From: Sphaerochaeta sp. Phil3 | GTDB lineage: Bacteria > Spirochaetota > Spirochaetia > Sphaerochaetales > Sphaerochaetaceae | Assembly: GCA_001940825.1 (NCBI GenBank) | Contig: MSGT01000058.1 | Coordinates: 1 to 64,000, forward strand | DNA: 64,000 nucleotides | Direction of reading: 5' to 3' | Shown: piece after piece, positions 1-64,000 of the stretch | Position numbering within the stretch: position 1 is the first letter of the stretch | Layout: each line of letters begins with the position of its first letter | The notes under the pieces: generated by a model | What the model saw: only the letters and a program-made list of their open reading frames with translations | The model's database searches: none | What the model was told of the DNA's origin: nothing | Program-made: the position numbers and the translations under genes

Positions 1-25
1 GACTTTTGTTACAGCCCCTCTAAGT

Positions 26-97
26 TACGCGGAATAGGGTTTGAACCTATGACCTTCACCACGTCAAGGTGACACTCTCCCGCTGAGTTACCCGCGC
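26..97 (-). tRNA. tRNA-Val (anticodon GAC)
   Basis: Read on the minus strand the sequence folds as a cloverleaf. The acceptor is GCGCGGG paired with TCCGCGT (two G-U pairs), and the discriminator base is A. The anticodon stem-loop is TCACC-TTGACGT-GGTGA, so the anticodon is GAC (valine). The T arm is ATAGG-TTCAAAC-CCTAT. No CCA end is encoded; CTT follows the discriminator base. Confidence 0.93.
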
Positions 98-109
98 ATT
101 ACTCTCCCA

Positions 110-137
110 ATTATGCACGAAAAACAAAAAGTGTCTA
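110..137 (-). promoter_or_regulatory. Probable sigma70-type promoter of tRNA-Val
   Basis: On the minus strand TAGACA and CATAAT are separated by 16 bases and lie just upstream of the tRNA 5' end. Each hexamer matches the consensus at five of six positions. Confidence 0.5.
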
Positions 138-216
138 GTGGTTTCTGAAAAACCCATCAAACGAAGACTCTCCAAGTTGTCACTTTTTCTGTGATTTTTC
201 ATCAATAGGACACTCA

Positions 217-258
217 CATGTCACTTTTTTGGAAAAAAACCATCAAAAAAGTGACATG
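217..258. repeat. Perfect 15-bp inverted repeat downstream of kbl
   Basis: CATGTCACTTTTTTG and its exact reverse complement CAAAAAAGTGACATG flank a 12-base loop. The structure lies downstream of the tdh-kbl operon and may terminate or stabilise its transcript, although no T-run follows the stem. A shorter related phrase (GTCACTTTTT) occurs about 40 bases away, so the area may be a small palindromic element. Confidence 0.55.
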
Positions 259-270
259 CAACCAATCACA

Positions 271-395
271 CGTCCAAAGAACGAGAAACCTGTTCGAAGT
301 TATTTGGATGAAAGCCTAGGCGACAGCGAAAGACAGTGCTCTTTGCACGGCTTGAGCGCATCAACGACGGCTGTCGTCCAAAGAACGAGAAACCT
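271..395. repeat. 21-bp exact direct repeat, 104 bases apart, at the kbl 3' end
   Basis: CGTCCAAAGAACGAGAAACC followed by T occurs at 271-291 and again at 375-395. The second copy lies inside the last codons of kbl. This suggests a past duplication or recombination that altered the end of kbl. Confidence 0.7.
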
Positions 396-1572
396 TTATG
401 AAAGCGTCAACAGCTTTTTGAATCTGCTCTGGCGTATGCACCGCAGACAGCTGCACCCTTATGCGGGCCTTGCCCTTTGGAACCACAGGATAGCAGAATC
501 CAATGACATACACCCCCTCATTCAAAAGGGCATCGGCCATCTTGACAGCCTTGACCTCATCGTAGAGCATGACTGGAACTATGGCGGTGTTGCCTGGAAC
601 AAGGTCGAATCCTGCGGCTTCCATCTTGGAACGGAAGAGCCTTGCGTTCGCCATGGTCTTCTCTCGATATGGATTGCCTTTTTCAAGAAGCTCTATGACC
701 TTCATCGTTCCTCCTGCAACGGCAGGTGCCAATGTGTTGGAGAAAAGGTAGGGACGTGCGCGCTGACGGAACAGGTCAATTAGTTCCTGACGACCGCTTA
801 TGCATCCACCGCTTGCGCCGCCAAGGGCCTTTCCAAAGGTTGTGGTGATCAGATCAACCTTGTCCTGAAGCCCATAGTATTCGGCAGTACCACGGCCCGT
901 AGCGCCAATGTAACCCGTAGAATGCGAGTCATCCACCATGACCAGGCTACCGTACTGCTCAGCAAGGGCGCATATAGCATCAAGCTTTGCAATGTCGCCG
1001 TCCATGGAGAAGACGCCATCTGTGCAAATTATCATTCGCCTGCAATCCATAGAGACAGCTTCCTTCAAGCAGCTCTCAAGCTCAGCCATGTCGCTGTGCT
1101 TGTACCTGAAACGCTTTGCCTTGCACAGGCGAACACCGTCTATGATGGAGGCGTGGTTGAGCTCATCGCTTATGATCGCATCACCTTCTCCTAGAAGAGG
1201 CTCGAACACAGCTCCGTTCGCATCGAAGCAGGAGGAGAACAGTATGGTGTCGTCAGTTCCAAGGAACGCGCTTATCTTACGCTCAAGATCCTTGTGCAGC
1301 TTTTGGGTGCCACAGATGAAACGCACGGACGAAAGGCCGTAGCCCCACACGTCCATTGCAGCCTTGGCAGCCTCAACGACCTCCTTGTTGTCCGCAAGTC
1401 CAAGATAGTTGTTGGCGCAGAAGTTCAATACATCCACGACGCTTCCGTCTGGATTCTGGACCTTTATGAGTCCGCTCTGGGCGGAAACAATCACCCTCTC
1501 CTTCTTTGAAAGTCCCTGCGTCTCAAGTCCATCGAGAAACTCCCTAAGCTCTTTTCTAAGTGCATCCGTCAT
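361..1572 (-). CDS. kbl: 2-amino-3-ketobutyrate coenzyme A ligase (glycine C-acetyltransferase)
   Basis: This is a fold-type I PLP enzyme that cleaves 2-amino-3-ketobutyrate with CoA to glycine and acetyl-CoA, the second step of threonine degradation. The PLP lysine lies in TTTFGKALGGASGG, and the DDSHSTG stretch holds the usual PLP-binding aspartate and histidine. The length of 403 aa is close to the roughly 398 usual for Kbl. The gene starts 3 bases after the stop of tdh, so the two are clearly one operon. The last codons (SRSLDDSRR) contain one copy of a 21-bp direct repeat, so the extreme C-terminus may be recent. The product should act in the cytoplasm. Confidence 0.95.
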   Translation of the reverse strand: MTDALRKELREFLDGLETQGLSKKERVIVSAQSGLIKVQNPDGSVVDVLNFCANNYLGLADNKEVVEAAKAAMDVWGYGLSSVRFICGTQKLHKDLERKISAFLGTDDTILFSSCFDANGAVFEPLLGEGDAIISDELNHASIIDGVRLCKAKRFRYKHSDMAELESCLKEAVSMDCRRMIICTDGVFSMDGDIAKLDAICALAEQYGSLVMVDDSHSTGYIGATGRGTAEYYGLQDKVDLITTTFGKALGGASGGCISGRQELIDLFRQRARPYLFSNTLAPAVAGGTMKVIELLEKGNPYREKTMANARLFRSKMEAAGFDLVPGNTAIVPVMLYDEVKAVKMADALLNEGVYVIGFCYPVVPKGKARIRVQLSAVHTPEQIQKAVDAFIKVSRSLDDSRR

Positions 1573-1575
1573 ACC

Positions 1576-2526
1576 TCAACCCCTCCTTGCCTGTATGGTT
1601 CTGATCATATCCTCAGTCATGGACTCCAAGTCGTAGTCAGGCTCCCAACCCCACTCCACCCTAGCGGCGTAGTCCTCAAGGCAATCGGGCCAGGAATCGG
1701 CTATGGCCTGCTTGACTGGGTCTATGTCGTATCCAATGGTGAAGTCCGGAATCAGATTCCTTATGTATGCCGCCTGCTCCTCCGGGCAGAAGCTCATTGA
1801 GGCGATGTTGAATGCGTTTCTATGGCGCAGTTTGTCAGGGTTTGCCTCCATGACCTGTATTGCGGCCTTGACGGCATCCGGCATGTATATCATGTCAAGG
1901 TACGTGTCGCTTCTTAGGAAGCATTCGTAGTGGTGCTTCTCCACTGCGGCGTAGTAGATGTCAACGGCATAGTCCGTCGTACCGCCGCCAGGAGGTGTCA
2001 TGTTGCTTATGACGCCTGGGAAGCGAACGCCACGGGTGTCCACATCGTACTTGTGGTAGTAGTAGTCGCAAAGAAGCTCGCCTGCGACCTTGGACACCCC
2101 ATATATGGAAGTAGGACGCTGGATGGTATCCTGTGGCGTGTACTGCTTTGGGGTGGAAGGTCCAAAGGCCCCAATTGAGGAAGGCGTGAACACGGCGCAC
2201 TTCTCCTGGCGCGCAACCTCAAGGGATGTTATAAGGCCGTTCATGTTTATGTCCCATGCACGCTGCGGGTTGCGCTCGGCCGTTGCAGAAAGAATTGCAG
2301 CCAAATGATATATCGTATCTATCTTGTGCTTTTTGACGACCTCAAGGAGCTTTTCGCCGTCGCGACTGTCCATCTTGTAGAACGGGCCTCCTTGGACAAG
2401 GTCCAAGTTGACGTCGTCGCGGATATCGGTAAGGACGACGTTGTCGCTTCCGTATTTCCTCCTCAAGCCAATGGCTATCTCAGACCCAAGCTGGCCTAGA
2501 GAGCCCACAACCAGAATGTTCTTCAC
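1576..2526 (-). CDS. tdh: L-threonine 3-dehydrogenase, short-chain (NAD epimerase-like) type
   Basis: This enzyme oxidises L-threonine to 2-amino-3-ketobutyrate with NAD+, supplying the substrate of Kbl encoded next. The start NILVVGSLGQLGSE carries the Rossmann GxxGxxG motif and YGVSK is the SDR YxxxK catalytic pair. It therefore belongs to the epimerase-like threonine dehydrogenases rather than the zinc MDR type. The ORF track begins 26 codons earlier. I prefer the GTG at 2526 because GGAGG lies 7 bases upstream and the Rossmann strand then starts at residue 3. The resulting 316 aa is normal for the family. Confidence 0.93.
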   Translation of the reverse strand: MKNILVVGSLGQLGSEIAIGLRRKYGSDNVVLTDIRDDVNLDLVQGGPFYKMDSRDGEKLLEVVKKHKIDTIYHLAAILSATAERNPQRAWDINMNGLITSLEVARQEKCAVFTPSSIGAFGPSTPKQYTPQDTIQRPTSIYGVSKVAGELLCDYYYHKYDVDTRGVRFPGVISNMTPPGGGTTDYAVDIYYAAVEKHHYECFLRSDTYLDMIYMPDAVKAAIQVMEANPDKLRHRNAFNIASMSFCPEEQAAYIRNLIPDFTIGYDIDPVKQAIADSWPDCLEDYAARVEWGWEPDYDLESMTEDMIRTIQARRG

Positions 2527-2604
2527 AAACGGGCCTCCGTGAAACCTCGTATACAGGGACCTCCAAGTCCCTTGTAATTCATTGACAGCAAAAGCTGTTG
2601 GCAC

Positions 2605-2700
2605 TAGAATTGGACCAAATGCGGACCCTTCGCAAAAGCTCCTGTCAAAGCTTCCGTAAAAGCTTGATCCAAAGCTGAACCAAAGACGGAACCAAAACAG
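2605..2700. repeat. Degenerate short-phrase repeat in the tdh/XRE intergenic region
   Basis: Variants of the phrase (A)AAAGCTTCCG / CCAAAGCTGAA / CCAAAGACGGAA follow one another. No conserved ORF is apparent. The pattern looks like locally slipped and diverged microrepeats. Confidence 0.5.
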
Positions 2701-2725
2701 AGCCCAGCCTAAGGATCCATACGAA

Positions 2726-2741
2726 GTTCAGTATAGTGAAC
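2726..2741. promoter_or_regulatory. Palindrome GTTCA-N6-TGAAC, candidate operator
   Basis: This inverted repeat sits between the divergent tdh-kbl operon and the XRE-cupin regulator, about 100 bases before the regulator start. Its position suits a binding site for that regulator. The assignment is inference from symmetry and location. Confidence 0.35.
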
Positions 2742-2844
2742 GAATTTTAATATGTCAAAACAAAAGAACGTCTTTCAGCGACAAAACCGGGTTGTCTGAA
2801 GCACGTTCCTGTTGATGACCGATTACAGACCAAGGAGAGAGAAC

Positions 2845-3414
2845 ATGGAAGCCCCTCCAATGATAGGAAAGAACATACAGAAGATGCGCACGGACCGCGG
2901 ACTCACGCTCAACGTGCTGTCAGAGAAATCAGGCGTCTCAAAAGCCATGCTGAGCCAAATAGAGTCCGACAAGGTCAATCCAACCGTAGCGACGGTATGG
3001 AAGATCGCAAAGGGCCTAGGAGTGGAGCTCAACGAACTCCTCAACACTGATTCCCTTCCAAAGAGGATATTCAGCGTGAACCCCAACGAGACCAAGAGCG
3101 CAGCGGCCCTTGAGATGGTGGATCATGGTGTGACCATAAAGGTCCTCTCCCCCCTCAACATGGTGGAAGAGCTTGAGATGTACCTCCTTACGCTTCCAGT
3201 GGGCACGGAGCTTCCGTCCGAGCCGCACTACCCTGGCACGCAGGAGTTCCTTACAATCCTCAAGGGACAGGTTACGGTCACAGCGGGAGAGAACACGGCA
3301 ACGCTCAAGAAAGGCGATTTCCTTGTCTACCACTGCGATGTAGACCATACAATAGCAAACAGCGGCAGCCAGCCGGCTGAGGTCCACATGGTCGTGAGGT
3401 ACACCAAGAAATGA
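2845..3414 (+). CDS. XRE-family transcriptional regulator with C-terminal cupin domain
   Basis: Residues about 6-65 form a helix-turn-helix of the XRE type ([21 protein letters not shown], then [10 protein letters not shown]). Residues about 110-189 form a cupin beta-barrel ([15 protein letters not shown] and [13 protein letters not shown]). Proteins of this design usually repress or activate catabolic or amino-acid genes and bind a small ligand in the cupin. I start at ATG 2845 because AAGGAG precedes it; the track start lies 11 codons upstream. The gene diverges from tdh-kbl and overlaps prfA by 4 bases, so it may regulate threonine degradation while being co-transcribed with translation genes. 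The ligand is unknown. Confidence 0.88.
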
Positions 3415-4475
3415 TAGAGAAGCTAGACGAATTCAAAGGACAGCTCGAGGAGCTGGACTCAAAGCTATCGGATCCAAATGTCATGAAGGACATGTCCGCA
3501 TACAAGAACCTCATGCAGGAGAGAAGCCGCCTTGTTCCAATCGTTGAGGAACTGACGAGCCTCAAGGACCTCATGGAGGAGCTAAAGGACAACGAAGCGC
3601 TTTCCAAAGAGAGCGATCCTGAGATTGCAGAGATGGCAAAGGAGGAGATCCCAGCTCTCAAGGAAAGGATCGAGCAGACGCAGAAGCACTGCAAGATGCT
3701 CCTAGTTCCGCCGGATCCAATGGAAGGCAAGAACATAATCATGGAGATAAGGGCCGGCACGGGCGGCGAAGAAGCAGCCCTTTTTGCAGCGGACCTCTAC
3801 AGGATGTACTCATACTATGCCGAGTCCATGCACTGGAAGCTTGAAGAGATAAGCTCCAACGCAACGGAGCTTGGAGGCTACAAGGAAGTGATAGTCTCCA
3901 TCTCAGGCAAGGACGTCTACGGCTCGCTCAGATGGGAAAGCGGCGTCCACAGAGTCCAAAGGGTTCCTGAGACTGAAAGCGGCGGCAGGATACACACATC
4001 AGCCGTAACGGTTGCAGTCCTTCCTGAAGCGGAGGAGACTGAAGTGGAGATCCGTCAGGAGGACCTTCGCATAGACGTCATGCGTGCAGGCGGCCCTGGT
4101 GGGCAATGCGTCAACACGACTGAAAGCGCCGTTAGGATTACGCATATCCCAACAGGACTGGTCGTGATTTGCCAGAACCAGAAGTCACAGCTCCAGAACA
4201 AGGCCGAGGCCATGAGGGTCCTGCGTTCAAGGCTGTATGACCTTGAAGCCGGAAGAAAGGCAAAGGAACGTGCAGAGGAACGCAAAAGCCAGGTTGGAAG
4301 CGGAGACCGCAGCGAACGCATCCGCACATACAACTTCCCTCAGAACAGGCTTACGGACCACAGGATAAACCTCACCCTCTACAAGCTTGACCTCATCATG
4401 GAGGGCCACCTTGAAGACGTAGTCGAGGCCCTCAAGATAGCCGCAGGCGAAGAGGCCCTCAAGGAAGCGCAGTGA
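3411..4475 (+). CDS. prfA: Peptide chain release factor 1
   Basis: RF1 recognises UAA and UAG in the ribosomal A site and triggers peptide release. The GGQ motif is in [17 protein letters not shown]. The codon-recognition PxT is PET ([10 protein letters not shown]), as expected for RF1 rather than RF2. The length of 354 aa is normal. The ATG overlaps the stop of the XRE gene (ATGA), and the 3' end overlaps the start of prmC, which encodes the methyltransferase for the GGQ glutamine. Coupled translation of the two is likely. Confidence 0.97.
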
Positions 4476-5407
4476 CGACCGAACAACTGTACAGGGAGTG
4501 TTCCCGCGTCATAGGAAACGCCAGCGACACCCCTGCATTGGACGCACGAATCATCATCCAGGACGCACTTGGACTGGATGACAGCGCCTTCATGCTCAAA
4601 GGTCCTCACGAAGTCCCCTCAATTGACGCAGAGCGCATACTTGGCATGGTCCACAGCCGCAGGGATGGCACCCCGGTTGCATACATAACAGGCCACCGCG
4701 GCTTCTTCATGGACGATTTCCTTGTCAACGAAAGCACCCTCATCCCACGCGCCGACACAGAGGTCCTCGTCGAACACGCAATCTCAAAATCAAAGCCCAT
4801 AACCCTATACAAGGCCGATAATATTGCGCACACCCCTGTAAACAGGCCATTGTTTTCAATCCTTGATTTATGCTGTGGAACAGGCTGCATAGGAATATCG
4901 CTTGCCAAGACATTGGCCTTGGAACTTGAAAAGCACAACGCAGGCGGCTTCATAGAACTCACCCTATCAGACATCTCAGAAGGCGCTGCAACGGTGTGCA
5001 GACAAAACGCTTCGAACATCCTAGGTGCCTGCAACCCATGCAAACGGTCCAAAGTCTGTTGGAAAGTAGTCACCGGAGACCTCTTCTCAACAGTTGGAGA
5101 CTCACTCTTCGACATCATAGTCACAAATCCTCCATACATACGAAGTGATGTGATCCCAACGCTGGATGAGCAGGTAAGGAACGAACCTTTGCTTGCACTA
5201 GACGGAGGAGACGATGGTCTTGATGCCATTTGCCGCATAGTCGAAGATGCTCCAAAGCATCTTGTCACAGGAGGATGGATGCTCATGGAAATCGGCTTTG
5301 ACCAAGGGGATGCCGTGAAGAGGTTGTTCGCAAGTGCGGGCTTTGTTGACGTATGCGTGGAAAAGGACCTTGGTGGACGCGACAGAGTGGTCATTGGAAG
5401 GATTTAA
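4472..5407 (+). CDS. prmC: Release factor glutamine methyltransferase
   Basis: PrmC uses S-adenosylmethionine to N5-methylate the GGQ glutamine of release factors. The SAM site ([13 protein letters not shown]) and the catalytic NPPY ([10 protein letters not shown]) are both present. It starts with GTG overlapping the prfA stop codon. At 311 aa it is longer than the roughly 280 usual. The excess falls around the first strand ([19 protein letters not shown]) and in a cysteine-rich loop, [10 protein letters not shown], which could bind a metal but may only be lineage-specific. The gene order prfA-prmC is widely conserved. Confidence 0.95.
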
Positions 5408-5445
5408 CAGTAGAATAACGCAGACGAACGGTCAGGAAGGTTGGT

Positions 5446-7494
5446 ATGTACGAAGAGCTTGTAAAAAGATTCATGCAAAAGGTCACAAAGTACTCGCAGG
5501 AGGACCATGACAAGATAGAGAAAGCCGCCTACTATGCGAATCTCAAGCATGAGAACCAGAAGCGCAAAAGCGGAGAGCCGTACATAATCCACCCCCTTGC
5601 GGTGGCTGAGACCCTAATCCAGATGAACATGGATGCAGACACGGTGTGCGCCGGTCTGCTGCACGATGTCATAGAGGACACGGATACATCGGAAGAGAAC
5701 ATAACGGAACTCTTTGGCAAGAACGTGTGTGAGCTCGTGCAGGGTGTAACGAAGATTGCAAACATAAAGAACCTGTCCAAGAGCGCGCAGGAAGCCGAGA
5801 CCATAAGGAAGATGTTCATTGCAACGAGCAAGAACATGCCTGTCATAATCATCAAGCTTGCGGACAAGCTGCACAACATGCGAACGCTGCAGTACATGGA
5901 CCCCACAAGAGCCAAGGAGATTGCAAGCGACTGCCTTGACATATACGCACCCCTTGCAGACCGCCTTGGTATCTCCTGGATGAAGGCCGAGCTGGAGGAC
6001 CTTAGCCTCAAGACGCTAAAGCCGGACACCTACCAGTACATACAGGACTACCTGCTTTCCAAACAGGGAGAGTTCGACAAATACCTTGAAACGATAAAGA
6101 AGAAGATCTCCAATGCATGCATAGATGCAGGAATCAAGGGCATAAAGATAACATCACGCTCCAAACACACCTACTCCATCTATATGAAGATGAAGAAGCG
6201 CCGCAAGGAGATAGACGAGATCTTCGACATCCTTGGCGTGAGGGTGATATGCAACACCGTACCTGAGTGCTACACCCTCGTTGGAATAATCCACCAGCTG
6301 TGGCCGCCTATGGAAGGCCGCTTCAAGGACTACATAGCTATGCCAAAGGCCAACAACTACCAAAGCCTTCACACCACCATAATGACGATGAACGGGGTGA
6401 TCCTTGAAGTCCAGATCCGCACCTACGAAATGGATCAGATAGCGGAGTACGGCGTTGCATCCCACTGGGTCTACAAGGCAAGCCTAGGAGGGGCGCAGTC
6501 AAGCCAAAGCTGGGTGAACATGGACAGCCAGCAGCTTTCAAGGATAGCCTCCAAACTCAAGACATGGAACAACGAGATTGAGCAGAGCGAATCCTTCATG
6601 GACGACATAAAGAGCGAACTTTTGAAGGACACCATCTATGTGTTCACCCCAAAGGGACAGGCGATAGAGCTTCCCGTGGGAGCCACCGCACTTGACTTTG
6701 CATACACGATCCATACGGAGATTGGAAACCAGACCGTAAGTGCAAAGGCGAACGGCTCCATCATCCCTCTTGGACAGCCTCTTCAGAACACCCAGGTCAT
6801 AGAGATAATCACCCAAAAGAACGCCCACCCTAGGGTCTCATGGCTCAAATACGCCCACACAACAAGTGCACGAAGGAAGATAAGGGCGTGGCTGAACAAG
6901 TACGATGAGAACCTTCTCATAGAGAAGAACATCATAGCCCACAAGAAGGACGTAGAGGCCGCCATAGCAAGCGAACCCGCCGCATCTCAGGCACCGCAGG
7001 AACTTGCAGACAGCGACATAGTGCGTCAGGTCAACAACGACAGCACGAAGAGCACAATAACCGTTGCCAAGAACCGCAACATAATGATAAGCATAGCCCA
7101 ATGCTGCAACCCCGTCCCTGGCGATGCAATAGTTGGATACATATCAAGAGGCCGAGGAATCATCGTCCACAAGGCCGACTGCCCAAACCTTGCGCACATG
7201 TCAGAGATAGACCAGCGCAAGATAGAGGTCGAATGGGAGACCGCCGCAGAGACCGTCACCCGCCGCTTCATGGTGACCAGCAAACGCACCCAGGATCTCT
7301 TCAGCGAAATAGAAGGGGCCCTTCGCAACCACTCCGGGCACCTGGTGGCAGGTAGTCTCATAGACGATGAAATGGGAAACCTCGTTGGAACGTTCACGGT
7401 GGAATGCGACAACGAGGAGTCGTTCAAAAAGGTCGTCAAATCCATACGGAGCATTCCAAACGTTATAAAGATTGCCCCTGCACCCATGAATTAG
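5446..7494 (+). CDS. rel: Bifunctional (p)ppGpp synthetase/hydrolase (Rel/SpoT family)
   Basis: This is the stringent-response enzyme that makes and degrades (p)ppGpp. The N-terminal HD hydrolase is intact (HDVIEDT; KLADKLHNMRT). The synthetase follows (VRVICNTVPECYTLVG; EGRFKDYIAMPK; NNYQSLHTT); its RFKD is the RxKD signature of bifunctional Rel rather than the ExDD of monofunctional RelA. A TGS domain (DTIYVFTPKGQAIELP), a zinc-finger-like region with CCNPVPGD, and a C-terminal ACT domain complete the 682 aa. AGGAAGG lies just before the ATG. It is the only Rel homologue in the window. Confidence 0.96.
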   Translation: MYEELVKRFMQKVTKYSQEDHDKIEKAAYYANLKHENQKRKSGEPYIIHPLAVAETLIQMNMDADTVCAGLLHDVIEDTDTSEENITELFGKNVCELVQGVTKIANIKNLSKSAQEAETIRKMFIATSKNMPVIIIKLADKLHNMRTLQYMDPTRAKEIASDCLDIYAPLADRLGISWMKAELEDLSLKTLKPDTYQYIQDYLLSKQGEFDKYLETIKKKISNACIDAGIKGIKITSRSKHTYSIYMKMKKRRKEIDEIFDILGVRVICNTVPECYTLVGIIHQLWPPMEGRFKDYIAMPKANNYQSLHTTIMTMNGVILEVQIRTYEMDQIAEYGVASHWVYKASLGGAQSSQSWVNMDSQQLSRIASKLKTWNNEIEQSESFMDDIKSELLKDTIYVFTPKGQAIELPVGATALDFAYTIHTEIGNQTVSAKANGSIIPLGQPLQNTQVIEIITQKNAHPRVSWLKYAHTTSARRKIRAWLNKYDENLLIEKNIIAHKKDVEAAIASEPAASQAPQELADSDIVRQVNNDSTKSTITVAKNRNIMISIAQCCNPVPGDAIVGYISRGRGIIVHKADCPNLAHMSEIDQRKIEVEWETAAETVTRRFMVTSKRTQDLFSEIEGALRNHSGHLVAGSLIDDEMGNLVGTFTVECDNEESFKKVVKSIRSIPNVIKIAPAPMN

Positions 7495-7575
7495 GTATCA
7501 TTGAAGCAGGATTCGTCCCAAGTGGCATCATTCCAAGAAAAACCATTCCAAGAGATATCATTCCAAACGGAGGTT
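7495..7575. repeat. Degenerate phrase repeat between rel and rpiB
   Basis: The spacer consists of variants of ATCATTCCAAG(A) (TATCATTG, GGCATCATTCCAAG, ACCATTCCAAGAG, ATATCATTCCAAA). It ends in the GGAGG of rpiB. No gene is apparent. Confidence 0.55.
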
Positions 7576-7579
7576 CGTC

Positions 7580-8023
7580 ATGAAGAAAGTCGTAGTTGCA
7601 AATGATCAGGGAGCCGTTGAGCTCACGGCATCTATAGTGGAGCATCTGAAGAAGCAAGGCTTTGAAGTCAACTATCTTGGCATAGGGGAACCTGTATCCG
7701 TCGACTATCCCGACATGGCAAAGGCCGCATGCGAAGAGTTCAAGAAAGGCGGCTATGAGTTTGGCGTGCTCTGCTGCGGAACCGGCATTGGCATCTCCAT
7801 ATGCGCCAACAAAATAGACGGCATAAGGTGCGCTCTACCCCAGAACTGCTACGCCGCCACCATGTGCAAGGAACACAACGACGCCAACTTCATAGCCTTT
7901 GGTGGCCGCATAGACTACCCCCAACCCGTCCTGAACATGCTTGACTCCTATATCAATACCGATGTCTCAATGGACGAGCGCCACGTTCGCCGCCGCGCCA
8001 AGATGATGGCGTTGGAGAAATAG
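7580..8023 (+). CDS. rpiB: Ribose-5-phosphate isomerase B (RpiB/LacAB family)
   Basis: RpiB interconverts ribose 5-phosphate and ribulose 5-phosphate in the pentose phosphate pathway. The LacAB-fold signature CGTGIGISICANKIDGIR contains the catalytic cysteine, and NDANFIAFGGR is the second conserved block. The length of 147 aa is typical. GGAGG lies 7 bases before the ATG. LacA/LacB-like galactose-6-phosphate isomerases share this fold, but a single gene next to housekeeping genes favours RpiB. Confidence 0.92.
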   Translation: MKKVVVANDQGAVELTASIVEHLKKQGFEVNYLGIGEPVSVDYPDMAKAACEEFKKGGYEFGVLCCGTGIGISICANKIDGIRCALPQNCYAATMCKEHNDANFIAFGGRIDYPQPVLNMLDSYINTDVSMDERHVRRRAKMMALEK

Positions 8024-8103
8024 AAGCCACTCCAAAAACCCAGAAACGCTAGGTTTATCGCCGTTTTTTATCGCCGTTTTTCTGCTCCAGAAAGGTCTCC
8101 GAC

Positions 8104-8661
8104 CTATCTTGCCTTCACGTAGTGGTCATACATTAGGATGGAGCAGAACAGGCTCACCTTTCCTTCCATGAAGTTCCAGGCAATGCCAATGGGCAAAAGA
8201 TGCTCGCGCCTACCTGAGTAAGGCATCCCAATGGTGAGGGTGTTGAGCCTGAACGTAAGGTATGTGGGCATGAACACCCCCTTTTCGTTGTGGGTGCTGC
8301 AGAACAGCCCAAGGCTCAGCATGGTGTTTATGCCCGTGCCTGCCGTGTTGCCGGCGCTGACACGATCGCCAAGAAGGGCATAGCTGAACTCAAAGCCGGC
8401 CACTACGTCTGAAAGAGGAGAAGGCACTATTGGGGTTATTGCCTCGACTGCTACCTCAAGACGCTTGGTGAGACCAAACGTCATTCCACCTAGGAAATGA
8501 AGACCAGTGTCCATATAGGAATCCCAAAGGAAAGAGCCGTTTCCAACCCTTATTCCAATATCCTTGAACAGCACGGAACCTCCGTTGACGGACTCAGCCT
8601 CACCTGCGGCCAAGGAGAACAGCGTGACAACGACAAGAACGACTACAAAGAACCTTTTCAC
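8104..8661 (-). CDS. Hypothetical exported protein
   Basis: I do not recognise the family. The N-terminus VKRFFVVVLVVVTLFSLAAG is a signal peptide, followed by glycine- and aromatic-rich strand-like segments (GLHFLGGMTFGLTKR; TYLTFRLNTLTIG) that suggest a small outer-membrane or periplasmic beta-protein. I moved the start from 8691 to GTG 8661 because AAGGAGGG precedes that GTG and the signal peptide then begins cleanly. Its reading frame ends the run of minus-strand genes. The upstream neighbour has the same style, so the two may be paralogues or partners. Confidence 0.7.
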   Translation of the reverse strand: MKRFFVVVLVVVTLFSLAAGEAESVNGGSVLFKDIGIRVGNGSFLWDSYMDTGLHFLGGMTFGLTKRLEVAVEAITPIVPSPLSDVVAGFEFSYALLGDRVSAGNTAGTGINTMLSLGLFCSTHNEKGVFMPTYLTFRLNTLTIGMPYSGRREHLLPIGIAWNFMEGKVSLFCSILMYDHYVKAR

Positions 8662-8683
8662 AACACACCCTCCTTGCAAACCA

Positions 8684-9229
8684 TCAGACATGATATAGAG
8701 GAGTGAACCTGAAGAAGGTTACACCCCATAGGTAATTGACAGCAGCCAAGCCCAGCGACTGCATATCCAAAAGCACGAACGGAGAGAACCACTCGTACAC
8801 ATAGTCCTTATCCATCGTCCTGAAGGGGGAAGCCTCAAAGTACAGAGAAATCCCGCCAATGCCCTGATGAAGAAACACAAACCCCGCTGTAAGGCTTGGC
8901 GACCAAGGTCCGGGGTTGGAAAGGGTAAACTGCAACGGATTCCAAGAGAACCTGCCAATTTCCAAACAAAGGCCCAAACCAAGACCATCAAACGTCAAAC
9001 CCCTGCCATGACCGTCCCATGAGGCACCTGTCCAAGCCATGAACACAGGATTCAGAAGCGTTGAATCGAACGGCATATACGCGACATCAAAGGACATGGA
9101 GGAAACACTGTCGCTTCTTCCAGACAGCGACACGCCAACACCAAGGTTGAAATAGGAAGAATCGGCCAACAGAGGCAGGATACACACAACAACCAAGACT
9201 GCAATTACTATCCTTCTTTTCACAATCAA
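8684..9229 (-). CDS. Hypothetical exported protein, possible outer-membrane beta-barrel
   Basis: An N-terminal signal sequence (IVIAVLVVVCILPLLADS) is followed by 155 residues rich in glycine, serine and aromatics with alternating patterns (LGVGVSLSGRSDSVSS; GLGLGLCLEIGRFSW). The gene overlaps the end of the phospholipase-D gene by 4 bases (ATGA), so it is translationally coupled to it. It resembles the next gene in size and composition. No catalytic motif is visible and the family is not recognised. Confidence 0.7.
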   Translation of the reverse strand: MIVKRRIVIAVLVVVCILPLLADSSYFNLGVGVSLSGRSDSVSSMSFDVAYMPFDSTLLNPVFMAWTGASWDGHGRGLTFDGLGLGLCLEIGRFSWNPLQFTLSNPGPWSPSLTAGFVFLHQGIGGISLYFEASPFRTMDKDYVYEWFSPFVLLDMQSLGLAAVNYLWGVTFFRFTPLYHV

Positions 9230-10581
9230 CCCCCAAAGTAGTTAATGATGAAACAAAGCTTCCTAAGAAGGGTATGCCACTTGGATGCCTGCTCGTATGA
9301 AACCTGATTGGAATAGTCCTGAATCTCCAGATAATGTTCCTTGAGTTGCATAGCAAGTTCCGGGCTGTCGATCACCAACGTTATCTCCGATGAAATATGT
9401 AGGCTTCTATAGTTGAAATTGGACGAGCCGCAAATAACATACCGTTCATCGACGATCACAAGCTTTTCATGAAGCAACGACCCATTGGTGTAGGCAGAAG
9501 GATCTTCCATCCACACCTCCACTCCAGCATCCAAGAGATCCTTTGTTGCATATTTGGAAGCATTTAGAAGACTCGCCCTGTCGTCGTTTCTGAGAATCAT
9601 CTCAAACTTAACGCCATTTGAGGTACAGGCTTCCACCGCAGCGTACATATCCGAATCCAACGTTGGAAGGAAAGGAAGCATTAGAATCTCCTCCTTAGCC
9701 TGTGCCATGACCGCGCCATACATTGGAGCAATCTCTCCCCCATTTGTCTGGTTGGCAATCCAACCTGAAATCAAGGCCTCTTCATTGGAACCATCTTCGA
9801 CTGCATTGTCCGCAACGGCATCGGTCTCAAGAACGCCGGATTCCAAGCCCAAGGAAGAGATATCCTCCCAGCTGTAGCGATTCCAGAACTCCACGAAGTC
9901 GTCAGTGAGCTTTTTGGCACAGGATGGCGAGTCGAACACATACATGGCATCCCTGTCTCCGCCGTCCTCGATGCTACTCATGGAAATGTAATTCATGTTC
10001 ATACCTCCAACGGCCACATGGACTCCGTCCGAGACGAAGAACTTGCGGTGCTCCCGGTAGAACAGGTTGAATACCCATGGGATTCTGTTTGCAGACATCC
10101 TATTGTACTCAAAAAGATGCACGCCGTAGTCCCTAAGATCATACAAGGTACGCATATGATAGCGGGACTTCGTCATGTCCAACGCACTTGACGAATCTAT
10201 GACGACATAGACATCCACACCAGCCTGGGCTTTGGCCTTCATGGTATCGAAGACATCCTGGTTCAGGTCGCACTCGGATCCAAGGAACACAGTGCAAATG
10301 AAATAATCCTGCGTGTCCTCAAGCATCCTCACAAGGCGGTCCTTCCATTGACTTCCATCGTTGTAAACCGTGGGGAACGTCATCTCTATGCGCTCGTAGC
10401 CAAGGATGTCCAACTTCTCACCAAGTTCCAAGGAAGGGTCCTGCGACACATCATTCATCATCCCCAAGCCCGATACCCTTGAGCCAGACGATACCGTAGA
10501 ACATGAAACGGCCAATATAGCAAGCAAAGAGGCAAGGGCCAAGCAACACAGCGAACTTCTCAACTTCATACCATCAACCAT
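9226..10581 (-). CDS. Phospholipase D / cardiolipin synthase-like lipoprotein
   Basis: Two HKD motifs mark a complete phospholipase D superfamily enzyme: HRKFFVSDGVHVAVGG and HEKLVIVDERYVICGSSNFN. Such enzymes make cardiolipin from phosphatidylglycerol or cleave phosphodiesters. After MVDGMKLRSSL a hydrophobic stretch ends in LLAILAVSC, a lipobox, so the protein should be membrane-anchored by a lipid. The track start at 10707 would overlap the cytidine deaminase gene by 127 bases. The ATG at 10581 shares its A with that gene's TGA stop, which supports coupled translation and this start (451 aa). Cardiolipin synthases normally carry two membrane helices, so the lipoprotein form is less usual. 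Confidence 0.85.
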   Translation of the reverse strand: MVDGMKLRSSLCCLALASLLAILAVSCSTVSSGSRVSGLGMMNDVSQDPSLELGEKLDILGYERIEMTFPTVYNDGSQWKDRLVRMLEDTQDYFICTVFLGSECDLNQDVFDTMKAKAQAGVDVYVVIDSSSALDMTKSRYHMRTLYDLRDYGVHLFEYNRMSANRIPWVFNLFYREHRKFFVSDGVHVAVGGMNMNYISMSSIEDGGDRDAMYVFDSPSCAKKLTDDFVEFWNRYSWEDISSLGLESGVLETDAVADNAVEDGSNEEALISGWIANQTNGGEIAPMYGAVMAQAKEEILMLPFLPTLDSDMYAAVEACTSNGVKFEMILRNDDRASLLNASKYATKDLLDAGVEVWMEDPSAYTNGSLLHEKLVIVDERYVICGSSNFNYRSLHISSEITLVIDSPELAMQLKEHYLEIQDYSNQVSYEQASKWHTLLRKLCFIINYFGG

Positions 10582-11456
10582 CAGAATTCGGTGAAGGAAC
10601 ATGGCATAAGGGTTCCAAACGAATAGTGCCTTACAACCCCACTTGTGCTCGATATCATGTAGACTTGGGCATATGGGGACATGAACTCGGACAAAAACTG
10701 CCTGCACAGTGCGCAGGGAGGCGCAGGGTCGTCTCCAGACGATGCCACGGCCAACAGCTTCAAAGCGGTCTTTCCCTCTGCTGCAATGGCCGCCATTGCA
10801 GCACCACGCTCAGCGCATATCGTGCCTCCAAAGGAGGCGTTCTCCACGTTGCAGCCCTTGTATATGTTGCCTTTTTCAGTAAGGAGCGCAGCTCCAACCT
10901 TGAACTTGGAATAAGGGGCGTATGCATTGTTCTGAACATCCAAAGCATTAAAAAGAAGGTCTCCTATGATGGTCTTATCATAAAAAGCTTTGGTTTCACT
11001 CAAAATTAGGCCATCGAACTCTTCAAGGCTTGAGAATGCAGGGAACTGGAAGAGGGACTTATATAGAATGTCGGCACCAGCTTCAAGCTGGTCTTCAAAG
11101 GAAGCATTGCCAACACCTCCAAAGATTCCAATGGAGCGACACAAAGCATCCTTTGCAGCCCTATGCCCATCAACCGAGGTCTCGACCACCACGCATTCCT
11201 CATGGGACAGGCCAAGCTTCAATGTGCAGTACCTGTAGGCATCGCCATGAGGCTTTCCCCTCTCGACTTCTTTGGCATATACAATGCAATCGAAGTCGCT
11301 GGCACAAAGACCGGCCTTTTCAAGGGCCATGTCAAGCTCTCCTGCATTCTCGGCACCATACACGGCAAGCTTCACTTCCGCCCTTACGGCATTGGACACA
11401 AGTCCAACAATGGATGAGCCAACTGCGCTTATATCAAAAACAATTCCCTTTGTCAT
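10581..11456 (-). CDS. Fusion: degenerate HAD-like domain + cytidine deaminase
   Basis: Residues about 155-291 are a tetrameric-type cytidine deaminase. The zinc and catalytic residues are in TICAERGA and PCALCRQF, and substrate residues in NAYAPYSKFKVGAALL and VENASFGG. It would convert cytidine or deoxycytidine to uridine or deoxyuridine. Residues 1-130 resemble a haloacid dehalogenase (GKPHGDAYRYCTLKLGLSHEECVVVE region), but the nucleophile motif DxD reads DIS, the second-half ExS reads ETS, and the cap is very short. The HAD half is therefore probably not a phosphatase. Stand-alone CDAs are about 130 aa, so this is a true fusion. The gene lies between a dihydropyrimidinase and a PLD gene, which fits pyrimidine salvage or breakdown. 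Confidence 0.85.
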   Translation of the reverse strand: MTKGIVFDISAVGSSIVGLVSNAVRAEVKLAVYGAENAGELDMALEKAGLCASDFDCIVYAKEVERGKPHGDAYRYCTLKLGLSHEECVVVETSVDGHRAAKDALCRSIGIFGGVGNASFEDQLEAGADILYKSLFQFPAFSSLEEFDGLILSETKAFYDKTIIGDLLFNALDVQNNAYAPYSKFKVGAALLTEKGNIYKGCNVENASFGGTICAERGAAMAAIAAEGKTALKLLAVASSGDDPAPPCALCRQFLSEFMSPYAQVYMISSTSGVVRHYSFGTLMPCSFTEF

Positions 11457-11485
11457 ATATCATCTCTCAACCGTCTAGCAACGCA

Positions 11486-12880
11486 CTAGCACTGTCTAAG
11501 GAACCTTCCCTCTCCAGGAACTCCATAGTATTCGCCATCCTCCATGATCACCTTTCCACGAAGAATTGTCATGACCGCCCTTCCCTGCACATCAAAGCCA
11601 CGGTATGGGGTGTACAACGAAGCGGAATGCACATTGGAATCATCCAAGGTCCACTTCACAGAAGGATCGAACAACACTATGTCTGCGTCCGTTCCAAGTG
11701 CGAACGAACCCTTGTTTGGATAAAGCCCAAACAGCCTTGCAGGGTTTGTGCTCATAAGTTCGACAAGTTTGGTGAACGGAAGGACCTCTTCGCCAGCATC
11801 CCCATTGGTTTCGACCCTAAACGTATTCAAAAGTGTGAACATCTCTTCAGTGCCGGGGATTCCAGGATAGATAGTCCTGCAGTCGCTGCTCGAAAGCTTC
11901 TGCTCCCTTGTGAATGCACAGTGGTCGGTTGCAATCACCTGGACCTCTCCGTCAACGACGGCTTCCTGCAAGGCCTTGTTGTCAGTCTTGTCCCTAAGAG
12001 GAGGTGTCATGACATAAAGCGATGCATCAGGACCTTCAAGCTTGCTTCTATCAAGGAAAAGGTAGTGGGGAGTCGTTTCCACATAGACCTCCAGACCCTT
12101 CCCTCTAAGTCTGCGCACCGCATCAAGGCCGCATTTGGATGAGACATGAACAACATACAAAGGGCACTCCGCTTCAAGGGCGATTCCTCCAAACAGGTCT
12201 ATCGCCTTGCCTTCAGCCTCCGCTGGGCGCAGCTTTGCATGCGATGCAGGAGAGAAATCACCTGTCCAGTTGTCTGAAAGCTCCTCGATCATGGGATTGA
12301 ACTCGCAGTGTGCGCACACCATGAGACCAAGCTTCTTTGCGTTCTTGAACAAATACAAAAGGTCGTCCCTGTTCTCGATCAGGTATCCGGTGTTCCTGTA
12401 TGTCGTGAATATCTTCAGGGTCTTTATGCCCATCTTCTTGAGGTCTTCAAGCTGCTTTCCAATTGTATTGTCATAGCCATGTCCATAGACCCCTTGGTGT
12501 ATCGTATAGTCTATGGCCATGCCCGGACGCATCTCTTCAAGCCTGTAGTTTGCACTGTCCACAAGACCCATGCCCTTGTTGTGGTCGGCAAAATCCACAA
12601 CTGTCGTCACGCCACCAAACGCAGCCAGCCTTGAGCCTTGCTCAAAGCTGTCGCATGTGACTGTGCCACGGCTTACAAGATGGTAATGGGTATGGGCATC
12701 TATGAGACCGGGCATCACAACAAGCCCTGAAGCATCCACAACCCTTGTACCAGTTGGGCACGAAGATTCATCTATAAAGGCCTCAACCTTGGAGATCCTC
12801 CCTTCTTCCACAAGAAGGTCTGCATCCCAAGATGCCTTGTCATCGACCAAACGACCGTTTTTTATGAGTATGGCAGACAT
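11486..12880 (-). CDS. hydA: Dihydropyrimidinase / D-hydantoinase
   Basis: This cyclic amidohydrolase opens dihydrouracil, dihydrothymine or hydantoins. The binuclear metal site is visible: DAHTHYH, the carboxylated lysine in TLKIFTTYRNTG, HCEF, VVHVSS and the final aspartate in ATDHCAF. I start at ATG 12880 (MSAILIKNGRLVDD), preceded by AAGGAGC; the track start is 25 codons upstream. The resulting 464 aa fits the family. Downstream is a cytidine deaminase fusion, and together they suggest use of pyrimidines as carbon or nitrogen source. Dihydropyrimidine dehydrogenase and beta-ureidopropionase are not in the window. Allantoinase is a less likely alternative. Confidence 0.9.
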   Translation of the reverse strand: MSAILIKNGRLVDDKASWDADLLVEEGRISKVEAFIDESSCPTGTRVVDASGLVVMPGLIDAHTHYHLVSRGTVTCDSFEQGSRLAAFGGVTTVVDFADHNKGMGLVDSANYRLEEMRPGMAIDYTIHQGVYGHGYDNTIGKQLEDLKKMGIKTLKIFTTYRNTGYLIENRDDLLYLFKNAKKLGLMVCAHCEFNPMIEELSDNWTGDFSPASHAKLRPAEAEGKAIDLFGGIALEAECPLYVVHVSSKCGLDAVRRLRGKGLEVYVETTPHYLFLDRSKLEGPDASLYVMTPPLRDKTDNKALQEAVVDGEVQVIATDHCAFTREQKLSSSDCRTIYPGIPGTEEMFTLLNTFRVETNGDAGEEVLPFTKLVELMSTNPARLFGLYPNKGSFALGTDADIVLFDPSVKWTLDDSNVHSASLYTPYRGFDVQGRAVMTILRGKVIMEDGEYYGVPGEGRFLRQC

Positions 12881-12920
12881 ATCAGGCTCCTTTTCAAATA
12901 ACATCCATAATGATACGTTA

Positions 12921-12942
12921 TGGGTGGCCAAGCGACCACCCA
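12921..12942. repeat. Hairpin between gcvPB and hydA
   Basis: TGGGTGG and CCACCCA form a 7-bp stem with an 8-base loop. It lies in the 96-base gap after gcvPB and may separate transcription of gcv genes from hydA. There is no T-run on either side, so factor-independent termination is uncertain. Confidence 0.35.
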
Positions 12943-12976
12943 CAACCAAGTACAAAACATTCCAGTTGTACTAAAA

Positions 12977-14419
12977 CTACTGATGGACCACAGGGTTCTT
13001 CGCAGCCATGACTTCATCGACACGTCCAATGACGGTATGTTCAGGTGCGTTGCGAAGGCTCTGTGCATCCTTGTATGCAATGTCGTGGAGCTCTATCATG
13101 GCATCGCAAAAGTCATCCAGAGTCTCCTTGGATTCGCTCTCGGTTGGCTCTATCATAAGGGCCTCATGCACTATCATTGGGAAGTACATCGTTGGCGGAT
13201 GGTATCCACGATCCAACAGCCCCTTTGCAACGTCTATGGCGGTCACCCCCGTCTCTTCCTTGAGGCGGGAAAGGCTCATGACGAACTCGTGCATACACCT
13301 GTCTCCGTAAGGTACATCGTACATTCCCTTAAGGCGCGCAAGTATGTAGTTTGCATTCAGGACCGCATTCTCTCCGCACTCCTTAAGGCCTTCGCCGCCC
13401 ATTGCAAGTATGAAGGCGTAGGCTTTGAGGAACACCAAGAAGTTGCCCCAGAACGTACTTACCTTGCCAATTGAGCTTTTGCAGCCCCAATCGAAGCTAT
13501 AATCGCCATTGGCGTTCTCAACGACATCGGGCTTTGGAAGGAAGGCGCAAAGGGCCTTCTTGACCATGACAGGACCGCTTCCCGGACCGCCGCCTCCGTG
13601 TGGGGTGGAAAATGTCTTGTGAAGGTTAAGATGCACGACATCGAACCCCATGTCCCCGGGCCGCGCCTTGCCAAGGATTGCATTGAGGTTGGCGCCGTCG
13701 TAGTAGAGAAGTCCGCCGGCTCCGTGCACAAGGGATGCAATCTCAAGGATGTCCTGCTCGAAAAGGCCAAGGGTGCTTGGATTTGTGAGCATGATGCCTG
13801 CAACGTCAGGGCCAAGCTTTGACTTGAGGTCGTCAAGGTCCACGAGCCCGCGCTTGTCGGCCATAACCTGCACCACTTCGAACCCGTTCACGGCGGCGCT
13901 TGCAGGATTGGTTCCATGGGCCGATTCCGGTACGAGTATCTTCGTGCGGGTCACGTCTCCCTTTTCAAGGAAGTAGCTTCTGATTATCTTGAGTCCTGTG
14001 TACTCGCCATGTGCCCCCGCACAGGGCTGGAGGGTTCCCCAATCCATGCCGGTGACGGCGCAAAGCTGCTTGAGAAGGTCATGCATGACACCAAGGCAAC
14101 CCTGAACGGTCGATGCATCCTGCAAAGGATGAATGTCCGTGAAGCCAGACAAGGATGCAACCTGCTCGTTGACCTTTGGATTGTACTTCATGGTACAGGA
14201 TCCAAGTGGATAGAAGCCGTTGTCCACGCCAAAAGCCATTGTGGACAGCTTCGTGTAATGCCTAACGACATCAAGCTCCGACACCTGGGGGAGCGTTGGC
14301 GTATTTTGTCTTCTGAGATTCTCAGGAAGCCCATTGCAAGTGTTTGGAACATCAAGCCTTGGGAGTCTGAAGGAACCTCTTCCTTCCTTTGAAATGTCGA
14401 ATATCGTAGGGACGCTCAT
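12977..14419 (-). CDS. gcvPB: Glycine dehydrogenase (decarboxylating), subunit 2
   Basis: This is the PLP-binding half of the two-subunit P protein of the glycine cleavage system. It decarboxylates glycine and passes the aminomethyl group to lipoyl-GcvH. The PLP lysine is in HLNLHKTFSTPHGGGGPGSGP. The length of 480 aa is as expected for GcvPB. The start overlaps the last bases of gcvPA by 4, so the two subunits are translated together. Confidence 0.97.
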   Translation of the reverse strand: MSVPTIFDISKEGRGSFRLPRLDVPNTCNGLPENLRRQNTPTLPQVSELDVVRHYTKLSTMAFGVDNGFYPLGSCTMKYNPKVNEQVASLSGFTDIHPLQDASTVQGCLGVMHDLLKQLCAVTGMDWGTLQPCAGAHGEYTGLKIIRSYFLEKGDVTRTKILVPESAHGTNPASAAVNGFEVVQVMADKRGLVDLDDLKSKLGPDVAGIMLTNPSTLGLFEQDILEIASLVHGAGGLLYYDGANLNAILGKARPGDMGFDVVHLNLHKTFSTPHGGGGPGSGPVMVKKALCAFLPKPDVVENANGDYSFDWGCKSSIGKVSTFWGNFLVFLKAYAFILAMGGEGLKECGENAVLNANYILARLKGMYDVPYGDRCMHEFVMSLSRLKEETGVTAIDVAKGLLDRGYHPPTMYFPMIVHEALMIEPTESESKETLDDFCDAMIELHDIAYKDAQSLRNAPEHTVIGRVDEVMAAKNPVVHQ

Positions 14420-15768
14420 GCCATGAACCTCCTTGCGGTTTCAATGTAGAAATCCATCTGCTGCTTGGTCCTCTTCTCCGTAACGGCGACGACAAGGATT
14501 CCTTCATCCTTTTCATCGCGTGTCATCTCAGAGAGCTTAACCCCGGCGAAGACATCGTGTTCAAGAAGCTTCGCTACAAGGCCGTCGAGCTTTGAAGGGT
14601 CATCGAACCTAAGTGAGAACTCGCACCAGAAAGGCTTGTCGTATGCAAGGCTTATACCATCGATTCGGGAAAGGCCATCTGCAAGGTAGTGGCTCTTGGA
14701 GTAGCACTGCTCCGCCACCTCCCGGACTCCGTTCCAACCAAGCAACGAAAGATGGACTGCACTTGCAAGTGCCATTAGAGCTTCGTTGGAACAAATGTTG
14801 CTCGTGGCCCTCTCCCTCTTTATGTGCTGCTCCCTTGCCTGAAGCGTAAGGACGTAGCATGTATCGCCGTGGGTGTCCACGGTCCTTCCAACTATCCTTC
14901 CAGGAATCTTCCTCATCAGAGGCTGCTTCACCGCCATGTAGCCACAGTATGGACCGCCAAACCCCATTGGGATTCCAAACACCTGAGTGTCTCCAATGGC
15001 TATGTCAGCACCCCACTCGGCTTGGCTTTTCTGAAGGGCCAAAGACAATGGGTCGGCCTCGATTGCAAGCAGCGCACCTGCATCATGAACCTTGTCTGCA
15101 AGACCTGTATAGTCTTCAATGATGCCGTATTTGTTTGGGGATTGCACGATTACAATTGCAGTTGCAGGATTCAGGACATCGTTTACCGCACACAGGTCTG
15201 TCTGACCATCCTTTTCCGGAACGACATTCACGACATGCCCTCGTCCTTTGGCCCAAGTCTCTACACAAGAGATTGCAAAAGGATGCATGGTTGAAGACAC
15301 CACTATCTCATTGCTTTTCCTTCTGTTGGAGATGCCAAGGGCTGCGGCCTCAGCTGCAGCGCTGGCTCCATCGTAGAGGGAGGCGTTCGAGACATCCATG
15401 CCGGTAAGCGAGCATATCATGCTCTGGTACTCGAATATGCCCTGGAGCACACCCTGCGAAATCTCAGGTTGATAGGGGGTATATGCCGTGACGAACGACG
15501 GAAGAGCCGTTATAGCCTTGACCGCAGCAGGTATTATGTGGTCATAGCTCCCCTCGCCCAGAAACGAAACTCCTTTCACGTTCCTCTCCGCAAGGGCTTC
15601 TATGTGTTCGACAACTTCATGCTCGCTCATCCATTGTCCAACCTGGACAGGTTCCTTGAGCAGAACCTTGTCAGGAATGCACTCAAAGAGTTCTTCAATG
15701 GATTCCACGCCTATGGCCTTTAGCATGAGCTTTTGGTCTTCACTGGTATGGGTGATGTATGGGTTCAT
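14416..15768 (-). CDS. gcvPA: Glycine dehydrogenase (decarboxylating), subunit 1
   Basis: This is the N-terminal half of the split P protein, which forms a heterotetramer with GcvPB. It has the characteristic opening YITHTSEDQKLMLKAIGVES and family blocks such as FLGEGSYDHIIPAAV, TAYTPYQPEISQG and YDGASAAAEAA. The length of 450 aa is normal. It begins 8 bases after the gcvH stop, inside the glyA-gcvH-gcvPA-gcvPB order. The product acts only with GcvPB, GcvH, GcvT and Lpd; the last two must be encoded elsewhere. Confidence 0.97.
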   Translation of the reverse strand: MNPYITHTSEDQKLMLKAIGVESIEELFECIPDKVLLKEPVQVGQWMSEHEVVEHIEALAERNVKGVSFLGEGSYDHIIPAAVKAITALPSFVTAYTPYQPEISQGVLQGIFEYQSMICSLTGMDVSNASLYDGASAAAEAAALGISNRRKSNEIVVSSTMHPFAISCVETWAKGRGHVVNVVPEKDGQTDLCAVNDVLNPATAIVIVQSPNKYGIIEDYTGLADKVHDAGALLAIEADPLSLALQKSQAEWGADIAIGDTQVFGIPMGFGGPYCGYMAVKQPLMRKIPGRIVGRTVDTHGDTCYVLTLQAREQHIKRERATSNICSNEALMALASAVHLSLLGWNGVREVAEQCYSKSHYLADGLSRIDGISLAYDKPFWCEFSLRFDDPSKLDGLVAKLLEHDVFAGVKLSEMTRDEKDEGILVVAVTEKRTKQQMDFYIETARRFMA

Positions 15769-15776
15769 CTATTCTC

Positions 15777-16157
15777 CTAAACCTCTTCAGCAAGGAACTT
15801 CTCGTACTGGGCGGCATCTAGCAGGTCGTCTGCAAGGACGGCATCCTTCATCTTGTAGATGTATGCCTCGTATGGATCCTCGTTGATCTTCTCAGGACTG
15901 CCGTCAAGCTCTTCGTTCACTTCGCAGATCTCACCTGATGCAGGTGACACTATTGGACTTGCAGCCTTTACGGACTCTATGTTGGAGACCTCTTCGCCCA
16001 CCTCGAACGTAGCACCCACTTCCGGAAGTTCAACGTATACTATCTCGCCAAGTGCATCCTGTGCATGGTCCGTAATTCCAATGACGGCTACTCCGTCCTT
16101 CATCATGACCCACTCGTGGTCCTTGCTGTACATTCTGTCTGCCAATATCTTGCTCAT
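15777..16157 (-). CDS. gcvH: Glycine cleavage system H protein
   Basis: GcvH is the small lipoyl carrier that shuttles the aminomethyl group between P, T and L proteins. The lipoyl lysine is in SVKAASPIVSPASGEI. The opening RMYSKDHEWVMMKDG and DHAQDALGEIVYVELPEVG are family blocks. At 126 aa it has normal length. It follows glyA by 23 bases in the same operon. Lipoylation would need LplA or LipA/LipB, which are not seen here. Confidence 0.97.
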   Translation of the reverse strand: MSKILADRMYSKDHEWVMMKDGVAVIGITDHAQDALGEIVYVELPEVGATFEVGEEVSNIESVKAASPIVSPASGEICEVNEELDGSPEKINEDPYEAYIYKMKDAVLADDLLDAAQYEKFLAEEV

Positions 16158-16180
16158 GTAAAACTCCTATTTCGTTTTCT

Positions 16181-17722
16181 TCAGATTCTGTCTTCATCTA
16201 TGCAAAAGTTCTCTTCAAGGAACGCAAGGTCAAGCTGAGGATAGAGCACGAACCTTCCAAGAAGATTGTGTACACGCTCTATTGCCTGGGCCTTGGCGTC
16301 CTTGTCGGTCACGGCCTTGACCTTGCTCAAAGTACCCGCTTTCTCTCCCTTGGTTATCTTTGCCGGCCGCGTGTTCCTGAGTACGAACGAAATTATTGAT
16401 GCAATCTCCTTCATCTCCTCAGGCCCCATGCCAAGCGTCGTCACGGCAGGAGTGCCAATTCTAAGTCCGCTTGTATACCAAGGGCCATTTGGGTCGAAAG
16501 GAAGTGCATTTCTGTTGAGAGTGATTCCGCAGTCTATGAGAGCGGACTCGGCCTGCCTTCCGTTTATCCCAAAGCCAGCAACGTTCAGAAGCATGAGATG
16601 GTTGTCCGTACCGTTGGTCTGAAGCGCAAGTCCCTCGTCCAGGAAAGCCTGTGCAAGAGCCTTTGCGTTCTCCACTACCTTGCGGGCATAGTCTTGGAAT
16701 GCAGTACTTGAAGCCTCTGTGAGGGCAACGGCCTTTGCCGCCATGACATGAGGAAGCGGTCCTCCTATTACGAGAGGACAACCTTGGTCAACGGAATCGG
16801 CAAAGCGTTGCCTGCAAAGAATCATGCCACCCCTTGGACCACGAAGGGTCTTGTGCGTGGTCGTCGTGACGACATCGGCCCATTTGACAGGGTCATAGTC
16901 CCCTTCGAAGACCTTGCCAGCGACAAGACCTGCAAAGTGCGCCATATCACACATTAGGACGGCACCGCAGGAATCCGCAATCTCCCGCATTCTATGGAAG
17001 TTTATCTTCCTTGGATATGCGCTGTAGCCTGTAAGCAGTATGAGAGGTCTGATCTCCTTTGCAAGCCTTTCTATCTCATCGTAGTCCAGAAGACCCGTCT
17101 TCTCGTCCACAGAGTAGGAATAGGCATCGAACATCTGCGCCGATACATTTAGTCTGTATCCATGCGTGAGATGTCCTCCACTGTAATAGTCAAGACCCAA
17201 GAGCCTTTGGCTTCCGGTCCTCTCCCTTATGGTGTTCCACTGCTCCCTCGTAAGAGCCGCAGGGTTGGTCACACCCATCTCTTCAAGGGCGGGGACCTCC
17301 ACCATTGCATTGAGTATGGCCCAGTAGGCACAAAGGTTGGCATCGGCACCGCTGTGGGGCTGTACGTATGCATGGTCTGCTCCAAAGAGTTCACATGCCG
17401 TCTTGCATGCATAGTCCTCGATTGCATCCACGTTGTCGCAACCGGCATAGTAGCGGTGATAGGCAAAGCCCTCCGCATATTTGTCAGTAAGCAGGTTCCC
17501 CATTGAAAGATGCACTGCAGGACTGCTGTAGTTCTCACTCGCAATGAGCTTTAGGTGGCTTCTCTGGTTGTCCAGCTCCCGCACTATACGGCTCGCCACA
17601 AGGGGACTGACCTTCCTGACCTCTTCAAGCTGGGCCAGATACGCAACCATGACGTCATCTACATCCCCGCCAGAGACCTGCATCTTTTCCAGATACCTCT
17701 TCAATGCCGATTCCTTTGCCAT
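16181..17722 (-). CDS. glyA: Serine hydroxymethyltransferase (long form)
   Basis: GlyA interconverts serine and glycine with tetrahydrofolate. The PLP lysine motif is TTTTHKTLRGPRGGMILC; HSGADANLCAYWAI, CDMAHFAGLVA and YSAYPRK are further active-site blocks. At 513 aa it is about 90 residues longer than the common bacterial enzyme. The extra length lies in an N-terminal extension and an insert (ALEEMGVTNPAALTREQWN region), a long form I associate with spirochaetes. It is the second gene of the operon, 33 bases after a 43-aa ORF. It occupies the place where gcvT is often found in gcv operons. Confidence 0.95.
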   Translation of the reverse strand: MAKESALKRYLEKMQVSGGDVDDVMVAYLAQLEEVRKVSPLVASRIVRELDNQRSHLKLIASENYSSPAVHLSMGNLLTDKYAEGFAYHRYYAGCDNVDAIEDYACKTACELFGADHAYVQPHSGADANLCAYWAILNAMVEVPALEEMGVTNPAALTREQWNTIRERTGSQRLLGLDYYSGGHLTHGYRLNVSAQMFDAYSYSVDEKTGLLDYDEIERLAKEIRPLILLTGYSAYPRKINFHRMREIADSCGAVLMCDMAHFAGLVAGKVFEGDYDPVKWADVVTTTTHKTLRGPRGGMILCRQRFADSVDQGCPLVIGGPLPHVMAAKAVALTEASSTAFQDYARKVVENAKALAQAFLDEGLALQTNGTDNHLMLLNVAGFGINGRQAESALIDCGITLNRNALPFDPNGPWYTSGLRIGTPAVTTLGMGPEEMKEIASIISFVLRNTRPAKITKGEKAGTLSKVKAVTDKDAKAQAIERVHNLLGRFVLYPQLDLAFLEENFCIDEDRI

Positions 17723-17755
17723 TAGACTCTCCTTCTATACCCTACAAGCCTTTCT

Positions 17756-17887
17756 CTATCTTTCCTTGTCTTTCTTGCGTGATATCACTTCCGGTGCTAT
17801 GTATGCCGGCTGCTGCGACATCTTTTCCTTGGAAGACTTCTCTGACTTCCTTCCCTTGCTTTCCTTTCTGATTTCACCTCTTGCCAT
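17756..17887 (-). CDS. Small basic protein, 43 aa, leader of the glyA-gcv operon
   Basis: This ORF is too short for the supplied track. It reads MARGEIRKESKGRKSEKSSK and then EKMSQQPAYIAPEVISRKKD-KER before a TAG stop. GGAGG lies 7 bases before the ATG, as good a ribosome site as any in the window. About 40 percent of residues are charged and lysine/arginine dominate. It ends 33 bases before glyA and begins about 80 bases after a plausible promoter, so it is probably the first gene of the glycine operon. I recognise no family. It could be a nucleic-acid-binding or ribosome-associated peptide, or a regulatory leader. Confidence 0.6.
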   Translation of the reverse strand: MARGEIRKESKGRKSEKSSKEKMSQQPAYIAPEVISRKKDKER

Positions 17888-17975
17888 AGAAAAACCTCCA
17901 TTGCGTCTTTGACCGCACCTTCTATGCATTCAGTACATCCAAATGCATGTTTTTCCTATTCCATGCGGCTTTCTC

Positions 17976-18005
17976 ATGATACATCCTATCAAGTGTCAAC
18001 GTCAA
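17976..18005 (-). promoter_or_regulatory. Probable promoter of the small ORF-glyA-gcv operon
   Basis: On the minus strand TTGACG and TATCAT are 18 bases apart. The leader that follows (about 80 bases) contains ATGCATT-N11-AATGCAT, a 7-bp stem-loop. No glycine riboswitch core is recognisable. Confidence 0.5.
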
Positions 18006-18127
18006 ACAATATTGACAACCAAAAAAGATTTGGGTTAACGTATCAATGCTCTATTTAACACTTGAATACAGAGGAACTTGCGAGGCGTAGCCTCAAGTGT
18101 TCCCATACTGCACAGCTTGGAGGAATG

Positions 18128-18346
18128 ATGGCTAAAGAAGAGGCGATTGAGGTTGAAGGTCTTGTCAAGGAGGCGCTTCCAAACGTGATGTTCCGTGTGG
18201 AACTCAAAAACAAACACGTGATTCTTGCGCACATGTCAGGTAGGATGAGACAGAACCACATCAAGATCGTCCCAGGCGACAGGGTCAAGATTGAAATGTC
18301 CCCATACGACCTTACAAAAGGCAGAATCATCTATAGAGAGAAATAA
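18128..18346 (+). CDS. infA: Translation initiation factor IF-1
   Basis: IF-1 is a 72-residue OB-fold protein that binds the ribosomal A site during initiation. [19 protein letters not shown] and the block [23 protein letters not shown] are diagnostic. I start at the second of two adjacent ATGs; the track ORF adds 22 codons without family similarity. GGAGG lies 4 bases upstream. A clear terminator follows, so the gene is probably monocistronic. Confidence 0.96.
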
Positions 18347-18393
18347 TATCCAAAAGAGATCTCCCCCGTATTCGTTTTTGCATTCGAATTTGG

Positions 18394-18422
18394 AACGTCC
18401 GGCTTTGTCTGGACGTTTTTTA
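18394..18422 (+). terminator. Factor-independent terminator of infA
   Basis: AACGTCCGG and CTGGACGTT pair around a short loop and are followed by a run of six T (including the stem end). Confidence 0.85.
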
Positions 18423-18682
18423 TGGCCCAGACGCTGATGAATAATTCAACTAAACACTTTGGACATCGACCACATGTTTTAGTCAAACGCACCGACTTGG
18501 AAGGAGACGCACAATGTTACATATCGGAACATTCCATAGGCCTTTGTACCAATATGCAACACAGCATTTCCAAATGTGGGTTTTCATAACAAAATGTCTA
18601 AAAGGCTGTAACTCCCGGCCGTCAGGATTGTTTAGCTTCTGTCAACATCGTTTTACAAAAACGGATGGAAGGAGAGACTATC

Positions 18683-21099
18683 ATGAAGAAATGGACTACG
18701 ATCCTGCTGCTGGCTCTGCTGGCGGCTCTATGCCTTGCAGTGTCATGCAAGAACGACCCCCCCCGCACGAGCATGAGTTCGACCTGACGGCGTGGGAATA
18801 CAACGAGGACAGCCACTGGCACAAGGCCGTCTGCGAACACACGGATGAGGTCAAGGACAAGGCCGCACACACCTGGGACGATGGCACGGTGACCACGCCC
18901 GCCGCTCCGGGGAGCGCCGGTGTCATGACGTACAAATGCACCGTATGCAAACACACCAAGACCGGGCCGATCCCCGCACCGGGAGCGACGAGGTTCGCCT
19001 CGACATACACTCCGGGAAAGACCTACGACAAGACCCCCATCGAAATAGACAGAACCAAGGTCGTCAGGGTCGTTGGCGGAACGGAAGTCCCCGTCCCGCA
19101 GGAGCAGATCCTGAAAATCGAATTCAAGACCAAGGATGCGGAGGACAGTGCATACACGGCCACAGCCCCTACAATTGCGGGAAGCTACACCGTCAAGGTG
19201 ACCGTGGCGAAGACGCCCGACTGGGAGGAGGACGCCTTCACCCATGACTTCGTCATAGGCGCCATAGTGCTCGTGGGATCCTATACGCACCCCACAGAAC
19301 TTACCTACAACGGGGAAGAACAAACCCTAACGGACCTGACGCTGAAACATGGAGACCTGGGTTGCATACTCGAAGGGGATGAGGTTCGCATCACGTATAT
19401 CAAGACCAAGGGTGCGGATGCAGGGACCCCATATGTGTCGTACGCCATTCCTGGAGGGCAGAACTACCGCTCCGAATTCAACGACTCCAAGTTCGGCATC
19501 AAGGCCACGGTCAAGCCCATAGTGGTGAAGACCTCCATAAACGCAACGAAGGTGTATGACGGAAGCGCAACGATCATCCACAAGGACTGGGCGGCGGTAC
19601 CCGAGATCCTGTCAGAGGACAAGGGGAATCTAGAGCTCTCGATCGGAATGAAGGACGCGAATGTGGTCTCGGAAGGGAACGCCGTCTTCTGCAGCTTCCA
19701 ATACAGAAACAGCTCTGGCACGGCATCGCCTACAGGCAACTACGAGATCGACAAAAGCCTGCTGAAAGGCACGATAGCTCCTAAGGACGTCAGTTGCGAA
19801 TACGAACATCCATACGATGGGAAAGACATCGTAGTTGTAGAGAAGAAACACATCAAGGGAGCCGTCGAGAACGACAACGTCACGTTGAAAGTAAAGATGA
19901 GCGGCAAGGATGTCGGAGCCTCTGTGACTGATGATTTTTACTTATACGTCGATGGAAAGCCATCCGGGAACTACATCGTCAGAAAAAGCAATGTGCAGGT
20001 CAAGATTGTGGCCAAGAGGCTCATCGGAACCTTTGAGGACGTCTTCACATACAATGGCACAGACCAATTCATAGTCGAAGACCTGTCCGGATTCGAAGGG
20101 TTCGCCGAAGGGGATGACATCAAGGACTTCGTGCTTCTCGTCGTCTTCATGGGCAAGGATGCAGGTTCGGAGCTGAACTACTGCAACCTCCGGAAAAAGG
20201 GCGAAGCGATGGGCTATGATAACTACAAAATCGACCTGGAAGACATCCATTCCTCCATCGTGCCCAAGAAGCTCACCGCAAAGACAATCCCTACGAAGGT
20301 GTACGATGGAACCAACATCGTCGAGCTTCCATACGACCAGCTTGAAGGACTGATGGGCAGCGACGATCCGATCCTCTCGATAACCATGTCCGGCAAGGAT
20401 GTAGGGTCCGAATACAAAAGCCATGTGGTGAAATTCGTCAGCGGGGCGCTTGCAAGCAACTACTACGTGGCCGACGACGATCCAAACATGCTGCAGGCGA
20501 ACATCACCAAGAAGGTGCTCAAGTTTCCATCATTGAACGTCACGGCACGGCCCGATTCCGAGCGCTACGTGTACGTCCATCTTGGAAAGGCCAACCTTGA
20601 GGGATGGGACAACAAACCGGTTGGCGACGATGTCGTGAAGGTCAAGTACGAAAACAATTCCGTATCTTGGGCTCTTGGCAAATCTTTCCTCGCCGCCAGC
20701 GGAAGTGGAACCATTTCCGAAATAAGCAATGGAAATTATGATGTCCAGATACCAGCTACCGGCAGCAGGATAACGGTTATTCCAGCATCAGTAGATTGGG
20801 GGAAACTCGAAATAGGAAAAGCGAGGACATTTACTGTGAGTGACAAAACGGTCAAGTTCTATGGTTCCTTTGGAATGGAAAAAGACAGAGTCATGAAGAT
20901 AACCAATAAAGACGGAGCGGTAATGACAATGAAGAATCTCCTTACCCTAGGAGAAGCCTCTAAGAACACCATTCTCTACCAAGAGAATTTGGAAGGCAAC
21001 CAAGGAATACTCATCAAGAGTTATCCAAATGGTACCGGAGATTTCTATGTACACGGCCTTGAACCTGGTGAATACACCATCCTCCTTACGGACAATTAA
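18683..21099 (+). CDS. YDG-domain surface lipoprotein, frame broken at a C8 tract (candidate phase-variable gene)
   Basis: GGAAGGAGAG precedes ATG 18683, which opens MKKWTTILLLALLAALCLAVSC, a clear lipoprotein signal with lipobox. This frame stops 20 codons later. The long body is open in another frame, and the two meet at eight C residues (18757-18764) directly after the lipobox cysteine. One extra C, or two fewer, would join signal and body (SCKNDPPPHEHEFDL). The body has a His/Cys segment (AAHTWDDG, YKCTVCKHTKTG) and then repeated beta-domains with KVYDG (two clear copies), YNYGT-like and GNYEID phrases typical of YDG/MBG domains of adhesins. The track's start at 18514 gives an N-terminus that resembles nothing secreted. 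Phase variation, or a homopolymer sequencing error, are the two explanations. Confidence 0.75.
18757..18764 (+). repeat. Homopolymeric C8 tract
   Basis: Eight consecutive C bases lie 13-20 bases downstream of the lipobox cysteine codon region. They mark the point where the signal-peptide frame and the body frame diverge. Confidence 0.85.
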
Positions 21100-21158
21100 C
21101 CTTTCGCCCATGATGAAAACCCATCATAGGTAGTTGGAGACTGGATGGTTTTCCAAAA

Positions 21159-21188
21159 GGGCTGCAATGGGACGTTCCGTTGCAGCCC
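21159..21188. terminator. Terminator hairpin, probably bidirectional
   Basis: GGGCTGCAA and TTGCAGCCC form a perfect 9-bp stem with a partly complementary 12-base interior. It lies between the convergent YDG lipoprotein and exonuclease genes. TTTTGG follows on the minus strand. Confidence 0.65.
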
Positions 21189-21302
21189 TCCTTGTATCCA
21201 ACCGGTGGAGGGAGTCCCTCATGCCGTCACAACCTGTGCGTGTTGCGCACCCTGTCTGATCAATGCCCGCAGGAATCCCCAAAGCGGCGGTTGCGGCACA
21301 TT

Positions 21303-21875
21303 TCAGAGCCCAAGTTTCTTGAGCTCGATACCTCTTACTATTAGGTACTTCCTTAAATCCTGAAGTTCATGCAATCTGCCGTTGCAGGCCCTGATGAATA
21401 CCTTGCCGCAGTTTACAGCATCGTCCAAGGCATTGTGTGCATTGTAGTCCAAGCCAAAATGCTCGCTCAAAGCCGTAAGCGCATGGCTCTTTGCCAACGG
21501 CCACACCTTCCTTGAAATCTGAAGGGAGCACAGGTAGCATATATCAGGCATGTCGAATCCAAAAAGCTTTATGAGACTTGCAAGGACACCCATGTCGAAG
21601 CGGGCGTTGTGGGCGACAAGGAAGTCATCGTCTATGAAGTACTCGATCTCAGGCCACAGATACCCAAAGTCTGGTGCGTCCTTGACATCGGCAGGTCTTA
21701 TGCCATGAATCTCTATGTTGCGTCCAAAGAAGCGGTCGTATCCAAGAGGTGGCTTCATAAGGGAATAGAATGTATCCAGCACCTGGCCGCTCTCGTCAAA
21801 GCGGGCAAGCCCTACGGAACATGCGCTTTGTGGCATCTGGTTCGCCGTTTCGAAATCTATCGTGACGAAGTTCAT
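21303..21875 (-). CDS. DEDDh 3'-5' exonuclease (DnaQ-like)
   Basis: The exonuclease motifs are intact: ExoI FVTIDFETANQ (D and E), ExoII VAHNARFDMGVL and ExoIII HNALDDAVNC with histidine five residues before aspartate. The length of 190 aa corresponds to a stand-alone proofreading or RNase T-like nuclease rather than PolC. It would remove nucleotides from 3' ends of DNA or RNA in the cytoplasm. It begins 12 bases after the desulfidase-like gene's stop, so the two may be co-transcribed. Which substrate it prefers cannot be read from the sequence. Confidence 0.9.
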   Translation of the reverse strand: MNFVTIDFETANQMPQSACSVGLARFDESGQVLDTFYSLMKPPLGYDRFFGRNIEIHGIRPADVKDAPDFGYLWPEIEYFIDDDFLVAHNARFDMGVLASLIKLFGFDMPDICYLCSLQISRKVWPLAKSHALTALSEHFGLDYNAHNALDDAVNCGKVFIRACNGRLHELQDLRKYLIVRGIELKKLGL

Positions 21876-21887
21876 ATCAAATCCAGC

Positions 21888-23180
21888 TCAGCAGTGTTTG
21901 TCCATCATGATGGACATTATGGTGCGGTCCGTCTGCTCCATGCCTTCGCTGCTTATCCTTGAAAGATGGACCATGCTCTCAAGACAGTCGCTTCCCACAA
22001 TACCGCACTCGGCACCGGGGGCAAAACCCTTGAGGGAAAGCTTTACACTCAAAGCCGATGCCTGTAGACACGAATAGATCTTGAGCGCACACGTGTTCTT
22101 TGCGCCGTCGCATATCACACCCGTAAGGTTTCCAACCATAGTGTTCACGGCTCTATCCATTGCAAGACGGTCTCCGTCAAGAAGGTAGACGTATGCACAG
22201 GCGGTTCCAATCGAAGCCGTGAATGCACCGCACAGAGCAGAGAGCCTGTTCTTACGTGCAGTCAGAGCAAGACCCACCAGTTGGCTTACACATACAGCCT
22301 TGGCAAGCTTCTCGTCATCAGCTCCCAGATAGCGGGCCACGATATATACGGGAACGGTTACGGTTATACCTTGGTTCCCGCTACCGCTGTTTATTACAAC
22401 CGGCATGGAGCATCCACTCATTCGAGCATCGCTTCCAGCGGCTGCATAGCTTGCAGCGACATCAAAGGCCTGTGAAAGGCTTGAAGGTTCAGACGAACCA
22501 TCCTCCAAGGTAGTCTTTCCAACTTGGAGGCCATACTCACCTTCGATGGCATGTTTAGCTATTGCAAGGTTGGTTTTCACAGCATCAAGGACGAATGGGA
22601 CATCGTCTATGGAAATCTGGTTTGCAAACTCAACAATGTCGTCAAGTTTGAGGGTCTTCAGGAATTCACCATCATTGGCCTTATCAAACGAGAAAGCCTT
22701 TGCATTGCCAGGTTCCAGGGGAGCATCAAGAAGAACCTTGCCATCAAGCTCAAGGCGGGAGAACCTGTCGTGTTCGCCTGATATGGTGGCAACCGCCTCG
22801 TGACCGCCACCAAAGGCCTTGACGCTTACAAACAGAGGTGGGGCATCAGAGACCAAAGAAAGCTCCATTGGTATAAGAGCGGCACCTTTCTTCTGGTCAT
22901 CAGTGATACAGGACAGAATGCTGAGAGATTTGGAGGTATCCCCGCCGCAGATGCCAAGAGCAACCGCTGCAAGAATCCCCTTGAGTTCACACCCAGGAAG
23001 CCCAACACCCATGGCGTTCTTCACCATGTCGCGAGACGCATATACATGGGCGGCATCCACAATGCAGCCCAAAAGCTCACGGGCCTTGGCACCTGCCAAA
23101 GCCGATGCGGCAGGTTCCGTGCACCCCATAGCAGGAACCATCTCCTTCTTCAAGAGCCCAATAATCCTAGACTTGTCCAC
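21888..23180 (-). CDS. L-cysteine desulfidase-like protein (UPF0597 / CyuA-YhaM family)
   Basis: The family signature KKEMVPAMGCTEPAASALA is at the N-terminus. Conserved blocks NAMGVGLPGCELKGI, GGGHEAVATI and SGNQGITVTVPVYIVA follow. Members are iron-sulfur lyases that split L-cysteine to pyruvate, ammonia and sulfide; some may act on serine. The start is ambiguous. I prefer GTG 23180 because ATGGAGG lies 5 bases upstream and homologues begin about there; the alternatives are ATG 23192 and the track start at 23231. Length is then 430 aa. It precedes the exonuclease gene closely. Confidence 0.85.
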   Translation of the reverse strand: MDKSRIIGLLKKEMVPAMGCTEPAASALAGAKARELLGCIVDAAHVYASRDMVKNAMGVGLPGCELKGILAAVALGICGGDTSKSLSILSCITDDQKKGAALIPMELSLVSDAPPLFVSVKAFGGGHEAVATISGEHDRFSRLELDGKVLLDAPLEPGNAKAFSFDKANDGEFLKTLKLDDIVEFANQISIDDVPFVLDAVKTNLAIAKHAIEGEYGLQVGKTTLEDGSSEPSSLSQAFDVAASYAAAGSDARMSGCSMPVVINSGSGNQGITVTVPVYIVARYLGADDEKLAKAVCVSQLVGLALTARKNRLSALCGAFTASIGTACAYVYLLDGDRLAMDRAVNTMVGNLTGVICDGAKNTCALKIYSCLQASALSVKLSLKGFAPGAECGIVGSDCLESMVHLSRISSEGMEQTDRTIMSIMMDKHC

Positions 23181-23301
23181 AGAAACCTCCATCTTGGCAA
23201 CGTCCTGTAAGTTTAACGAAGTAAAAAACAAGTGTCCACAGCCAAAAGAAACTGCCGCAAGGACAAACCCCTGCGGCAGCGCAATTGAATATCAACTTTC
23301 T

Positions 23302-24576
23302 TTACTTGTCGTATCCAAGGTTGAATCTGATGGTGAAGGAATCCACAGGCTTGTCTCCCAGTTCTGCACCAAACTCCTGCCATCCGTATGTTGCATCGAT
23401 CCTCATGCCAAGAAGACCAACTCCTGCGCCAACGGACATGTATCCGCGGTTGACACCTGCCCTGAGGTTGAAGCAAAGGATAGAGACTTCAGCACCGGCA
23501 TTGAGATGAAGAAGGAGGTCCTCAGCCTTGAACGAATCCGAACCCAAGCTCTTGACCATTCCAAGCATGTCAATCAAGTCAGCCGTAATGACAGGCTTGA
23601 AGATGACGTTTGGAGCGAATGCGAATCCAAAGTTCAATGTCCAAGGAGTCTTGATTTCGAACTTCTCCGATTCCTTTGCCTCATATCCTTCCTCAGGAGT
23701 GAACACCTCTGTACCTACAACGGAGTTGGTCATGTTTGCAAAGCTGTCGTAGCTGCTCATGCGGTATGTTCCGTTGAGGTTGTTTGCAGTAGCGCTAAGG
23801 CGAACCGCATCGTTGGCAAGCGAAAGCGTAACACCAAGGTCCACAGGGATTGCATATCCACCCATTGTTGGTGTGTTCCAAAGGAGTTTCTTCTGGACAT
23901 CGTTCCCATCATCGTCAGATAGGAGGGATGAAACCGTTGCGGCATCCTGTCCTTGGAGATAGGCCTTGTAGACGAAATGTCCTGCAGCTCCAATCTGGAG
24001 CTTTAGGGCATCGGTCTTTATGATGTTGAGACCAAGGGCGACTGTCTGGGCGACGTTCACCTCAGGGACGACCTTCACATTCGCAACGTTGGAAGAACCC
24101 TTTGCAATGGTGTGAAGCTTGACCTGAACGTTTGCACCAAGACCAAATGATCCAAACGCAGCACCTACGCCGGCATCTATGGTTGCAAGCGTGTTGTATC
24201 CGGAACCAAGGTTCTTGATCATCTTGTCCGCAAGGTTCACAGCTGCATTGTCGTCCGCCGTACCGTCGATCATGCTGTTTACAATAGTCATGGCTTCAGG
24301 GTCAGAAACAAGCTTCTGGACGTTGAAGAGAGTAACTGCAACGGTTGGAAGGCTAAGTCCAAACCTTTCCTCTGCAAGGGCTGCCGGGTTGGTATAGAAC
24401 GAGTCCATCCTACCAGCGGCGGCAAGACCGCTCTGTCCCATTGCATTGTATCTTGAAAACGTGGGCTGGAACGTGAAGTCTATGTCACCATAGGTGTATA
24501 TGGCCTGTTTGTCAGCAGCGAATGCAAAAGAGAAGCACATCGCAAGCACAAGGACACTCAAAAGAACTTTCTTCAT
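23302..24576 (-). CDS. Putative FadL-like outer-membrane protein
   Basis: MKKVLLSVLVLAMCFSFAFA is a classic cleavable signal peptide. After it, SRYNAMGQSGLAAAGRMDSFYTNPAAL resembles the start of FadL/OmpP1 and PorV-like barrels, in which an NPA motif follows the hatch segment. The rest is glycine-rich with alternating strands (AFGSFGLGANVQVKLHTI; NLRAGVNRGYMSVGAG) and ends in RFNLGYDK. The closest known treponemal analogues are the FadL-like family proteins that take up hydrophobic nutrients. It lies 15 bases after a lipoprotein gene, in the same operon. The ligand is unknown. Confidence 0.7.
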   Translation of the reverse strand: MKKVLLSVLVLAMCFSFAFAADKQAIYTYGDIDFTFQPTFSRYNAMGQSGLAAAGRMDSFYTNPAALAEERFGLSLPTVAVTLFNVQKLVSDPEAMTIVNSMIDGTADDNAAVNLADKMIKNLGSGYNTLATIDAGVGAAFGSFGLGANVQVKLHTIAKGSSNVANVKVVPEVNVAQTVALGLNIIKTDALKLQIGAAGHFVYKAYLQGQDAATVSSLLSDDDGNDVQKKLLWNTPTMGGYAIPVDLGVTLSLANDAVRLSATANNLNGTYRMSSYDSFANMTNSVVGTEVFTPEEGYEAKESEKFEIKTPWTLNFGFAFAPNVIFKPVITADLIDMLGMVKSLGSDSFKAEDLLLHLNAGAEVSILCFNLRAGVNRGYMSVGAGVGLLGMRIDATYGWQEFGAELGDKPVDSFTIRFNLGYDK

Positions 24577-24591
24577 ATCTATTCCCTCCCC

Positions 24592-26010
24592 TTAGTTGTT
24601 CTTGCCAAGCTCGTTCTTGAGGTTTTCAAATGCCTTTTCGAGCTCTTCGCCATAGGATTTGCCGTCTTCAGGCTTGAAGCCAGCCTTCTCTATTATCTTG
24701 AGGTCGAAGCCGGAATCAACAAGTATGACGGCGGCTGTGTTTACCGCTGTGACAGCTGAGTGTTCAAGGTGTTCTACATCATAGTCCTTCTTGCTCAGAT
24801 CAACGTCATTGAAGAACTTCTCGAAGTTCTCAAAGCGTTTTGCAAGATCCTCGTCTTCTAGCACGCTCGCATCCTTTTCCATGTAGGCCTTTACAGCGTC
24901 CTTGAAAGAGAGTTCTGAGCCATCCTTCACTGGCAACTTATTGCACTCCGTGAAAACAACGGATGCAGCATAGAGAACAAGGTCGTTTGCGGAGAAGCTG
25001 TCAAGACCAATTATGTTTTTGCCGTCGATTATGGCATCGACGACTGCGAACTGATCCTCCCCCTTGGCAAGAGAAGGAGTCACAAGCCAAGCGGTAGTCT
25101 CATATGCAGTCCTTATAGCCCTCATCTGGAAGATGAACCTGTTGTACTTCACTTCGTCGAACTCTCCATCTACACTTACCATCTTGGTGAAGCTGTCTAT
25201 TGCAGAGAACATGAACTTTCTCATTGCATCTTCGTCTTTTGGAGAAGAGGAATCGTCCGAAAGAGCCTTGCTCCCAGAACCGGATGAAGAGAAGAGAGAG
25301 GCAAGGTTGAAATCCTTGAGTATGTCAAGGTCTGCTGCAGTGCTTGTCACCTTGAGTGCATCCAAAGCCTGAAGGGCCTTGTTGGCATCCTCTATGATCT
25401 TTTCTGTATCAAGCTCTCCATCCGCCTTGTTGTACTGATCTGGGTTTTCAGCAATGTTCTTGACGGTATTTGCAAGGTCGTTCACGATGGAAACAGCTGC
25501 AAGATCCGCCTTCGTTGGGTTTTCAGATATGCTGTCCTTTATATCGTTCAAAGCGTTGGTGACAGAATCATAGGCGGACTTTACCTTGTCATCGGCGCTC
25601 GCCAAAACATCATCTTCCACTTTCGTGTCGCTGATTATATTCTCCATTTTAGTCCGCAAAGACTCTTGAACTTTTTTGGCAGTCTCTTCGTCTTTCGCAA
25701 GAGGTTCATCCAACTGCTTCTTGAGCTCCTCAGTCTTCTTGGTGGAGTTCTTTATCTCGGCTACGCTTGATATGAGGTCAGCCGGATCTACGAGTTCGAC
25801 CTCAACATCCCCCGCCTCATTCTTGGTGACCTTATTGTCGAACTCTTTGGTCGTCTCGTTGACTTGTTGCATGTTTGGCTCAATGCCATAGACGTTGTTG
25901 CCCATCTTTCCCATGGCCTCGCCAAGTTTGGCATACTCGTCCATGGAGCATGAAACTATGCCAATGACCAATAGAACGGTCAAGGCGACAATCAAAACCT
26001 TATTTTTCAT
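24592..26010 (-). CDS. Hypothetical lipoprotein, mostly helical
   Basis: MKNKVLIVALTVLLVIGIVSC gives a lipobox with acylated cysteine. The mature part is rich in lysine, glutamate and asparagine with long amphipathic helices (EIKNSTKKTEELKKQLDEPL; ETAKKVQESLRTKMENI), followed by a serine-rich hinge (SSSGSGSKALSDDSSS) and an alpha-helical C-terminus. No enzyme motif is seen. It precedes the FadL-like gene by 15 bases, so the two may form an envelope complex in which the lipoprotein partners the barrel. A -10-like TATAAT lies about 85 bases upstream of the start. Confidence 0.75.
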   Translation of the reverse strand: MKNKVLIVALTVLLVIGIVSCSMDEYAKLGEAMGKMGNNVYGIEPNMQQVNETTKEFDNKVTKNEAGDVEVELVDPADLISSVAEIKNSTKKTEELKKQLDEPLAKDEETAKKVQESLRTKMENIISDTKVEDDVLASADDKVKSAYDSVTNALNDIKDSISENPTKADLAAVSIVNDLANTVKNIAENPDQYNKADGELDTEKIIEDANKALQALDALKVTSTAADLDILKDFNLASLFSSSGSGSKALSDDSSSPKDEDAMRKFMFSAIDSFTKMVSVDGEFDEVKYNRFIFQMRAIRTAYETTAWLVTPSLAKGEDQFAVVDAIIDGKNIIGLDSFSANDLVLYAASVVFTECNKLPVKDGSELSFKDAVKAYMEKDASVLEDEDLAKRFENFEKFFNDVDLSKKDYDVEHLEHSAVTAVNTAAVILVDSGFDLKIIEKAGFKPEDGKSYGEELEKAFENLKNELGKNN

Positions 26011-26109
26011 TCCCTAATCCTCCTGAATTTCTCAGATGGCAAATCACATTCCAATCGTCCGCCGCAAATGGCCGGCGAACATCCCAATCGTATTATAAAC
26101 ACCTTTCAC

Positions 26110-26862
26110 TCAAAAAGGTAACAACATTTCACTCAAAGGAATGAAACAAATCCCCAAAAGAAGAGCAATTATCGTCAGATTTCTGGAACCGGACCTCCTC
26201 GCAGCAGGCCAAAGCTCATCGAACGAAATGAAGACAAGTATGCCGGCAACGATGGCCATACACGCCGACAAAGCAAATCCAGCCTGTGAACCATGCAGGA
26301 AAAGCACGCCAAGCAAAGCCCCCAAAGGCTGGGCGAGCCCAACCAGAACGGCCTTCAAGACAGCTTGGCCCATGCTCGAACCTGCCGACATGACCGACAC
26401 AGCAAGGGTGGCCCCTATTGGAACGTTGTGAATTGCAATACCAAAAGCCATGCTCATGCCCAAATGCAGGTTGGACTGCGTCGCAACCCCAGTCGCGACA
26501 CCCTCCACTATGTTGTGGAGTACCAATGCAAGCACCATGCCCTTGGAAATGGCATGGCTGTGGGAGCATTCACATTCATGTATATAGTGTCCAGGTTCAT
26601 CTTCGTCATCGTGATGGTGAGGAAAAATCAAATCCAAAGCCAAGGAAAGGAATGCACCTAGGACCATGAAAAGCAGGGTGTACACAATCCCTATTCCTTC
26701 GAAGGATTCCGGGAGCATCTCCCCCAACGAAATCATGAGCATCAAACCCGTAGCGAACGCCAAGGAAAAGGCCCCAATGTTCTTGTTCTTGACCCTACTG
26801 GCAAGAACCGCTCCAAGAACGGTGGAAAGACCCGCAACCAAAGTCACAAGGATTGGAACCAT
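26110..26862 (-). CDS. ZIP-family divalent metal transporter
   Basis: This membrane protein has about eight helices and resembles ZupT/GufA transporters that import zinc or related metals. The two metal-site helices read LVLHNIVEGVATG and IAIHNVPIGATLAV. The usual HNxPEG is altered in both (HNIVEG and HNVPIG), and the second lacks the glutamate. A histidine- and acid-rich cytoplasmic loop (FPHHHDDEDEPGHYIHECEC) can bind metal. I start at ATG 26862, preceded by GGAG, rather than at the track start, which overlaps the MFS gene; this gives 250 aa. Metal specificity is not determined. Confidence 0.88.
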   Translation of the reverse strand: MVPILVTLVAGLSTVLGAVLASRVKNKNIGAFSLAFATGLMLMISLGEMLPESFEGIGIVYTLLFMVLGAFLSLALDLIFPHHHDDEDEPGHYIHECECSHSHAISKGMVLALVLHNIVEGVATGVATQSNLHLGMSMAFGIAIHNVPIGATLAVSVMSAGSSMGQAVLKAVLVGLAQPLGALLGVLFLHGSQAGFALSACMAIVAGILVFISFDELWPAARRSGSRNLTIIALLLGICFIPLSEMLLPF

Positions 26863-26890
26863 ACAAAAATCTCCATACCCCCACAAAGGG

Positions 26891-28060
26891 TCAACTTGAA
26901 AGCTTCCTTCTGTTGGCAAGGCAAATCACGAGAGCCAACACAGGGAACACCACATAGGATGCAAACAGCGTCCCATACCCAAAGATATCTATTACAAAGC
27001 CTCCCGCCAAGACCCCAATCATTTCAGGAAGATTGGTAGCAATAGCCCAATAGAAACTCATAGCCAAAGAATAATGGCTTTCATTCACATTTTGGGCTAC
27101 GAATTTGGAAACTCCAATATGAAGGGCACCAAACGTGCAGGCATGTAGCAGCTGGGCGACGATGAATGCAGGGATCGTTGGAAAGAACCTGTAGATGAGA
27201 AGCCTAACCGTCATTCCAATTGCAGACAGCACAATAAGGCCGTATGCGGACACCTTCCCCTTTTGCATGAGGCGACCACCCACCACAATCATCACGAATT
27301 CAGACGCAGCACCCAACGCCACGAAAAGGGCAAAGCGACCTCCAAGGTTGAGCTCCTCCGTCATATATGAGGAAAGGAGCTTGTCTATCACAGCCTCTGC
27401 AATCCTCGTAAGTGCAACGACGAACATCATAAGGTAGAATTTTGAGCTGAACCAATCGAAGGAGAAGAACCTTCCCTTCTCCTCTAGGATCCCCTGCGTA
27501 TCCGTCTGCATCCCCGTATTCCTAGGTTCGTCCTTTGGCGCAAACAGCACCATGAAGCAGAACACAGACAGGGTCACAACCGTGCAAAGGGCTATGGAAC
27601 GATTGTCCGTCTCGACAGGAAAGCCTGTAAGCGCAAAGACCACAAGGCACACAAGATACCCCAACGTCCCCATTGCCCTCCCAACGCCATATTTGGACGA
27701 ATCGCCTTTGAAAACCCTATTCTCATAGCCATCGTTCATTGGGTTTATGGACCAGAACAAGGCCGATGCCACAAAGAAGCACCCTATCGTTACAGCAACG
27801 GAACCGCTAAGAGCGGTTGGCACGAAGGCAACGGCGGTACCAAGTGCAAGAAGAACGAAAAGAAGCCTTGTCTTCCTAGTCCTGTCAGACAACATGCCAA
27901 ACAGCACGGGAAAGAATATGGAGGCAACCTGTCCTATAGCTACAATCACTCCAACCAAGGAATGGGAATAGCCTTTGTTTCTAAGTAACAACTGTGTGTA
28001 TGGCGCTATTGCACTCACTGCGGCTTGCAGTGAGAAGTTGAGCAACATCAATCTGAACAT
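26891..28060 (-). CDS. MFS transporter
   Basis: About twelve hydrophobic segments and the MFS loop motif GMLSDRTRKTRLLFV between helices 2 and 3 identify a major facilitator. The start RLMLLNFSLQAAVSAIAPYTQLLLRNKGYSHSLVG resembles the MFS_1-like group that includes nucleoside and sugar proton symporters. At 389 aa it is of ordinary size. It sits between an iron alcohol dehydrogenase and a ZIP transporter, all on the minus strand with short gaps. The substrate cannot be inferred. Confidence 0.85.
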   Translation of the reverse strand: MFRLMLLNFSLQAAVSAIAPYTQLLLRNKGYSHSLVGVIVAIGQVASIFFPVLFGMLSDRTRKTRLLFVLLALGTAVAFVPTALSGSVAVTIGCFFVASALFWSINPMNDGYENRVFKGDSSKYGVGRAMGTLGYLVCLVVFALTGFPVETDNRSIALCTVVTLSVFCFMVLFAPKDEPRNTGMQTDTQGILEEKGRFFSFDWFSSKFYLMMFVVALTRIAEAVIDKLLSSYMTEELNLGGRFALFVALGAASEFVMIVVGGRLMQKGKVSAYGLIVLSAIGMTVRLLIYRFFPTIPAFIVAQLLHACTFGALHIGVSKFVAQNVNESHYSLAMSFYWAIATNLPEMIGVLAGGFVIDIFGYGTLFASYVVFPVLALVICLANRRKLSS

Positions 28061-28120
28061 AGCCTAGATTATGCTCTTTTGCCCCTTGGTGAACAAGACC
28101 ATACTCAACAGCTATCGAAT

Positions 28121-29305
28121 CTACCTGTCGTTTGCAGCTTTGTAGATGTTGTATATATCGTCTTCGCAAAGCACCTTGAAATTGCCAAGCCTTATGGCTC
28201 CACCGCGACTTGCGGCGTTCGCCAAGGCCTCTATATCGTCAGTGGAAAGGCTTAGCCCCAGTTCCTTGAGACTGGTGGGCATACCCATCGACCTGAAGCA
28301 CTCCTCGAATGCCACAATGGTCCTTTCGCACGCAACCTTGCAGTCGTCATCATTCAAACCAAAGACCAGTTCGCCAAGGTATGCAAACCTATGGTAATCG
28401 ACGCTGGCTACATAGCGGGCCCAGGAACCCCAAATTGCGGCAAGGCCGGCTCCGTGGGACACATCGTAGAAGGCGGAAAGCTCATGCTCCATCTTGTGGC
28501 ACGCCCAGTCTCCTATGCTGTCATACCCAACATTGTTGAATCCATTGTGGGAAACGGTTCCAGCCCACATTATGTTGGCTCTGGCTTCATAGTCGCAGGG
28601 GTTCTCCAATGCAACCTTCGTGTACTTCACAACCGTTTTGAGGACATTGGCGCAGCTCTGGTCCGTGAACTCGAAAGCTGGACCTGAGTGGAAGAACCTT
28701 TCAAGGGTGTGCATCATTATGTCAACGCTCCCGCACCCCGTCTGATAGGCGGAAACGGTATATGTAAGCTCTGGATTCATGAACGCAACTGCAGGACGGC
28801 CCAGGTTGCTGTTGCAACCTACCTTCTCGTTTGGCGTCACTTCGTCGTTGGTGACTACGGAGGAGTTGCTCATCTCGCTTCCTGTCGCAGCCAACGTAAT
28901 GATGCATCCCACGGGAAGAGAGGCCTTTGGAGCGACATGACGTCCGTATACATCCCAAACATCCCCATCATAGCAAACACCGTATGATATGGCCTTTGAA
29001 CTGTCCAATGCGGAGCCTCCGCCAACTGACAGCACCATGTCCACGTTCTCGCTCCTTGCAAGTGAGATTCCCTTCCTTATGAGGGAAAGGCGGGGGTTCG
29101 GCTGCACACCACCTAGTTCCACGAAATGAATGCCATGTACTTCAAGAGAGGCTTCCACAACTCCAAGCAGCCCGCTTTTGACTACAGAGCCTCCTCCAAA
29201 ATGGATGAGAACCTTCTTGATCCCACGTTCCTTCAGGACACGCCCTACCTCGTTCTGTGCGCCTTTGCCAAAAAGCACGTATGTTGGTGCATAATACTCT
29301 GTCAT
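28121..29305 (-). CDS. Iron-containing alcohol dehydrogenase (BdhA/YqhD type)
   Basis: This group III alcohol dehydrogenase reduces aldehydes, commonly with NADPH. The cofactor motif VLSVGGGSALDSSKAI and the metal-binding histidine region (MMHTLERFF, SHNGFNNVG, DVSHGAGLAAIWGSWAR) are present. Residues YYAPTYVLFGKGAQNEVG at the start match butanol dehydrogenases. I use ATG 29305 because AAGGAG lies 9 bases upstream; the track adds 9 codons. The 394 aa fit the family. The gene heads a run with an MFS and a ZIP transporter. It probably serves fermentative redox balance or aldehyde detoxification. Confidence 0.92.
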   Translation of the reverse strand: MTEYYAPTYVLFGKGAQNEVGRVLKERGIKKVLIHFGGGSVVKSGLLGVVEASLEVHGIHFVELGGVQPNPRLSLIRKGISLARSENVDMVLSVGGGSALDSSKAISYGVCYDGDVWDVYGRHVAPKASLPVGCIITLAATGSEMSNSSVVTNDEVTPNEKVGCNSNLGRPAVAFMNPELTYTVSAYQTGCGSVDIMMHTLERFFHSGPAFEFTDQSCANVLKTVVKYTKVALENPCDYEARANIMWAGTVSHNGFNNVGYDSIGDWACHKMEHELSAFYDVSHGAGLAAIWGSWARYVASVDYHRFAYLGELVFGLNDDDCKVACERTIVAFEECFRSMGMPTSLKELGLSLSTDDIEALANAASRGGAIRLGNFKVLCEDDIYNIYKAANDR

Positions 29306-29459
29306 TTCTGCGAACTCCTTGGGGACAACCAAAGCCCCTCTTCAAAGAAAGGGACCATTGCCCAAAGTCGAACGACTTGCGCAACAGTCCCTTGTTGTCA
29401 GCCACCGAAAGGTGGCAACATCGGTCTAGAAAAACCTATACAATGATATCGGCCTAGGC

Positions 29460-30554
29460 TCAGCGGATTGCAAGCTCGGTGTCGATATCGAAGAACTTGG
29501 CCTTCTCCATGTTTGGTGCAAGAGAGATCTTCTCGTCAACCTTTACGATGACGGATGGCTCGATCTTACCAGTGATCTGGTTCTTGGAAGTTGACACGAA
29601 TACGTGCGTCTCGGATCCAAGAGGCTCGACGACGGATACGGTTCCATCGATCGTCTGGCCATCGATTGCCTGTGCCGAATGTGCAACATCCTCTGGTCTG
29701 ATTCCAAACGTGACCTGCTTGCCTACGTAAGGCTTCAGGAGCTTTGCCTGGGCAGGTGTGACCTTGAGGCGGAAATCGCCTTCGTGGATATAGATGTCAT
29801 CGCCCTCTGCCATGACGTTGCAGACCATGAAATTCATTGGTGGGGATCCAATGAAGCCTGCGACGAACTTGTTGTCTGGGTTGTTGTACAGCTCAAGTGG
29901 GCCGCCTATCTGCTGGATGACGCCAAGCTTCATGACTACGATCTTGTCTGCCATGGTGAGTGCCTCGACCTGGTCGTGCGTGACGTAGATCATCGTTGCC
30001 TGGAGCCTGTTGTGGAGACCGGAGATCTCGGCTCTCATCTGGACTCTGAGCTTTGCATCAAGGTTTGAAAGTGGCTCGTCGAAAAGGAAGACCTTTGGCT
30101 TTCTTACGATTGCACGTCCTACTGCAACACGCTGTCTCTGTCCACCTGAGAGAGCCTTTGGCTTTCTGTCAAGGAGCTCTTCGATGTCGAGGATCTTAGC
30201 CGCTTCACGTACACGGGCGTCGATCTCCTCTTTTGGGAACTTGCGGATCTTGAGTCCAAACGCCATGTTGTCATAGACGGTCATGTGTGGGTACAGAGCA
30301 TAGTTCTGGAATACCATTGCTATGTCCCTGTCTTTTGGTGGAACGTCATTGACGAGCTTTCCATCAATGTACAGTTCTCCGCTGGAGATGTCCTCCAGTC
30401 CGGCGACCATACGAAGGGTTGTCGATTTTCCGCAGCCGGAAGGACCAACGAGTACTACAAACTCCTTGTCCTTGACCTCAATGTTGACGTCATTGACTGC
30501 CTTGACTCCTCCATCGTAGATCTTGCAGATGTTTTTCAACAATACTTCTGCCAT
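29460..30554 (-). CDS. ABC transporter ATP-binding protein, MsmK/UgpC type
   Basis: This is a sugar-importer type ATPase with Walker A GPSGCGKST, Q-loop, signature LSGGQRQRV, Walker B VFLFDEP and H-loop THD, followed by a C-terminal OB/TOBE regulatory domain (GIRPEDVAHSAQ). At 364 aa it matches MsmK/UgpC/MalK-like proteins. GGAGG precedes ATG 30554, four codons inside the track ORF. It is alone, with no permease or binding protein beside it. In other bacteria such orphan ATPases energise several sugar importers encoded elsewhere, and a shared role is likely here. Confidence 0.93.
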   Translation of the reverse strand: MAEVLLKNICKIYDGGVKAVNDVNIEVKDKEFVVLVGPSGCGKSTTLRMVAGLEDISSGELYIDGKLVNDVPPKDRDIAMVFQNYALYPHMTVYDNMAFGLKIRKFPKEEIDARVREAAKILDIEELLDRKPKALSGGQRQRVAVGRAIVRKPKVFLFDEPLSNLDAKLRVQMRAEISGLHNRLQATMIYVTHDQVEALTMADKIVVMKLGVIQQIGGPLELYNNPDNKFVAGFIGSPPMNFMVCNVMAEGDDIYIHEGDFRLKVTPAQAKLLKPYVGKQVTFGIRPEDVAHSAQAIDGQTIDGTVSVVEPLGSETHVFVSTSKNQITGKIEPSVIVKVDEKISLAPNMEKAKFFDIDTELAIR

Positions 30555-30586
30555 TGAAACCTCCAAGGTTTTATCTTATCCATTTG

Positions 30587-30615
30587 AGTATATTACGGCT
30601 TTTGGAAGGTGTAAA
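30587..30615 (-). promoter_or_regulatory. Promoter of the MsmK-type ATPase gene
   Basis: TTTACA and TATACT on the minus strand are separated by 17 bases. Both hexamers match the consensus at five of six positions, and the gene start follows about 30 bases later with GGAGG. Confidence 0.65.
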
Positions 30616-30639
30616 CAAAAAGTTTCTACAAAGAAACGC

Positions 30640-30705
30640 CTTTGTTCGACCTTTGTCCAACCTTTGTTCGACCTTTATTCAAGAACGCCTTGATTCAAAC
30701 GAATC
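30640..30705. repeat. Degenerate phrase repeat upstream of the TauE-like gene
   Basis: The phrase TTTGTTCGACC recurs with variation (TTTGTCCAACC, TTTGTTCGACC, TTTATTCAAGAACGCC, TTGATTCAAACG). It is of the same style as the spacers after rel and tdh but with different words. Confidence 0.5.
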
Positions 30706-30726
30706 CATGGCTATACTTTGTCATCT

Positions 30727-31485
30727 ATGGCGATATCGACCAACGTTCTTCTCTTCCTATGCCCCATGGTGTTCCTTGCAGGATTCATAGATTCCATTGC
30801 AGGGGGCGGTGGCCTCATAAGCCTCACTTCCTACATGGCATGCGGCATACCGGGGACCTTGGCACTTGGAACAAACAAGTTCTCATCATTCACGGGAAGC
30901 ACCATTGCATCGGTGAACTACATGAGGACGAAGAACTACGAACTAAGGACGCTTGTCAGCGCATCCATCGCAGCCATTGCCGGCTCATGGGCCGGCTCTT
31001 CATGCACGATGCTAATCGATCCAAAGGTGTTCTCAACCATCGTGCTTGTCATAACGCCAATCGCCGCAGTCATGGTCGTGGTGGACAAGAAGCACGAGGA
31101 ACGAGAAAAGGAGCTTACCACGACGAAGTCCATACTCATTGGCATAGCCATAGGCCTGGTCGTTGGGTTCTATGACGGCTTCTACGGCCCAGCAACCGGA
31201 ATGTTCCTCCAAATGAGCTTCATCCTCTTTGCAGGCCTCGACGCCAAGAAAGCCGCAGGAAACGCCCGAATCGCCAACTGGGCATCCAACTTCTCCGCAC
31301 TTGCAAACTTCATACGGACAGACAACGTCATCTACACCATAGCAATCCCCTGCGCCGCATGCTCCATGGTGGGCAACTGGCTTGGAAGCAGGCTCGCCAT
31401 CAAGAAGGACACAAGGATAATCAGACCGATAATGTTGTGCGTAATCTCTCTGCTGTTCTTCAAGATTCTGCTGGATCTGTTGTAA
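30727..31485 (+). CDS. TSUP-family transporter (TauE/SafE-like)
   Basis: This membrane protein of about eight helices has the family repeats FIDSIAGGGGLISLTSY near the N-terminus and GLVVGFYDGFYGPATGMFLQ in the second half. TSUP members export or import sulfite, sulfonates or other organic anions. I start at ATG 30727 rather than the TTG three codons earlier; neither has a strong ribosome site. The 252 aa is typical. It precedes malic enzyme by about 50 bases on the same strand, so an anion such as a dicarboxylate or sulfur compound is possible, but the substrate is unknown. Confidence 0.85.
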   Translation: MAISTNVLLFLCPMVFLAGFIDSIAGGGGLISLTSYMACGIPGTLALGTNKFSSFTGSTIASVNYMRTKNYELRTLVSASIAAIAGSWAGSSCTMLIDPKVFSTIVLVITPIAAVMVVVDKKHEEREKELTTTKSILIGIAIGLVVGFYDGFYGPATGMFLQMSFILFAGLDAKKAAGNARIANWASNFSALANFIRTDNVIYTIAIPCAACSMVGNWLGSRLAIKKDTRIIRPIMLCVISLLFFKILLDLL

Positions 31486-31537
31486 TATAGCTGTATAGAG
31501 ACATGTCGCATGGACATAAAAGCACAAGGAGAGCAAC

Positions 31538-32710
31538 ATGGACTACGCCAAGGAATCACTTAGAAAACACTACGAATGGAAGGGGAAGATAGAGGTCAAC
31601 GCCACCGTTCCCGTTGCGACCAAGGAAGATCTTGCCCTAACCTACACCCCTGGCGTAGCCGCACCATGCCTAGAAATAAAGAAGGACATATCAAAAGGCT
31701 ACGAGCTTACAAGACGCCACAACCTATGCGCTGTGATCACAGACGGCTCCGCAGTCCTTGGACTGGGGAACATTGGACCAGAGGCCGGAATGCCGGTGAT
31801 GGAGGGAAAATGTGTGCTCTTCAAAGCCTTTGGGGACGTCGATGCCTTCCCTTTGTGCGTCAAGACCCAGGACGTGGACGAGTTCGTTGACACAGTCTAC
31901 AACATAAGCGGCTCGTTTGGAGGGATAAACCTGGAGGACATCTCAGCCCCTCGCTGCTTTGAGATAGAAAGAAAACTGAAGCAAAAATGTGACATCCCAG
32001 TCTTCCATGACGACCAGCATGGAACCGCAGTCGTGACCCTTGCAGGACTCACCAATGCATTGAAGGTCGTAGGCAAAAGAAGGGAGGATGTGAAGGTGGT
32101 CACATCAGGAGCAGGAGCGGCAGGAACAGCAATCGTGAAACTTCTTCTATCTGCAGGCTTCAAGAACATAACGATGACCGACATCCACGGCATAATCTAC
32201 AAAGGCCGTCCAGAAAACGACTGGTCCAACGAAGAGATGGCCGCCGTCACGAACCCCCTCTCATTGAAGGGTTGCTTGGCTACAGCAATAGAGGGTGCTG
32301 ACATATTCATTGGAGTCTCTGCCCCAGGTGTTCTCAAGCCGCAAATGGTCAAGAGAATGAATCGCGACGCCATAATCTTCGCATGTGCGAACCCCACCCC
32401 GGAGATCATGCCAGAGGAGGCCAAGGCCGCCGGTGCACGAATAGTGTCTACAGGGAGATCGGACTATCCAAACCAGATAAACAACGTCCTCGTATTCCCT
32501 GGAATATTCAGAGGAGCCTTCGATGTACGAGCAAGGGAAATCAACGAAGAAATGAAGATGGCCGCGGCAAACGCCCTGGCTTCTTTGATTTCAGAGGCCG
32601 AGCTCTCTGAGGACTACATCATCCCAAAGGCCTTCGATCCCCGCGTTGGAGTTTCCGTTGCAAAGGCCGTTGCAAAGGCCGCACGCAATACTGGCGTGGC
32701 GAGGATTTGA
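31538..32710 (+). CDS. Malic enzyme (short, NAD-dependent type)
   Basis: Malic enzyme oxidatively decarboxylates malate to pyruvate. Family blocks include ALTYTPGVAAPCLEI with the catalytic tyrosine, TDGSAVLGLGNIGPEAGMPVMEGK, the metal-binding FHDDQHGTAVVTLAG and the NAD site TSGAGAAGTAIVKLLL. Its 390 aa fits the short bacterial form without a phosphotransacetylase extension. AAGGAG is placed well before the ATG. Its end lies only 2 bases from the converging mutase gene, with no terminator between. NAD rather than NADP is a guess from the family. Confidence 0.93.
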   Translation: MDYAKESLRKHYEWKGKIEVNATVPVATKEDLALTYTPGVAAPCLEIKKDISKGYELTRRHNLCAVITDGSAVLGLGNIGPEAGMPVMEGKCVLFKAFGDVDAFPLCVKTQDVDEFVDTVYNISGSFGGINLEDISAPRCFEIERKLKQKCDIPVFHDDQHGTAVVTLAGLTNALKVVGKRREDVKVVTSGAGAAGTAIVKLLLSAGFKNITMTDIHGIIYKGRPENDWSNEEMAAVTNPLSLKGCLATAIEGADIFIGVSAPGVLKPQMVKRMNRDAIIFACANPTPEIMPEEAKAAGARIVSTGRSDYPNQINNVLVFPGIFRGAFDVRAREINEEMKMAAANALASLISEAELSEDYIIPKAFDPRVGVSVAKAVAKAARNTGVARI

Positions 32711-32712
32711 GT

Positions 32713-34272
32713 CTACAAGTCTTCCCCTGTAAAAAGGTCGTAGGCAAGTTTGACGTTTTTCCAGTTGTTGTCTCTGTCAAGCGCAAACCCCCGACCAATG
32801 CCATCGACGATTTGTCCTACACCAATTTCATTGAGCTTCTCTTCAAGTTCCCTTAAGAGAGCGGGGGCACTGCCAGGTTCTGTCGAACGACCGTCAAAAA
32901 TTATGTGAAGGAAAACATTGTTTTGGCCTAATTTCTTTGCAATCCTACAAATAGCCACAGCATAATTCATACTGCCATGCGAGGACCTATAAGAAAGATA
33001 TGTTAGTAGATGTAAAGACTTTTTCTTTTCAATGGAGCGTCCAACAGCCTCAATCAGGATGGGATTGTTTTCAAAAGTACCATCTTCTATGGCTTTGTCT
33101 ATTCTAATATCATCCTGAACGACACAACGCCCGGCACCAAGATTCATATGGCCAGCCTCCGAATTACCCGGCTTGCCATCACCAAGACCAACAGACTTGC
33201 CGCTGGCATCAAGTTTGGCGTATGCAAAACGGGAAAGAAGATCGTCCCAATAGGGCGTTGATGCAAGATGTATGGCATCATTACCGTCCCCCGTCCCAAG
33301 CCCCCAGCCGTCCAAAATAACCAAGAGAGCCTTTCTGTTTCTACCAAAACTGTAATCCTCAACCAAAGAATTGCCATCCATCGATACAGGCTTTTCTACG
33401 CCTAGGACATCCAAGATTGTAGGGGCAACGTCTCTCAATGAGCCATCGTTAAGACCGATTTTCCTATCCGATGCACCGTCAAGCAAAAAGAAGGCAACTT
33501 TGTTGGTGGTATGTGCAACATGAGGAGACCCTTTTTTTGTGTAAAGAGTTTCAATGTTGCCGTGGTCAGCTGTGATGGCGACGACATAGCCCTTTTCCAA
33601 AGCGGCTTTCACCACTTTCTCCAGGTTTTCACTTACAGCTTTGCAGGCCTTGATTTTTGCATCCGTGTTTGAAGTATGTCCAATGACATCACCATTTGCG
33701 AAATTGACAACGATGAAGTCGAATTTCCCAAGTCCCGCTATGACCTGGTTGGAAACCTGGACAAGGGACAACTCCGGCTTTTCATCAAACGGAATGCCTT
33801 TTGGAGAAGGAATGCAGCAGTCCACTTCTTTGTCAAAAGGTTCGTTTTCCCCTCCGTTGAAGAAGAACGTTACATGTGCATACTTTTCCGATTCCGCAAT
33901 GTGAAATTGAGTTTTGCCGTTTTCAGCCAACACCTTCCCAAGAGGTTCCTTTACGTGAAGGGGTGCAAAGGCAATGGGATAGGACATGAACTTTTCGTGA
34001 TATTGGGTAAGAAGTACAAAAAAGAGGTCGTCCAGTTTGTGTATTGGCACTTTGTCAAAAGAAGAATCGACGAACATATCGGTAAGCTCTATCTCTCGTT
34101 CTCCCCTACGGCAGCAAAAGACCATGCTATCGCCATTTGAAACTGCACCATCTTTACATACCCTTAGAGGAATCATGTGATAGTCGTCTATGCCGTTCTC
34201 ATATGCCTGTCTTACGAGCTTTATCAAAGAATTAGCACCCCTATCTTGGGTTGTGTTGCCTGTCATTTCCAT
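32713..34272 (-). CDS. Circularly permuted cofactor-independent phosphoglycerate mutase
   Basis: The protein contains every hallmark of iPGM, which interconverts 3- and 2-phosphoglycerate with Mn or Zn, but in rotated order. It begins with the second half of the phosphotransferase domain (YENGIDDYHMIPLRVC; SEKYAHVTFFFNGG). It continues through the C-terminal phosphatase part (FANGDVIGHTSN; TADHGN; HVAHTTN; DVAPTILDVLG). Only then come the canonical N-terminus LLVILDGWGLG, the phospho-serine motif GNSEAGHMNLGAGR, and FDGRSTEP and GRGFALDRDNNW. The new termini correspond to about residue 210 of ordinary iPGM, and a short linker (EDYSFGRNRK) joins the old ends. All metal and catalytic residues I can place are kept. 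The gene follows an ABC importer operon by 24 bases. Confidence 0.9.
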   Translation of the reverse strand: MEMTGNTTQDRGANSLIKLVRQAYENGIDDYHMIPLRVCKDGAVSNGDSMVFCCRRGEREIELTDMFVDSSFDKVPIHKLDDLFFVLLTQYHEKFMSYPIAFAPLHVKEPLGKVLAENGKTQFHIAESEKYAHVTFFFNGGENEPFDKEVDCCIPSPKGIPFDEKPELSLVQVSNQVIAGLGKFDFIVVNFANGDVIGHTSNTDAKIKACKAVSENLEKVVKAALEKGYVVAITADHGNIETLYTKKGSPHVAHTTNKVAFFLLDGASDRKIGLNDGSLRDVAPTILDVLGVEKPVSMDGNSLVEDYSFGRNRKALLVILDGWGLGTGDGNDAIHLASTPYWDDLLSRFAYAKLDASGKSVGLGDGKPGNSEAGHMNLGAGRCVVQDDIRIDKAIEDGTFENNPILIEAVGRSIEKKKSLHLLTYLSYRSSHGSMNYAVAICRIAKKLGQNNVFLHIIFDGRSTEPGSAPALLRELEEKLNEIGVGQIVDGIGRGFALDRDNNWKNVKLAYDLFTGEDL

Positions 34273-34296
34273 TTTGCACCTCTAAACATCGCCAAT

Positions 34297-35400
34297 CTAC
34301 ATTGTGTTTCTTCGTTCGCGCTCCCCCTTCTCCTTTTGGTCCTCAGGTTCATACCAAGCAGGATTGTTGATGCGCAAGAAACATCGATCTCCGCTGTTGA
34401 AAATGTTTCTGTGCGGAGTCTGCACAAGAAGCGTTTCGTCTCCAGCCTTGACCAAATACTCTGCGAAATCGGTCTTGAACGTGCGTTTGACAATTGTAGA
34501 CGGGAAGCCGCTTTCCTTGCTAAGTTCAATTGAGTTGGGGCGTGTCGCCATGACCTTGGCTTTGCTGTCTGGAAGAAGGGAATCCTCGTAGATTGCATTG
34601 TTTTCGTCCCCTGTGGGGTACACCCTACCCTCTTTTATTATAACGTTTGTGAAGTTGGACTGTCCAAGGAAGCTATGTACGAACCTGTTTACAGGATGGC
34701 GATACAACTCCTGGGGAGTTCCTATTTGCTGGATCCGCCCCATATCCATAACGAGAATTCTATCAGAAAGAGCCATGGCTTCTGCTTGGTCATGGGTTAC
34801 GAATATGATGGTGAAGCCAAATTGTTTCTGAAGTCTCTTGATCTCGAACCTCATGGACTCTCTAAGATGTGGGTCCAGATTTGAAAGGGGCTCGTCAAGA
34901 AGAAGGACATCAGGGTTTACGACAATGGAACGCGCAAGGGCGATTCTCTGCTGCTGTCCACCGGAAAGATTTGATGGATATTCCTTTTCAAGGCCACTTA
35001 AGTTGCAGTACTTCAAAGCCTGTGTCACTTTTTCAACTATCTCACGCTTGGGAAGTTTCTTTACCTTTAGCGGAAATGCTACATTGTCAAAGACATTCAG
35101 GTGCGGCCATACCGCAAAGGCTTGGAAAACCATGCCCAAATCTCTTTTTTCAGGCGGAACGTAGATGTTTTTATCCCTGTCTGACACCAGTTTGTCTCCA
35201 AGATAGATAGAGCCTTTTGTTAGATCCTCAAATCCGGCAATCATTCTTAGGGTTGTCGTTTTCCCACATCCAGAAGGGCCTAGAAAGGAAAAGCATTCGC
35301 CTTTTTCAATCTCAAGGTTGAAATCGTCAACGGCAACAACGGTTCCAAGGGCTTTTGTTGTAAACGACTTGGTGACATGTTCCAAAACTATCTGTTTCAT
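34297..35400 (-). CDS. ABC transporter ATP-binding protein (second ATPase of the importer operon)
   Basis: Walker A GPSGCGKTTT, Q-loop (MVFQAFAVWPH), signature NLSGGQQQRIALAR, Walker B DVLLLDEP and H-loop THDQAEAMAL are all present. A C-terminal TOBE-like domain follows, as in FbpC/AfuC/PotA. The track start at 35475 runs into the permease gene. ATG 35400 is preceded by GGAGG and gives 367 aa. It directly follows the permease. Together with the other ATPase, two different ATPases could form a heterodimer, or each could serve another importer. Confidence 0.93.
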   Translation of the reverse strand: MKQIVLEHVTKSFTTKALGTVVAVDDFNLEIEKGECFSFLGPSGCGKTTTLRMIAGFEDLTKGSIYLGDKLVSDRDKNIYVPPEKRDLGMVFQAFAVWPHLNVFDNVAFPLKVKKLPKREIVEKVTQALKYCNLSGLEKEYPSNLSGGQQQRIALARSIVVNPDVLLLDEPLSNLDPHLRESMRFEIKRLQKQFGFTIIFVTHDQAEAMALSDRILVMDMGRIQQIGTPQELYRHPVNRFVHSFLGQSNFTNVIIKEGRVYPTGDENNAIYEDSLLPDSKAKVMATRPNSIELSKESGFPSTIVKRTFKTDFAEYLVKAGDETLLVQTPHRNIFNSGDRCFLRINNPAWYEPEDQKEKGERERRNTM

Positions 35401-35401
35401 C

Positions 35402-37123
35402 CTACTTCCTCCTTCTGTCCCCAATGACAAATTTGACGAGATTGTTGCAAATGATAATGAGTGTAATCGTAACAACAGATAGTGCGGCTGCCTGGGTAAT
35501 GTAGCCGTTTATTCTCAACTGGTAAATTGCGACCCCAAGGGTTCTGCTATTTGGTCCGTAGAGAAGTATTGAAGTAGTAAGCTCTCTCATGCATGGCAGG
35601 AACACTAGGAAGAAGCCAGATATCATGGCCGGTTTTATCAAAGGAAGTGTCACGTCTTTTAATGTTTCCATGTGTGACGCTCCACATGAACGGGCGGCCT
35701 CTTCCAATGAATAGTGAACCTGCTGCAATGCCGCTGAACTTGATTTTAGGACATATGAGAGGTATCGGGCTATATAAGCTACAAGAATAATCCAAATCGT
35801 GTTGTACAGCGTTATCCCAAAGAAAGCGCCGGACCATGCCAGCATACATCCTATTGCCATGACGGTTCCGGGCAGCGAGTATGGAAGAACAGCCATCATT
35901 TCAAGAACCGTGCCACCCTTTGGTTTGATTTTGTTGACAACGTATGCAAGCATTGTTCCCAAAACAAGACATATCAAACCTGCGGAGAATGCAAGGAAGA
36001 GCGAGTTCTTAACTGAATCGCTTACCATTATGTTGCCAACAAATATTCGTCTGTAGTTGGCAAGTGTCATGTTCTGGGATTCAAATGGGAGTCCGTAGGC
36101 CTTGACGAAGCTGATCAGCAAAATCATTACAATTGGTGCTACGACAACGACCAACAGGAAGATCAATGAAAACACAAGAAGAGGATACTTTGCGCCTCGT
36201 AGCTTTATGAGCATTGGCCTCATTGATTTGCCTTTGATGATATCGTAGCTACCACGGCTTGTGAGTTTCCTTTGTCCCCAAAGTGCAATTGCAACGACGA
36301 CTACAAGAATAATGGACATTGCCGCAGCTTCCCTTATTCCTTCAAAGCTTCCGCCCGCCCTATTCATGAGCTCCACTATCATTGTTGGAAGGGTGAAGAT
36401 GTTCTGAGAGAAACCAAGCATTGCGGGAATTCCGTAATTTGAAAGAGACGTAATGAGAATAAGCAGCATTCCAGAGGAAATTGCTGGAATCGTCAAAGGA
36501 ATGGTGATTTTCCTAATAACATAAAGCTGCCCAGCACCAGCGATTCTGGCGCTTTCTTCAAGTGTAGGATCCATTCTTTCAAGGGCGCTCACCACCTGCA
36601 TGTAAACAAACGGAAAATAGTAGACAACCTCAATCACAATGATTCCTGCAACCGAGTTAATGTTGAAAGGGGCGGAAGACAAGTGGAAAACCGACATGAG
36701 AAGTCTGTTTACATATCCCCCTCGACCTGAGAACATCATATCCCAAGACATAGCCGCCAAAAACGGGGGAATCATAAAGGGAATCGAAAACAGGAACTTC
36801 ATAAGCCCCTTAAGAGGAATGTCGCTTCTTCCAAGAAGCCATGCAAAGAAAACGCCCACTACCGTTGCAATGGCTGTTGTAAAAAAAGCGATTATTACAG
36901 TGTTCTTTATGGCTTTCAGGTTCCCCTGCTGCGTCAGGACCTTGACAAACATATCAATGTCTATTTTTGAACCATCCCAGAATGCGTAGTAGAAAATCAT
37001 TACAACAGGAAGGATGACTACTGTAATCAAGGCTGCATAGCATAAGACCGTCATAAGCTTATCCAAAGAGAAAAACCTTTTGCCCTCTAGTTTGAGGAAA
37101 TCTTTGTTCTTAACGGCGGTCAT
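35402..37123 (-). CDS. Fused ABC permease, FbpB/AfuB type
   Basis: Two permease domains are fused in 573 aa, giving about twelve membrane segments. Each half carries an EAA-like loop: EESARIAGAGQLYVIRKITIPL and EEAARSCGASHMETLKDVTLPL. This layout is typical of the iron(III)/hexose-phosphate/thiamine class of importers. The start overlaps the upstream ATPase stop by 4 bases. Members transport ferric iron, sugar phosphates or phosphonates, and the sequence alone does not tell which. Confidence 0.92.
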   Translation of the reverse strand: MTAVKNKDFLKLEGKRFFSLDKLMTVLCYAALITVVILPVVMIFYYAFWDGSKIDIDMFVKVLTQQGNLKAIKNTVIIAFFTTAIATVVGVFFAWLLGRSDIPLKGLMKFLFSIPFMIPPFLAAMSWDMMFSGRGGYVNRLLMSVFHLSSAPFNINSVAGIIVIEVVYYFPFVYMQVVSALERMDPTLEESARIAGAGQLYVIRKITIPLTIPAISSGMLLILITSLSNYGIPAMLGFSQNIFTLPTMIVELMNRAGGSFEGIREAAAMSIILVVVVAIALWGQRKLTSRGSYDIIKGKSMRPMLIKLRGAKYPLLVFSLIFLLVVVVAPIVMILLISFVKAYGLPFESQNMTLANYRRIFVGNIMVSDSVKNSLFLAFSAGLICLVLGTMLAYVVNKIKPKGGTVLEMMAVLPYSLPGTVMAIGCMLAWSGAFFGITLYNTIWIILVAYIARYLSYVLKSSSAALQQVHYSLEEAARSCGASHMETLKDVTLPLIKPAMISGFFLVFLPCMRELTTSILLYGPNSRTLGVAIYQLRINGYITQAAALSVVTITLIIICNNLVKFVIGDRRRK

Positions 37124-38202
37124 ACACTTTCCTCCATGTCGAAATATTTCACATTGACGAATTTAACGCCTACAGTTAGGTCTTCTCTGTATTTGTCGTC
37201 GTCTGTTTCACCAGTTGCAATACGCTGTACCCTGTACTCCTCTTTTCCAAGCGATATGAAGTAAGTGTAGATGTTTCCTAGAAACGTTGCCTGAACGATT
37301 TTGGCCTTTATTGGAGAATTGTCGTCAAATACAATGTCCATTGGCCTCACCCCCAAGAGTGCCCTTGTTTTTCCTATTGGATAGTCTTGGGGAATGTTGT
37401 CGTCCAAAAGGATTTCTTCATCAAGCGAGAGATAGCATTTGCCACCTTTTATGCAGGTTGGCAAGAAGTTTGAAACTCCAATGAACTGGAATACAAATCT
37501 ATTGGCCGGCTTTTTAATTATTTCTTCGTCCGTTCCAATCTGGGCAATGCTTCCGTTGTCGTTAAGAATCACTATTTCATCGCATAGTTGCATTGCAGCT
37601 TCCTGGTCATGCGTTATGTAAATGATTGTTGTGCCAAGCTTTTCCTGTAGCATTCTAATCTCTACAAGCATTTGCTCCCTTAGTTTTGCATCAAGGTTGG
37701 TGATTGGCTCGTCCATAATAAGAAAGTCGCTTGAAGTAGTAAGGGCACGCGCTATGGCAACTCTTTGTTGCTGTCCACCGGAAAGCTGTGAAGGAAGATA
37801 CTTTTCGTATCCTATCATGTTAACCTGCTCCAATACTTCTTCTACAAGTTCTGGAATTTGCGTTTTTGGGGTTTTTCGCTTCTTTAGCGGATACGATACG
37901 TTGTCATAGGTGGAAAGATGGGGCCAAACCGCATAATCCTGGAAAACAACACCAATTCTTCTCAGCTCAGGAGGAACATTTACTCGTCCGGTTTTCGAGT
38001 AAACCAGTTTGCCATCAATTAGGACCTCCCCTTTTTCTGGGTTAATAAAGCCGCAAATCGACCGGACAATGGTTGTCTTCCCACATCCAGAAGGACCTAC
38101 AATACCTATTATTCGACCTGCTTTTACAGTAAGAGAAAAATCTTCAAGGACTGCATGTTCTCCGTAGTGTACGGTAATGCCCCTAAGTTCGACTTTGTTC
38201 AT
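37120..38202 (-). CDS. ABC transporter ATP-binding protein (first ATPase of the importer operon)
   Basis: Walker A GPSGCGKTTI, signature QLSGGQQQRVAIAR, Walker B DFLIMDEP and ITHDQEAAM identify the ATPase. The C-terminal 110 residues form a TOBE region (LGVRPMDIVFDD). The protein is 360 aa. It lies after the binding-protein gene, separated from it by a terminator-like hairpin, and overlaps the permease by 4 bases. It differs considerably from the second ATPase of the operon, so the two are not a recent duplication. Confidence 0.92.
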   Translation of the reverse strand: MNKVELRGITVHYGEHAVLEDFSLTVKAGRIIGIVGPSGCGKTTIVRSICGFINPEKGEVLIDGKLVYSKTGRVNVPPELRRIGVVFQDYAVWPHLSTYDNVSYPLKKRKTPKTQIPELVEEVLEQVNMIGYEKYLPSQLSGGQQQRVAIARALTTSSDFLIMDEPITNLDAKLREQMLVEIRMLQEKLGTTIIYITHDQEAAMQLCDEIVILNDNGSIAQIGTDEEIIKKPANRFVFQFIGVSNFLPTCIKGGKCYLSLDEEILLDDNIPQDYPIGKTRALLGVRPMDIVFDDNSPIKAKIVQATFLGNIYTYFISLGKEEYRVQRIATGETDDDKYREDLTVGVKFVNVKYFDMEESV

Positions 38203-38285
38203 GAAAAACTCCCTACATGAGCTTTGAAAACGCTATTCAGAAACTGCCAATATGGTGCAGCCAATTCCCCAAAAGCCCGAAGAAT

Positions 38286-38325
38286 AAAAAAGCCAGGGAA
38301 ATTTTGGATAATCACCCCGGCTTTA
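38286..38325 (-). terminator. Hairpin with T-run after the binding-protein gene (attenuator)
   Basis: On the minus strand AAAGCCGGGG pairs with CCCTGGCTTT (one mismatch), followed by TTTATTC. It lies between the binding protein and the first ATPase, which would allow more binding protein than transporter to be made. Confidence 0.7.
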
Positions 38326-38338
38326 GAAATAAAGATCC

Positions 38339-39382
38339 TTACTTCTTGAAATAGGAATTGAATTTGTCCAAGAGGTTGTTTGAAACAACGGCAAGATCCT
38401 TCCAATCAATAGGGAGAGCCTTTTCTGCAATTTCAGAGGCTGTTAGCATTTCCTCTGGAAGTTTGACACCGTCTACGACTGGAGCAATGTTCTTTTGCGT
38501 AAGAATCTGCTGTCCTCCATTTGGATCAAGGATGAAGTCATAGAGAAGTTTTGCAAGTTCTTCATGAGGAGCACCCGTTGGAATTCCAATTGGACAAGGA
38601 ACAGCAACGATGTCCGTTGTGTCATGCCATCCAAGAGGAGATCCCTGATCCATCAAATTCTTTGTGTTGTAGTCAACTCCAAATGCAATCTTGTAGGAGC
38701 CTGCTGCAACAGCGTTGTTTACGGCACCGGAACTTGACTGCAACTCGGTTCCCATTGCCGCAAGCTTTTCGAAATACGACCAGCCGTACTTTGGATTATT
38801 TGACAGTGCATAGACGAGAGCCTTGGTCGAACCGCTTCCAGTTGGGTCGGACATGACAATTTGTCCTTTGAAGTTGTCTTTCAAGAGGTCAAGGTAGTCA
38901 TACGGAGCTTCTGCATCGCTGCAAGCAATCGTACTATAGGTAATTCCCATGATCAAAAGTCTTGCACCTGTGTAGTATCCGTCTGCATCCTTGAATTTTG
39001 CATCCATTTTTTCCGCATAAGGAGAGAAGTACTGAACCAGATGGTTGTCAGCCTTTAGCTTGATCATGGCCGATGGGTCTGCAAGCCATGCAACATCGCA
39101 TGTCACAGAATTCGTCTGAAACTCTGTTGAAAGCTTTGTTACACATTTTCCAGATGTTGCCGAATAATAGTCAAGCTTTACATTTGGATATCTGGCTTCG
39201 AATGCCCCCTTCAAGGCAAGAATCACATCCTCCCCCGTTGAAGAATAGAGCATAACAGTTCCGCTGTAAGAAGTGTCTTGTTCCACACCCTGAGCCTGTG
39301 TTGTGCTTTCCTTACTTCCCGCTGCAAAGAGCATTGAGCAGAGCAGTAGTGAGACAAAAACAACTGATAATAGTCTCTTCAT
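38339..39382 (-). CDS. ABC substrate-binding lipoprotein/periplasmic protein, AfuA/FbpA/PgtC type
   Basis: The N-terminus MKRLLSVVFVSLLLCSMLFAAG is a signal peptide; the processing site is not obviously a lipobox. The mature part is a family 1 binding protein (GTVMLYSSTGEDVILALKGAFE; NVKLDYYSATSGK; CDVAWLADPSAM; GQIVMSDPTGSGSTKALV). Relatives bind ferric iron (FbpA), hexose phosphates (AfuA) or act in phosphoglycerate sensing (PgtC). The tandem iron-binding tyrosines of FbpA are not evident near the C-terminus, which favours an organic anion. It is the first gene of the operon, facing the AraC regulator. Confidence 0.88.
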   Translation of the reverse strand: MKRLLSVVFVSLLLCSMLFAAGSKESTTQAQGVEQDTSYSGTVMLYSSTGEDVILALKGAFEARYPNVKLDYYSATSGKCVTKLSTEFQTNSVTCDVAWLADPSAMIKLKADNHLVQYFSPYAEKMDAKFKDADGYYTGARLLIMGITYSTIACSDAEAPYDYLDLLKDNFKGQIVMSDPTGSGSTKALVYALSNNPKYGWSYFEKLAAMGTELQSSSGAVNNAVAAGSYKIAFGVDYNTKNLMDQGSPLGWHDTTDIVAVPCPIGIPTGAPHEELAKLLYDFILDPNGGQQILTQKNIAPVVDGVKLPEEMLTASEIAEKALPIDWKDLAVVSNNLLDKFNSYFKK

Positions 39383-39447
39383 GGCTAACCCTCCTAATTT
39401 GTTGGTGTGCCAAACGTTTTATGGCAAAGCACCATTTTTTTCGCATA

Positions 39448-39482
39448 AGGCTTTTGTAGTACATTTTGTAGTATAAAAGCCT
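39448..39482 (-). promoter_or_regulatory. Direct and inverted repeats at the binding-protein promoter
   Basis: AGGCTTTT and AAAAGCCT flank two direct copies of TTTTGTAGTA (12-base period). On the minus strand the right arm contains TATACT, a -10-like hexamer. The block is a likely binding site for the divergent AraC regulator or a regulatory stem-loop. Confidence 0.45.
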
Positions 39483-39543
39483 GGAGTTGTTAACAAAAGT
39501 ACGAAATAGTGACTTATTATATTATGTTCGATTTTTATTGTTT

Positions 39544-39572
39544 TTGACTTTTATGTTGACACTCGCCATGAT
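39544..39572 (+). promoter_or_regulatory. Possible promoter of the AraC regulator
   Basis: TTGACT and CATGAT are 17 bases apart and lie 15 bases before the ATG. A second TTGACA overlaps the spacer, so the exact assignment is uncertain. Confidence 0.35.
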
Positions 39573-39587
39573 ACCATACAGTGGAAA

Positions 39588-41837
39588 ATGAAAAGAAATA
39601 AAAAAATGGCAATTGGAAAAAAACTAAACCCGGCAGCAAAGGTATCGGCCTTTTTTGTTGGACCAATCTGCTTGGCTTTGATTTTTATTCTTGTAATGTT
39701 CGCAATACTTTTTTCTCAGTATCAACAATCCTTGGTAAAGACACTAGAAGACCAAACCTCTTTTTTCATCAATCATGTTGACGCTTCCACCTTCTTTGCC
39801 GATGAAATCCTAATAGACATCTCCAACCAGGTTTTTTACGATTCCACAATCAAAAAGCTTCGGGAAAACACAAACCTCACAAATATGGAGGTAATAGAAG
39901 GCATTCGAAAGCTAAATTCCATAACAGCCACAACCTCAATCGTTGACTCAATCTATGTATATAACGAGAAGACTGGATACATTTACAGCACTCTTCAATA
40001 TGGTGCTGTAAGCGATACCAGCGACCAATTCAAAGACACTGAAGCTGTTGACATATTCAGGCGAAGAAGTATAGAAACACGACTAACTCTTATTCCTCGA
40101 AAGACCTATACAACGGCAGGATACATCGATGCAGATCTTTATTCCTTCTTGTACTACGAGATATCGGCTACAGATGCGGTTTCTGACAACGCAATTCTAT
40201 TGAATTTAAAATCGTCGAATTTTGCCAAATTGTATTTTGCGGGCAGTGCGAATGACACTTCTTTTATCATCGACAGCAGTGGGACAATTATTTACGAAAA
40301 CCCAGGAAACAGCGAAATATTGAAAGACGAAAACCTCAAGAGAGCGATCATTTCCAATATCCTTGCAGATACCGTGAAGAAATCCGGACACGTCGAACAA
40401 AAAGGTAAGGCCGATGACTATGTGTGCTTCTATTCCTCTTTGGAAATAAAAGATTGGATTTTCGTCAAAATAATTGGAAAGAACGAAATAATGGGTAAAA
40501 TGCTTACAACCAAGCGCATTACGTCAATCACTCTTGGTGTTTTTATAATTCTTTTCATTTTTTTGTTCATTTTTGCAACTAGAAGGGTTTACATCCCATT
40601 CATTAGAGTCTCAAAGAAGGTATCCGAGATAAACGATTTAGATGACAACGAAAAAGGAAACACCTCTGAGCTGATCCAAAAAAGAATTGACACAATAATA
40701 GACGAAAGAAAGACTACCCGCAGCATGAGTGAAAAGCTCAAAGAAAGTCTACTTAGAGACATTCTCACAGGTGAAATTGCATATGACAGTCCTGAACTCT
40801 TTTTGGATGAATGCAGATTGCGCATTGCATTTGCTTGCCCTGTAATTCTTTATCTTATATCATCTTCAGATATCGTCTCCCTTCTTTCCGTCGTTCAAGG
40901 CGTTGTGACTTATAGCGAATGCGTGTCTTTTGGTTCCGATTTCACACTCTTTTTGCTCCAACCTACAGCAGAGCGTGATTTTGAGGATTTGAAATCCAAT
41001 CTCCAAACATCGTTTCCCGAAACGTACAATATCTACTCAGATGAAATCAACGATTGGGGTTTACTTCCAAATATGTTTGCACACATCAAGGAACGTTGGC
41101 TTTTGAGATTTCTGACTCCAAATATCCGTGTAATAGACATCTCTAAGGAAGAAGAAAGGAATCATTCGATTTCTGATTTGACGGAGAAAACGGCTGGAAT
41201 CATTTCCCATCTCAAGAAGGGTCAAAAGAGCAAGGCTCTTGAAGAGTACCAGGAATATGTGAAAATGCTGGAAAAGAAAAAGTATCCAATAGTAAGAAGA
41301 TCCCTGCTTAATTTTTCAGGCGCTGTTGTAAAACTAAAGGGAGAGGGTACAAAGCCAAATGAAAATGAGAATACAACTTTTATGACCCTACTTGAAAGCA
41401 ACCCCTCGAGCATGGAAGAAATCACCTCCTTCTTCATTGAAAATATCCAAACAATAGCCCAGCAGCAAAAAGACAAATTAAATAATAGGCAAGAAACAAA
41501 TTCCCAGGCAATTGCCGACTACATTGATGCCAATTTTAGAAATCCACAATTATCAACAAAACACCTTTCAACCGAATTCAATCTTTCAGAAGCATATCTT
41601 GCCCGCATTTTTAAAAAAGCACTTGGAATCTCCATCCAAGGTTATATCAACAAGGTCAGAGTCGAGGAAGCAAAAAGAATTTTGGCGGATCCAAAAATGA
41701 AAATCAAGGACCTTACAGAAATGATTGGCATTCAAAATCGTCAATACTTCTTCAAACTTTTTAAAAATTTAACAGGCAAAACCCCCAACGAATATCAAGT
41801 GGATCTTGAAATTCTTAGGTCAGAACCCCACAAGTAA
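39588..41837 (+). CDS. Membrane-anchored AraC-family regulator with extracellular sensor domain
   Basis: A first membrane helix (residues about 20-48, AFFVGPICLALIFILVMFAI) is followed by an extracellular region of about 250 residues resembling a dCache sensor (IVDSIYVYNEKTGYIYST; SFIIDSSGTIIYENPG). A second helix follows (about 308-328, ITLGVFIILFIFLFIFA), then a linker and a C-terminal AraC domain with two helix-turn-helix motifs (LSTKHLSTEFNLSEAYLARIF; KIKDLTEMIGIQNRQYFFKLF). Proteins of this design sense external nutrients and switch on adjacent transport genes. It diverges from the importer operon. Its 3' end overlaps the converging MBL gene by 23 bases. No good ribosome site is seen. 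Confidence 0.9.
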   Translation: MKRNKKMAIGKKLNPAAKVSAFFVGPICLALIFILVMFAILFSQYQQSLVKTLEDQTSFFINHVDASTFFADEILIDISNQVFYDSTIKKLRENTNLTNMEVIEGIRKLNSITATTSIVDSIYVYNEKTGYIYSTLQYGAVSDTSDQFKDTEAVDIFRRRSIETRLTLIPRKTYTTAGYIDADLYSFLYYEISATDAVSDNAILLNLKSSNFAKLYFAGSANDTSFIIDSSGTIIYENPGNSEILKDENLKRAIISNILADTVKKSGHVEQKGKADDYVCFYSSLEIKDWIFVKIIGKNEIMGKMLTTKRITSITLGVFIILFIFLFIFATRRVYIPFIRVSKKVSEINDLDDNEKGNTSELIQKRIDTIIDERKTTRSMSEKLKESLLRDILTGEIAYDSPELFLDECRLRIAFACPVILYLISSSDIVSLLSVVQGVVTYSECVSFGSDFTLFLLQPTAERDFEDLKSNLQTSFPETYNIYSDEINDWGLLPNMFAHIKERWLLRFLTPNIRVIDISKEEERNHSISDLTEKTAGIISHLKKGQKSKALEEYQEYVKMLEKKKYPIVRRSLLNFSGAVVKLKGEGTKPNENENTTFMTLLESNPSSMEEITSFFIENIQTIAQQQKDKLNNRQETNSQAIADYIDANFRNPQLSTKHLSTEFNLSEAYLARIFKKALGISIQGYINKVRVEEAKRILADPKMKIKDLTEMIGIQNRQYFFKLFKNLTGKTPNEYQVDLEILRSEPHK

Positions 41838-43023
41838 CATCATATCCCATGTCCTGCAGTTCTTCGATTAAGGATAACGTTTCATTGTAATTTGAGTGAA
41901 ACAGCATAACTCTTTTTGGTTTCGTTTTCTTGCATATCCCAACAACATCGGTTTTATCCGGGTGTACTTTTATTGTAACATGGCAGCTTTCAAGGCTTAC
42001 TTTGTTGTTTCCCTTCCATGTTTCGTCAAAAATAGAGCATGCCATTGTTCCTTGTGCGAAGTGCCCGGTGATAACCGTTTTGCAAGAGGGGTTGCCTTTG
42101 ATTAAATCAAATGCTGCAATCGATTTTTCACTTGTAAGCATTCCGTCTGGCACGATGACGGAACCATTGTAGTCAATTCCATGGTCCTGAAGTTCATCAA
42201 TCCGCTTCCAAAGGGGACTGTTTTTTATCCATTTCTTGTTTTCGTAGAGTTTTCTTGCGTTGCTGATAATTGTGCTATCTGTACTTACTTTGCAACCCCT
42301 TGATACTAGGTACAGAGCAATATCAATACCCCGGCCATTTGCGGGAACGGGATAAAGAACTTTTCCATGGTTTGCTTTAGCTTCCTGCTCAAGGGCATAG
42401 AGTTTTTCGTATTGTTCGCTCTGTTTGATTGTAGTTTTTGCATATGCACTGTCACAAATGAGGTATGTACACCGAGGAAACTCGTCGCGTTCAAGCAAGA
42501 GGCCGTCTGCGGTAGTGTCTCCAGTATAAAGAAGCGTTTCGTCTTCCAATTGAAACTTTAACCAAACTCCTCCCATCACATGGCCGTTTCGTCCTGTCTC
42601 AATTTCGATTCCATTTAAACTGTTTTTCCCAAGTGTCAGGTATGAAAACTTGATTTTATCTATATTTCCTTCGTCAAATGGGAGTTGTTGGCCATGGGAA
42701 ATCACGTAATGCACCCATTTTTTCATGAAAGACGTTGCAAGGAATGCCGTTTCTTGCGTGCAATAAACCTCCCCCCTAAAGCCAAGTTCGTACAAATAAG
42801 GGAGAGCAGCAACGTGATCCTCATGAGCATGGGAAATGAAAACAGCATTGAGAGATCTTGCTATCTCTTGTGTAAGCATTGGATACACTCTGTCAATGGG
42901 TGCTATTTCCCTTCTAACCCCGCAGTCCAACAAAAAGGCGTTTTTTTCATTTTCGTTGCCATATTGCACCCAAAAACAGTTTCTACTGTCTTCTCCGCTT
43001 CCACCTAAAGATAAAACCTTCAT
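41815..43023 (-). CDS. Metallo-beta-lactamase fold hydrolase, possibly beta-CASP type
   Basis: The metal site is HAHEDHVAALPYL (HxHxDH), with NGHVMGGVW, the aspartate in LLYTGDTTAD and a C-terminal histidine in MLFHSNYN. The 402 aa length and the insert between (PVPANGRGIDIALYLVSRGC; VITGHFAQGT) resemble RNA-processing MBL/beta-CASP enzymes or conserved exonuclease-like MBL proteins. Its function cannot be fixed. It lies at the far side of the AraC gene and converges on it. A role in the transport locus is not demonstrated. Confidence 0.8.
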   Translation of the reverse strand: MKVLSLGGSGEDSRNCFWVQYGNENEKNAFLLDCGVRREIAPIDRVYPMLTQEIARSLNAVFISHAHEDHVAALPYLYELGFRGEVYCTQETAFLATSFMKKWVHYVISHGQQLPFDEGNIDKIKFSYLTLGKNSLNGIEIETGRNGHVMGGVWLKFQLEDETLLYTGDTTADGLLLERDEFPRCTYLICDSAYAKTTIKQSEQYEKLYALEQEAKANHGKVLYPVPANGRGIDIALYLVSRGCKVSTDSTIISNARKLYENKKWIKNSPLWKRIDELQDHGIDYNGSVIVPDGMLTSEKSIAAFDLIKGNPSCKTVITGHFAQGTMACSIFDETWKGNNKVSLESCHVTIKVHPDKTDVVGICKKTKPKRVMLFHSNYNETLSLIEELQDMGYDVTCGVLT

Positions 43024-43494
43024 GCCCCAATTATGCGATATTCGCTTTTTCTTGAAAACTGTAAAGTTTGGGAAAACGTCCTTTTGCCATCTATACGCTG
43101 TGTAAAAAGCATGTCAATAGCGGAAAATGCCATTCTTTCCGGTTCTTCTCGGATAAATCGGAGATGAAGGATTGTAATTGAACAGGAGAGCATCCAAGCC
43201 ACAAGGCTGTTTGCAGGGGAACGAAAAGGGATGCGAAAATGATTGCGGATCCAATACGCCGTCATGGGTTGCGTCCGATCCGTAGGCAATCCGTAGCCAT
43301 GGTTGCAATGGTCGCAAGGGTTCCAATGGTTCAGAAGGTTGAATCCGTGGCGCATCTGTAGGATCTGTGGCGAGTGTAGCATGTGTTGCATCCGTAGCGC
43401 TTGTGGCATCTGTTGCGTGTGTAGGAAGTGTTGCAGGCGTAGAGATTTTAGCACTTGTTTCCAAGGCTTATGGGGCGCACGGGGCTCACAGGAC
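43024..43494. other. Gene-poor stretch with low-complexity repeats
   Basis: No convincing gene is present. The promoter side of the MBL gene occupies the first part. From about 43260 to 43450 the sequence is built from variants of a 9-12-base phrase (see the repeat entry). The ORFs listed here (43114-43464, 43020-43454, 43303-43713, 43367-43708) are repeat-driven (ATDAT, ASVACV) and not proteins of a known kind. Confidence 0.55.
43260..43450. repeat. Long degenerate microrepeat array
   Basis: Variants of ATCCGTRGCG / ATCTGTGGCGYRTGT / GTTGCATCCGTAGCG follow one another for nearly 200 bases. The units drift in length and sequence rather than being identical as in a satellite or CRISPR array. 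The minus frame reads as alternating A/T/D residues. Confidence 0.65.
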
Positions 43495-43601
43495 GCATGG
43501 AAAGCTTACGGATTCATTCGCTTCATCCTTAGCTTCGTCTTCATGGCTTGCATTTCAGCGTCTCCAGCAATGGATCCATCCCCGAAAAAACACGAAGAAC
43601 C
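43495..43601 (-). repeat. Dispersed ~100-bp repeat, copy 1 (inverted)
   Basis: The reverse complement matches copies 2 and 3: GGTTCTTCGTG...TTCGGGGAT, GACGCTGAAATG and GAATGAATCCGTAAGCTTTCC are shared. This copy is the most diverged and has small insertions. Confidence 0.65.
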
Positions 43602-43625
43602 TACTTTCCTTCAATTGCCAAACGT

Positions 43626-44009
43626 TCAGACGGGCTGCTCGCCAGATGAAGGACTTTCAAGATTGGAGTCCGTTGTGGTTGGTGCAGATTCAGATGTCCC
43701 CTGCTTGATATAAAGGCATGTGGAAGGCACGTCCTTCGAGTTCTTAGCCACAATCCCAGAGTTCTCAATCAACTCGCCAAACCCGTAGACGACCAGAGAG
43801 TTCACATACGAAAAGATGAACCCTCCTACGAGGATTCCAAAGAAAACAGGTGCATTCAGTTCCTTTTCGTCATAGTAGCCACCATAGTAGCGCCAATTAG
43901 TTGTTGTCTCGATTCCATATTCAAAAGCAAGGACAAACGTCAAGACTATTGCGGCGACGAAAACCACAATGGCGACGACTTTCAACTTCCTACCTGGATT
44001 ACCAAACAT
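43626..44009 (-). CDS. Hypothetical small membrane protein
   Basis: Two membrane segments are visible (VVAIVVFVAAIVLTFVLAF at about residues 10-28 and PVFFGILVGGFIFSYVNSLVVYGF at about 53-76), separated by a tyrosine-rich loop (NWRYYGGYYDEKE). The C-terminal tail is hydrophilic. GGAGGG lies upstream of the ATG. The gene sits alone between repeat-rich regions. The design resembles small spirochaetal membrane proteins of unknown role. I do not recognise the family. Confidence 0.65.
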   Translation of the reverse strand: MFGNPGRKLKVVAIVVFVAAIVLTFVLAFEYGIETTTNWRYYGGYYDEKELNAPVFFGILVGGFIFSYVNSLVVYGFGELIENSGIVAKNSKDVPSTCLYIKQGTSESAPTTTDSNLESPSSGEQPV

Positions 44010-44074
44010 GCGAGAAAACCCTCCGTATCAGTCCAAAATCAATTGGCCATGAACCGCTGGCCATACCTCTTGCC

Positions 44075-44146
44075 TATGCAAGGCCGGTCAAGGAAAGTCA
44101 AGGCCAGTCAATGCCAATCAAGGACAGCCAAGGCCGGAAGAATGAG
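44075..44146. repeat. Degenerate phrase repeat
   Basis: Variants of CAAGGCCGGTCAAGGAAAGT (AAGGCCAGTCAATGCC, AATCAAGGACAGCC, AAGGCCGG) follow one another. No gene is apparent from 44010 to about 44226. Confidence 0.55.
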
Positions 44147-44226
44147 GGTGGTTTTGAAAGAACCTCCATGGACACCCCGTTTCCACATTGAAAAGTAAGG
44201 ATTCCCATGGGTTTATAATTGAAAAA

Positions 44227-44306
44227 GGCTCTTCACGTTTTCTCGGAGATTACCCCTTCTTGACGGAGGCGCTGAAATGGGCAACTCATGAGGACGAGGC
44301 GAATAA
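44227..44306 (+). repeat. Dispersed ~100-bp repeat, copy 2
   Basis: GGCTCTTCACGTTTTCTCGG to GAGGCGAATA is about 94 percent identical by eye to copy 3 over roughly 78 bases. It ends at a GC-rich hairpin. Confidence 0.8.
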
Positions 44307-44310
44307 ATTT

Positions 44311-44332
44311 CCCCGGGGCAGAGCCCGCGGGG
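44311..44332. repeat. GC-rich hairpin at the edge of repeat copy 2
   Basis: CCCCGGGGC and GCCCGCGGGG can pair around a 3-base loop. Its base composition is unlike the flanks. Confidence 0.45.
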
Positions 44333-44402
44333 TATTCCGCCTAAGGACTCGGTGTCCACGTCTACAAGTTCAGCCAAAGCTGCTTGTAGTCCTTATCCTT
44401 CC

Positions 44403-44690
44403 TACACACGCAATGGAGGACGTGTACCAGCTGCCAGCGAATGGTGTGATGTCATATATGAATCACAGGTCTTCCCCGTGACAGCCTGGGGCGTAACAAA
44501 TCGACTTTCTCCTGAGTTGACTGAAAAGATCAAGGAGGCCTTCCTTTCGTTCGATTTTGTCAATTCAAAGCTTTATGAGTCGTGGCCTGAAGATGATAGC
44601 TTCATACCAATCGACTACGCAAAGGATTATGAAGTCCTTCGTGTCATTCGCGATGGATCTGCCGCAGTGGCGGAACTTCTAGGTGAATAA
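44403..44690 (+). pseudogene. 3' fragment of a PhnD-like phosphate/phosphonate-binding protein gene
   Basis: The last 85 or so codons resemble the C-terminus of PhnD-type ABC binding proteins (DVIYESQVFPVTAWGVTNRL; LTEKIKEAFLSFDF; FIPIDYAKDYEVLRVIRDGS). The domain that should precede it, including signal peptide and ligand site, is missing; the upstream sequence is repeat copy 2 and a GC hairpin. A terminator follows the stop. This is therefore a truncated remnant, probably inactive. The track start MSTSTSSAK has no ribosome site. Confidence 0.6.
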
Positions 44691-44706
44691 TCAAAACTTA
44701 AATCAT

Positions 44707-44730
44707 GCCGGTGGTCATTTCTCCACCGGC
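44707..44730 (+). terminator. Terminator hairpin after the PhnD-like fragment
   Basis: GCCGGTGG and CCACCGGC form a perfect 8-bp stem, followed by TGCTGTTTTC. The T-run is short. Confidence 0.6.
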
Positions 44731-44755
44731 TGCTGTTTTCAAAGAGAGAGAAAGC

Positions 44756-45538
44756 ATGAAAGTAACAGTTCTCGGGTTCTCAAATGGTCTTGACTGTCTT
44801 GACTCGTCAAATACAAGTTTGCTTGTCCAAACGGAACGAACGTCAATTATGGTTGATGTCAGTTCCAGCCCAAGACAATCGCTATTAAGAACCGGTATTG
44901 ATTCTCTATCTTTGGATGCGGTATTGATAACCCACGGGCATATTGACCACGTCTATGCTTTCCCCTCTTTAATCCATAGCATGTGGCTTCAGAACAGAAC
45001 CAAACCGCTTTTGGTAGTCGGTAATCGACTGGCTATTGAGGTGTGCAAGCATTTTGTTCTGTATTTTAAGCTCGATAAAAAAATTAGGTTTAGAATTGAT
45101 TGGAAAGATGTAACGACAAACAGGATTGGAGATGTTCGAATATCCTCTTTCTCCCTCTATCATAGGCCGGAAGTGCCGGTCAATGGTTTTACGTTTGTGG
45201 CTGACGGCTTTAAAGTTTCCTATTTCCCTGATAGCGTCGCTACCCTACCTTTGCCTGAATGTTCCCTTTTTTCAGATCTAATGATCCATGAAGCAGGTGG
45301 ACTCGAAAAGAATAAGGAAGAGATCAACTTGAGCCATACAACGGCCTTGCAGGCTGCGATGATGGCAAAAACAGCAGAAGTAAAAGAATTGGTCTTGGTG
45401 CATGTTCCAGAAAACCCGAAGCTAAGGCAAGAAATGTTGGATGAGGCCAGAAGCGTATTCCCCAATACTCTCATCCCAACTTCCGGGCTTGAGCTGACTA
45501 AAGCCAGAGAGGCCTTTTCCATCTTTGACGCTCTTTGA
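44756..45538 (+). CDS. Metallo-beta-lactamase fold hydrolase (RNase Z/PhnP-like)
   Basis: The start MKVTVLGFSNGLDCLDSSNTSLLVQT and the metal motif THGHIDHVYAFP define an MBL hydrolase of 260 aa. IHEAGGL and LVHVPE lie where the later metal ligands occur. The size and opening resemble RNase Z-like and PhnP-like phosphodiesterases. I start at ATG 44756 (GAGAGAAAGC upstream), 17 codons inside the track ORF. It follows a truncated PhnD-like gene, which makes a PhnP relationship attractive, but no other phn gene is near and substrate is unproven. Confidence 0.78.
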   Translation: MKVTVLGFSNGLDCLDSSNTSLLVQTERTSIMVDVSSSPRQSLLRTGIDSLSLDAVLITHGHIDHVYAFPSLIHSMWLQNRTKPLLVVGNRLAIEVCKHFVLYFKLDKKIRFRIDWKDVTTNRIGDVRISSFSLYHRPEVPVNGFTFVADGFKVSYFPDSVATLPLPECSLFSDLMIHEAGGLEKNKEEINLSHTTALQAAMMAKTAEVKELVLVHVPENPKLRQEMLDEARSVFPNTLIPTSGLELTKAREAFSIFDAL

Positions 45539-45613
45539 TTCTCTTTGACATGTGGACGTTCTTCAATGCTTTGGTTCTTGTCCCAAATCCAGTGTGAGAT
45601 GATTCAACCGCTT

Positions 45614-45697
45614 TGCCCAGAACAAGACTCGAACTTGCACAGTATTGCTACCACTAGGACCTGAACCTAGCGCGTCTACCAATTCCGCCATCTGGGC
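45614..45697 (-). tRNA. tRNA-Leu (anticodon CAG)
   Basis: On the minus strand GCCCAGA pairs with TCTGGGC as acceptor with discriminator A. The anticodon arm is CTAGG-TTCAGGT-CCTAG (anticodon CAG). A long variable arm (TGGTAGCAATACT region) is typical of leucine tRNAs. The T loop is GTTCGAGTC. No CCA is encoded. Confidence 0.93.
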
Positions 45698-45728
45698 TTA
45701 TCCAACATCTCCTTTCGGAAACATAGTG

Positions 45729-45758
45729 AATATAAAACAAAGAAACTCCGTTTGTCAA
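45729..45758 (-). promoter_or_regulatory. Promoter of tRNA-Leu
   Basis: TTGACA and TATATT on the minus strand are separated by 18 bases, about 30 bases before the tRNA 5' end. Confidence 0.65.
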
Positions 45759-46161
45759 TTGAATGCGTTGAAGAGCACCGCTACATTAAACCATGATTGA
45801 TTTGTTTTGGAATTTAAAAGGAAAACGGCATATAATCGATTATCTACTCCATTTCCCAACATCCTTACGTTTAAACCAAAGTTTAGTTGCCAATATCCAA
45901 GAAACACTTGTCAATCCTGGTAAATGATGCCGCAAAAACCTCTTTGCCCAGGAGGAAAAAGGATCCTAATATATACAAATCTTCGATTGATATGAAGGTA
46001 TAACTTGTTTCGTACATTACAAATATTACAGCACGAATTGAAACTGTAGCTGAAAGGAACCATATCTGGAATACTTTTTCATTGCTAATGAAGACACATG
46101 ATGTAACTAAATGAAAATTTGTTTGTTTACGTTGCATAAACGTCAATTTTAGGAGTTGATT
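45759..46161. other. AT-rich intergenic region
   Basis: No convincing gene is seen. The 87-aa minus ORF at 45883-46146 has no ribosome site or recognisable composition. The last bases hold AGGAG for the lipoprotein that follows. Confidence 0.5.
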
Positions 46162-47514
46162 ATGAAAAAACAGCTTATTATCTTTTCCTGCATCCTGCTA
46201 TTGTTGTTTGCAGCGATTTCATGCAAGCAGGTCGATCCAGAGATAAAGCCCGATGCCTTCGCATCTGCAAGCCAAGGAATTCCCGCTCCAACTACCAACA
46301 TGGACGAGGCACTACCCCTTACCGACGACCAGAAGGCATCATTCACATCCGACTTTGAAAAGGCAAAGGAACAAGTCTTCAGTGGACTGATAGGGTATCT
46401 TGTAACGGCAAGCTCCGAAGGAAAGGCAATCGAACCCAAAGATGTAATCGAGTACTATCTCAATAAGGGCGTTGCACCGACTGTTCCAACCGATGGCCCT
46501 GCAGCTCCGGATGCTGGAGGCGACTCTTTGACCGTAGGAATAGATTCATTGTCGGGATCATTGTCTTTTAAATGCAAAAGCTTTGTTTTGAAAAACTCAA
46601 TTGATGGAATGGAAACAAAACATCATTTCAGCGATGTTTCGGTAAACGCCACTCTTTCAGAGAAGACCGTTTCAATTGTCGCAAGCGGCAAACTTGACGA
46701 TCAAGCCTTTACATTCTCGGCCAAGATCGATGTACAGAAAATAATAGCTGGGGAAAATCCTTTCGTCGAAGGACCTACTACTACCCCTGAATCTCTAGAC
46801 ATCTTAAAAAAGCTAGAAGGAGCCATCTTGACCGAGGCAAAGGGAATAAAGATCGCAGCCTCCGGTATCAATATAAATCTACTTTTCGAGGCGACAGGCT
46901 GTGAGACCAAAGTTCCAGTGAAGATTACCGTTGAGGGATCTCTCTCGATTTCCTCCAACTCCAGTGGCCACATAGTGGTTCGTTTGGATTCACCTCTCAA
47001 AGTGAAGGTTGATGCCAATCAATTGGGCTTTGGCTCGATTTCGGCAACGGTCAGGGGACTGTTGATCGAGGTGAATCCAGCCACCGAGTACGATTTGGTA
47101 TCCTTCTCCATTCAAGAAATCGAAATCTCAGGACAGATTCTTCAAGAAATGGATAATATCAGATTGAAGGCTACGATGAAGGAACTCAAAATCATTCGTT
47201 TTGAGGAAGATAGCACGAGGCTGTCCATCGGATCAATCGAAGTATCGGCTTTAGGGTATCAGAACATTTCAGCGGCGTTGAATATATATAATTTCTCCTT
47301 CATACAAAGACCTTCCTCCGCAACAGAAGTGCTACCGTTCGACTTTGGAGTTGCGATTTCATTCGAGAACCAGAAGCTTGGTTTGAGAGGGCTGTTCTTA
47401 AGTTCCACGCCAACAATTGAAATTGCGGTTCTGAATGACGTTCCAGTCAACCAAGAAAGTCTTATCGCTTTTCTTGTAGAACTTCTCAAAGGGGGAGACT
47501 CAGGCACAGTCTAA
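46162..47514 (+). CDS. Hypothetical lipoprotein
   Basis: MKKQLIIFSCILLLLFAAISC is a lipoprotein signal with lipobox; AGGAG lies 6 bases before this ATG, two codons after the track start. The mature protein has an acidic proline-rich linker (PTVPTDGPAAPDAGGDS) and then about 330 residues of predicted beta-strands (LSFKCKSFVLKN; VSVNATLSEKTVSIVASG; LDSPLKVKVDANQLGFG). It resembles beta-sheet-rich lipid- or surface-binding proteins in pattern only. The family is not recognised. It stands alone and is followed by a terminator. Confidence 0.75.
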   Translation: MKKQLIIFSCILLLLFAAISCKQVDPEIKPDAFASASQGIPAPTTNMDEALPLTDDQKASFTSDFEKAKEQVFSGLIGYLVTASSEGKAIEPKDVIEYYLNKGVAPTVPTDGPAAPDAGGDSLTVGIDSLSGSLSFKCKSFVLKNSIDGMETKHHFSDVSVNATLSEKTVSIVASGKLDDQAFTFSAKIDVQKIIAGENPFVEGPTTTPESLDILKKLEGAILTEAKGIKIAASGININLLFEATGCETKVPVKITVEGSLSISSNSSGHIVVRLDSPLKVKVDANQLGFGSISATVRGLLIEVNPATEYDLVSFSIQEIEISGQILQEMDNIRLKATMKELKIIRFEEDSTRLSIGSIEVSALGYQNISAALNIYNFSFIQRPSSATEVLPFDFGVAISFENQKLGLRGLFLSSTPTIEIAVLNDVPVNQESLIAFLVELLKGGDSGTV

Positions 47515-47543
47515 AAGAAATTGAATCTGTTCGCATTGAGAAT

Positions 47544-47575
47544 CGGCTGCAACTGTCATGTTTGCAGCCGGTTTT
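47544..47575 (+). terminator. Terminator of the lipoprotein gene
   Basis: CGGCTGCAA and TTGCAGCCG form a 9-bp stem, followed by GTTTTC. Confidence 0.7.
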
Positions 47576-47745
47576 CATATATAAACCTGACTTCCGCAGT
47601 TGAAAAGCAAAAAACGCTGCAAATACCTACAATATAGATAAATACATCGACTTGCCAACAATTTTCTATTGTGTTACGTCAATACTGTTTTTTGGTTTTC
47701 CCCCTAATGGTTTTCAGTTCTTGAGCAGAGTAGTATTTTTTTTTG

Positions 47746-47846
47746 GGCTCTTCACGTTTTCTCGGGGATTGCCCCTTCTTGACGGAGGCGCTGAAATGGG
47801 CAACCCATGAGGACGAAGCGAATGAATCCGTAGGCTTTCCGTGCAC
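47746..47846 (+). repeat. Dispersed ~100-bp repeat, copy 3
   Basis: This copy runs from GGCTCTTCACG to GTAGGCTTTCCGTGCACC. It adjoins the end of an antisense transposase-like fragment, so the repeat may be the end of a decayed insertion element. Confidence 0.8.
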
Positions 47847-47850
47847 CCCA

Positions 47851-47990
47851 TGGACAATCGTCGAACCTGGTCTGATATGGCCGCCGAACAATTCAAGGGT
47901 TCTCCTTCCGGACGGCTTGCCAGTCCCCTCGTGGAACAACAGAACATGATTGTCGTCACATGCCATGGATATATAAACGTTGAAGCCCTT
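47851..47990 (-). pseudogene. Fragment resembling an IS1595-family transposase
   Basis: The minus frame reads YISMACDDNHVLLFHEGTGK, then RTLELFGGHIRPGSTIVHG. This resembles the IS1595/ISXO2 DDE core, where a catalytic aspartate precedes a G.GKPS stretch and GSTIVHD follows. Here the expected final aspartate is replaced at the junction with repeat copy 3. Only about 45 codons are recognisable. The call rests on motif memory without a database search. Confidence 0.4.
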
Positions 47991-48206
47991 GATTGGTTCA
48001 GGGAGTTCAAAGCAAACGAAACCCTTGGCGGAAACCTCAAGTTCTACCGCACGAGGGACAACCTCACCCAGACGCAGCTTGCAGAGAAACTTGGAACAAC
48101 AAGACAGGACGTATCGGGAATGGAGAGGAACAGCCACCCAATCAGCAAGAAGACGGCAAAGAAACTTGAGAACCTTTTCAAGACCTCTCCTGCAAAGTTC
48201 ATTTGA
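47946..48206 (+). pseudogene. Truncated HigA-like XRE repressor
   Basis: The last 60 residues are a helix-turn-helix of the HigA antitoxin type (GGNLKFYRTRDNLTQTQLAEK; TTRQDVSGMERNSHPISKKT; AKKLENLFKTSPAKF). The upstream 25-30 codons overlap the antisense transposase-like fragment and do not resemble the family, so the 5' end seems replaced. No toxin gene adjoins. ATG 47946 lacks a ribosome site. It may be inactive, or may still make a short DNA-binding protein. Confidence 0.6.
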
Positions 48207-48375
48207 AAACAGAACAGAACTTTCTATTGGTTCTTGTATCACTTTAATTAGCCATTATTATACCATCTTAGCTAAAATTTGAGAAAAAACCTCAAACAAG
48301 CCATTGTTTTTTTATCCTGCTCCAATTATCATTTTGAATGAGGATGCTCCCCTCAAGGCGAATGAGGAACCAAAG

Positions 48376-49680
48376 ATGATTATCAGCTATACATTCGGAA
48401 ACTTCCGAACATTCAAAGAGGACGCTACCCTTTCAATGAAGGCTTCCTCCCAAACAACTTTCAATGATAGGCTCATAAGGACGAAAGAAGGCAGGATCCT
48501 TCCGGTCGCTGTCATATATGGAGCCAATGCAAGTGGAAAATCCAATCTGATTCTCTCTCTCATGGTGTTCAGAGACATTGTCCTGAATGGTTCAATCACA
48601 ACCCAGAGCCCTCAGACTACTATTGCAAATCTTGAACTATTACCAAGTCTGTGCACGGAGGAAGATGGACCAATGCAGTTCTCCATTGAGTTCATTACCA
48701 AGGAGGACCATTTCAGATACTCCATTGGAGTGAAAGTTGGAAGGCTTGAGAGAATTCAAAGGAAAGTGGTCTATGAGAAACTTGAATACTTCAAGAAAAA
48801 ACAATCCATTACTCTTTTTGAACGCAATGATTCTTCAATACGCATTGCAAGGGATAAGGATTCAATCAAAGTTCTTTCAGTTACGAAATCCTTTCTGGAC
48901 AATGTCGAAGAGGTACTTTGCAAGAACACTGATAAAACGGACATATTCCTAGCCAGAGGGTTCAAGTCCACGATATGTGGTCCCATTGCCGATTCAGTCA
49001 TGGAATTCTTCAGGAATGGGATTACCGCAATAACGGACTTTCCACTCAACAATCCAAGACTAGAACATGTACCGATTGAAGCGCAAAACTGTTTGCTTTG
49101 GAATGAAACTCTTGATAAGTTCGTCAAGAAAGCCGACTTTGGTTCCCATGGGATTTGTTTCAAGTGCGAGGAAGAAGATGATAAAGGAACAAAAAACAAC
49201 GCAGACCTTTTCTCAATATACGATAGAAATGGAAGCAAAGTCCTCGTAAACGCAGACCTAATGGAATCCAGAGGAACAATTAAGCTCATTGATTTTGCAA
49301 TCCTATTCTCTGAACATTTTTCAAATGGGAATGCGTTGGTCATTGATGAGTTTGATTCATCCTTGCATCCTGAAATTGTAAAAGGGATAATCTCCGTTTT
49401 CAGCGACCCTTCCATAAACAAAGCCGGAGCCCAGCTGATATTCACAACTCACAACCCAATATATCTCAGCAACAAACTCTTCAGAAGAGATCAGATATTC
49501 TTCGTCGAAAAGGACAGCTCTTCATACCAGAGCGACCTGTACACACTCGCGGATTTCGGGTCAACGGAAGTAAGGAACGATGAGAACTACATGATCAACT
49601 ACTTCAAGGGAAAGTATGCAACCCTTCCGTACATCGACTTTTCGGAGATTGTAAACAATGGAAAAGAGGAAACGATATAA
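48376..49680 (+). CDS. AAA ATPase of an AbiL/RloA-like defence pair
   Basis: The N-terminus MIISYTFGNFRTFKEDATLSM is that of AAA_15/AAA_21 OLD-like ATPases. Walker A is YGANASGKSNLI, and the signature and Walker B region reads NALVIDEFDSSLHPEIVKGI. A final IFTTHNPIYLSN is the H-loop region. ATG 48376 is preceded by GAGGAACC; the track adds 24 codons. At 434 aa it matches AbiLi/RloA. It overlaps the next gene by 23 bases. Such pairs abort phage infection: the ATPase senses or holds the effector encoded beside it. Confidence 0.88.
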   Translation: MIISYTFGNFRTFKEDATLSMKASSQTTFNDRLIRTKEGRILPVAVIYGANASGKSNLILSLMVFRDIVLNGSITTQSPQTTIANLELLPSLCTEEDGPMQFSIEFITKEDHFRYSIGVKVGRLERIQRKVVYEKLEYFKKKQSITLFERNDSSIRIARDKDSIKVLSVTKSFLDNVEEVLCKNTDKTDIFLARGFKSTICGPIADSVMEFFRNGITAITDFPLNNPRLEHVPIEAQNCLLWNETLDKFVKKADFGSHGICFKCEEEDDKGTKNNADLFSIYDRNGSKVLVNADLMESRGTIKLIDFAILFSEHFSNGNALVIDEFDSSLHPEIVKGIISVFSDPSINKAGAQLIFTTHNPIYLSNKLFRRDQIFFVEKDSSSYQSDLYTLADFGSTEVRNDENYMINYFKGKYATLPYIDFSEIVNNGKEETI

Positions 49681-50299
49681 GAAAACAGTTTTCTGCGTAG
49701 TCGAAGGACAACAGGAAGAATTATATCTGAAGCATTTGGCAAATCTCTTGACAGATTTTCCCACAAAAGTTGTTAAGTTCAATATTGTCAAAGGAAATGC
49801 CGACAAACTAAGAGGAAATGGCATCGAGTACGATAGCGCCTGTGTCTTTGACCACGATTTTGATGATGCATTGTTCTCCAAAAACTTGGAGACATGCATT
49901 GAGCTGGATAGAAAGTTCAGCAGAAAATCAAGGGAAAATGGACATAGAGTCCATCATGCTTTCAGCAATGTCTGCTTTGATCTATGGTTACTACTTCACA
50001 AAAGGGACTTCAAGAGTCCAATCAACACCACAGATGGGTATGTCAAGGAAATAAGGAAAGCGTTCGATCTTCCAGATGATGCAGACATAAAGAGTAAGAA
50101 AACAATTGAAGAAATACTAGGACAGATTACTTTGGATGATGTCTATGATGCAATATCACGAGCAGAATCAATCAAAGAATCGAAACTTGGCAGAGATCTG
50201 CATAGAACGAGCAAAGGAGCAGAATACTATGACAACCCTGATATGAGCATACACATCTTTATGAAAGAGCTCATTTCAGAGGTTATTGAATCAAAATAA
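49658..50299 (+). CDS. RloB-like protein (AbiL second subunit)
   Basis: FCVVEGQQEELYLKHL, VFDHDFDD and HHAFSNVCFDLWLLLH are the three blocks of RloB/AbiLii proteins, a Toprim-like nuclease fold (glutamate, then aspartates, then the SNxxFDLWLLLH stretch). At 213 aa it is of normal size. The start lies 23 bases inside the ATPase gene, so the two are translated together. By analogy with AbiL and RloAB it is the probable toxic effector, perhaps cleaving RNA or DNA on phage infection. Confidence 0.85.
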   Translation: MEKRKRYKKTVFCVVEGQQEELYLKHLANLLTDFPTKVVKFNIVKGNADKLRGNGIEYDSACVFDHDFDDALFSKNLETCIELDRKFSRKSRENGHRVHHAFSNVCFDLWLLLHKRDFKSPINTTDGYVKEIRKAFDLPDDADIKSKKTIEEILGQITLDDVYDAISRAESIKESKLGRDLHRTSKGAEYYDNPDMSIHIFMKELISEVIESK

Positions 50300-50328
50300 A
50301 CCTACATAACTGAAAATCAATCCTTATT

Positions 50329-53300
50329 TCAGGGAAACATCAATCCAGACAAACTGTCATTAGATCCAAGCAAAGTTTCCGCAATCTTCGCGTTTTCCAC
50401 ATGGATCACTACTTTTGGCTCTTTCAAGTCGAAAGAAACCTTTGGACTTTCTTTTATCGAGCCTCCAAGAAGATTCAAATCTCCAAATAAGACGTCCAAA
50501 CCATCGAAAACACCAAACCGCAAGTAACAACAATCCTGTTCAAAAACAAAGACCTTCCTCTCTTTCAAGTACCTAAGGGATTCAAGCTGTGCATCGGAAT
50601 TGACAGCTTTGACCAAAGAAGAGGTTCTAATCTCTACTGGTACGCCTCGTTCAATCGCACAAAGAAGTTCATCAATAAGCTTCAAAGACGCCCTAGACAA
50701 AAACACTTCTGGACTACTTACGACAATCGACTTGGAAGCTTTTCTCACAAGAGAAACCAACAAATCGAATATATCATATTGTGAATAGAAACATTTTTCA
50801 TTGAGCAAACCTCCAACATCCCCATTTGAATGCAAAAGCATTTCAGAACCAAGAACATAACCCAGCTTTCTATATGAAGACAGCCTTTTTGCATACATCC
50901 TTGCATATTGCGGAACACAAATATCTACGTAATCATAAATGCAGACCTTATCTTTGCTCACAAACTCCCTAGCTATTCTACCAGCATATTGACTAACAAC
51001 ACCTTCCCATCCAACAGGAGAAACGACCATAAGGGTATCAAGATACGGAATATCTACGCCCTCCCCCAAATACTGACCGGTGGAAATCACAACAAATGAA
51101 CCATCAATGTTGGATTCAAGAATCTCATTCACTTTTTTACGATCCACCGCTTTCATCTCTCCAGTCAAAACAATCGAAGAAATGCCCCGCTCGTTTAGTT
51201 TTGCCTCCAGAATTCTTGTATGCTCAACCAACTTTGTCAGGATAAGGATTCTTTTCCCTGAATCCTTCAAAGCCACAACATCGTCTACAATGAGACGGTT
51301 CCTTGCATCGTCAATCGAAAGCTCCTTGATAGCTACAACATTGTTGAAAGGCTTTGCCTCAAAAACCGATAACATTGAATTTGTAAATCTTGGAACGAAA
51401 GTCTGCGCCAAACCTCTTTCATATGCAAGTTTATTAGCACCGTATTGAAACACCACAGGACCACATTGCGAGTGTATAAGACATTCAAGGCCATCAAGTC
51501 TTTTCACAGTCGCAGACAACCCATATACATACTTTGGGCGAACGGCATTCATGACCTTTAGAAAAGAATCAGCCGCTATATGATGACACTCATCGACTAT
51601 CACCATTCCATAGTCTCTTATGAACTCTGGCATACGAGAAGCAATGGACTGAACCATTGCTATATCAACGTATGAAGACAATGAGTCCCTTGCTCCTCCA
51701 TAGACACCAATACCTGTTTTGTTTGTACGTTTTCCTGTTCTTTTCAATGGAGCATTTCCAACAACAAGAAACTTCTCAAGACTGGCCTTCCATTGATCCA
51801 TTAGTTTTTGTTTCTGAACAAGCACCAGAGTTTTCTCTTTGCGTTCTGCAATTAGCTTTGCAGCAACAACAGTCTTGCCAAAAGAGGTTGCGGCATTAAG
51901 GATACCAATTTCAACGGCTTTCATTGAGTCCACAGCTTGAATCTGAACCTCCTTAAGAGTTCCATTGAAATTAACATCCAACCCAGTATTGTGGGCTCTT
52001 AAGTCTTTGAGCTCATAATCTATACCAGATGCTTTCAAATACCGTTCAAGTTCATCTTTCAAACCTCTTGGCAACTGGAGGACTTCGTCAGATTCCAGAA
52101 ACGATTCGACGAAGGAATTCAGTTTATCAGAAACATAACCTTTGTTTCTCTTTCGAGATTTGAAGTAGTTAGGATTCATAAAACAAGCCAGACGTTTGCA
52201 ACCATTCTGGAGCCTTGCTGTCATCGCACTTTTAGGAATACTCAAACCAGAAGACAAGAACACTGGGAGAGCTTTTGGAAGACAATCCTTCTTGGTTACT
52301 TTAGGCAGTCTTTTCTTCCAAATAACATCCTTTTCCAGTTCAGAACCATCATTAAAGAAGTCTAGACCGTTATCAGAGCCCCTGTGAGTTACAAGATACA
52401 AGTCGATATCGTCTTCAGAGTATCTTGGAACAGATGACAGGAATGAAATCTGATCAGGATAGACATTGAAATCGTTGTCAACAAATACCGTCCCTTTGCC
52501 CTCTTTTCTTCTAGCTGCGCCAGCCATTAAAGGCATTAGTATCAGATTTCCAAAACAACCTTCTTCGATTTCGTCTTGAGTTGGGAATACCCTATCATAG
52601 GATTTCAGACTTACAGTCCTTGAATTCTCACATGCTTCATCAAGGAACGAAAACGCCAATCTTCTTGCTTTGAAGGCAGGAACATCCTCACTAAAGAACA
52701 ACCAAAGATGTGCACCTTTTCCACTGAACGATTGCTCAATTGCCATCTGAAAACCCGATTTTCTAGCAACACTAGCTAATTCCAGAGCATCTTTTCTCCA
52801 CGTAGACTCATCCAAATCAATTGCAACGAACCTACATACATTTCCTGGAAGCATTGCATATATACCTACAGCTCCTTTGCCATGATCATTGTAATTGTAC
52901 ATGTTCCTAGAACAAATAATCTCAGGAGAAAGGCTTTCGTATAACCGGCATTGACAATCAGAACAACTCGGTCTAGAACCAACGGATTCTTTGTCCTTGA
53001 ATTTTTTGAGCAAACAGTTCTCAGTCCAGGCATTTAAGCAAACAGGATAATACGATGCTTTACTTGTCTTTTCATTCCAATTCCTTACAGCATACACATC
53101 TCTTCTGCCATGAAACAATTCGAAAAGAAAGTTCGCCTTTTCGCTTGGAGATGCCTGCATAGACAATGATGACTCTCCCAACCTGATTTCAACCCTTGAA
53201 GATGAAATTCTTTCCAAACGTCCCTGAATCGAACTTTTCCGTTGTTCTAATTCAGAGATCCTTCTCTGAAGCGCAACGATTTCATTTCCAATATCTTGAA

Positions 53301-53421
53301 TCTTGTCATCGACATCAATCAAAGAAGAAACCAAGGATTCTTCGCTCTCCAAGGAAAAAGAAGAACCCTCTATGTGCAAATCATCAATGAATGTAAAACT
53401 GGCATCTACATCATACATCAT
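50329..53421 (-). CDS. Primase-helicase fusion of the TOTE conflict type
   Basis: The 1030-aa protein has a coiled coil (about residues 28-75), an archaeo-eukaryotic primase-like domain (about 90-370) with AIDLDE and SFSGKGAHLWLFF, and a CSDCQC cysteine cluster before it. An SF2 helicase (about 470-840) follows with ATSFGKTVVAAK, VIVDECHH, GLSATVKR and YAGRIARE. The last 160 residues are PLD-like, but the HKD is lost (YLRFGVFDGLDVLFGDLNLL). This matches TOTE systems, which pair such a primase with a helicase and are predicted anti-invader NTP-dependent devices. The gene converges on the AbiL-like pair. No strong ribosome site is seen. Confidence 0.82.
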   Translation of the reverse strand: MMYDVDASFTFIDDLHIEGSSFSLESEESLVSSLIDVDDKIQDIGNEIVALQRRISELEQRKSSIQGRLERISSSRVEIRLGESSLSMQASPSEKANFLFELFHGRRDVYAVRNWNEKTSKASYYPVCLNAWTENCLLKKFKDKESVGSRPSCSDCQCRLYESLSPEIICSRNMYNYNDHGKGAVGIYAMLPGNVCRFVAIDLDESTWRKDALELASVARKSGFQMAIEQSFSGKGAHLWLFFSEDVPAFKARRLAFSFLDEACENSRTVSLKSYDRVFPTQDEIEEGCFGNLILMPLMAGAARRKEGKGTVFVDNDFNVYPDQISFLSSVPRYSEDDIDLYLVTHRGSDNGLDFFNDGSELEKDVIWKKRLPKVTKKDCLPKALPVFLSSGLSIPKSAMTARLQNGCKRLACFMNPNYFKSRKRNKGYVSDKLNSFVESFLESDEVLQLPRGLKDELERYLKASGIDYELKDLRAHNTGLDVNFNGTLKEVQIQAVDSMKAVEIGILNAATSFGKTVVAAKLIAERKEKTLVLVQKQKLMDQWKASLEKFLVVGNAPLKRTGKRTNKTGIGVYGGARDSLSSYVDIAMVQSIASRMPEFIRDYGMVIVDECHHIAADSFLKVMNAVRPKYVYGLSATVKRLDGLECLIHSQCGPVVFQYGANKLAYERGLAQTFVPRFTNSMLSVFEAKPFNNVVAIKELSIDDARNRLIVDDVVALKDSGKRILILTKLVEHTRILEAKLNERGISSIVLTGEMKAVDRKKVNEILESNIDGSFVVISTGQYLGEGVDIPYLDTLMVVSPVGWEGVVSQYAGRIAREFVSKDKVCIYDYVDICVPQYARMYAKRLSSYRKLGYVLGSEMLLHSNGDVGGLLNEKCFYSQYDIFDLLVSLVRKASKSIVVSSPEVFLSRASLKLIDELLCAIERGVPVEIRTSSLVKAVNSDAQLESLRYLKERKVFVFEQDCCYLRFGVFDGLDVLFGDLNLLGGSIKESPKVSFDLKEPKVVIHVENAKIAETLLGSNDSLSGLMFP

Positions 53422-53456
53422 AGCTATGATATCACATTAAGGTAGCAAAATAGAAA

Positions 53457-53487
53457 AGGACCTTCCCCAACGAAAGGAGAAGGTCCT
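53457..53487 (-). terminator. Terminator of the aldolase-transketolase-ABC operon
   Basis: AGGACCTTC and GAAGGTCCT form a perfect 9-bp stem; on the minus strand TTTTC follows, just beyond the permease stop. Confidence 0.75.
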
Positions 53488-53508
53488 CTGAACAGAACAA
53501 GACATCAG

Positions 53509-55167
53509 CTACATCATTATCTCTCCATCCTTTGATACTCTGTTGAAGAGTAGGAGGGAAATAACCGTGAATATGGATACGACTGTGGCAAGCGCACAGG
53601 CTCTTCCATCTGTTGCATTTGCGACGGCCTTGTAGACCGCAATGTTCAAAGTCTGCGTCCTGAAAGAATACAAGAGCATTGAGGAGGACAGCTCGGTGAT
53701 GAGAGTGACCCAGCTCATGATGGCTCCTGCGAAGATTCCATTGAACATCATTGGAATTGTGATTCTAACCAATGTCTTGAGTTTACCGGCACCAAGGGAT
53801 TCAGCTGCTTCATCGATCGAGAGAGGAATCTGGGACAGAATGGCGACTGAAGACCTGATGGTGTATGGAATCCTTCTTACACACATGGCAATTACCATTA
53901 TTGCCGCCGTACCAACAAGAGGGAGATATGGATTGTTGAATGCAAGGATCATTGAGATACCAACGACAGCACCTGGAATTACATAGGGAACCATCGAAAG
54001 TGTATCTATCGTAGCGTTGAGGAAGTTCCTACGTCTTACGGTAAGATAAGAAATGAGAATTGCAAGGACAATGATAAGGACAAGGGCAAGACCACAGATC
54101 CTTATCGTGTTCCAAATCGTATTTCCCATCCTGTTGAACACATGCTGATAGCTCTGAAGAGAGAACCCTTCTTTGAAAACCTCTCCACTTGGGTTCGTCT
54201 TTCTGAATGAAAGATAGACAAGATAGAGCTGAGGCAGCAATGCAACGGCTACAAGGCCATATCCATACAAATGGATTAAGAAATTTGCCAAAGGCTTGGC
54301 CTTCTTCCTCTCGACGTGGTTCATCGCACTCATGGAAAAGCTGTTCTTCTTCGTCAGATATCTCTGAACAAGGAAAAACACCAACGTTATGAGGATTGCA
54401 ACGACCGATATCGCTGCGGCGAAGTTGTGGTTGGTTCCAACTTCACCAACGTATTCGTTGTAGATTATGACAGGGAACGTGGTGTATCCCTCACCTATCA
54501 TCAAAGGTGTTCCAAAGTCTGCAATGGCTCTCATGAAAACCATGAGAGTCGCCGCAAGAATCGAAGGCATACAAAGAGGTATTACAACGGAGAAGAAACG
54601 CTTGACTCCACTTACACCCATGTTGGCCGATGCCTCAAGCAGCGACTTGTCCACGTTCTTCATAGCGCCTGAAACGTACATGAACACCAAAGGGAATAGC
54701 TTGAGGGACAGAACCAGAAGTATTCCATTGAAACCATAGATGTTTGGAATGATGATTCCAAACGCGGACTTGAAGAACTTTGTTATGACACCTGCCCTTC
54801 CAAGAAGGTTGACCCATGCGTATGCACCAATGAACGGGGCCGACATTGAAGACAGGATTATGAGCATCTGAAGGAACTTGCGGCCCTTCACCTCGTACAT
54901 GTTGTAGAAATAGGCCAAAGGAATACCAAGGACAAGCGAAATTCCACATGTACACAGAGCCACCTTGAAGCTGTTGGTGAGAGTCCTGAAATAGTATGGC
55001 TGACTAAAGAACTTTATGAAGTGCTTCAACGTGAGCCTGCCAGTACCCTCATCTATTACGGACTGTCCAACTATCTTCAACAGAGGATAGACCATGAAAA
55101 GAAGGTAGAGGGCAAGTATGATAAGACTTGCAATTACCCAGAAATCGAATTTTGCTTTCTTCTTCAT
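53509..55167 (-). CDS. Fused ABC permease, AfuB/FbpB type
   Basis: Two permease domains of about six helices each are fused, with EAA-like loops LLEASANMGVSGVKRFFSVVI and DEAAESLGAGKLKTLVRITI. The architecture equals the other fused permease in the window but the sequences differ. ATG 55167 is preceded by GAGGG; the track start lies 10 codons earlier and overlaps the ATPase gene. The protein has 552 aa. It is the last gene of the operon. The AfuABC class carries sugar phosphates in one characterised case, which fits the sugar-phosphate enzymes encoded upstream. Confidence 0.92.
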   Translation of the reverse strand: MKKKAKFDFWVIASLIILALYLLFMVYPLLKIVGQSVIDEGTGRLTLKHFIKFFSQPYYFRTLTNSFKVALCTCGISLVLGIPLAYFYNMYEVKGRKFLQMLIILSSMSAPFIGAYAWVNLLGRAGVITKFFKSAFGIIIPNIYGFNGILLVLSLKLFPLVFMYVSGAMKNVDKSLLEASANMGVSGVKRFFSVVIPLCMPSILAATLMVFMRAIADFGTPLMIGEGYTTFPVIIYNEYVGEVGTNHNFAAAISVVAILITLVFFLVQRYLTKKNSFSMSAMNHVERKKAKPLANFLIHLYGYGLVAVALLPQLYLVYLSFRKTNPSGEVFKEGFSLQSYQHVFNRMGNTIWNTIRICGLALVLIIVLAILISYLTVRRRNFLNATIDTLSMVPYVIPGAVVGISMILAFNNPYLPLVGTAAIMVIAMCVRRIPYTIRSSVAILSQIPLSIDEAAESLGAGKLKTLVRITIPMMFNGIFAGAIMSWVTLITELSSSMLLYSFRTQTLNIAVYKAVANATDGRACALATVVSIFTVISLLLFNRVSKDGEIMM

Positions 55168-55174
55168 CTGTCCC

Positions 55175-56263
55175 TCACTTGACCAACGCCCTTTCACCGT
55201 CTTCAGTGAACACGTTGATTTTCTCCGCCTTTACTGTCATCCTGACTTCAGTCCCATTCTCGATTATGTCATCGATTTGAGACTCCTGGATAATCTCGGC
55301 CCTGATACCATCCTTGAGCTCGACTTCATAGTGGGTGTTCAATCCAAGGAACGTACTGTAGAGAACCTTTCCTACAAGACCTCCTCCCTCTGCCGTTTGG
55401 CTTATGACAAGTTCTTCAGGCCTTACGGAGACAACGACATTCTGACCATTGGAAACGTCTGCAAGATTGTCCATCCTGACGGTATAGCCGTTGCCGAACA
55501 CAACTGATTTTTCGGAATCATTCACCTTTATCGTCGCATCCATAAGGTTTGTTCTTCCAATGAAGGATGCAACGAATCTGTTCGCAGGCCTTTGGTACAG
55601 GTTTTTAGGTGTTCCAATCTGTTGGATGACCCCATGGTTCATTACAGCAATCCTGTCGGAGACTGCCATGGCCTCTTCCTGGTCATGGGTGACATAGACC
55701 GTGGTGATTCCAAGCCTGTTCTGGATTTCCTTGATGACGGTCCTCATCTCAACTCTGAGCTTTGCATCCAGGTTGGAAAGGGGCTCGTCCATCAAAAGGA
55801 CTTCAGGCTCAATGGCCAAAGCCCTTGCCAAGGCCACCCTCTGCTGCTGTCCACCAGAGAGCTTTTCAGGAAGACGGTCTGCATATTCCGATATCTTCAT
55901 GAGAGCCATGAACTCATCCGTCTTGGCCTTTATCTGCTCTTTTGGAAGCTTCTTGTTCTTAAGTCCAAAAGCAACGTTCTTTCTTACTGTAAGGTGTGGA
56001 AAGATTGCATAGTTCTGGAACACCATTCCAATATTTCTCTTGGATGGCTCCAAATCGTTTATGAGGCGGTCACCAAAGTAGAAACTACCGCCTTCGATTG
56101 AGTTGAATCCCGCAATCATTCTGAGCAGAGTCGTCTTTCCACAGCCAGAAGGTCCAAGAAGAGTAAAGAACTCACCTGGTTGGATCTCCAGCGACAAATC
56201 TGGAATGGCTACGAAATCGCCATATTTCTTCACTGCATCGATTATTGTGATTTTGACATCCAT
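55175..56263 (-). CDS. ABC transporter ATP-binding protein, AfuC/FbpC type
   Basis: The ATPase has Walker A GPSGCGKTTL, Q-loop MVFQNYAIFPH, signature KLSGGQQQRVALAR, Walker B EVLLMDEP and VTHDQEEAM, then a TOBE region (SVRPEELVISQ). At 362 aa it is typical. It lies between the binding protein and the permease and would power that importer. A hairpin separates it from the binding-protein gene. Confidence 0.93.
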   Translation of the reverse strand: MDVKITIIDAVKKYGDFVAIPDLSLEIQPGEFFTLLGPSGCGKTTLLRMIAGFNSIEGGSFYFGDRLINDLEPSKRNIGMVFQNYAIFPHLTVRKNVAFGLKNKKLPKEQIKAKTDEFMALMKISEYADRLPEKLSGGQQQRVALARALAIEPEVLLMDEPLSNLDAKLRVEMRTVIKEIQNRLGITTVYVTHDQEEAMAVSDRIAVMNHGVIQQIGTPKNLYQRPANRFVASFIGRTNLMDATIKVNDSEKSVVFGNGYTVRMDNLADVSNGQNVVVSVRPEELVISQTAEGGGLVGKVLYSTFLGLNTHYEVELKDGIRAEIIQESQIDDIIENGTEVRMTVKAEKINVFTEDGERALVK

Positions 56264-56338
56264 TTTTCTACAACTCCGCTAGTTTAAAACTTACTTTTAT
56301 CTTCGCCCCATGAAAGAGACATATTGGAAGCAAATTAT

Positions 56339-56363
56339 GTGGCCCCAAAAGCCTAGGGGCCAC
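56339..56363 (-). terminator. Hairpin between binding-protein and ATPase genes
   Basis: GTGGCCCC and GGGGCCAC form a perfect 8-bp stem. Only ATAATTTG follows on the minus strand, so it more likely protects or attenuates than fully terminates. Confidence 0.55.
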
Positions 56364-56381
56364 AAGAAACTTCAAAACAGA

Positions 56382-57425
56382 TTAGTTCTTTCCGTACTTT
56401 GCCCAATACTCGTTCCACTTTTCCTTGATTGCTGCATTGTTTTTGGCAAGAGCCTCAGTGTCTGCAACCTTAACGTTGATTGTGGAAAGGTCGACCATCG
56501 TTGGGCTACCGCCTTCAAGCTTTGTCGTTGTTGCTGGTCTTGCTGCAGCATCGAGATAGGACTGCTGTCCTTCGTCTGACTGGAGGAAGTCCATGAAAAG
56601 CTTTGCATTCTCAAGGTTCTTTGCACCCTTGATGATGGCGGAGGCGAAACCAACGCTTGTGGTTCCCTCTTCCCAGAATACCATGTGGCCGCCGGTTGTT
56701 CCTGCATCGAGGAGCTTGACGATTGCTGGCTCATAGGAAAGTCCAACAACGTATTCGCCGGCAAGCGTTGACTTGCCAGGGACAGAAGAGGAGCTTACTA
56801 CGACGAGGCCGTTCTGCATAAGCTTTGCAATGTAGTCCCAGGCTTCCTCGCTCTCCCAACCGCCAAAGTCAGTAAGAAGGCACTGGAGGTTGTTCCATGC
56901 GGAAGAGGATGATGTTGGATTGGCCATGACGACCTTGCCATAAAGTGCTGGATCAAGAAGGGAGTTCCATCCTGTGACCTTTATGCCAAGCTCTGCTTCA
57001 AGAGCATCGTTGACAACGAGACAAGGAATCTGGATGTCGTGGAATGTGAGCTTACCGGATGTGTTGTGGTAACCTTCCTGCATCTTGTAGTCGTTCACGC
57101 TTACGTATGTATCAAAGTACTCGCCATATGCTGCGAGGTCGGCGTACTGAAGTCCTCCGAACATTGCATCGGCCTGTGGATTGGAAGCCTCAGCCTGAAT
57201 CCTTGCCTTGCAGTCACCAGCTCCACCATATGTGTAGTAGACCTTGATGTTTGGATAGAGTTCATTGAACTTTGCAATTGCAATGTCATAGTGTGCCTGG
57301 CTCACTGTCGTATAGAGGATGAGCTCTCCGGAACCGCCCTCAGCCTGTGTCTCGGAAGCAGCCTGTGCGAAAACTGCCGTGATCGCAACCAAAGCGATAA
57401 GTACGATACTTAGTGCTTTCTTCAT
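56382..57425 (-). CDS. ABC substrate-binding protein, AfuA/FbpA family
   Basis: MKKALSIVLIALVAITAVFAQAAS is a cleavable signal peptide. The mature part is a family 1 binding protein (GELILYTTVSQAHYDIAIAKF; PNIKVYYTYGGAGDCKARI; NPQADAMFGGLQYADL; VVMANPTSSSSAW). The serine-rich block after TSSSS is where AfuA-like proteins bind phosphate-bearing ligands, though I cannot confirm contacts. The gene follows the PfkB kinase and precedes its ATPase. Given the enzymes in the operon, a phosphorylated or acidic sugar is the likely ligand. Confidence 0.9.
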   Translation of the reverse strand: MKKALSIVLIALVAITAVFAQAASETQAEGGSGELILYTTVSQAHYDIAIAKFNELYPNIKVYYTYGGAGDCKARIQAEASNPQADAMFGGLQYADLAAYGEYFDTYVSVNDYKMQEGYHNTSGKLTFHDIQIPCLVVNDALEAELGIKVTGWNSLLDPALYGKVVMANPTSSSSAWNNLQCLLTDFGGWESEEAWDYIAKLMQNGLVVVSSSSVPGKSTLAGEYVVGLSYEPAIVKLLDAGTTGGHMVFWEEGTTSVGFASAIIKGAKNLENAKLFMDFLQSDEGQQSYLDAAARPATTTKLEGGSPTMVDLSTINVKVADTEALAKNNAAIKEKWNEYWAKYGKN

Positions 57426-57461
57426 ATTCTTTCTCCTTTTATTTATCTACACTCCGTGTAG

Positions 57462-58376
57462 TTATTCACCAATAATTCCAAGGACGACATCCCGGTTGGG
57501 GATCCCTGCCCTTCCTCCAGGGACTGCACACTTGCAGCATGCGGTCGCACTGGCAAACCTTATGCACTTCTCCAATGCCATGCCGGAAACATATGCGCCC
57601 AGGAACGCTCCGTGGAAGACATCTCCGCATCCTGTCGTATCAACGATGGACTTGGCCTTGAAGCTTGGAAAATCCACGACTCTTCCACCAACCACGAATT
57701 TGCTTCCCTTGTCGCCTAGGGTGCAGCCAACGACCTTCTTGCTCCCCCATGTGGACATTTCCAACAAGGCCTCGTCATAGGTGGCCTTTCCACTCACTTT
57801 CAATGGATATTTGCTGTTCATGATGAGGATATCGGCCATCGTTGCGAGGATTTTGTTCTTCTCGTTGTACTTTTGCATTGAGCATCCGTCCAAAGAAACC
57901 AGAACCCCATGTTCCTTTGCAATCCTTGCAGCGTTGATGGCATTCTCGTAATGCGTTCCATCAAGGTGAAGGATGCAGCAACCGCCAACGACGTCGGAAA
58001 GCCTGTCATCCCACGAAATTGGAGGATTGTAGTCCCTCTGTGGGAACTTTGTCCTTGACCCATTTGCAGGATTGACCATTACTATGGATTCAAGGCCGTA
58101 GCAGTCGTCTCGTCTTACCATGTAGTCAGTACAGACTCCATCGGACTGAAACATCCTTATGGTTTCATCGGACATGATGTCGTTTCCAATGTTTCCAATG
58201 AAGGCGCACTTCGTTCCAAGCCTGGACGCAGCGACCAAAGCCGTTGCAACCGCACCGCCTCCTTGGACAACCCTTGAGGTTATATGGGTGGAGCTGTCCT
58301 CCACAGGGAAATCCTCAACCATGCAGATCATATCCACACAGCTGTATCCCACTCCCACGACCTGAAACCTTTCCAA
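57462..58376 (-). CDS. PfkB-family sugar kinase
   Basis: The ribokinase fold is marked by VQGGGAVATALVAASRLG near the N-terminus and the anion-hole/base motif DTTGCGDVFHGAFLGAY (catalytic aspartate in GCGD). The C-terminal CAVPGGRAGIPNRD resembles the subfamily that includes sulfofructose kinase YihV. It would phosphorylate a ketose or a related sugar for the class II aldolase of the same operon. At 304 aa it is of normal size. The neighbours are the transketolase C-subunit and the binding protein. The exact sugar is unknown. Confidence 0.88.
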   Translation of the reverse strand: MERFQVVGVGYSCVDMICMVEDFPVEDSSTHITSRVVQGGGAVATALVAASRLGTKCAFIGNIGNDIMSDETIRMFQSDGVCTDYMVRRDDCYGLESIVMVNPANGSRTKFPQRDYNPPISWDDRLSDVVGGCCILHLDGTHYENAINAARIAKEHGVLVSLDGCSMQKYNEKNKILATMADILIMNSKYPLKVSGKATYDEALLEMSTWGSKKVVGCTLGDKGSKFVVGGRVVDFPSFKAKSIVDTTGCGDVFHGAFLGAYVSGMALEKCIRFASATACCKCAVPGGRAGIPNRDVVLGIIGE

Positions 58377-58394
58377 AACGACCTCTCCGATACC

Positions 58395-59333
58395 CTATCT
58401 TCTATGGAGCTCCATCGCCTTCTTTGCGATGTTCTCCTTCGTAATCCCATATGCTTCGAGCAGCTCGGCGGTTGCACCGGACTGTCCAAACCTATCTTCT
58501 ATTGCAACATGCGATATCTTTATGCCATTCTCTTCAACCAACGAGCTGGCAACAGCCTCAGTTAGACCACATACCACATTGGACTCTTCGCATACCAAAA
58601 CCTTTCCGCCACACTTCTTCACTGCGGAGACGATGCCGTCCTTGTCGAATGGCTTGATGGTATGGACATTGACCAAGGAAGCACTCACACCATTATCTTT
58701 CAGAATGTCGAGGGCCTGCTTTGCAAGGCATGTCATCATTCCAGACGCCACGATGCAAAGGTCCTTCCCTTCTACGAGGGTCTGGATCTTTCCAAGTTCA
58801 ATGGAATCGGTCTGGCTTGTGATGTTCTCCATTGGTTCGCGTGATGTCCTTATGTAGACAGGCCCGTTGTGTTCATAGGCCATCCTTGCGATGAGTCGTG
58901 CTTGGTTGGAATCGCAGGGTTGAAGTACGACCATGTTGGGGAGTGAGCGCATGACACCTACGTCCTCGACACACTGATGGCTTCCACCGTCACCGGCTGC
59001 CGTGATTCCACCATGGCTGCCTACGATCTTGACGTTCAGGCGGGAATACGCAACTCCGTTCCTGATGATTTCGAATGCACGTCCCACAGCGAAAACCGCC
59101 ATGGAGGAGCAGAACGGAACTATCCCCACCTTGCTGAGTCCTGCGGATATGCCAACCATGTTCTGCTCGGCGATGCCTACGTCTATGTATCTTTCAGGGA
59201 AGGCTTTCTGGAATGCAACGGAACCTGTGGTCTTTGCAAGGTCGGCATCCAATGCGTAGATATTGGAATGCTCTTTTGCAAGTTCTACCAAACCTTCATA
59301 GAAACCAAATCTAGTAGCTTCCTTATTTGCCAT
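58395..59333 (-). CDS. Transketolase, C-terminal subunit (pyrimidine-binding/transketolase C domains)
   Basis: This is the second half of a split thiamine-diphosphate transketolase, as in archaeal and many gut bacterial pairs. The Pyr domain has RYIDVGIAEQNMVGISAGLS (conserved glutamate), followed by GSHGGITAAGDGGSHQCVED and a transketolase C domain (VNVHTIKPFDKDGI). GGGAG lies before ATG 59333, 20 codons inside the track ORF, and the start overlaps the N-subunit gene by 11 bases. It would shift two-carbon units between sugar phosphates, here probably in a specialised sugar pathway. Confidence 0.92.
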   Translation of the reverse strand: MANKEATRFGFYEGLVELAKEHSNIYALDADLAKTTGSVAFQKAFPERYIDVGIAEQNMVGISAGLSKVGIVPFCSSMAVFAVGRAFEIIRNGVAYSRLNVKIVGSHGGITAAGDGGSHQCVEDVGVMRSLPNMVVLQPCDSNQARLIARMAYEHNGPVYIRTSREPMENITSQTDSIELGKIQTLVEGKDLCIVASGMMTCLAKQALDILKDNGVSASLVNVHTIKPFDKDGIVSAVKKCGGKVLVCEESNVVCGLTEAVASSLVEENGIKISHVAIEDRFGQSGATAELLEAYGITKENIAKKAMELHRR

Positions 59334-60141
59334 AATCCACTCCCAGCTCCCTGTATGCCGCAACGATTTCGTCTCCTGAAGGAAGGGCTCCATGCCACTT
59401 CACTCCATTCTCCATGAACGAGACACCTTTGCCCTTGATGGTGTTCGCAACTATGCAATGGGGCTTGCCTTCATAGGTTCTGTCCAACGCATCGAAGATT
59501 TGTGCAAAGTCATGTCCGTCAATCGAATCGACTGCAAAATTGAAGCTTCTAAGCTTGTCCTCGACGCTGTCCAATGGATTCGTTTCCTCCGTTGGAGCAC
59601 TTAGCTGCAACCTGTTGCGGTCAATGATGATTGTGAGATTATCGAGCTTGAAGGCGTTCGCAGACATGAAGGCTTCCCAACAGATTCCTTCCTGCAACTC
59701 ACCGTCTCCTGTAATGACATAGACTTTACCGGGTCTATTCTGCTTTTTCAGACCCAAAGCCATACCGGTTGCAATACTTACACCTTGGCCCAATGAGCCA
59801 GTACTGCAGTCAAGTCCCGGACACTTGGATGAATCGGGATGTCCTTGGAAAATGCTACCATAACGCCTAAGAGTGTCTTTTGCATCCTTTGGAGCAAATC
59901 CAATGTCCATCAGCACAGCATAGAGTATTGGATTGGCATGGCCCTTGGACAACACGAAACGATCCCGTTCTGGATCATTGGCACCAGTGCCAAGGTTCAT
60001 CTTGTCATAGTAAAGAGCAGTCAAAAGCTCGGCTATTGAAAAGGATCCTCCAATATGGCCGGAACCGGCCTTGAGAACCATGTCCAAGGTTTCAACCCTG
60101 AGCTGTCTTGCCTTCTCTCTAAGGAAATCGAAATCTCTCAT
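59323..60141 (-). CDS. Transketolase, N-terminal subunit (thiamine-diphosphate-binding)
   Basis: The ThDP motif is VITGDGELQEGICWEAFMSA, with the second part reading IIDRNRLQLS. The opening VLKAGSGHIGGSFSIAELLTALYY and DCSTGSLGQGVSIATGMALG are classical transketolase blocks. I start at ATG 60141 (GGAG 6 bases upstream) rather than the track start; 272 aa results. It overlaps the C-subunit gene by 11 bases. In other bacteria this two-gene form is found both as central transketolase and in dedicated apulose or sulfosugar pathways. Confidence 0.92.
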   Translation of the reverse strand: MRDFDFLREKARQLRVETLDMVLKAGSGHIGGSFSIAELLTALYYDKMNLGTGANDPERDRFVLSKGHANPILYAVLMDIGFAPKDAKDTLRRYGSIFQGHPDSSKCPGLDCSTGSLGQGVSIATGMALGLKKQNRPGKVYVITGDGELQEGICWEAFMSANAFKLDNLTIIIDRNRLQLSAPTEETNPLDSVEDKLRSFNFAVDSIDGHDFAQIFDALDRTYEGKPHCIVANTIKGKGVSFMENGVKWHGALPSGDEIVAAYRELGVDYGK

Positions 60142-60178
60142 CAAATACTCCATCAAAAACGAATCGTCATGAATGAAA

Positions 60179-61045
60179 TCAAGCCTTTCCTATGCTTCCG
60201 AAAAGCTCCATCTTCTTTATGCACATCGCCTTCGTTGCCTCAAGACCAGGTGCGAGCACCGCTCTTGGAGTGAACCCTTTGCTTTCCTTGTCCTTACCCT
60301 CTTCAAAGTACTTCCTTGTGGCCTCCGTGAAAGCTATCTGGCACTCTGTATTGACGTTTATCTTTGCAACACCGCGTCTTATGGCCTCTTTTATCTGGTC
60401 CGCAGGAATGAGGGAACCGCCATGAAGGACCAATGGGAGATCTCCAATCTGTTCCTTAATGCTTGCAAGAACATCGAAATGAAGTCCTTCCCAGTCTGCA
60501 GGGTATTTTCCATGGATGTTTCCAATGCCGGCGGCAAGGAAGTCGATTCCAAGGTCAGCGATCATCTTGCACTGCTTTGGATCTGCGCATTCGCCTCTTG
60601 AGATGCGACCGTCTTCCTCTCCACCTATTCCACCAACCTCGGCTTCAACGCTGATACCTTTGGCATGAGCCAACCTAACGACCTCTTTGGTCTTCTCGAT
60701 GTTCTCTTCGATTGGAAGCGACGAACCATCGAACATAACGGACGAGAATCCGTTCTCAATGGCATCCAACGCCTCTGAATATTTGCCATGGTCAACGTGA
60801 AGGGCGACGGGAACCGTGATATCAAGGAAGTTGATGAAATCCTGAACCATGTCAGTGATTGTGCGATATCCACCCATGTACTTTGCGGTTCCACCAGAGA
60901 CACCAAGGATTATTGGGGATTTCACTTCCTGTGCAGCAAGAAGGAAAGCTCTTACGCTCTCCATATTGTTAAGGTTAAAATGTCCAACTGCATAATGCCC
61001 TCTAACGGCATCGTCCAGCATTTCCTTCGCAGAAACAAGCTTCAT
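60179..61045 (-). CDS. Class II ketose-bisphosphate aldolase (GatY/KbaY/FbaA-like)
   Basis: Zinc ligands are in LHVDHGKYSEAL, EAEVGGIGGEEDG, GIGNIHGKYP and VLHGGSLIP. The opening SAKEMLDDAVRGHYAVGHFN matches the tagatose/fructose-bisphosphate aldolases. The enzyme splits a ketose 1,6-bisphosphate to dihydroxyacetone phosphate and an aldehyde. AGGAGGG lies 7 bases before the ATG. It is the first gene of the operon that continues with split transketolase, PfkB kinase and an importer. Which ketose is used cannot be decided from sequence. Confidence 0.92.
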   Translation of the reverse strand: MKLVSAKEMLDDAVRGHYAVGHFNLNNMESVRAFLLAAQEVKSPIILGVSGGTAKYMGGYRTITDMVQDFINFLDITVPVALHVDHGKYSEALDAIENGFSSVMFDGSSLPIEENIEKTKEVVRLAHAKGISVEAEVGGIGGEEDGRISRGECADPKQCKMIADLGIDFLAAGIGNIHGKYPADWEGLHFDVLASIKEQIGDLPLVLHGGSLIPADQIKEAIRRGVAKINVNTECQIAFTEATRKYFEEGKDKESKGFTPRAVLAPGLEATKAMCIKKMELFGSIGKA

Positions 61046-61065
61046 AATAAGCCCTCCTACAATTC

Positions 61066-61094
61066 ACCATACAATGGGTTTTCGCATCTGTAAA
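61066..61094 (-). promoter_or_regulatory. Promoter of the aldolase-transketolase-PfkB-ABC operon
   Basis: TTTACA and TATGGT on the minus strand are 17 bases apart, just upstream of the aldolase gene. The spacing to the DeoR regulator start on the other side leaves an AT-rich stretch for regulator binding. Confidence 0.55.
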
Positions 61095-61214
61095 GAAAAA
61101 TTTTTACATTTTTTTGACAACTTTTTTACTTATTTTTGCAATTAATTTTGAAAATTTGCATAAATTATGATAATTTTACTTTACTTTTACCTCTTTCTGA
61201 TTTAGAATGCAACC

Positions 61215-61997
61215 ATGGCACAGAGAACACTCATACAGGAAAGGCGCAATAGAATCCTAGACTACATCACCAAGAACCAGAAGGCCGATATCAAAGAGCT
61301 TTCAGAACTGCTCAATGCAACCGAGATTACGATAAGAAGGGATTTGATAGAACTTGAGAAGAAAAAACAGCTTATAAGGACCCATGGTGGTGCAATACTG
61401 AACGAGCAGAAGAAATCGGTCTGGCAAACATCATCGATCTACAACAGGCTTGAAAGGAACAGGGAGAAAAAAGAGCGTATAGCCCAGTTTTCTGCAACGC
61501 TCATCAGAGACGACGAAAGCCTTTTCATAGACGGGGGAAGCACAAACCAAATCCTTGCACCACTTGTAAAAGACCGCAGAAATATGCTTTTCGTTACGAA
61601 TTCGCCTGATGTAGCAGATATACTGCTTGAAAACGAAGAGAACAGGATAATCCAAATAGGTGGAGAACTCACAAGAGACACCCATCTCACGATAGGACCG
61701 GACGCAGAGGACAACATTCGCAAGTACTATGTAGACAAATGCATAACCAGCGTCTCCGGCATAGACCCCGATGTTGGCTGCTACGCGGCAATTCCAAGCG
61801 AAGCAAGCATGAAAAGGACACTGGTCTCCCACTCAAGAGAAACCATTCTTCTCGTAGACAGCAGCAAATTCAACAGAAAGGCGTTCTGCCTTGCCTTCGA
61901 CCTGTCGGATGTCAGCACCGTTGTGACAGACTCAGACACACCAAAAGACGAAATCGAGAAGCTCAGGGACAGAGGCATAACCGTCTATGTCGTATAA
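61215..61997 (+). CDS. DeoR-family transcriptional regulator
   Basis: Residues about 5-60 carry the DeoR helix-turn-helix (RRNRILDYITKNQKADIKEL; ATEITIRRDLIELEKKKQL; THGGAIL). The C-terminal 190 residues are the sugar-phosphate-binding DeoR domain (ESLFIDGGSTNQILAPLV; VDSSKFNRKAFCL). DeoR proteins respond to phosphorylated sugars and repress adjacent catabolic operons. The gene diverges from the aldolase operon. No clear ribosome site precedes its ATG. Its ligand may be a phosphorylated intermediate of that operon. Confidence 0.92.
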   Translation: MAQRTLIQERRNRILDYITKNQKADIKELSELLNATEITIRRDLIELEKKKQLIRTHGGAILNEQKKSVWQTSSIYNRLERNREKKERIAQFSATLIRDDESLFIDGGSTNQILAPLVKDRRNMLFVTNSPDVADILLENEENRIIQIGGELTRDTHLTIGPDAEDNIRKYYVDKCITSVSGIDPDVGCYAAIPSEASMKRTLVSHSRETILLVDSSKFNRKAFCLAFDLSDVSTVVTDSDTPKDEIEKLRDRGITVYVV

Positions 61998-62046
61998 AGG
62001 CCCTTCTAAATAAGGTACGCGTATTCGCACATTTTTTGTGAAAGAT

Positions 62047-63168
62047 TCACAAAACTCTAAGGATGTTGTCCATTGTAAGGGCAAGGTCGCTCTTTGCACG
62101 GGTTCTTGCAATGGTATATGGAACAGCGACCCTGTTTATTGAGAACACGGCCTTGACTCCTTCGTAATAGATACCTTGGATATTGTCCCCAATGTCCCCA
62201 ACCAAGGCTATCACTGGAACTTTAAGCTCTTTTGCACGTTTTGAGACACCAATCACCACTTTTCCACGTAGGCTTTGGGAATCTATCCTACCCTCTCCAG
62301 TGAAGATGTAGTCCGCATCCTTGGCTGTTTCATCGAATCCAGTGCAGTCCAAGACCACGTCTATCCCCATCTTAAGTGGAGCGTTGAAAAAGGCCGAGAT
62401 GCCCCCGCCCATTCCACCGGCAGCCCCTGCGCCTGGAATGTTCTGGACATCCAGTTTCAGGTCACGTTTCATTACCTCTGCAATATGCATCAGTCCTGCA
62501 TCCAATTCCTTTACACATTCCTCGTCCGCACCCTTCTGAGGGGCATATACATATGCAGCGCCGCTCTCTCCATAGAAAGGATTGTCTATGTCGCACATTG
62601 CAACGATTGGGATATTTCTCACTGCATCATCCAAGGTTGAAACGTCTATGCGTGCAACGTCCTTCAAGGTTCCACCCACAGGAACGAATGAATTTCCATT
62701 GGTATCGTAGAACTTCACTCCACAAGCTGCAGCAAGCCCGCAGGCCGCATCGTTTGTACAGCTGCCTCCAAGAGCTACAATCACCTTCTTGGCACCGTTT
62801 TGAACGGCATGGAGAACAAGCTCCCCCACCCCGTATGTAGTCGTGTTCCTTGGATCTTTGCGGTTCTCAACCATTGGAAGGGATGCCACGGCGGCGGTCT
62901 CGACTACAGCCGTCATGTCAGGAAGCATAGCATAGTATCCCATCACCTTTTCGTTTGGAAACGGACCCGTAACTTCAACATTGACCATTTTTCCACCCAA
63001 AGCCTGAAGGAAAGACTCGCAGCTACCTTCTCCTCCGTCAGCCACTGGTATTGATACCACGTTGCATGAGGGAAACCTGCTCAAGATTTCTTTCTTCATG
63101 ATGCTGCATATCTCCATAGAAGACATTGTTCCTTTGAACGAATCAGGTATGAGTACCGCTTTCTTCAT
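62047..63168 (-). CDS. Glycerate kinase (GarK/GlxK family)
   Basis: This is a type I glycerate kinase, which phosphorylates D-glycerate to 2-phosphoglycerate. Family blocks are PDSFKGTMSSMEIC, PVADGGEGSCESFLQALGG, GVGELVLHAVQNGAKKVIVA with GGSCTNDAACG, and TGEGRIDSQSLRGKVVIGVS. At 373 aa it is of normal size. It converges on the DeoR gene and may belong to the same regulon. Its product enters lower glycolysis at 2-phosphoglycerate, the level where the permuted mutase elsewhere in the window would act. Confidence 0.95.
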   Translation of the reverse strand: MKKAVLIPDSFKGTMSSMEICSIMKKEILSRFPSCNVVSIPVADGGEGSCESFLQALGGKMVNVEVTGPFPNEKVMGYYAMLPDMTAVVETAAVASLPMVENRKDPRNTTTYGVGELVLHAVQNGAKKVIVALGGSCTNDAACGLAAACGVKFYDTNGNSFVPVGGTLKDVARIDVSTLDDAVRNIPIVAMCDIDNPFYGESGAAYVYAPQKGADEECVKELDAGLMHIAEVMKRDLKLDVQNIPGAGAAGGMGGGISAFFNAPLKMGIDVVLDCTGFDETAKDADYIFTGEGRIDSQSLRGKVVIGVSKRAKELKVPVIALVGDIGDNIQGIYYEGVKAVFSINRVAVPYTIARTRAKSDLALTMDNILRVL

Positions 63169-63384
63169 GGTGAAACCTCTTGGGTGGAAGTATTTGTATC
63201 AATCAATGATGGACTGTTTACTACATCCTACTATGAACCTGTATGAACTTGCAACTTGTCAACTTGTTTTGGTTTCGAATAACGAATTGACCAAAAATGA
63301 AGACAGAAAAACTATTGAACTTTGACACTCCATTGACAAATCCCTACAATCATATAATTATAAAGGCATAATAAGGAGATTATT

Positions 63385-63645
63385 ATGCCACAAATAATAC
63401 CTATAAAAGACCTGAAAGACACTGCGGCAATTTCCGAGATGTGCAGCAATTCCAATGAACCGATATTTGTAACCAAAAACGGATATGGCGAAATGGTTAT
63501 AATGAGCATCAGTCTCTATGAACAGTACATGAGAAAACTTGAGGTATACTCGAAGATTGAAGAGGCTGAGCAGGATTTGAAAAACAACGACTACTACAAT
63601 GCAGACATGGCGGTTGCAGAGCTCAGAGAAAAATACCATGAATAA
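63385..63645 (+). CDS. Antitoxin of the Phd/YefM family
   Basis: The 86-aa protein opens with MPQIIPIKDLKDTAAISEMC and FVTKNGYGEMVIMSISLYE, the Phd/YefM DNA-binding fold. The C-terminal third is charged and helical and would wrap the toxin. AAGGAG lies before the ATG. The stop overlaps the start of the toxin gene by 8 bases. AT-rich palindromic sequence (ATATAATTATA) just upstream could be the autoregulatory operator. Confidence 0.88.
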   Translation: MPQIIPIKDLKDTAAISEMCSNSNEPIFVTKNGYGEMVIMSISLYEQYMRKLEVYSKIEEAEQDLKNNDYYNADMAVAELREKYHE

Positions 63646-63940
63646 CCTAGTCGTCACATCCAAGGCTTATCAGGATATGGATGAGGCATTGGATTACATA
63701 ACAAACACGCTACACAACCAAAAAGTTGCAACCGAACTTATTGATGAAATCACGGAGTGTCAACGAATACTAAAAGAGAATCCTTTTGCATATTCGAAAT
63801 GCATCGATAAGAATCTTGAAGAACGTGGGTACAGGAGAGCAGTTGTCAAGAACTACATACTTCTATTCAAGATAGAACAAAAGAGAGTTGCAATCTTGAG
63901 GTTTTTCCATGGCGCACAGAACTACCAATATATGTTGTAA
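63638..63940 (+). CDS. RelE/ParE-family toxin
   Basis: The 100-aa product (MNNLVVTSKAYQDMDEALDYI; NLEERGYRRAVVKNYILLFK; VAILRFFHGAQNY) has the RelE/ParE fold. RelE members cut mRNA on the ribosome; ParE members poison gyrase; sequence alone does not separate them here. The start at ATG 63638 overlaps the antitoxin gene and is 13 codons inside the track ORF. The pair is complete and likely functional. Confidence 0.87.
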   Translation: MNNLVVTSKAYQDMDEALDYITNTLHNQKVATELIDEITECQRILKENPFAYSKCIDKNLEERGYRRAVVKNYILLFKIEQKRVAILRFFHGAQNYQYML

Positions 63941-64000
63941 ATCATCGACATGATTCAAACCCAGTGGAAACCCTAACCCATAATGGTTTAGAATGACGTC

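Follow-up and report, generated by a model that had tools for sequence, protein, structure and literature searches.

Cytidine deaminases (CDAs) and haloacid dehalogenase-like (HAD) phosphatases are two enzyme families. In HAD enzymes the first Asp of the DxD motif (motif I) is the nucleophile and the second the acid/base, and the Asp of motif IV is a Mg ligand. The closest described relatives of the two halves of the protein reported here are the homotetrameric cytidine deaminases (TIGR01354; solved structures 1jtk and 2d30) and the C1-capped beta-phosphoglucomutase/CbbY group of HAD subfamily IA (TIGR02009; solved structures 4uar and 3kbb). A literature search for a fusion of the two found no paper on it, a mention in work on deaminase evolution being possible; PMC5270733 and PMC10116470 mention both families separately.

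In the window (the whole 64,000-nucleotide stretch of DNA that was analysed) a single gene joins these two families. Its deaminase half passes the TIGR01354 cut-off and keeps the zinc and catalytic residues of the homotetrameric enzymes, but the protein carries 150-160 extra N-terminal residues. Intact relatives of this N-terminal half match TIGR02009 over its full length, whereas the window remnant matches the second half of the model, with the cap and most catalytic residues absent. The intact HAD-CDA fusions found elsewhere in this bacterial family share the domain order and operon position of the window gene; they differ in that both active sites are intact. The gene and its neighbors are as follows:

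10581..11456, (-) strand: whole gene, 291 aa, pseudo-HAD plus cytidine deaminase; ATG start, open frame
11007..11456, (-) strand: HAD-like half, residues 1-150, cap-less and predicted to be non-catalytic; Pfam HAD_2 8e-9 and alignment with intact fusions
10584..10964, (-) strand: cytidine deaminase half, residues 165-291; TIGR01354 127.2 bits, AlphaFold2 pLDDT mostly >85
11486..12919, (-) strand: dihydropyrimidinase/hydantoinase-like gene, directly upstream, same direction; TIGR02033 385.4 bits, just under the cut-off of 393.25
9226..10569, (-) strand: phospholipase D-like predicted lipoprotein, downstream; PLDc_2 1.5e-32, start chosen at MKLRSSL

The deaminase half matches TIGR01354 at residues 169-289, above the curated cut-off of 113.65 bits. 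The NVEN substrate motif, the CAE and the PCxxC zinc site are all present, and N203, E205, C214, E216, C248 and C251 are all conserved in the alignment, as the original prediction had said of the zinc and catalytic residues. By these residues the window CDA is probably active. The sites are:

10809..10817, (-) strand: C214-A-E216, zinc ligand and catalytic Glu (alignment)
10704..10715, (-) strand: C248 and C251, zinc ligands (alignment)

The HAD half is recognizable but badly damaged. Pfam HAD_2 matches residues 25-110 (8e-9; 36.3 bits against a cut-off of 23.8), and about 145 residues can be aligned without a stop at 32-39% identity to intact HADs; the half falls below every curated HAD cut-off of NCBIfam. 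Compared with the motifs D8, D10, S109, K142, E166 and D167, invariant in 15 of 15 intact relatives, it shows the following:

11427..11435, (-) strand: motif I, D8-I-S10 replacing DxD; first Asp kept, second lost (alignment with intact relatives)
11418..11423, (-) strand: point, at V12/G13 (approximate placing), where the protein lacks ~75 cap residues present in relatives (alignment)
11352..11357, (-) strand: motif II, G34-A35 where relatives have T-S (alignment)
11253..11255, (-) strand: motif III Lys, K68, kept (alignment)
11178..11183, (-) strand: motif IV, E92-T93 where relatives have E-D (alignment)

Of the features that define subfamily IA, homology and the motif III Lys are thus found, and the DxD, the motif II Ser/Thr, the motif IV acidic pair and the C1 cap are missing. 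The DIS in place of DxD, the ETS in place of EDS and the near absence of a cap had been read from the window sequence beforehand, and all three are seen in the alignment. The label "catalytically dead" needs one qualification: the acid/base Asp, motif II, the Mg-ligand Asp and the cap are lost, but the first Asp, the usual nucleophile, survives. Judged by its residues, the HAD half is unable to work as a normal phosphatase. Codon usage in this half is in keeping with the host's (0.041; the highest of 300 random synonymous recodings reached -0.041) and a similar cap-less form occurs in a sister genome; chance or a broken frame is therefore ruled out. A search of the window's own genome (72 contigs) returned no second match with E of 0.001 or lower. 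The AlphaFold2 model of residues 1-156 (pLDDT mostly <50) is uninformative because the relatives in its alignment cover the CDA half only.

A profile search, which had been proposed as a check, found other HAD-CDA fusions in abundance. By hand count, 95 of the 139 genomes of the window's family, which we take to be Sphaerochaetaceae, encode a full-length fusion, that is, a match starting at profile position 3 or lower and ending at 342 or higher of 366. Twelve of the intact proteins, trimmed so as to begin ahead of the HAD motif, are 355-391 aa long. In 97 aligned rows, consisting of the 95 full-length fusions and two partial ones (G387 and G335) with the split or partial G382, G016, G266 and G331 left out, the HAD motifs are kept almost without exception: D8 and D10 in 96 each (one gap), S109 in 96 (one G), K142 in 97, E166 in 96 (one K) and D167 in 97. 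The Cys, Glu, Cys and Cys of the CDA site are kept in 97, 97, 96 and 96 rows. The ancestor was therefore apparently a true phosphatase-deaminase. The original prediction had argued against such a pair and had named retention of the HAD nucleophile in homologues as evidence against its own view; the nucleophile is retained in 96 of the 97 rows and relatives with the same fusion retain both active sites. By its motifs, the family fusion is a phosphatase-deaminase pair that has decayed in the window. One intact fusion, L006:1492-2580 (-) of G028, has CAEQ for CAER and NFEN for NVEN in its CDA half.

Outside the family, the full-length fusion was not encountered among the matches listed (E to ~2e-39) in a class sample of 297 genomes, 44 of them in the family. 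A phylum sample of 149 genomes gave just one further match with E of 1e-60 or lower, and that was a separate HAD. Beyond the phylum, where fusions may also exist, coverage was one close-relative contig scan, which returned mostly stand-alone CDAs since its matches stemmed from the CDA half. An apparent HAD fusion in another class (G401) was rejected as an open frame extending upstream of the start of an ordinary separate HAD. Separate adjacent HAD and CDA genes on one strand occur in four genomes of other families (G052, G075, G106 and G038), and in G052 (L024) a dihydropyrimidinase gene also adjoins them.

Within the window's genus the fusion can be followed through its decay. Of 11 genomes, two encode a pseudo-HAD-CDA (the window and G005), six a CDA alone, and three, which are 67-88% complete, gave no match. 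In a tree built from RelA, dihydropyrimidinase (the operon neighbor) and GlyA, with one or two markers lacking in several rows, the window branches first, G005 second, and the six CDA-only genomes form the crown, with 100/100 support at both steps. G005 shares the cap loss and the D10 to S change and has lost more of the core than the window, which fits one death in the genus ancestor followed by erosion. We infer a single event, independent deaths being the other possibility. Six of the 11 genomes have lost the HAD half yet keep the CDA, so the CDA does not need it. Three g11 genomes (a fourth g11 case, G319, is cut off by a contig edge) and one g14 genome also have a CDA that no HAD half separates from the dihydropyrimidinase gene. 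The leader of the CDA-only proteins was searched for a fossil of the HAD tail; the resemblance is too weak to claim one.

Branch lengths, computed on a fixed topology for the window and eight intact relatives, separate the two halves. The CDA branch of the window is normal (0.37 vs 0.13-0.58 in the relatives), but its HAD core branch is 3-11 times longer (1.63 vs 0.14-0.61). By stretch, the window HAD branch measures 4.2 (residues 1-40), 1.3 (41-112) and 0.97 (113-150), rough values from short stretches; the last 34 aligned columns (113-150) are near-normal, the relatives having 0.09-1.0. Synonymous sites were saturated in two comparisons with the window (pS 0.72-0.87), making dN/dS unusable for the window itself.

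Either half has decayed elsewhere in the family tree. All three genomes of genus g5 (G014, G033 and G365) encode an intact CDA preceded by a dead HAD half that lacks the cap. These proteins (L026, L028 and L123) resemble the window protein in both respects, but they arose independently on the tree, and the HAD half of L026 and L028 lies below Pfam detection. Comparing G014 with G033 gives a dN/dS of 0.26 in the HAD half (95% 0.14-0.48; all 2000 bootstraps below 1) and of 0.09 in the CDA half (0.03-0.21). A dead half can thus still be constrained. The mirror image is found in genus g9 (G035 and G329): an intact-looking HAD half with its motifs is joined to a CDA half that, although its frame is open, has lost the zinc and catalytic motifs NVEN, CAE and PCxxC. 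The mirror-image loci are L128:1390-2418 (-) and L129:1121-2164 (-). G035 and G329 share 77% identity across the HAD half and 35% across the CDA half, and each of these genomes encodes another CDA elsewhere.

The reading to which we give a probability of roughly two in three is that the window gene encodes an active CDA carrying the degenerating HAD remnant of a former bifunctional enzyme, in a dihydropyrimidinase operon. In the family ancestor both halves would have worked, with what was probably a nucleotide phosphatase supplying the deaminase in that operon. The ancestor of the window's genus would have lost the cap by deletion, along with catalytic residues, and the N-terminal half, once a C1-capped (beta-phosphoglucomutase-like) HAD phosphatase, would have been eroding since, until it was gone in the crown of the genus. 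The window protein would work as a cytidine deaminase through its C-terminal half alone, and the remnant presumably does no more than help the chain to fold. It was perhaps kept for a while as a scaffold, and "mere relic" may be too weak a description given the purifying selection on the independently dead g5 half.

The main rival holds that the dead HAD core is retained to stabilize or assemble the CDA tetramer, two lineages having independently dropped the cap and active site and kept the core. The constrained g5 half, the CDA-proximal part of the window remnant, which changes slowest, and the dead CDA half that g9 retains on its intact-looking HAD are consistent with such a scaffold, but we regard it as unlikely for the window, where the HAD branch is so long, and the CDA occurs without any HAD half in the six congeners and in the g11 and g14 genomes. 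The regulatory or nucleotide-sensing role that had been proposed at first finds no support and is highly improbable: D8 and K68 survive and the reading frame of the half is unbroken, but the parts that would bind a nucleotide (cap, motif II, Mg-ligand Asp) are gone, and the half is eroding fast and is absent from the genus crown. That an assembly or binning error removed the cap from an intact gene is barely credible, even for one contig of a 72-contig assembly, as motifs I, II and IV carry substitutions besides the deletion and the sister genome G005 encodes, at this position, a comparable form that also lacks the cap.

Returning to decay of a once bifunctional enzyme, a broader reading, tentative and somewhat against the odds, is that either half of the fusion can die while joined (the HAD at least twice, the CDA once) and that the dead half is selected as a structural partner before its final loss. 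If true, this would be a natural series from a bifunctional enzyme to an enzyme plus pseudoenzyme. One bacterial lineage holds the graded series of separate genes, intact fusion, one half dead and half lost, plus the mirror-image case, and it can therefore be tested whether a dead domain is kept as a scaffold or simply lingers.

In the window, 29 bases separate the dihydropyrimidinase gene from the start of the fusion gene, and another 11 lie between the end of the fusion gene and the start of the lipoprotein gene. Among 97 fusion loci, some with short flanks, 84 have dihydropyrimidinase upstream and 79 have the phospholipase D-like gene downstream; both neighbors are present in 74 and neither in 8. 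These neighbors suggest a role in the salvage or breakdown of pyrimidines, in which the intact HAD would be a nucleotide phosphatase, and the intact fusion speaks for a phosphatase that acts together with cytidine deaminase and dihydropyrimidinase. The solved structures nearest to the separate HAD of G052 are of the CbbY and beta-phosphoglucomutase types, so a nucleotide is a guess at the substrate of the intact HAD. For the lipoprotein gene (9226-10569) the best named model is cardiolipin synthase, far below its cut-off (102.4 vs 290 bits); across the family this phospholipase D-like gene holds the same operon position beside the pyrimidine genes. In congeners glyA adjoins the dihydropyrimidinase gene with no gcv genes between them; in the window gcvPB, gcvPA, gcvH and glyA-like genes (12977-17722, (-) strand) lie directly upstream of it.

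Follow-up and report, generated by a model that had tools for sequence, protein, structure and literature searches.

The window, that is, the whole 64-kb stretch of DNA that was analysed, carries on its forward strand a lipoprotein gene in which the signal sequence and the body occupy different reading frames and meet at a run of C residues. The features of this locus are as follows.

18671..18678, + strand: ribosome-binding site region AAGGAGAG, 5' of the ATG (from the sequence)
18683..18756, + strand: ATG, lipoprotein signal peptide with the lipobox LAVSC, and first mature residues (from translation; the C36 paralogue is 85% identical here)
18757..18764, + strand: poly-C tract of 8 C, assembled in the off state; the frames join at 9 C
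18765..18787, + strand: out-of-frame tail at 8 C, ending in TGA; the off product has 34 aa (from translation)
18766..21099, + strand: lipoprotein body in frame 1, 777 codons plus TAA, with an N-terminal region of the HEHEF/HTWD type followed by YDG domains
20263..20475, + strand: best of three Pfam YDG stretches, residues 502-572 of P0001 (PF18657, E 1e-14)

The reading from ATG 18683 in frame 2 is MKKWTTILLLALLAALCLAVSC, followed by KND, and contains an n-region, a hydrophobic core and a Cys-bearing lipobox (Cys22 codon, 18746-18748), as expected of a bacterial lipoprotein; the lipobox was assigned by eye from the sequence rather than with a dedicated signal predictor. The codon score of this signal stretch was weak (0.08), yet the stretch is conserved in the C36 paralogue. 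The 8-C run starts eight bases past the lipobox Cys codon and 74 nt past the start of the ATG. With 8 C, translation reads MKKWTTILLLALLAALCLAVSCKNDPPRTSMSST and then reaches a stop, giving the 34-aa product, whereas with 9 C the signal is fused to the 777-codon body. An earlier note on this DNA had described a complete lipoprotein signal in frame 2, which meets the body at exactly eight C residues near the lipobox and is joined to it by one additional C, and our readings agree with this description on each point. No promoter was recognised for the window gene, and no G tract of the tp0126/porA type was found between –35 and –10.

In frame 1, no stop interrupts the body before the TAA at 21097-21099 (779 codons if the codons of the run itself are counted). 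Its codon score was 0.29 bits per codon, which indicates coding sequence when compared with house-keeping windows (0.37 +/- 0.11) and wrong frames (–0.35 +/- 0.17). The earlier note had proposed a YDG/MBG-like body of 800 residues. The YDG part of this proposal stood, because the Pfam YDG family (PF18657) matched the body significantly in three stretches (E 1e-14; 54.8 bits vs a cut-off of 25); the MBG part did not, because the MBG domain (PF17883) scored below its curated cut-off in the body (14.9 vs 23.3 bits), and the length was slightly lower than proposed. The N-terminal region of the HEHEF/HTWD type also occurs in other lipoproteins of the same genome. The AlphaFold model of the body was uninformative, with a mean pLDDT of 32, and no significant match of the window protein was found among solved structures.

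We then considered how unusual the tract is. The 8-C run is the sole C or G run of at least 7 in the 64-kb window, in which the next longest are two C6 runs. Since a first-order model expects about one C8 per 64 kb, the length of the run is by itself unremarkable, and the evidence lies in its position and genome context. The run makes up 0.3% of the gene, yet it is the site of the only frame break of the gene. The search of the window for RNA families returned two tRNAs only. Among the other genes of the window, that at 32713-34272 (–) encodes a phosphoglycerate mutase (iPGM) that looks circularly permuted within one open frame, the C-terminal metalloenzyme part coming first and the usual N-terminus (LLVILDGWGLG...) starting from near residue 316. 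In the lower-GC half, a TOTE conflict-type primase/helicase/PLD protein (50329-53421, –) and an AAA_21 ATPase (48304-49680, +) are possible defence genes.

We surveyed C and G runs across the genome (2.36 Mb in 72 contigs, probably a metagenome assembly), and found 32 distinct runs of 8-10 (eight of 8, fifteen of 9 and nine of 10) together with 11 of exactly 7; the distribution peaks at 9, and no run is longer than 10. In comparison, 10 genomes of congeners contained 0-2 C/G runs of at least 8 each. Four of the 32 runs of at least 8, the window run included, lie directly after the lipobox of a lipoprotein gene:

18757-18764 (window gene): 8 C, on at 9
C36:22554: 9 C, on at 8; BspA-type LRR body; signal peptide DNA 85% identical to that of the window gene
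C33:15446: 9 G, on at 10; unrelated lipoprotein with Listeria-Bacteroides repeat domains
C49:9196: 9 G, on at 10; unrelated lipoprotein with carboxypeptidase-regulatory-like domains

Such lipobox-adjacent positions account for 4 of the 32 runs vs 0.7% of random positions (binomial chance about 8e-5), and a lipoprotein start lies within 200 nt downstream of 9 of the 32 runs vs 2.4% at random (about 7e-8); these binomials used n = 34, which is slightly conservative, and with categories picked post hoc and a baseline taken from one window they serve as a guide only. All four lipobox tracts were assembled off-frame, which is not itself significant because its chance with random lengths is about 0.2. 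A fifth candidate, at C29:5914 (L140), combines a poly-C8 with a 16-bp tandem duplication, GGTAATGATGTTATGC, within a lipoprotein signal, and both disturb the frame; given this duplication, a second kind of repeat switch may exist at that locus.

Further tracts of the genome lie elsewhere in genes. G8-G10 tracts occur near gene 3' ends at L139, L046, L044 and L015 (G000 C20:9988, C53:16774, C47:227 and C8:36015, respectively), where a change in length would alter the C-termini, as has been described for Helicobacter canadensis (PMC2823697). In addition, a 20-base repeat, AACTTAAATAAATAACTTAC, is present in six exact copies (G000 C3:30131, C25:9827, C27:3, C32:1883, C67:1 and C70:1), most of them located where a contig ends, and a C/G tract lies about 40-60 bases away from each copy. 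The repeat may mark the terminus of a mobile or recombining element by which poly-G promoters are placed.

A second group of tracts lies in promoters. Nine tracts in the genome read TTGACA, 6-9 nt, G7-9 and TANNNT, with a spacing of 15-17 nt, and the reversed pattern, used as a control, did not occur in the genome. A lipoprotein gene follows eight of the nine, of which seven tracts have at least 8 G and one has 7 G, and a poly-C version with a spacing of 17 lies upstream of another lipoprotein at C13:1492. The products of these promoters include LRR, beta-helix-like, PEGA, LpoB and Listeria-Bacteroides repeat proteins, and several of them contain the N-terminal region of the window protein (HEH..W..G..T..ATC...G..T.TC..C). 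We also observed that several lipoprotein genes have a conserved leader in common, TAGACTGACGNCGTCAGTCGGGGAGA...CATGCCCCGCTGTCAAAGGGGTA, which contains an inverted repeat and lies 3' of the poly-G promoters (loci L042, L043, L047, L052 and L054). The earlier note had read the arrangement at the window gene as that of a phase-variable surface protein. The arrangement is as it described, and this reading is supported by the paralogue at C36:22554, by the unrelated loci C33:15446 and C49:9196, and by the promoter-spacer tracts; in all, the association is seen behind four lipoboxes and in the promoters of at least seven lipoprotein genes.

In relatives, the poly-G spacer pattern was found in 47 of 139 genomes of the family, mostly in two other genera, with no occurrence of the reversed pattern, and in 103 of 391 genomes of a class-wide sample of Spirochaetia, with the reversed control matching in 2 of them. 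A lipoprotein start lies within 250 nt at 19 of the 23 testable spacer loci of the family, each from a different genome; because the few spacer loci examined outside the family were mixed, the lipoprotein link is shown for the family only. Within single genomes, promoters with identical hexamers and spacer flanks differ in the length of the tract (8/9, 9/10, 8/10 and 8/11 G). Although such promoters are multiple copies and not alleles of a single locus, they show that tract length changes faster than the flanks. Two congeners (L098 and L110) each have an intergenic C tract; the two tracts appear to be orthologous and their flanks are similar, but they count 9 vs 11 C. Among 30 sampled tracts from three related species, none was a convincing lipobox-adjacent coding tract, and the lipobox class may accordingly be special to the window species.

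No full-length orthologue of the window protein was found in the 139 family genomes, and a search of the genome collection with the protein itself gave no relative. Paralogues within its own genome aside, what the protein has in common with others of the genus is limited to the N-terminal 60-80 residues. Syntenic relatives (L143 and L147) lack the gene in their exonuclease-SHMT interval, and it is therefore probably a lineage-specific accessory insertion. The neighbouring SHMT gene is 77-82% identical to those of Sphaerochaetaceae or spirochaete MAGs, whose sources include horse faeces and rumen; this places the genome near these groups, and it probably belongs to the Sphaerochaetaceae.

Taken together, these observations make it highly likely that the window poly-C tract is a translational phase-variation switch that operates by slipped-strand mispairing, and that it is one locus in a lipoprotein phasome. 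In the proposed mechanism, slipped-strand mispairing at replication would alter the C run by a single base. With 8 C, the ribosome would leave the frame and produce a lipopeptide of 34 residues; at 9 C (or 6), the signal would be fused to the 777-residue YDG body, and the product would be lipidated and displayed on the surface. The window gene would then belong to a set of lipoproteins switched either after the lipobox, at the level of translation, or by poly-G spacing between –35 and –10, at the level of transcription. Slippage at tract 18757 presumably occurs, and the window protein is presumably exported and exposed on the surface. The benefit might be evasion of host immunity, phage or predators, or diversity of adhesion. 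For a tract of high mutability, a run of eight C is short, and we counted this against the switch reading, as we did the lack of a recognised promoter. Our overall judgement is that the contingency locus is real and probably works.

Among the alternatives, the one that survives best is an assembly or sequencing error, in which the true tract would be 9 C everywhere and the gene always on; we consider this unlikely. Because the genome looks like a metagenome assembly, a consensus error could in principle account for the difference between 8 and 9 C, and homopolymers are the usual site of such errors. However, about 35 homopolymers of at least 6 lie inside window ORFs that stay open, which indicates that the assembly is not error-prone in general. 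Tracts of the same length elsewhere in the genome are in frame (C25:4681, C36:67606 and C18:7486, the last a G9 tract in a signal sequence). In addition, three of the off-frame lipobox tracts need +1 and one needs –1, which rules out a uniform miscount, and four independent sequencing errors at one functional position are unlikely.

A slightly smaller probability attaches to programmed or transcriptional slippage on the C run, by which some product would be made from the 8 C allele with the DNA unchanged. Other bacteria, including Buchnera, are known to show slippage of the polymerase on homopolymers (PMC2831843), and low-level read-through could coexist with switching of the DNA. However, the other genes with lipobox tracts differ in base and in frame offset, which fits length variation better than a fixed recoding rule.

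It is less probable still that the gene is a fixed pseudogene, killed by a frameshift for which the tract is merely the site of the lesion. The assembled state is indeed off, and the gene appears dispensable, being absent from the syntenic interval in relatives; however, its 777 body codons contain no second lesion and retain a coding-like codon usage, the lesion falls on the one long C run of the window, and the same architecture is found at three other lipoproteins and at promoters. Finally, a switch of location, in which the body would be made at 8 C as a cytoplasmic protein from ATG 18514, is very improbable: this is the only alternative ATG start for the body with a good ribosome-binding site (AAGGAGA), and the frame is open from it, but we rejected it as the real N-terminus because 18514-18682 scores –0.32 in the body frame, as wrong frames do and far from coding sequence (0.37 +/- 0.11), and because, at the length assembled, the C36 paralogue lacks a comparable start further upstream.

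Beyond the translational switch proposed for the window gene, we somewhat favour a broader hypothesis, namely, that gut-associated spirochaetes outside the syphilis group carry phasomes dedicated to lipoproteins, with tens of poly-G/C tracts per genome and stochastic switching at two levels (across several families, the spacing of the promoter; in the window species, the post-lipobox codons). In this lineage, expression of lipoprotein genes may be switched mainly by the promoter class. Homopolymer phase variation has mostly been described in pathogens, and our literature search found no paper that names both Sphaerochaeta and phase variation. If the switch reading is true, uncultured gut spirochaetes vary their lipoprotein surface by the same trick as pathogens, which would bear on the host and phage interactions of commensals, and such genes would be mis-annotated as broken, or missed, in metagenome assemblies. 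If the phasome reading is true, each cell would have a different lipoprotein coat, and this larger phasome is of more interest than the single window gene.

The product of Mycoplasma fermentans p78 is a lipoprotein. The window gene resembles p78, a surface protein gene whose 5' end likewise carries a homopolymer; a one-base change in this poly-A tract inactivates p78 (PMC2831843). Unlike p78, a single locus with poly-A that encodes an ABC-transporter subunit, the tracts described here are poly-C/G and lie behind several lipoboxes. The poly-G phasomes of Helicobacter and Campylobacter similarly comprise many G tracts per genome in translational, promoter and C-terminal classes (PMC2823697). The present genome is like them in its many tracts and several switch classes; whereas their tracts serve varied surface proteins and modifying enzymes, many tract-linked genes here encode lipoproteins. 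In Neisseria meningitidis, porA, with its poly-G promoter spacer, is likewise a homopolymer contingency locus of a surface protein (PMC7864442), as are genes with coding tracts such as hmbR and hpuA (PMC3639595, PMC3786947), so that both transcription and translation are affected among these loci; the proteins and the lineage are unrelated to those of the window.

The closest comparison is with Treponema pallidum, in which poly-G tracts of 7-11 change in length in vivo and modulate the promoters of tpr genes (tprE/G/J, tprL) and tp0126 (PMC7864442). In tp0126, which encodes an OmpW homologue, the tract lies between –35 and –10, and 17 nt is the optimal spacing (PMC7864442). T. pallidum is also a spirochaete, and this tract layout is that of the promoter class found in the window genome. 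Unlike the T. pallidum system, which is transcriptional and acts on outer-membrane proteins, the window gene would switch the coding frame of a lipoprotein, and it belongs to a different family, one of gut spirochaetes. The coding-tract version is the standard translational switch (PMC2823697, PMC2831843), and the mechanism is already known, including in T. pallidum; what is new is the taxon, the focus on lipoproteins and the two levels of control.
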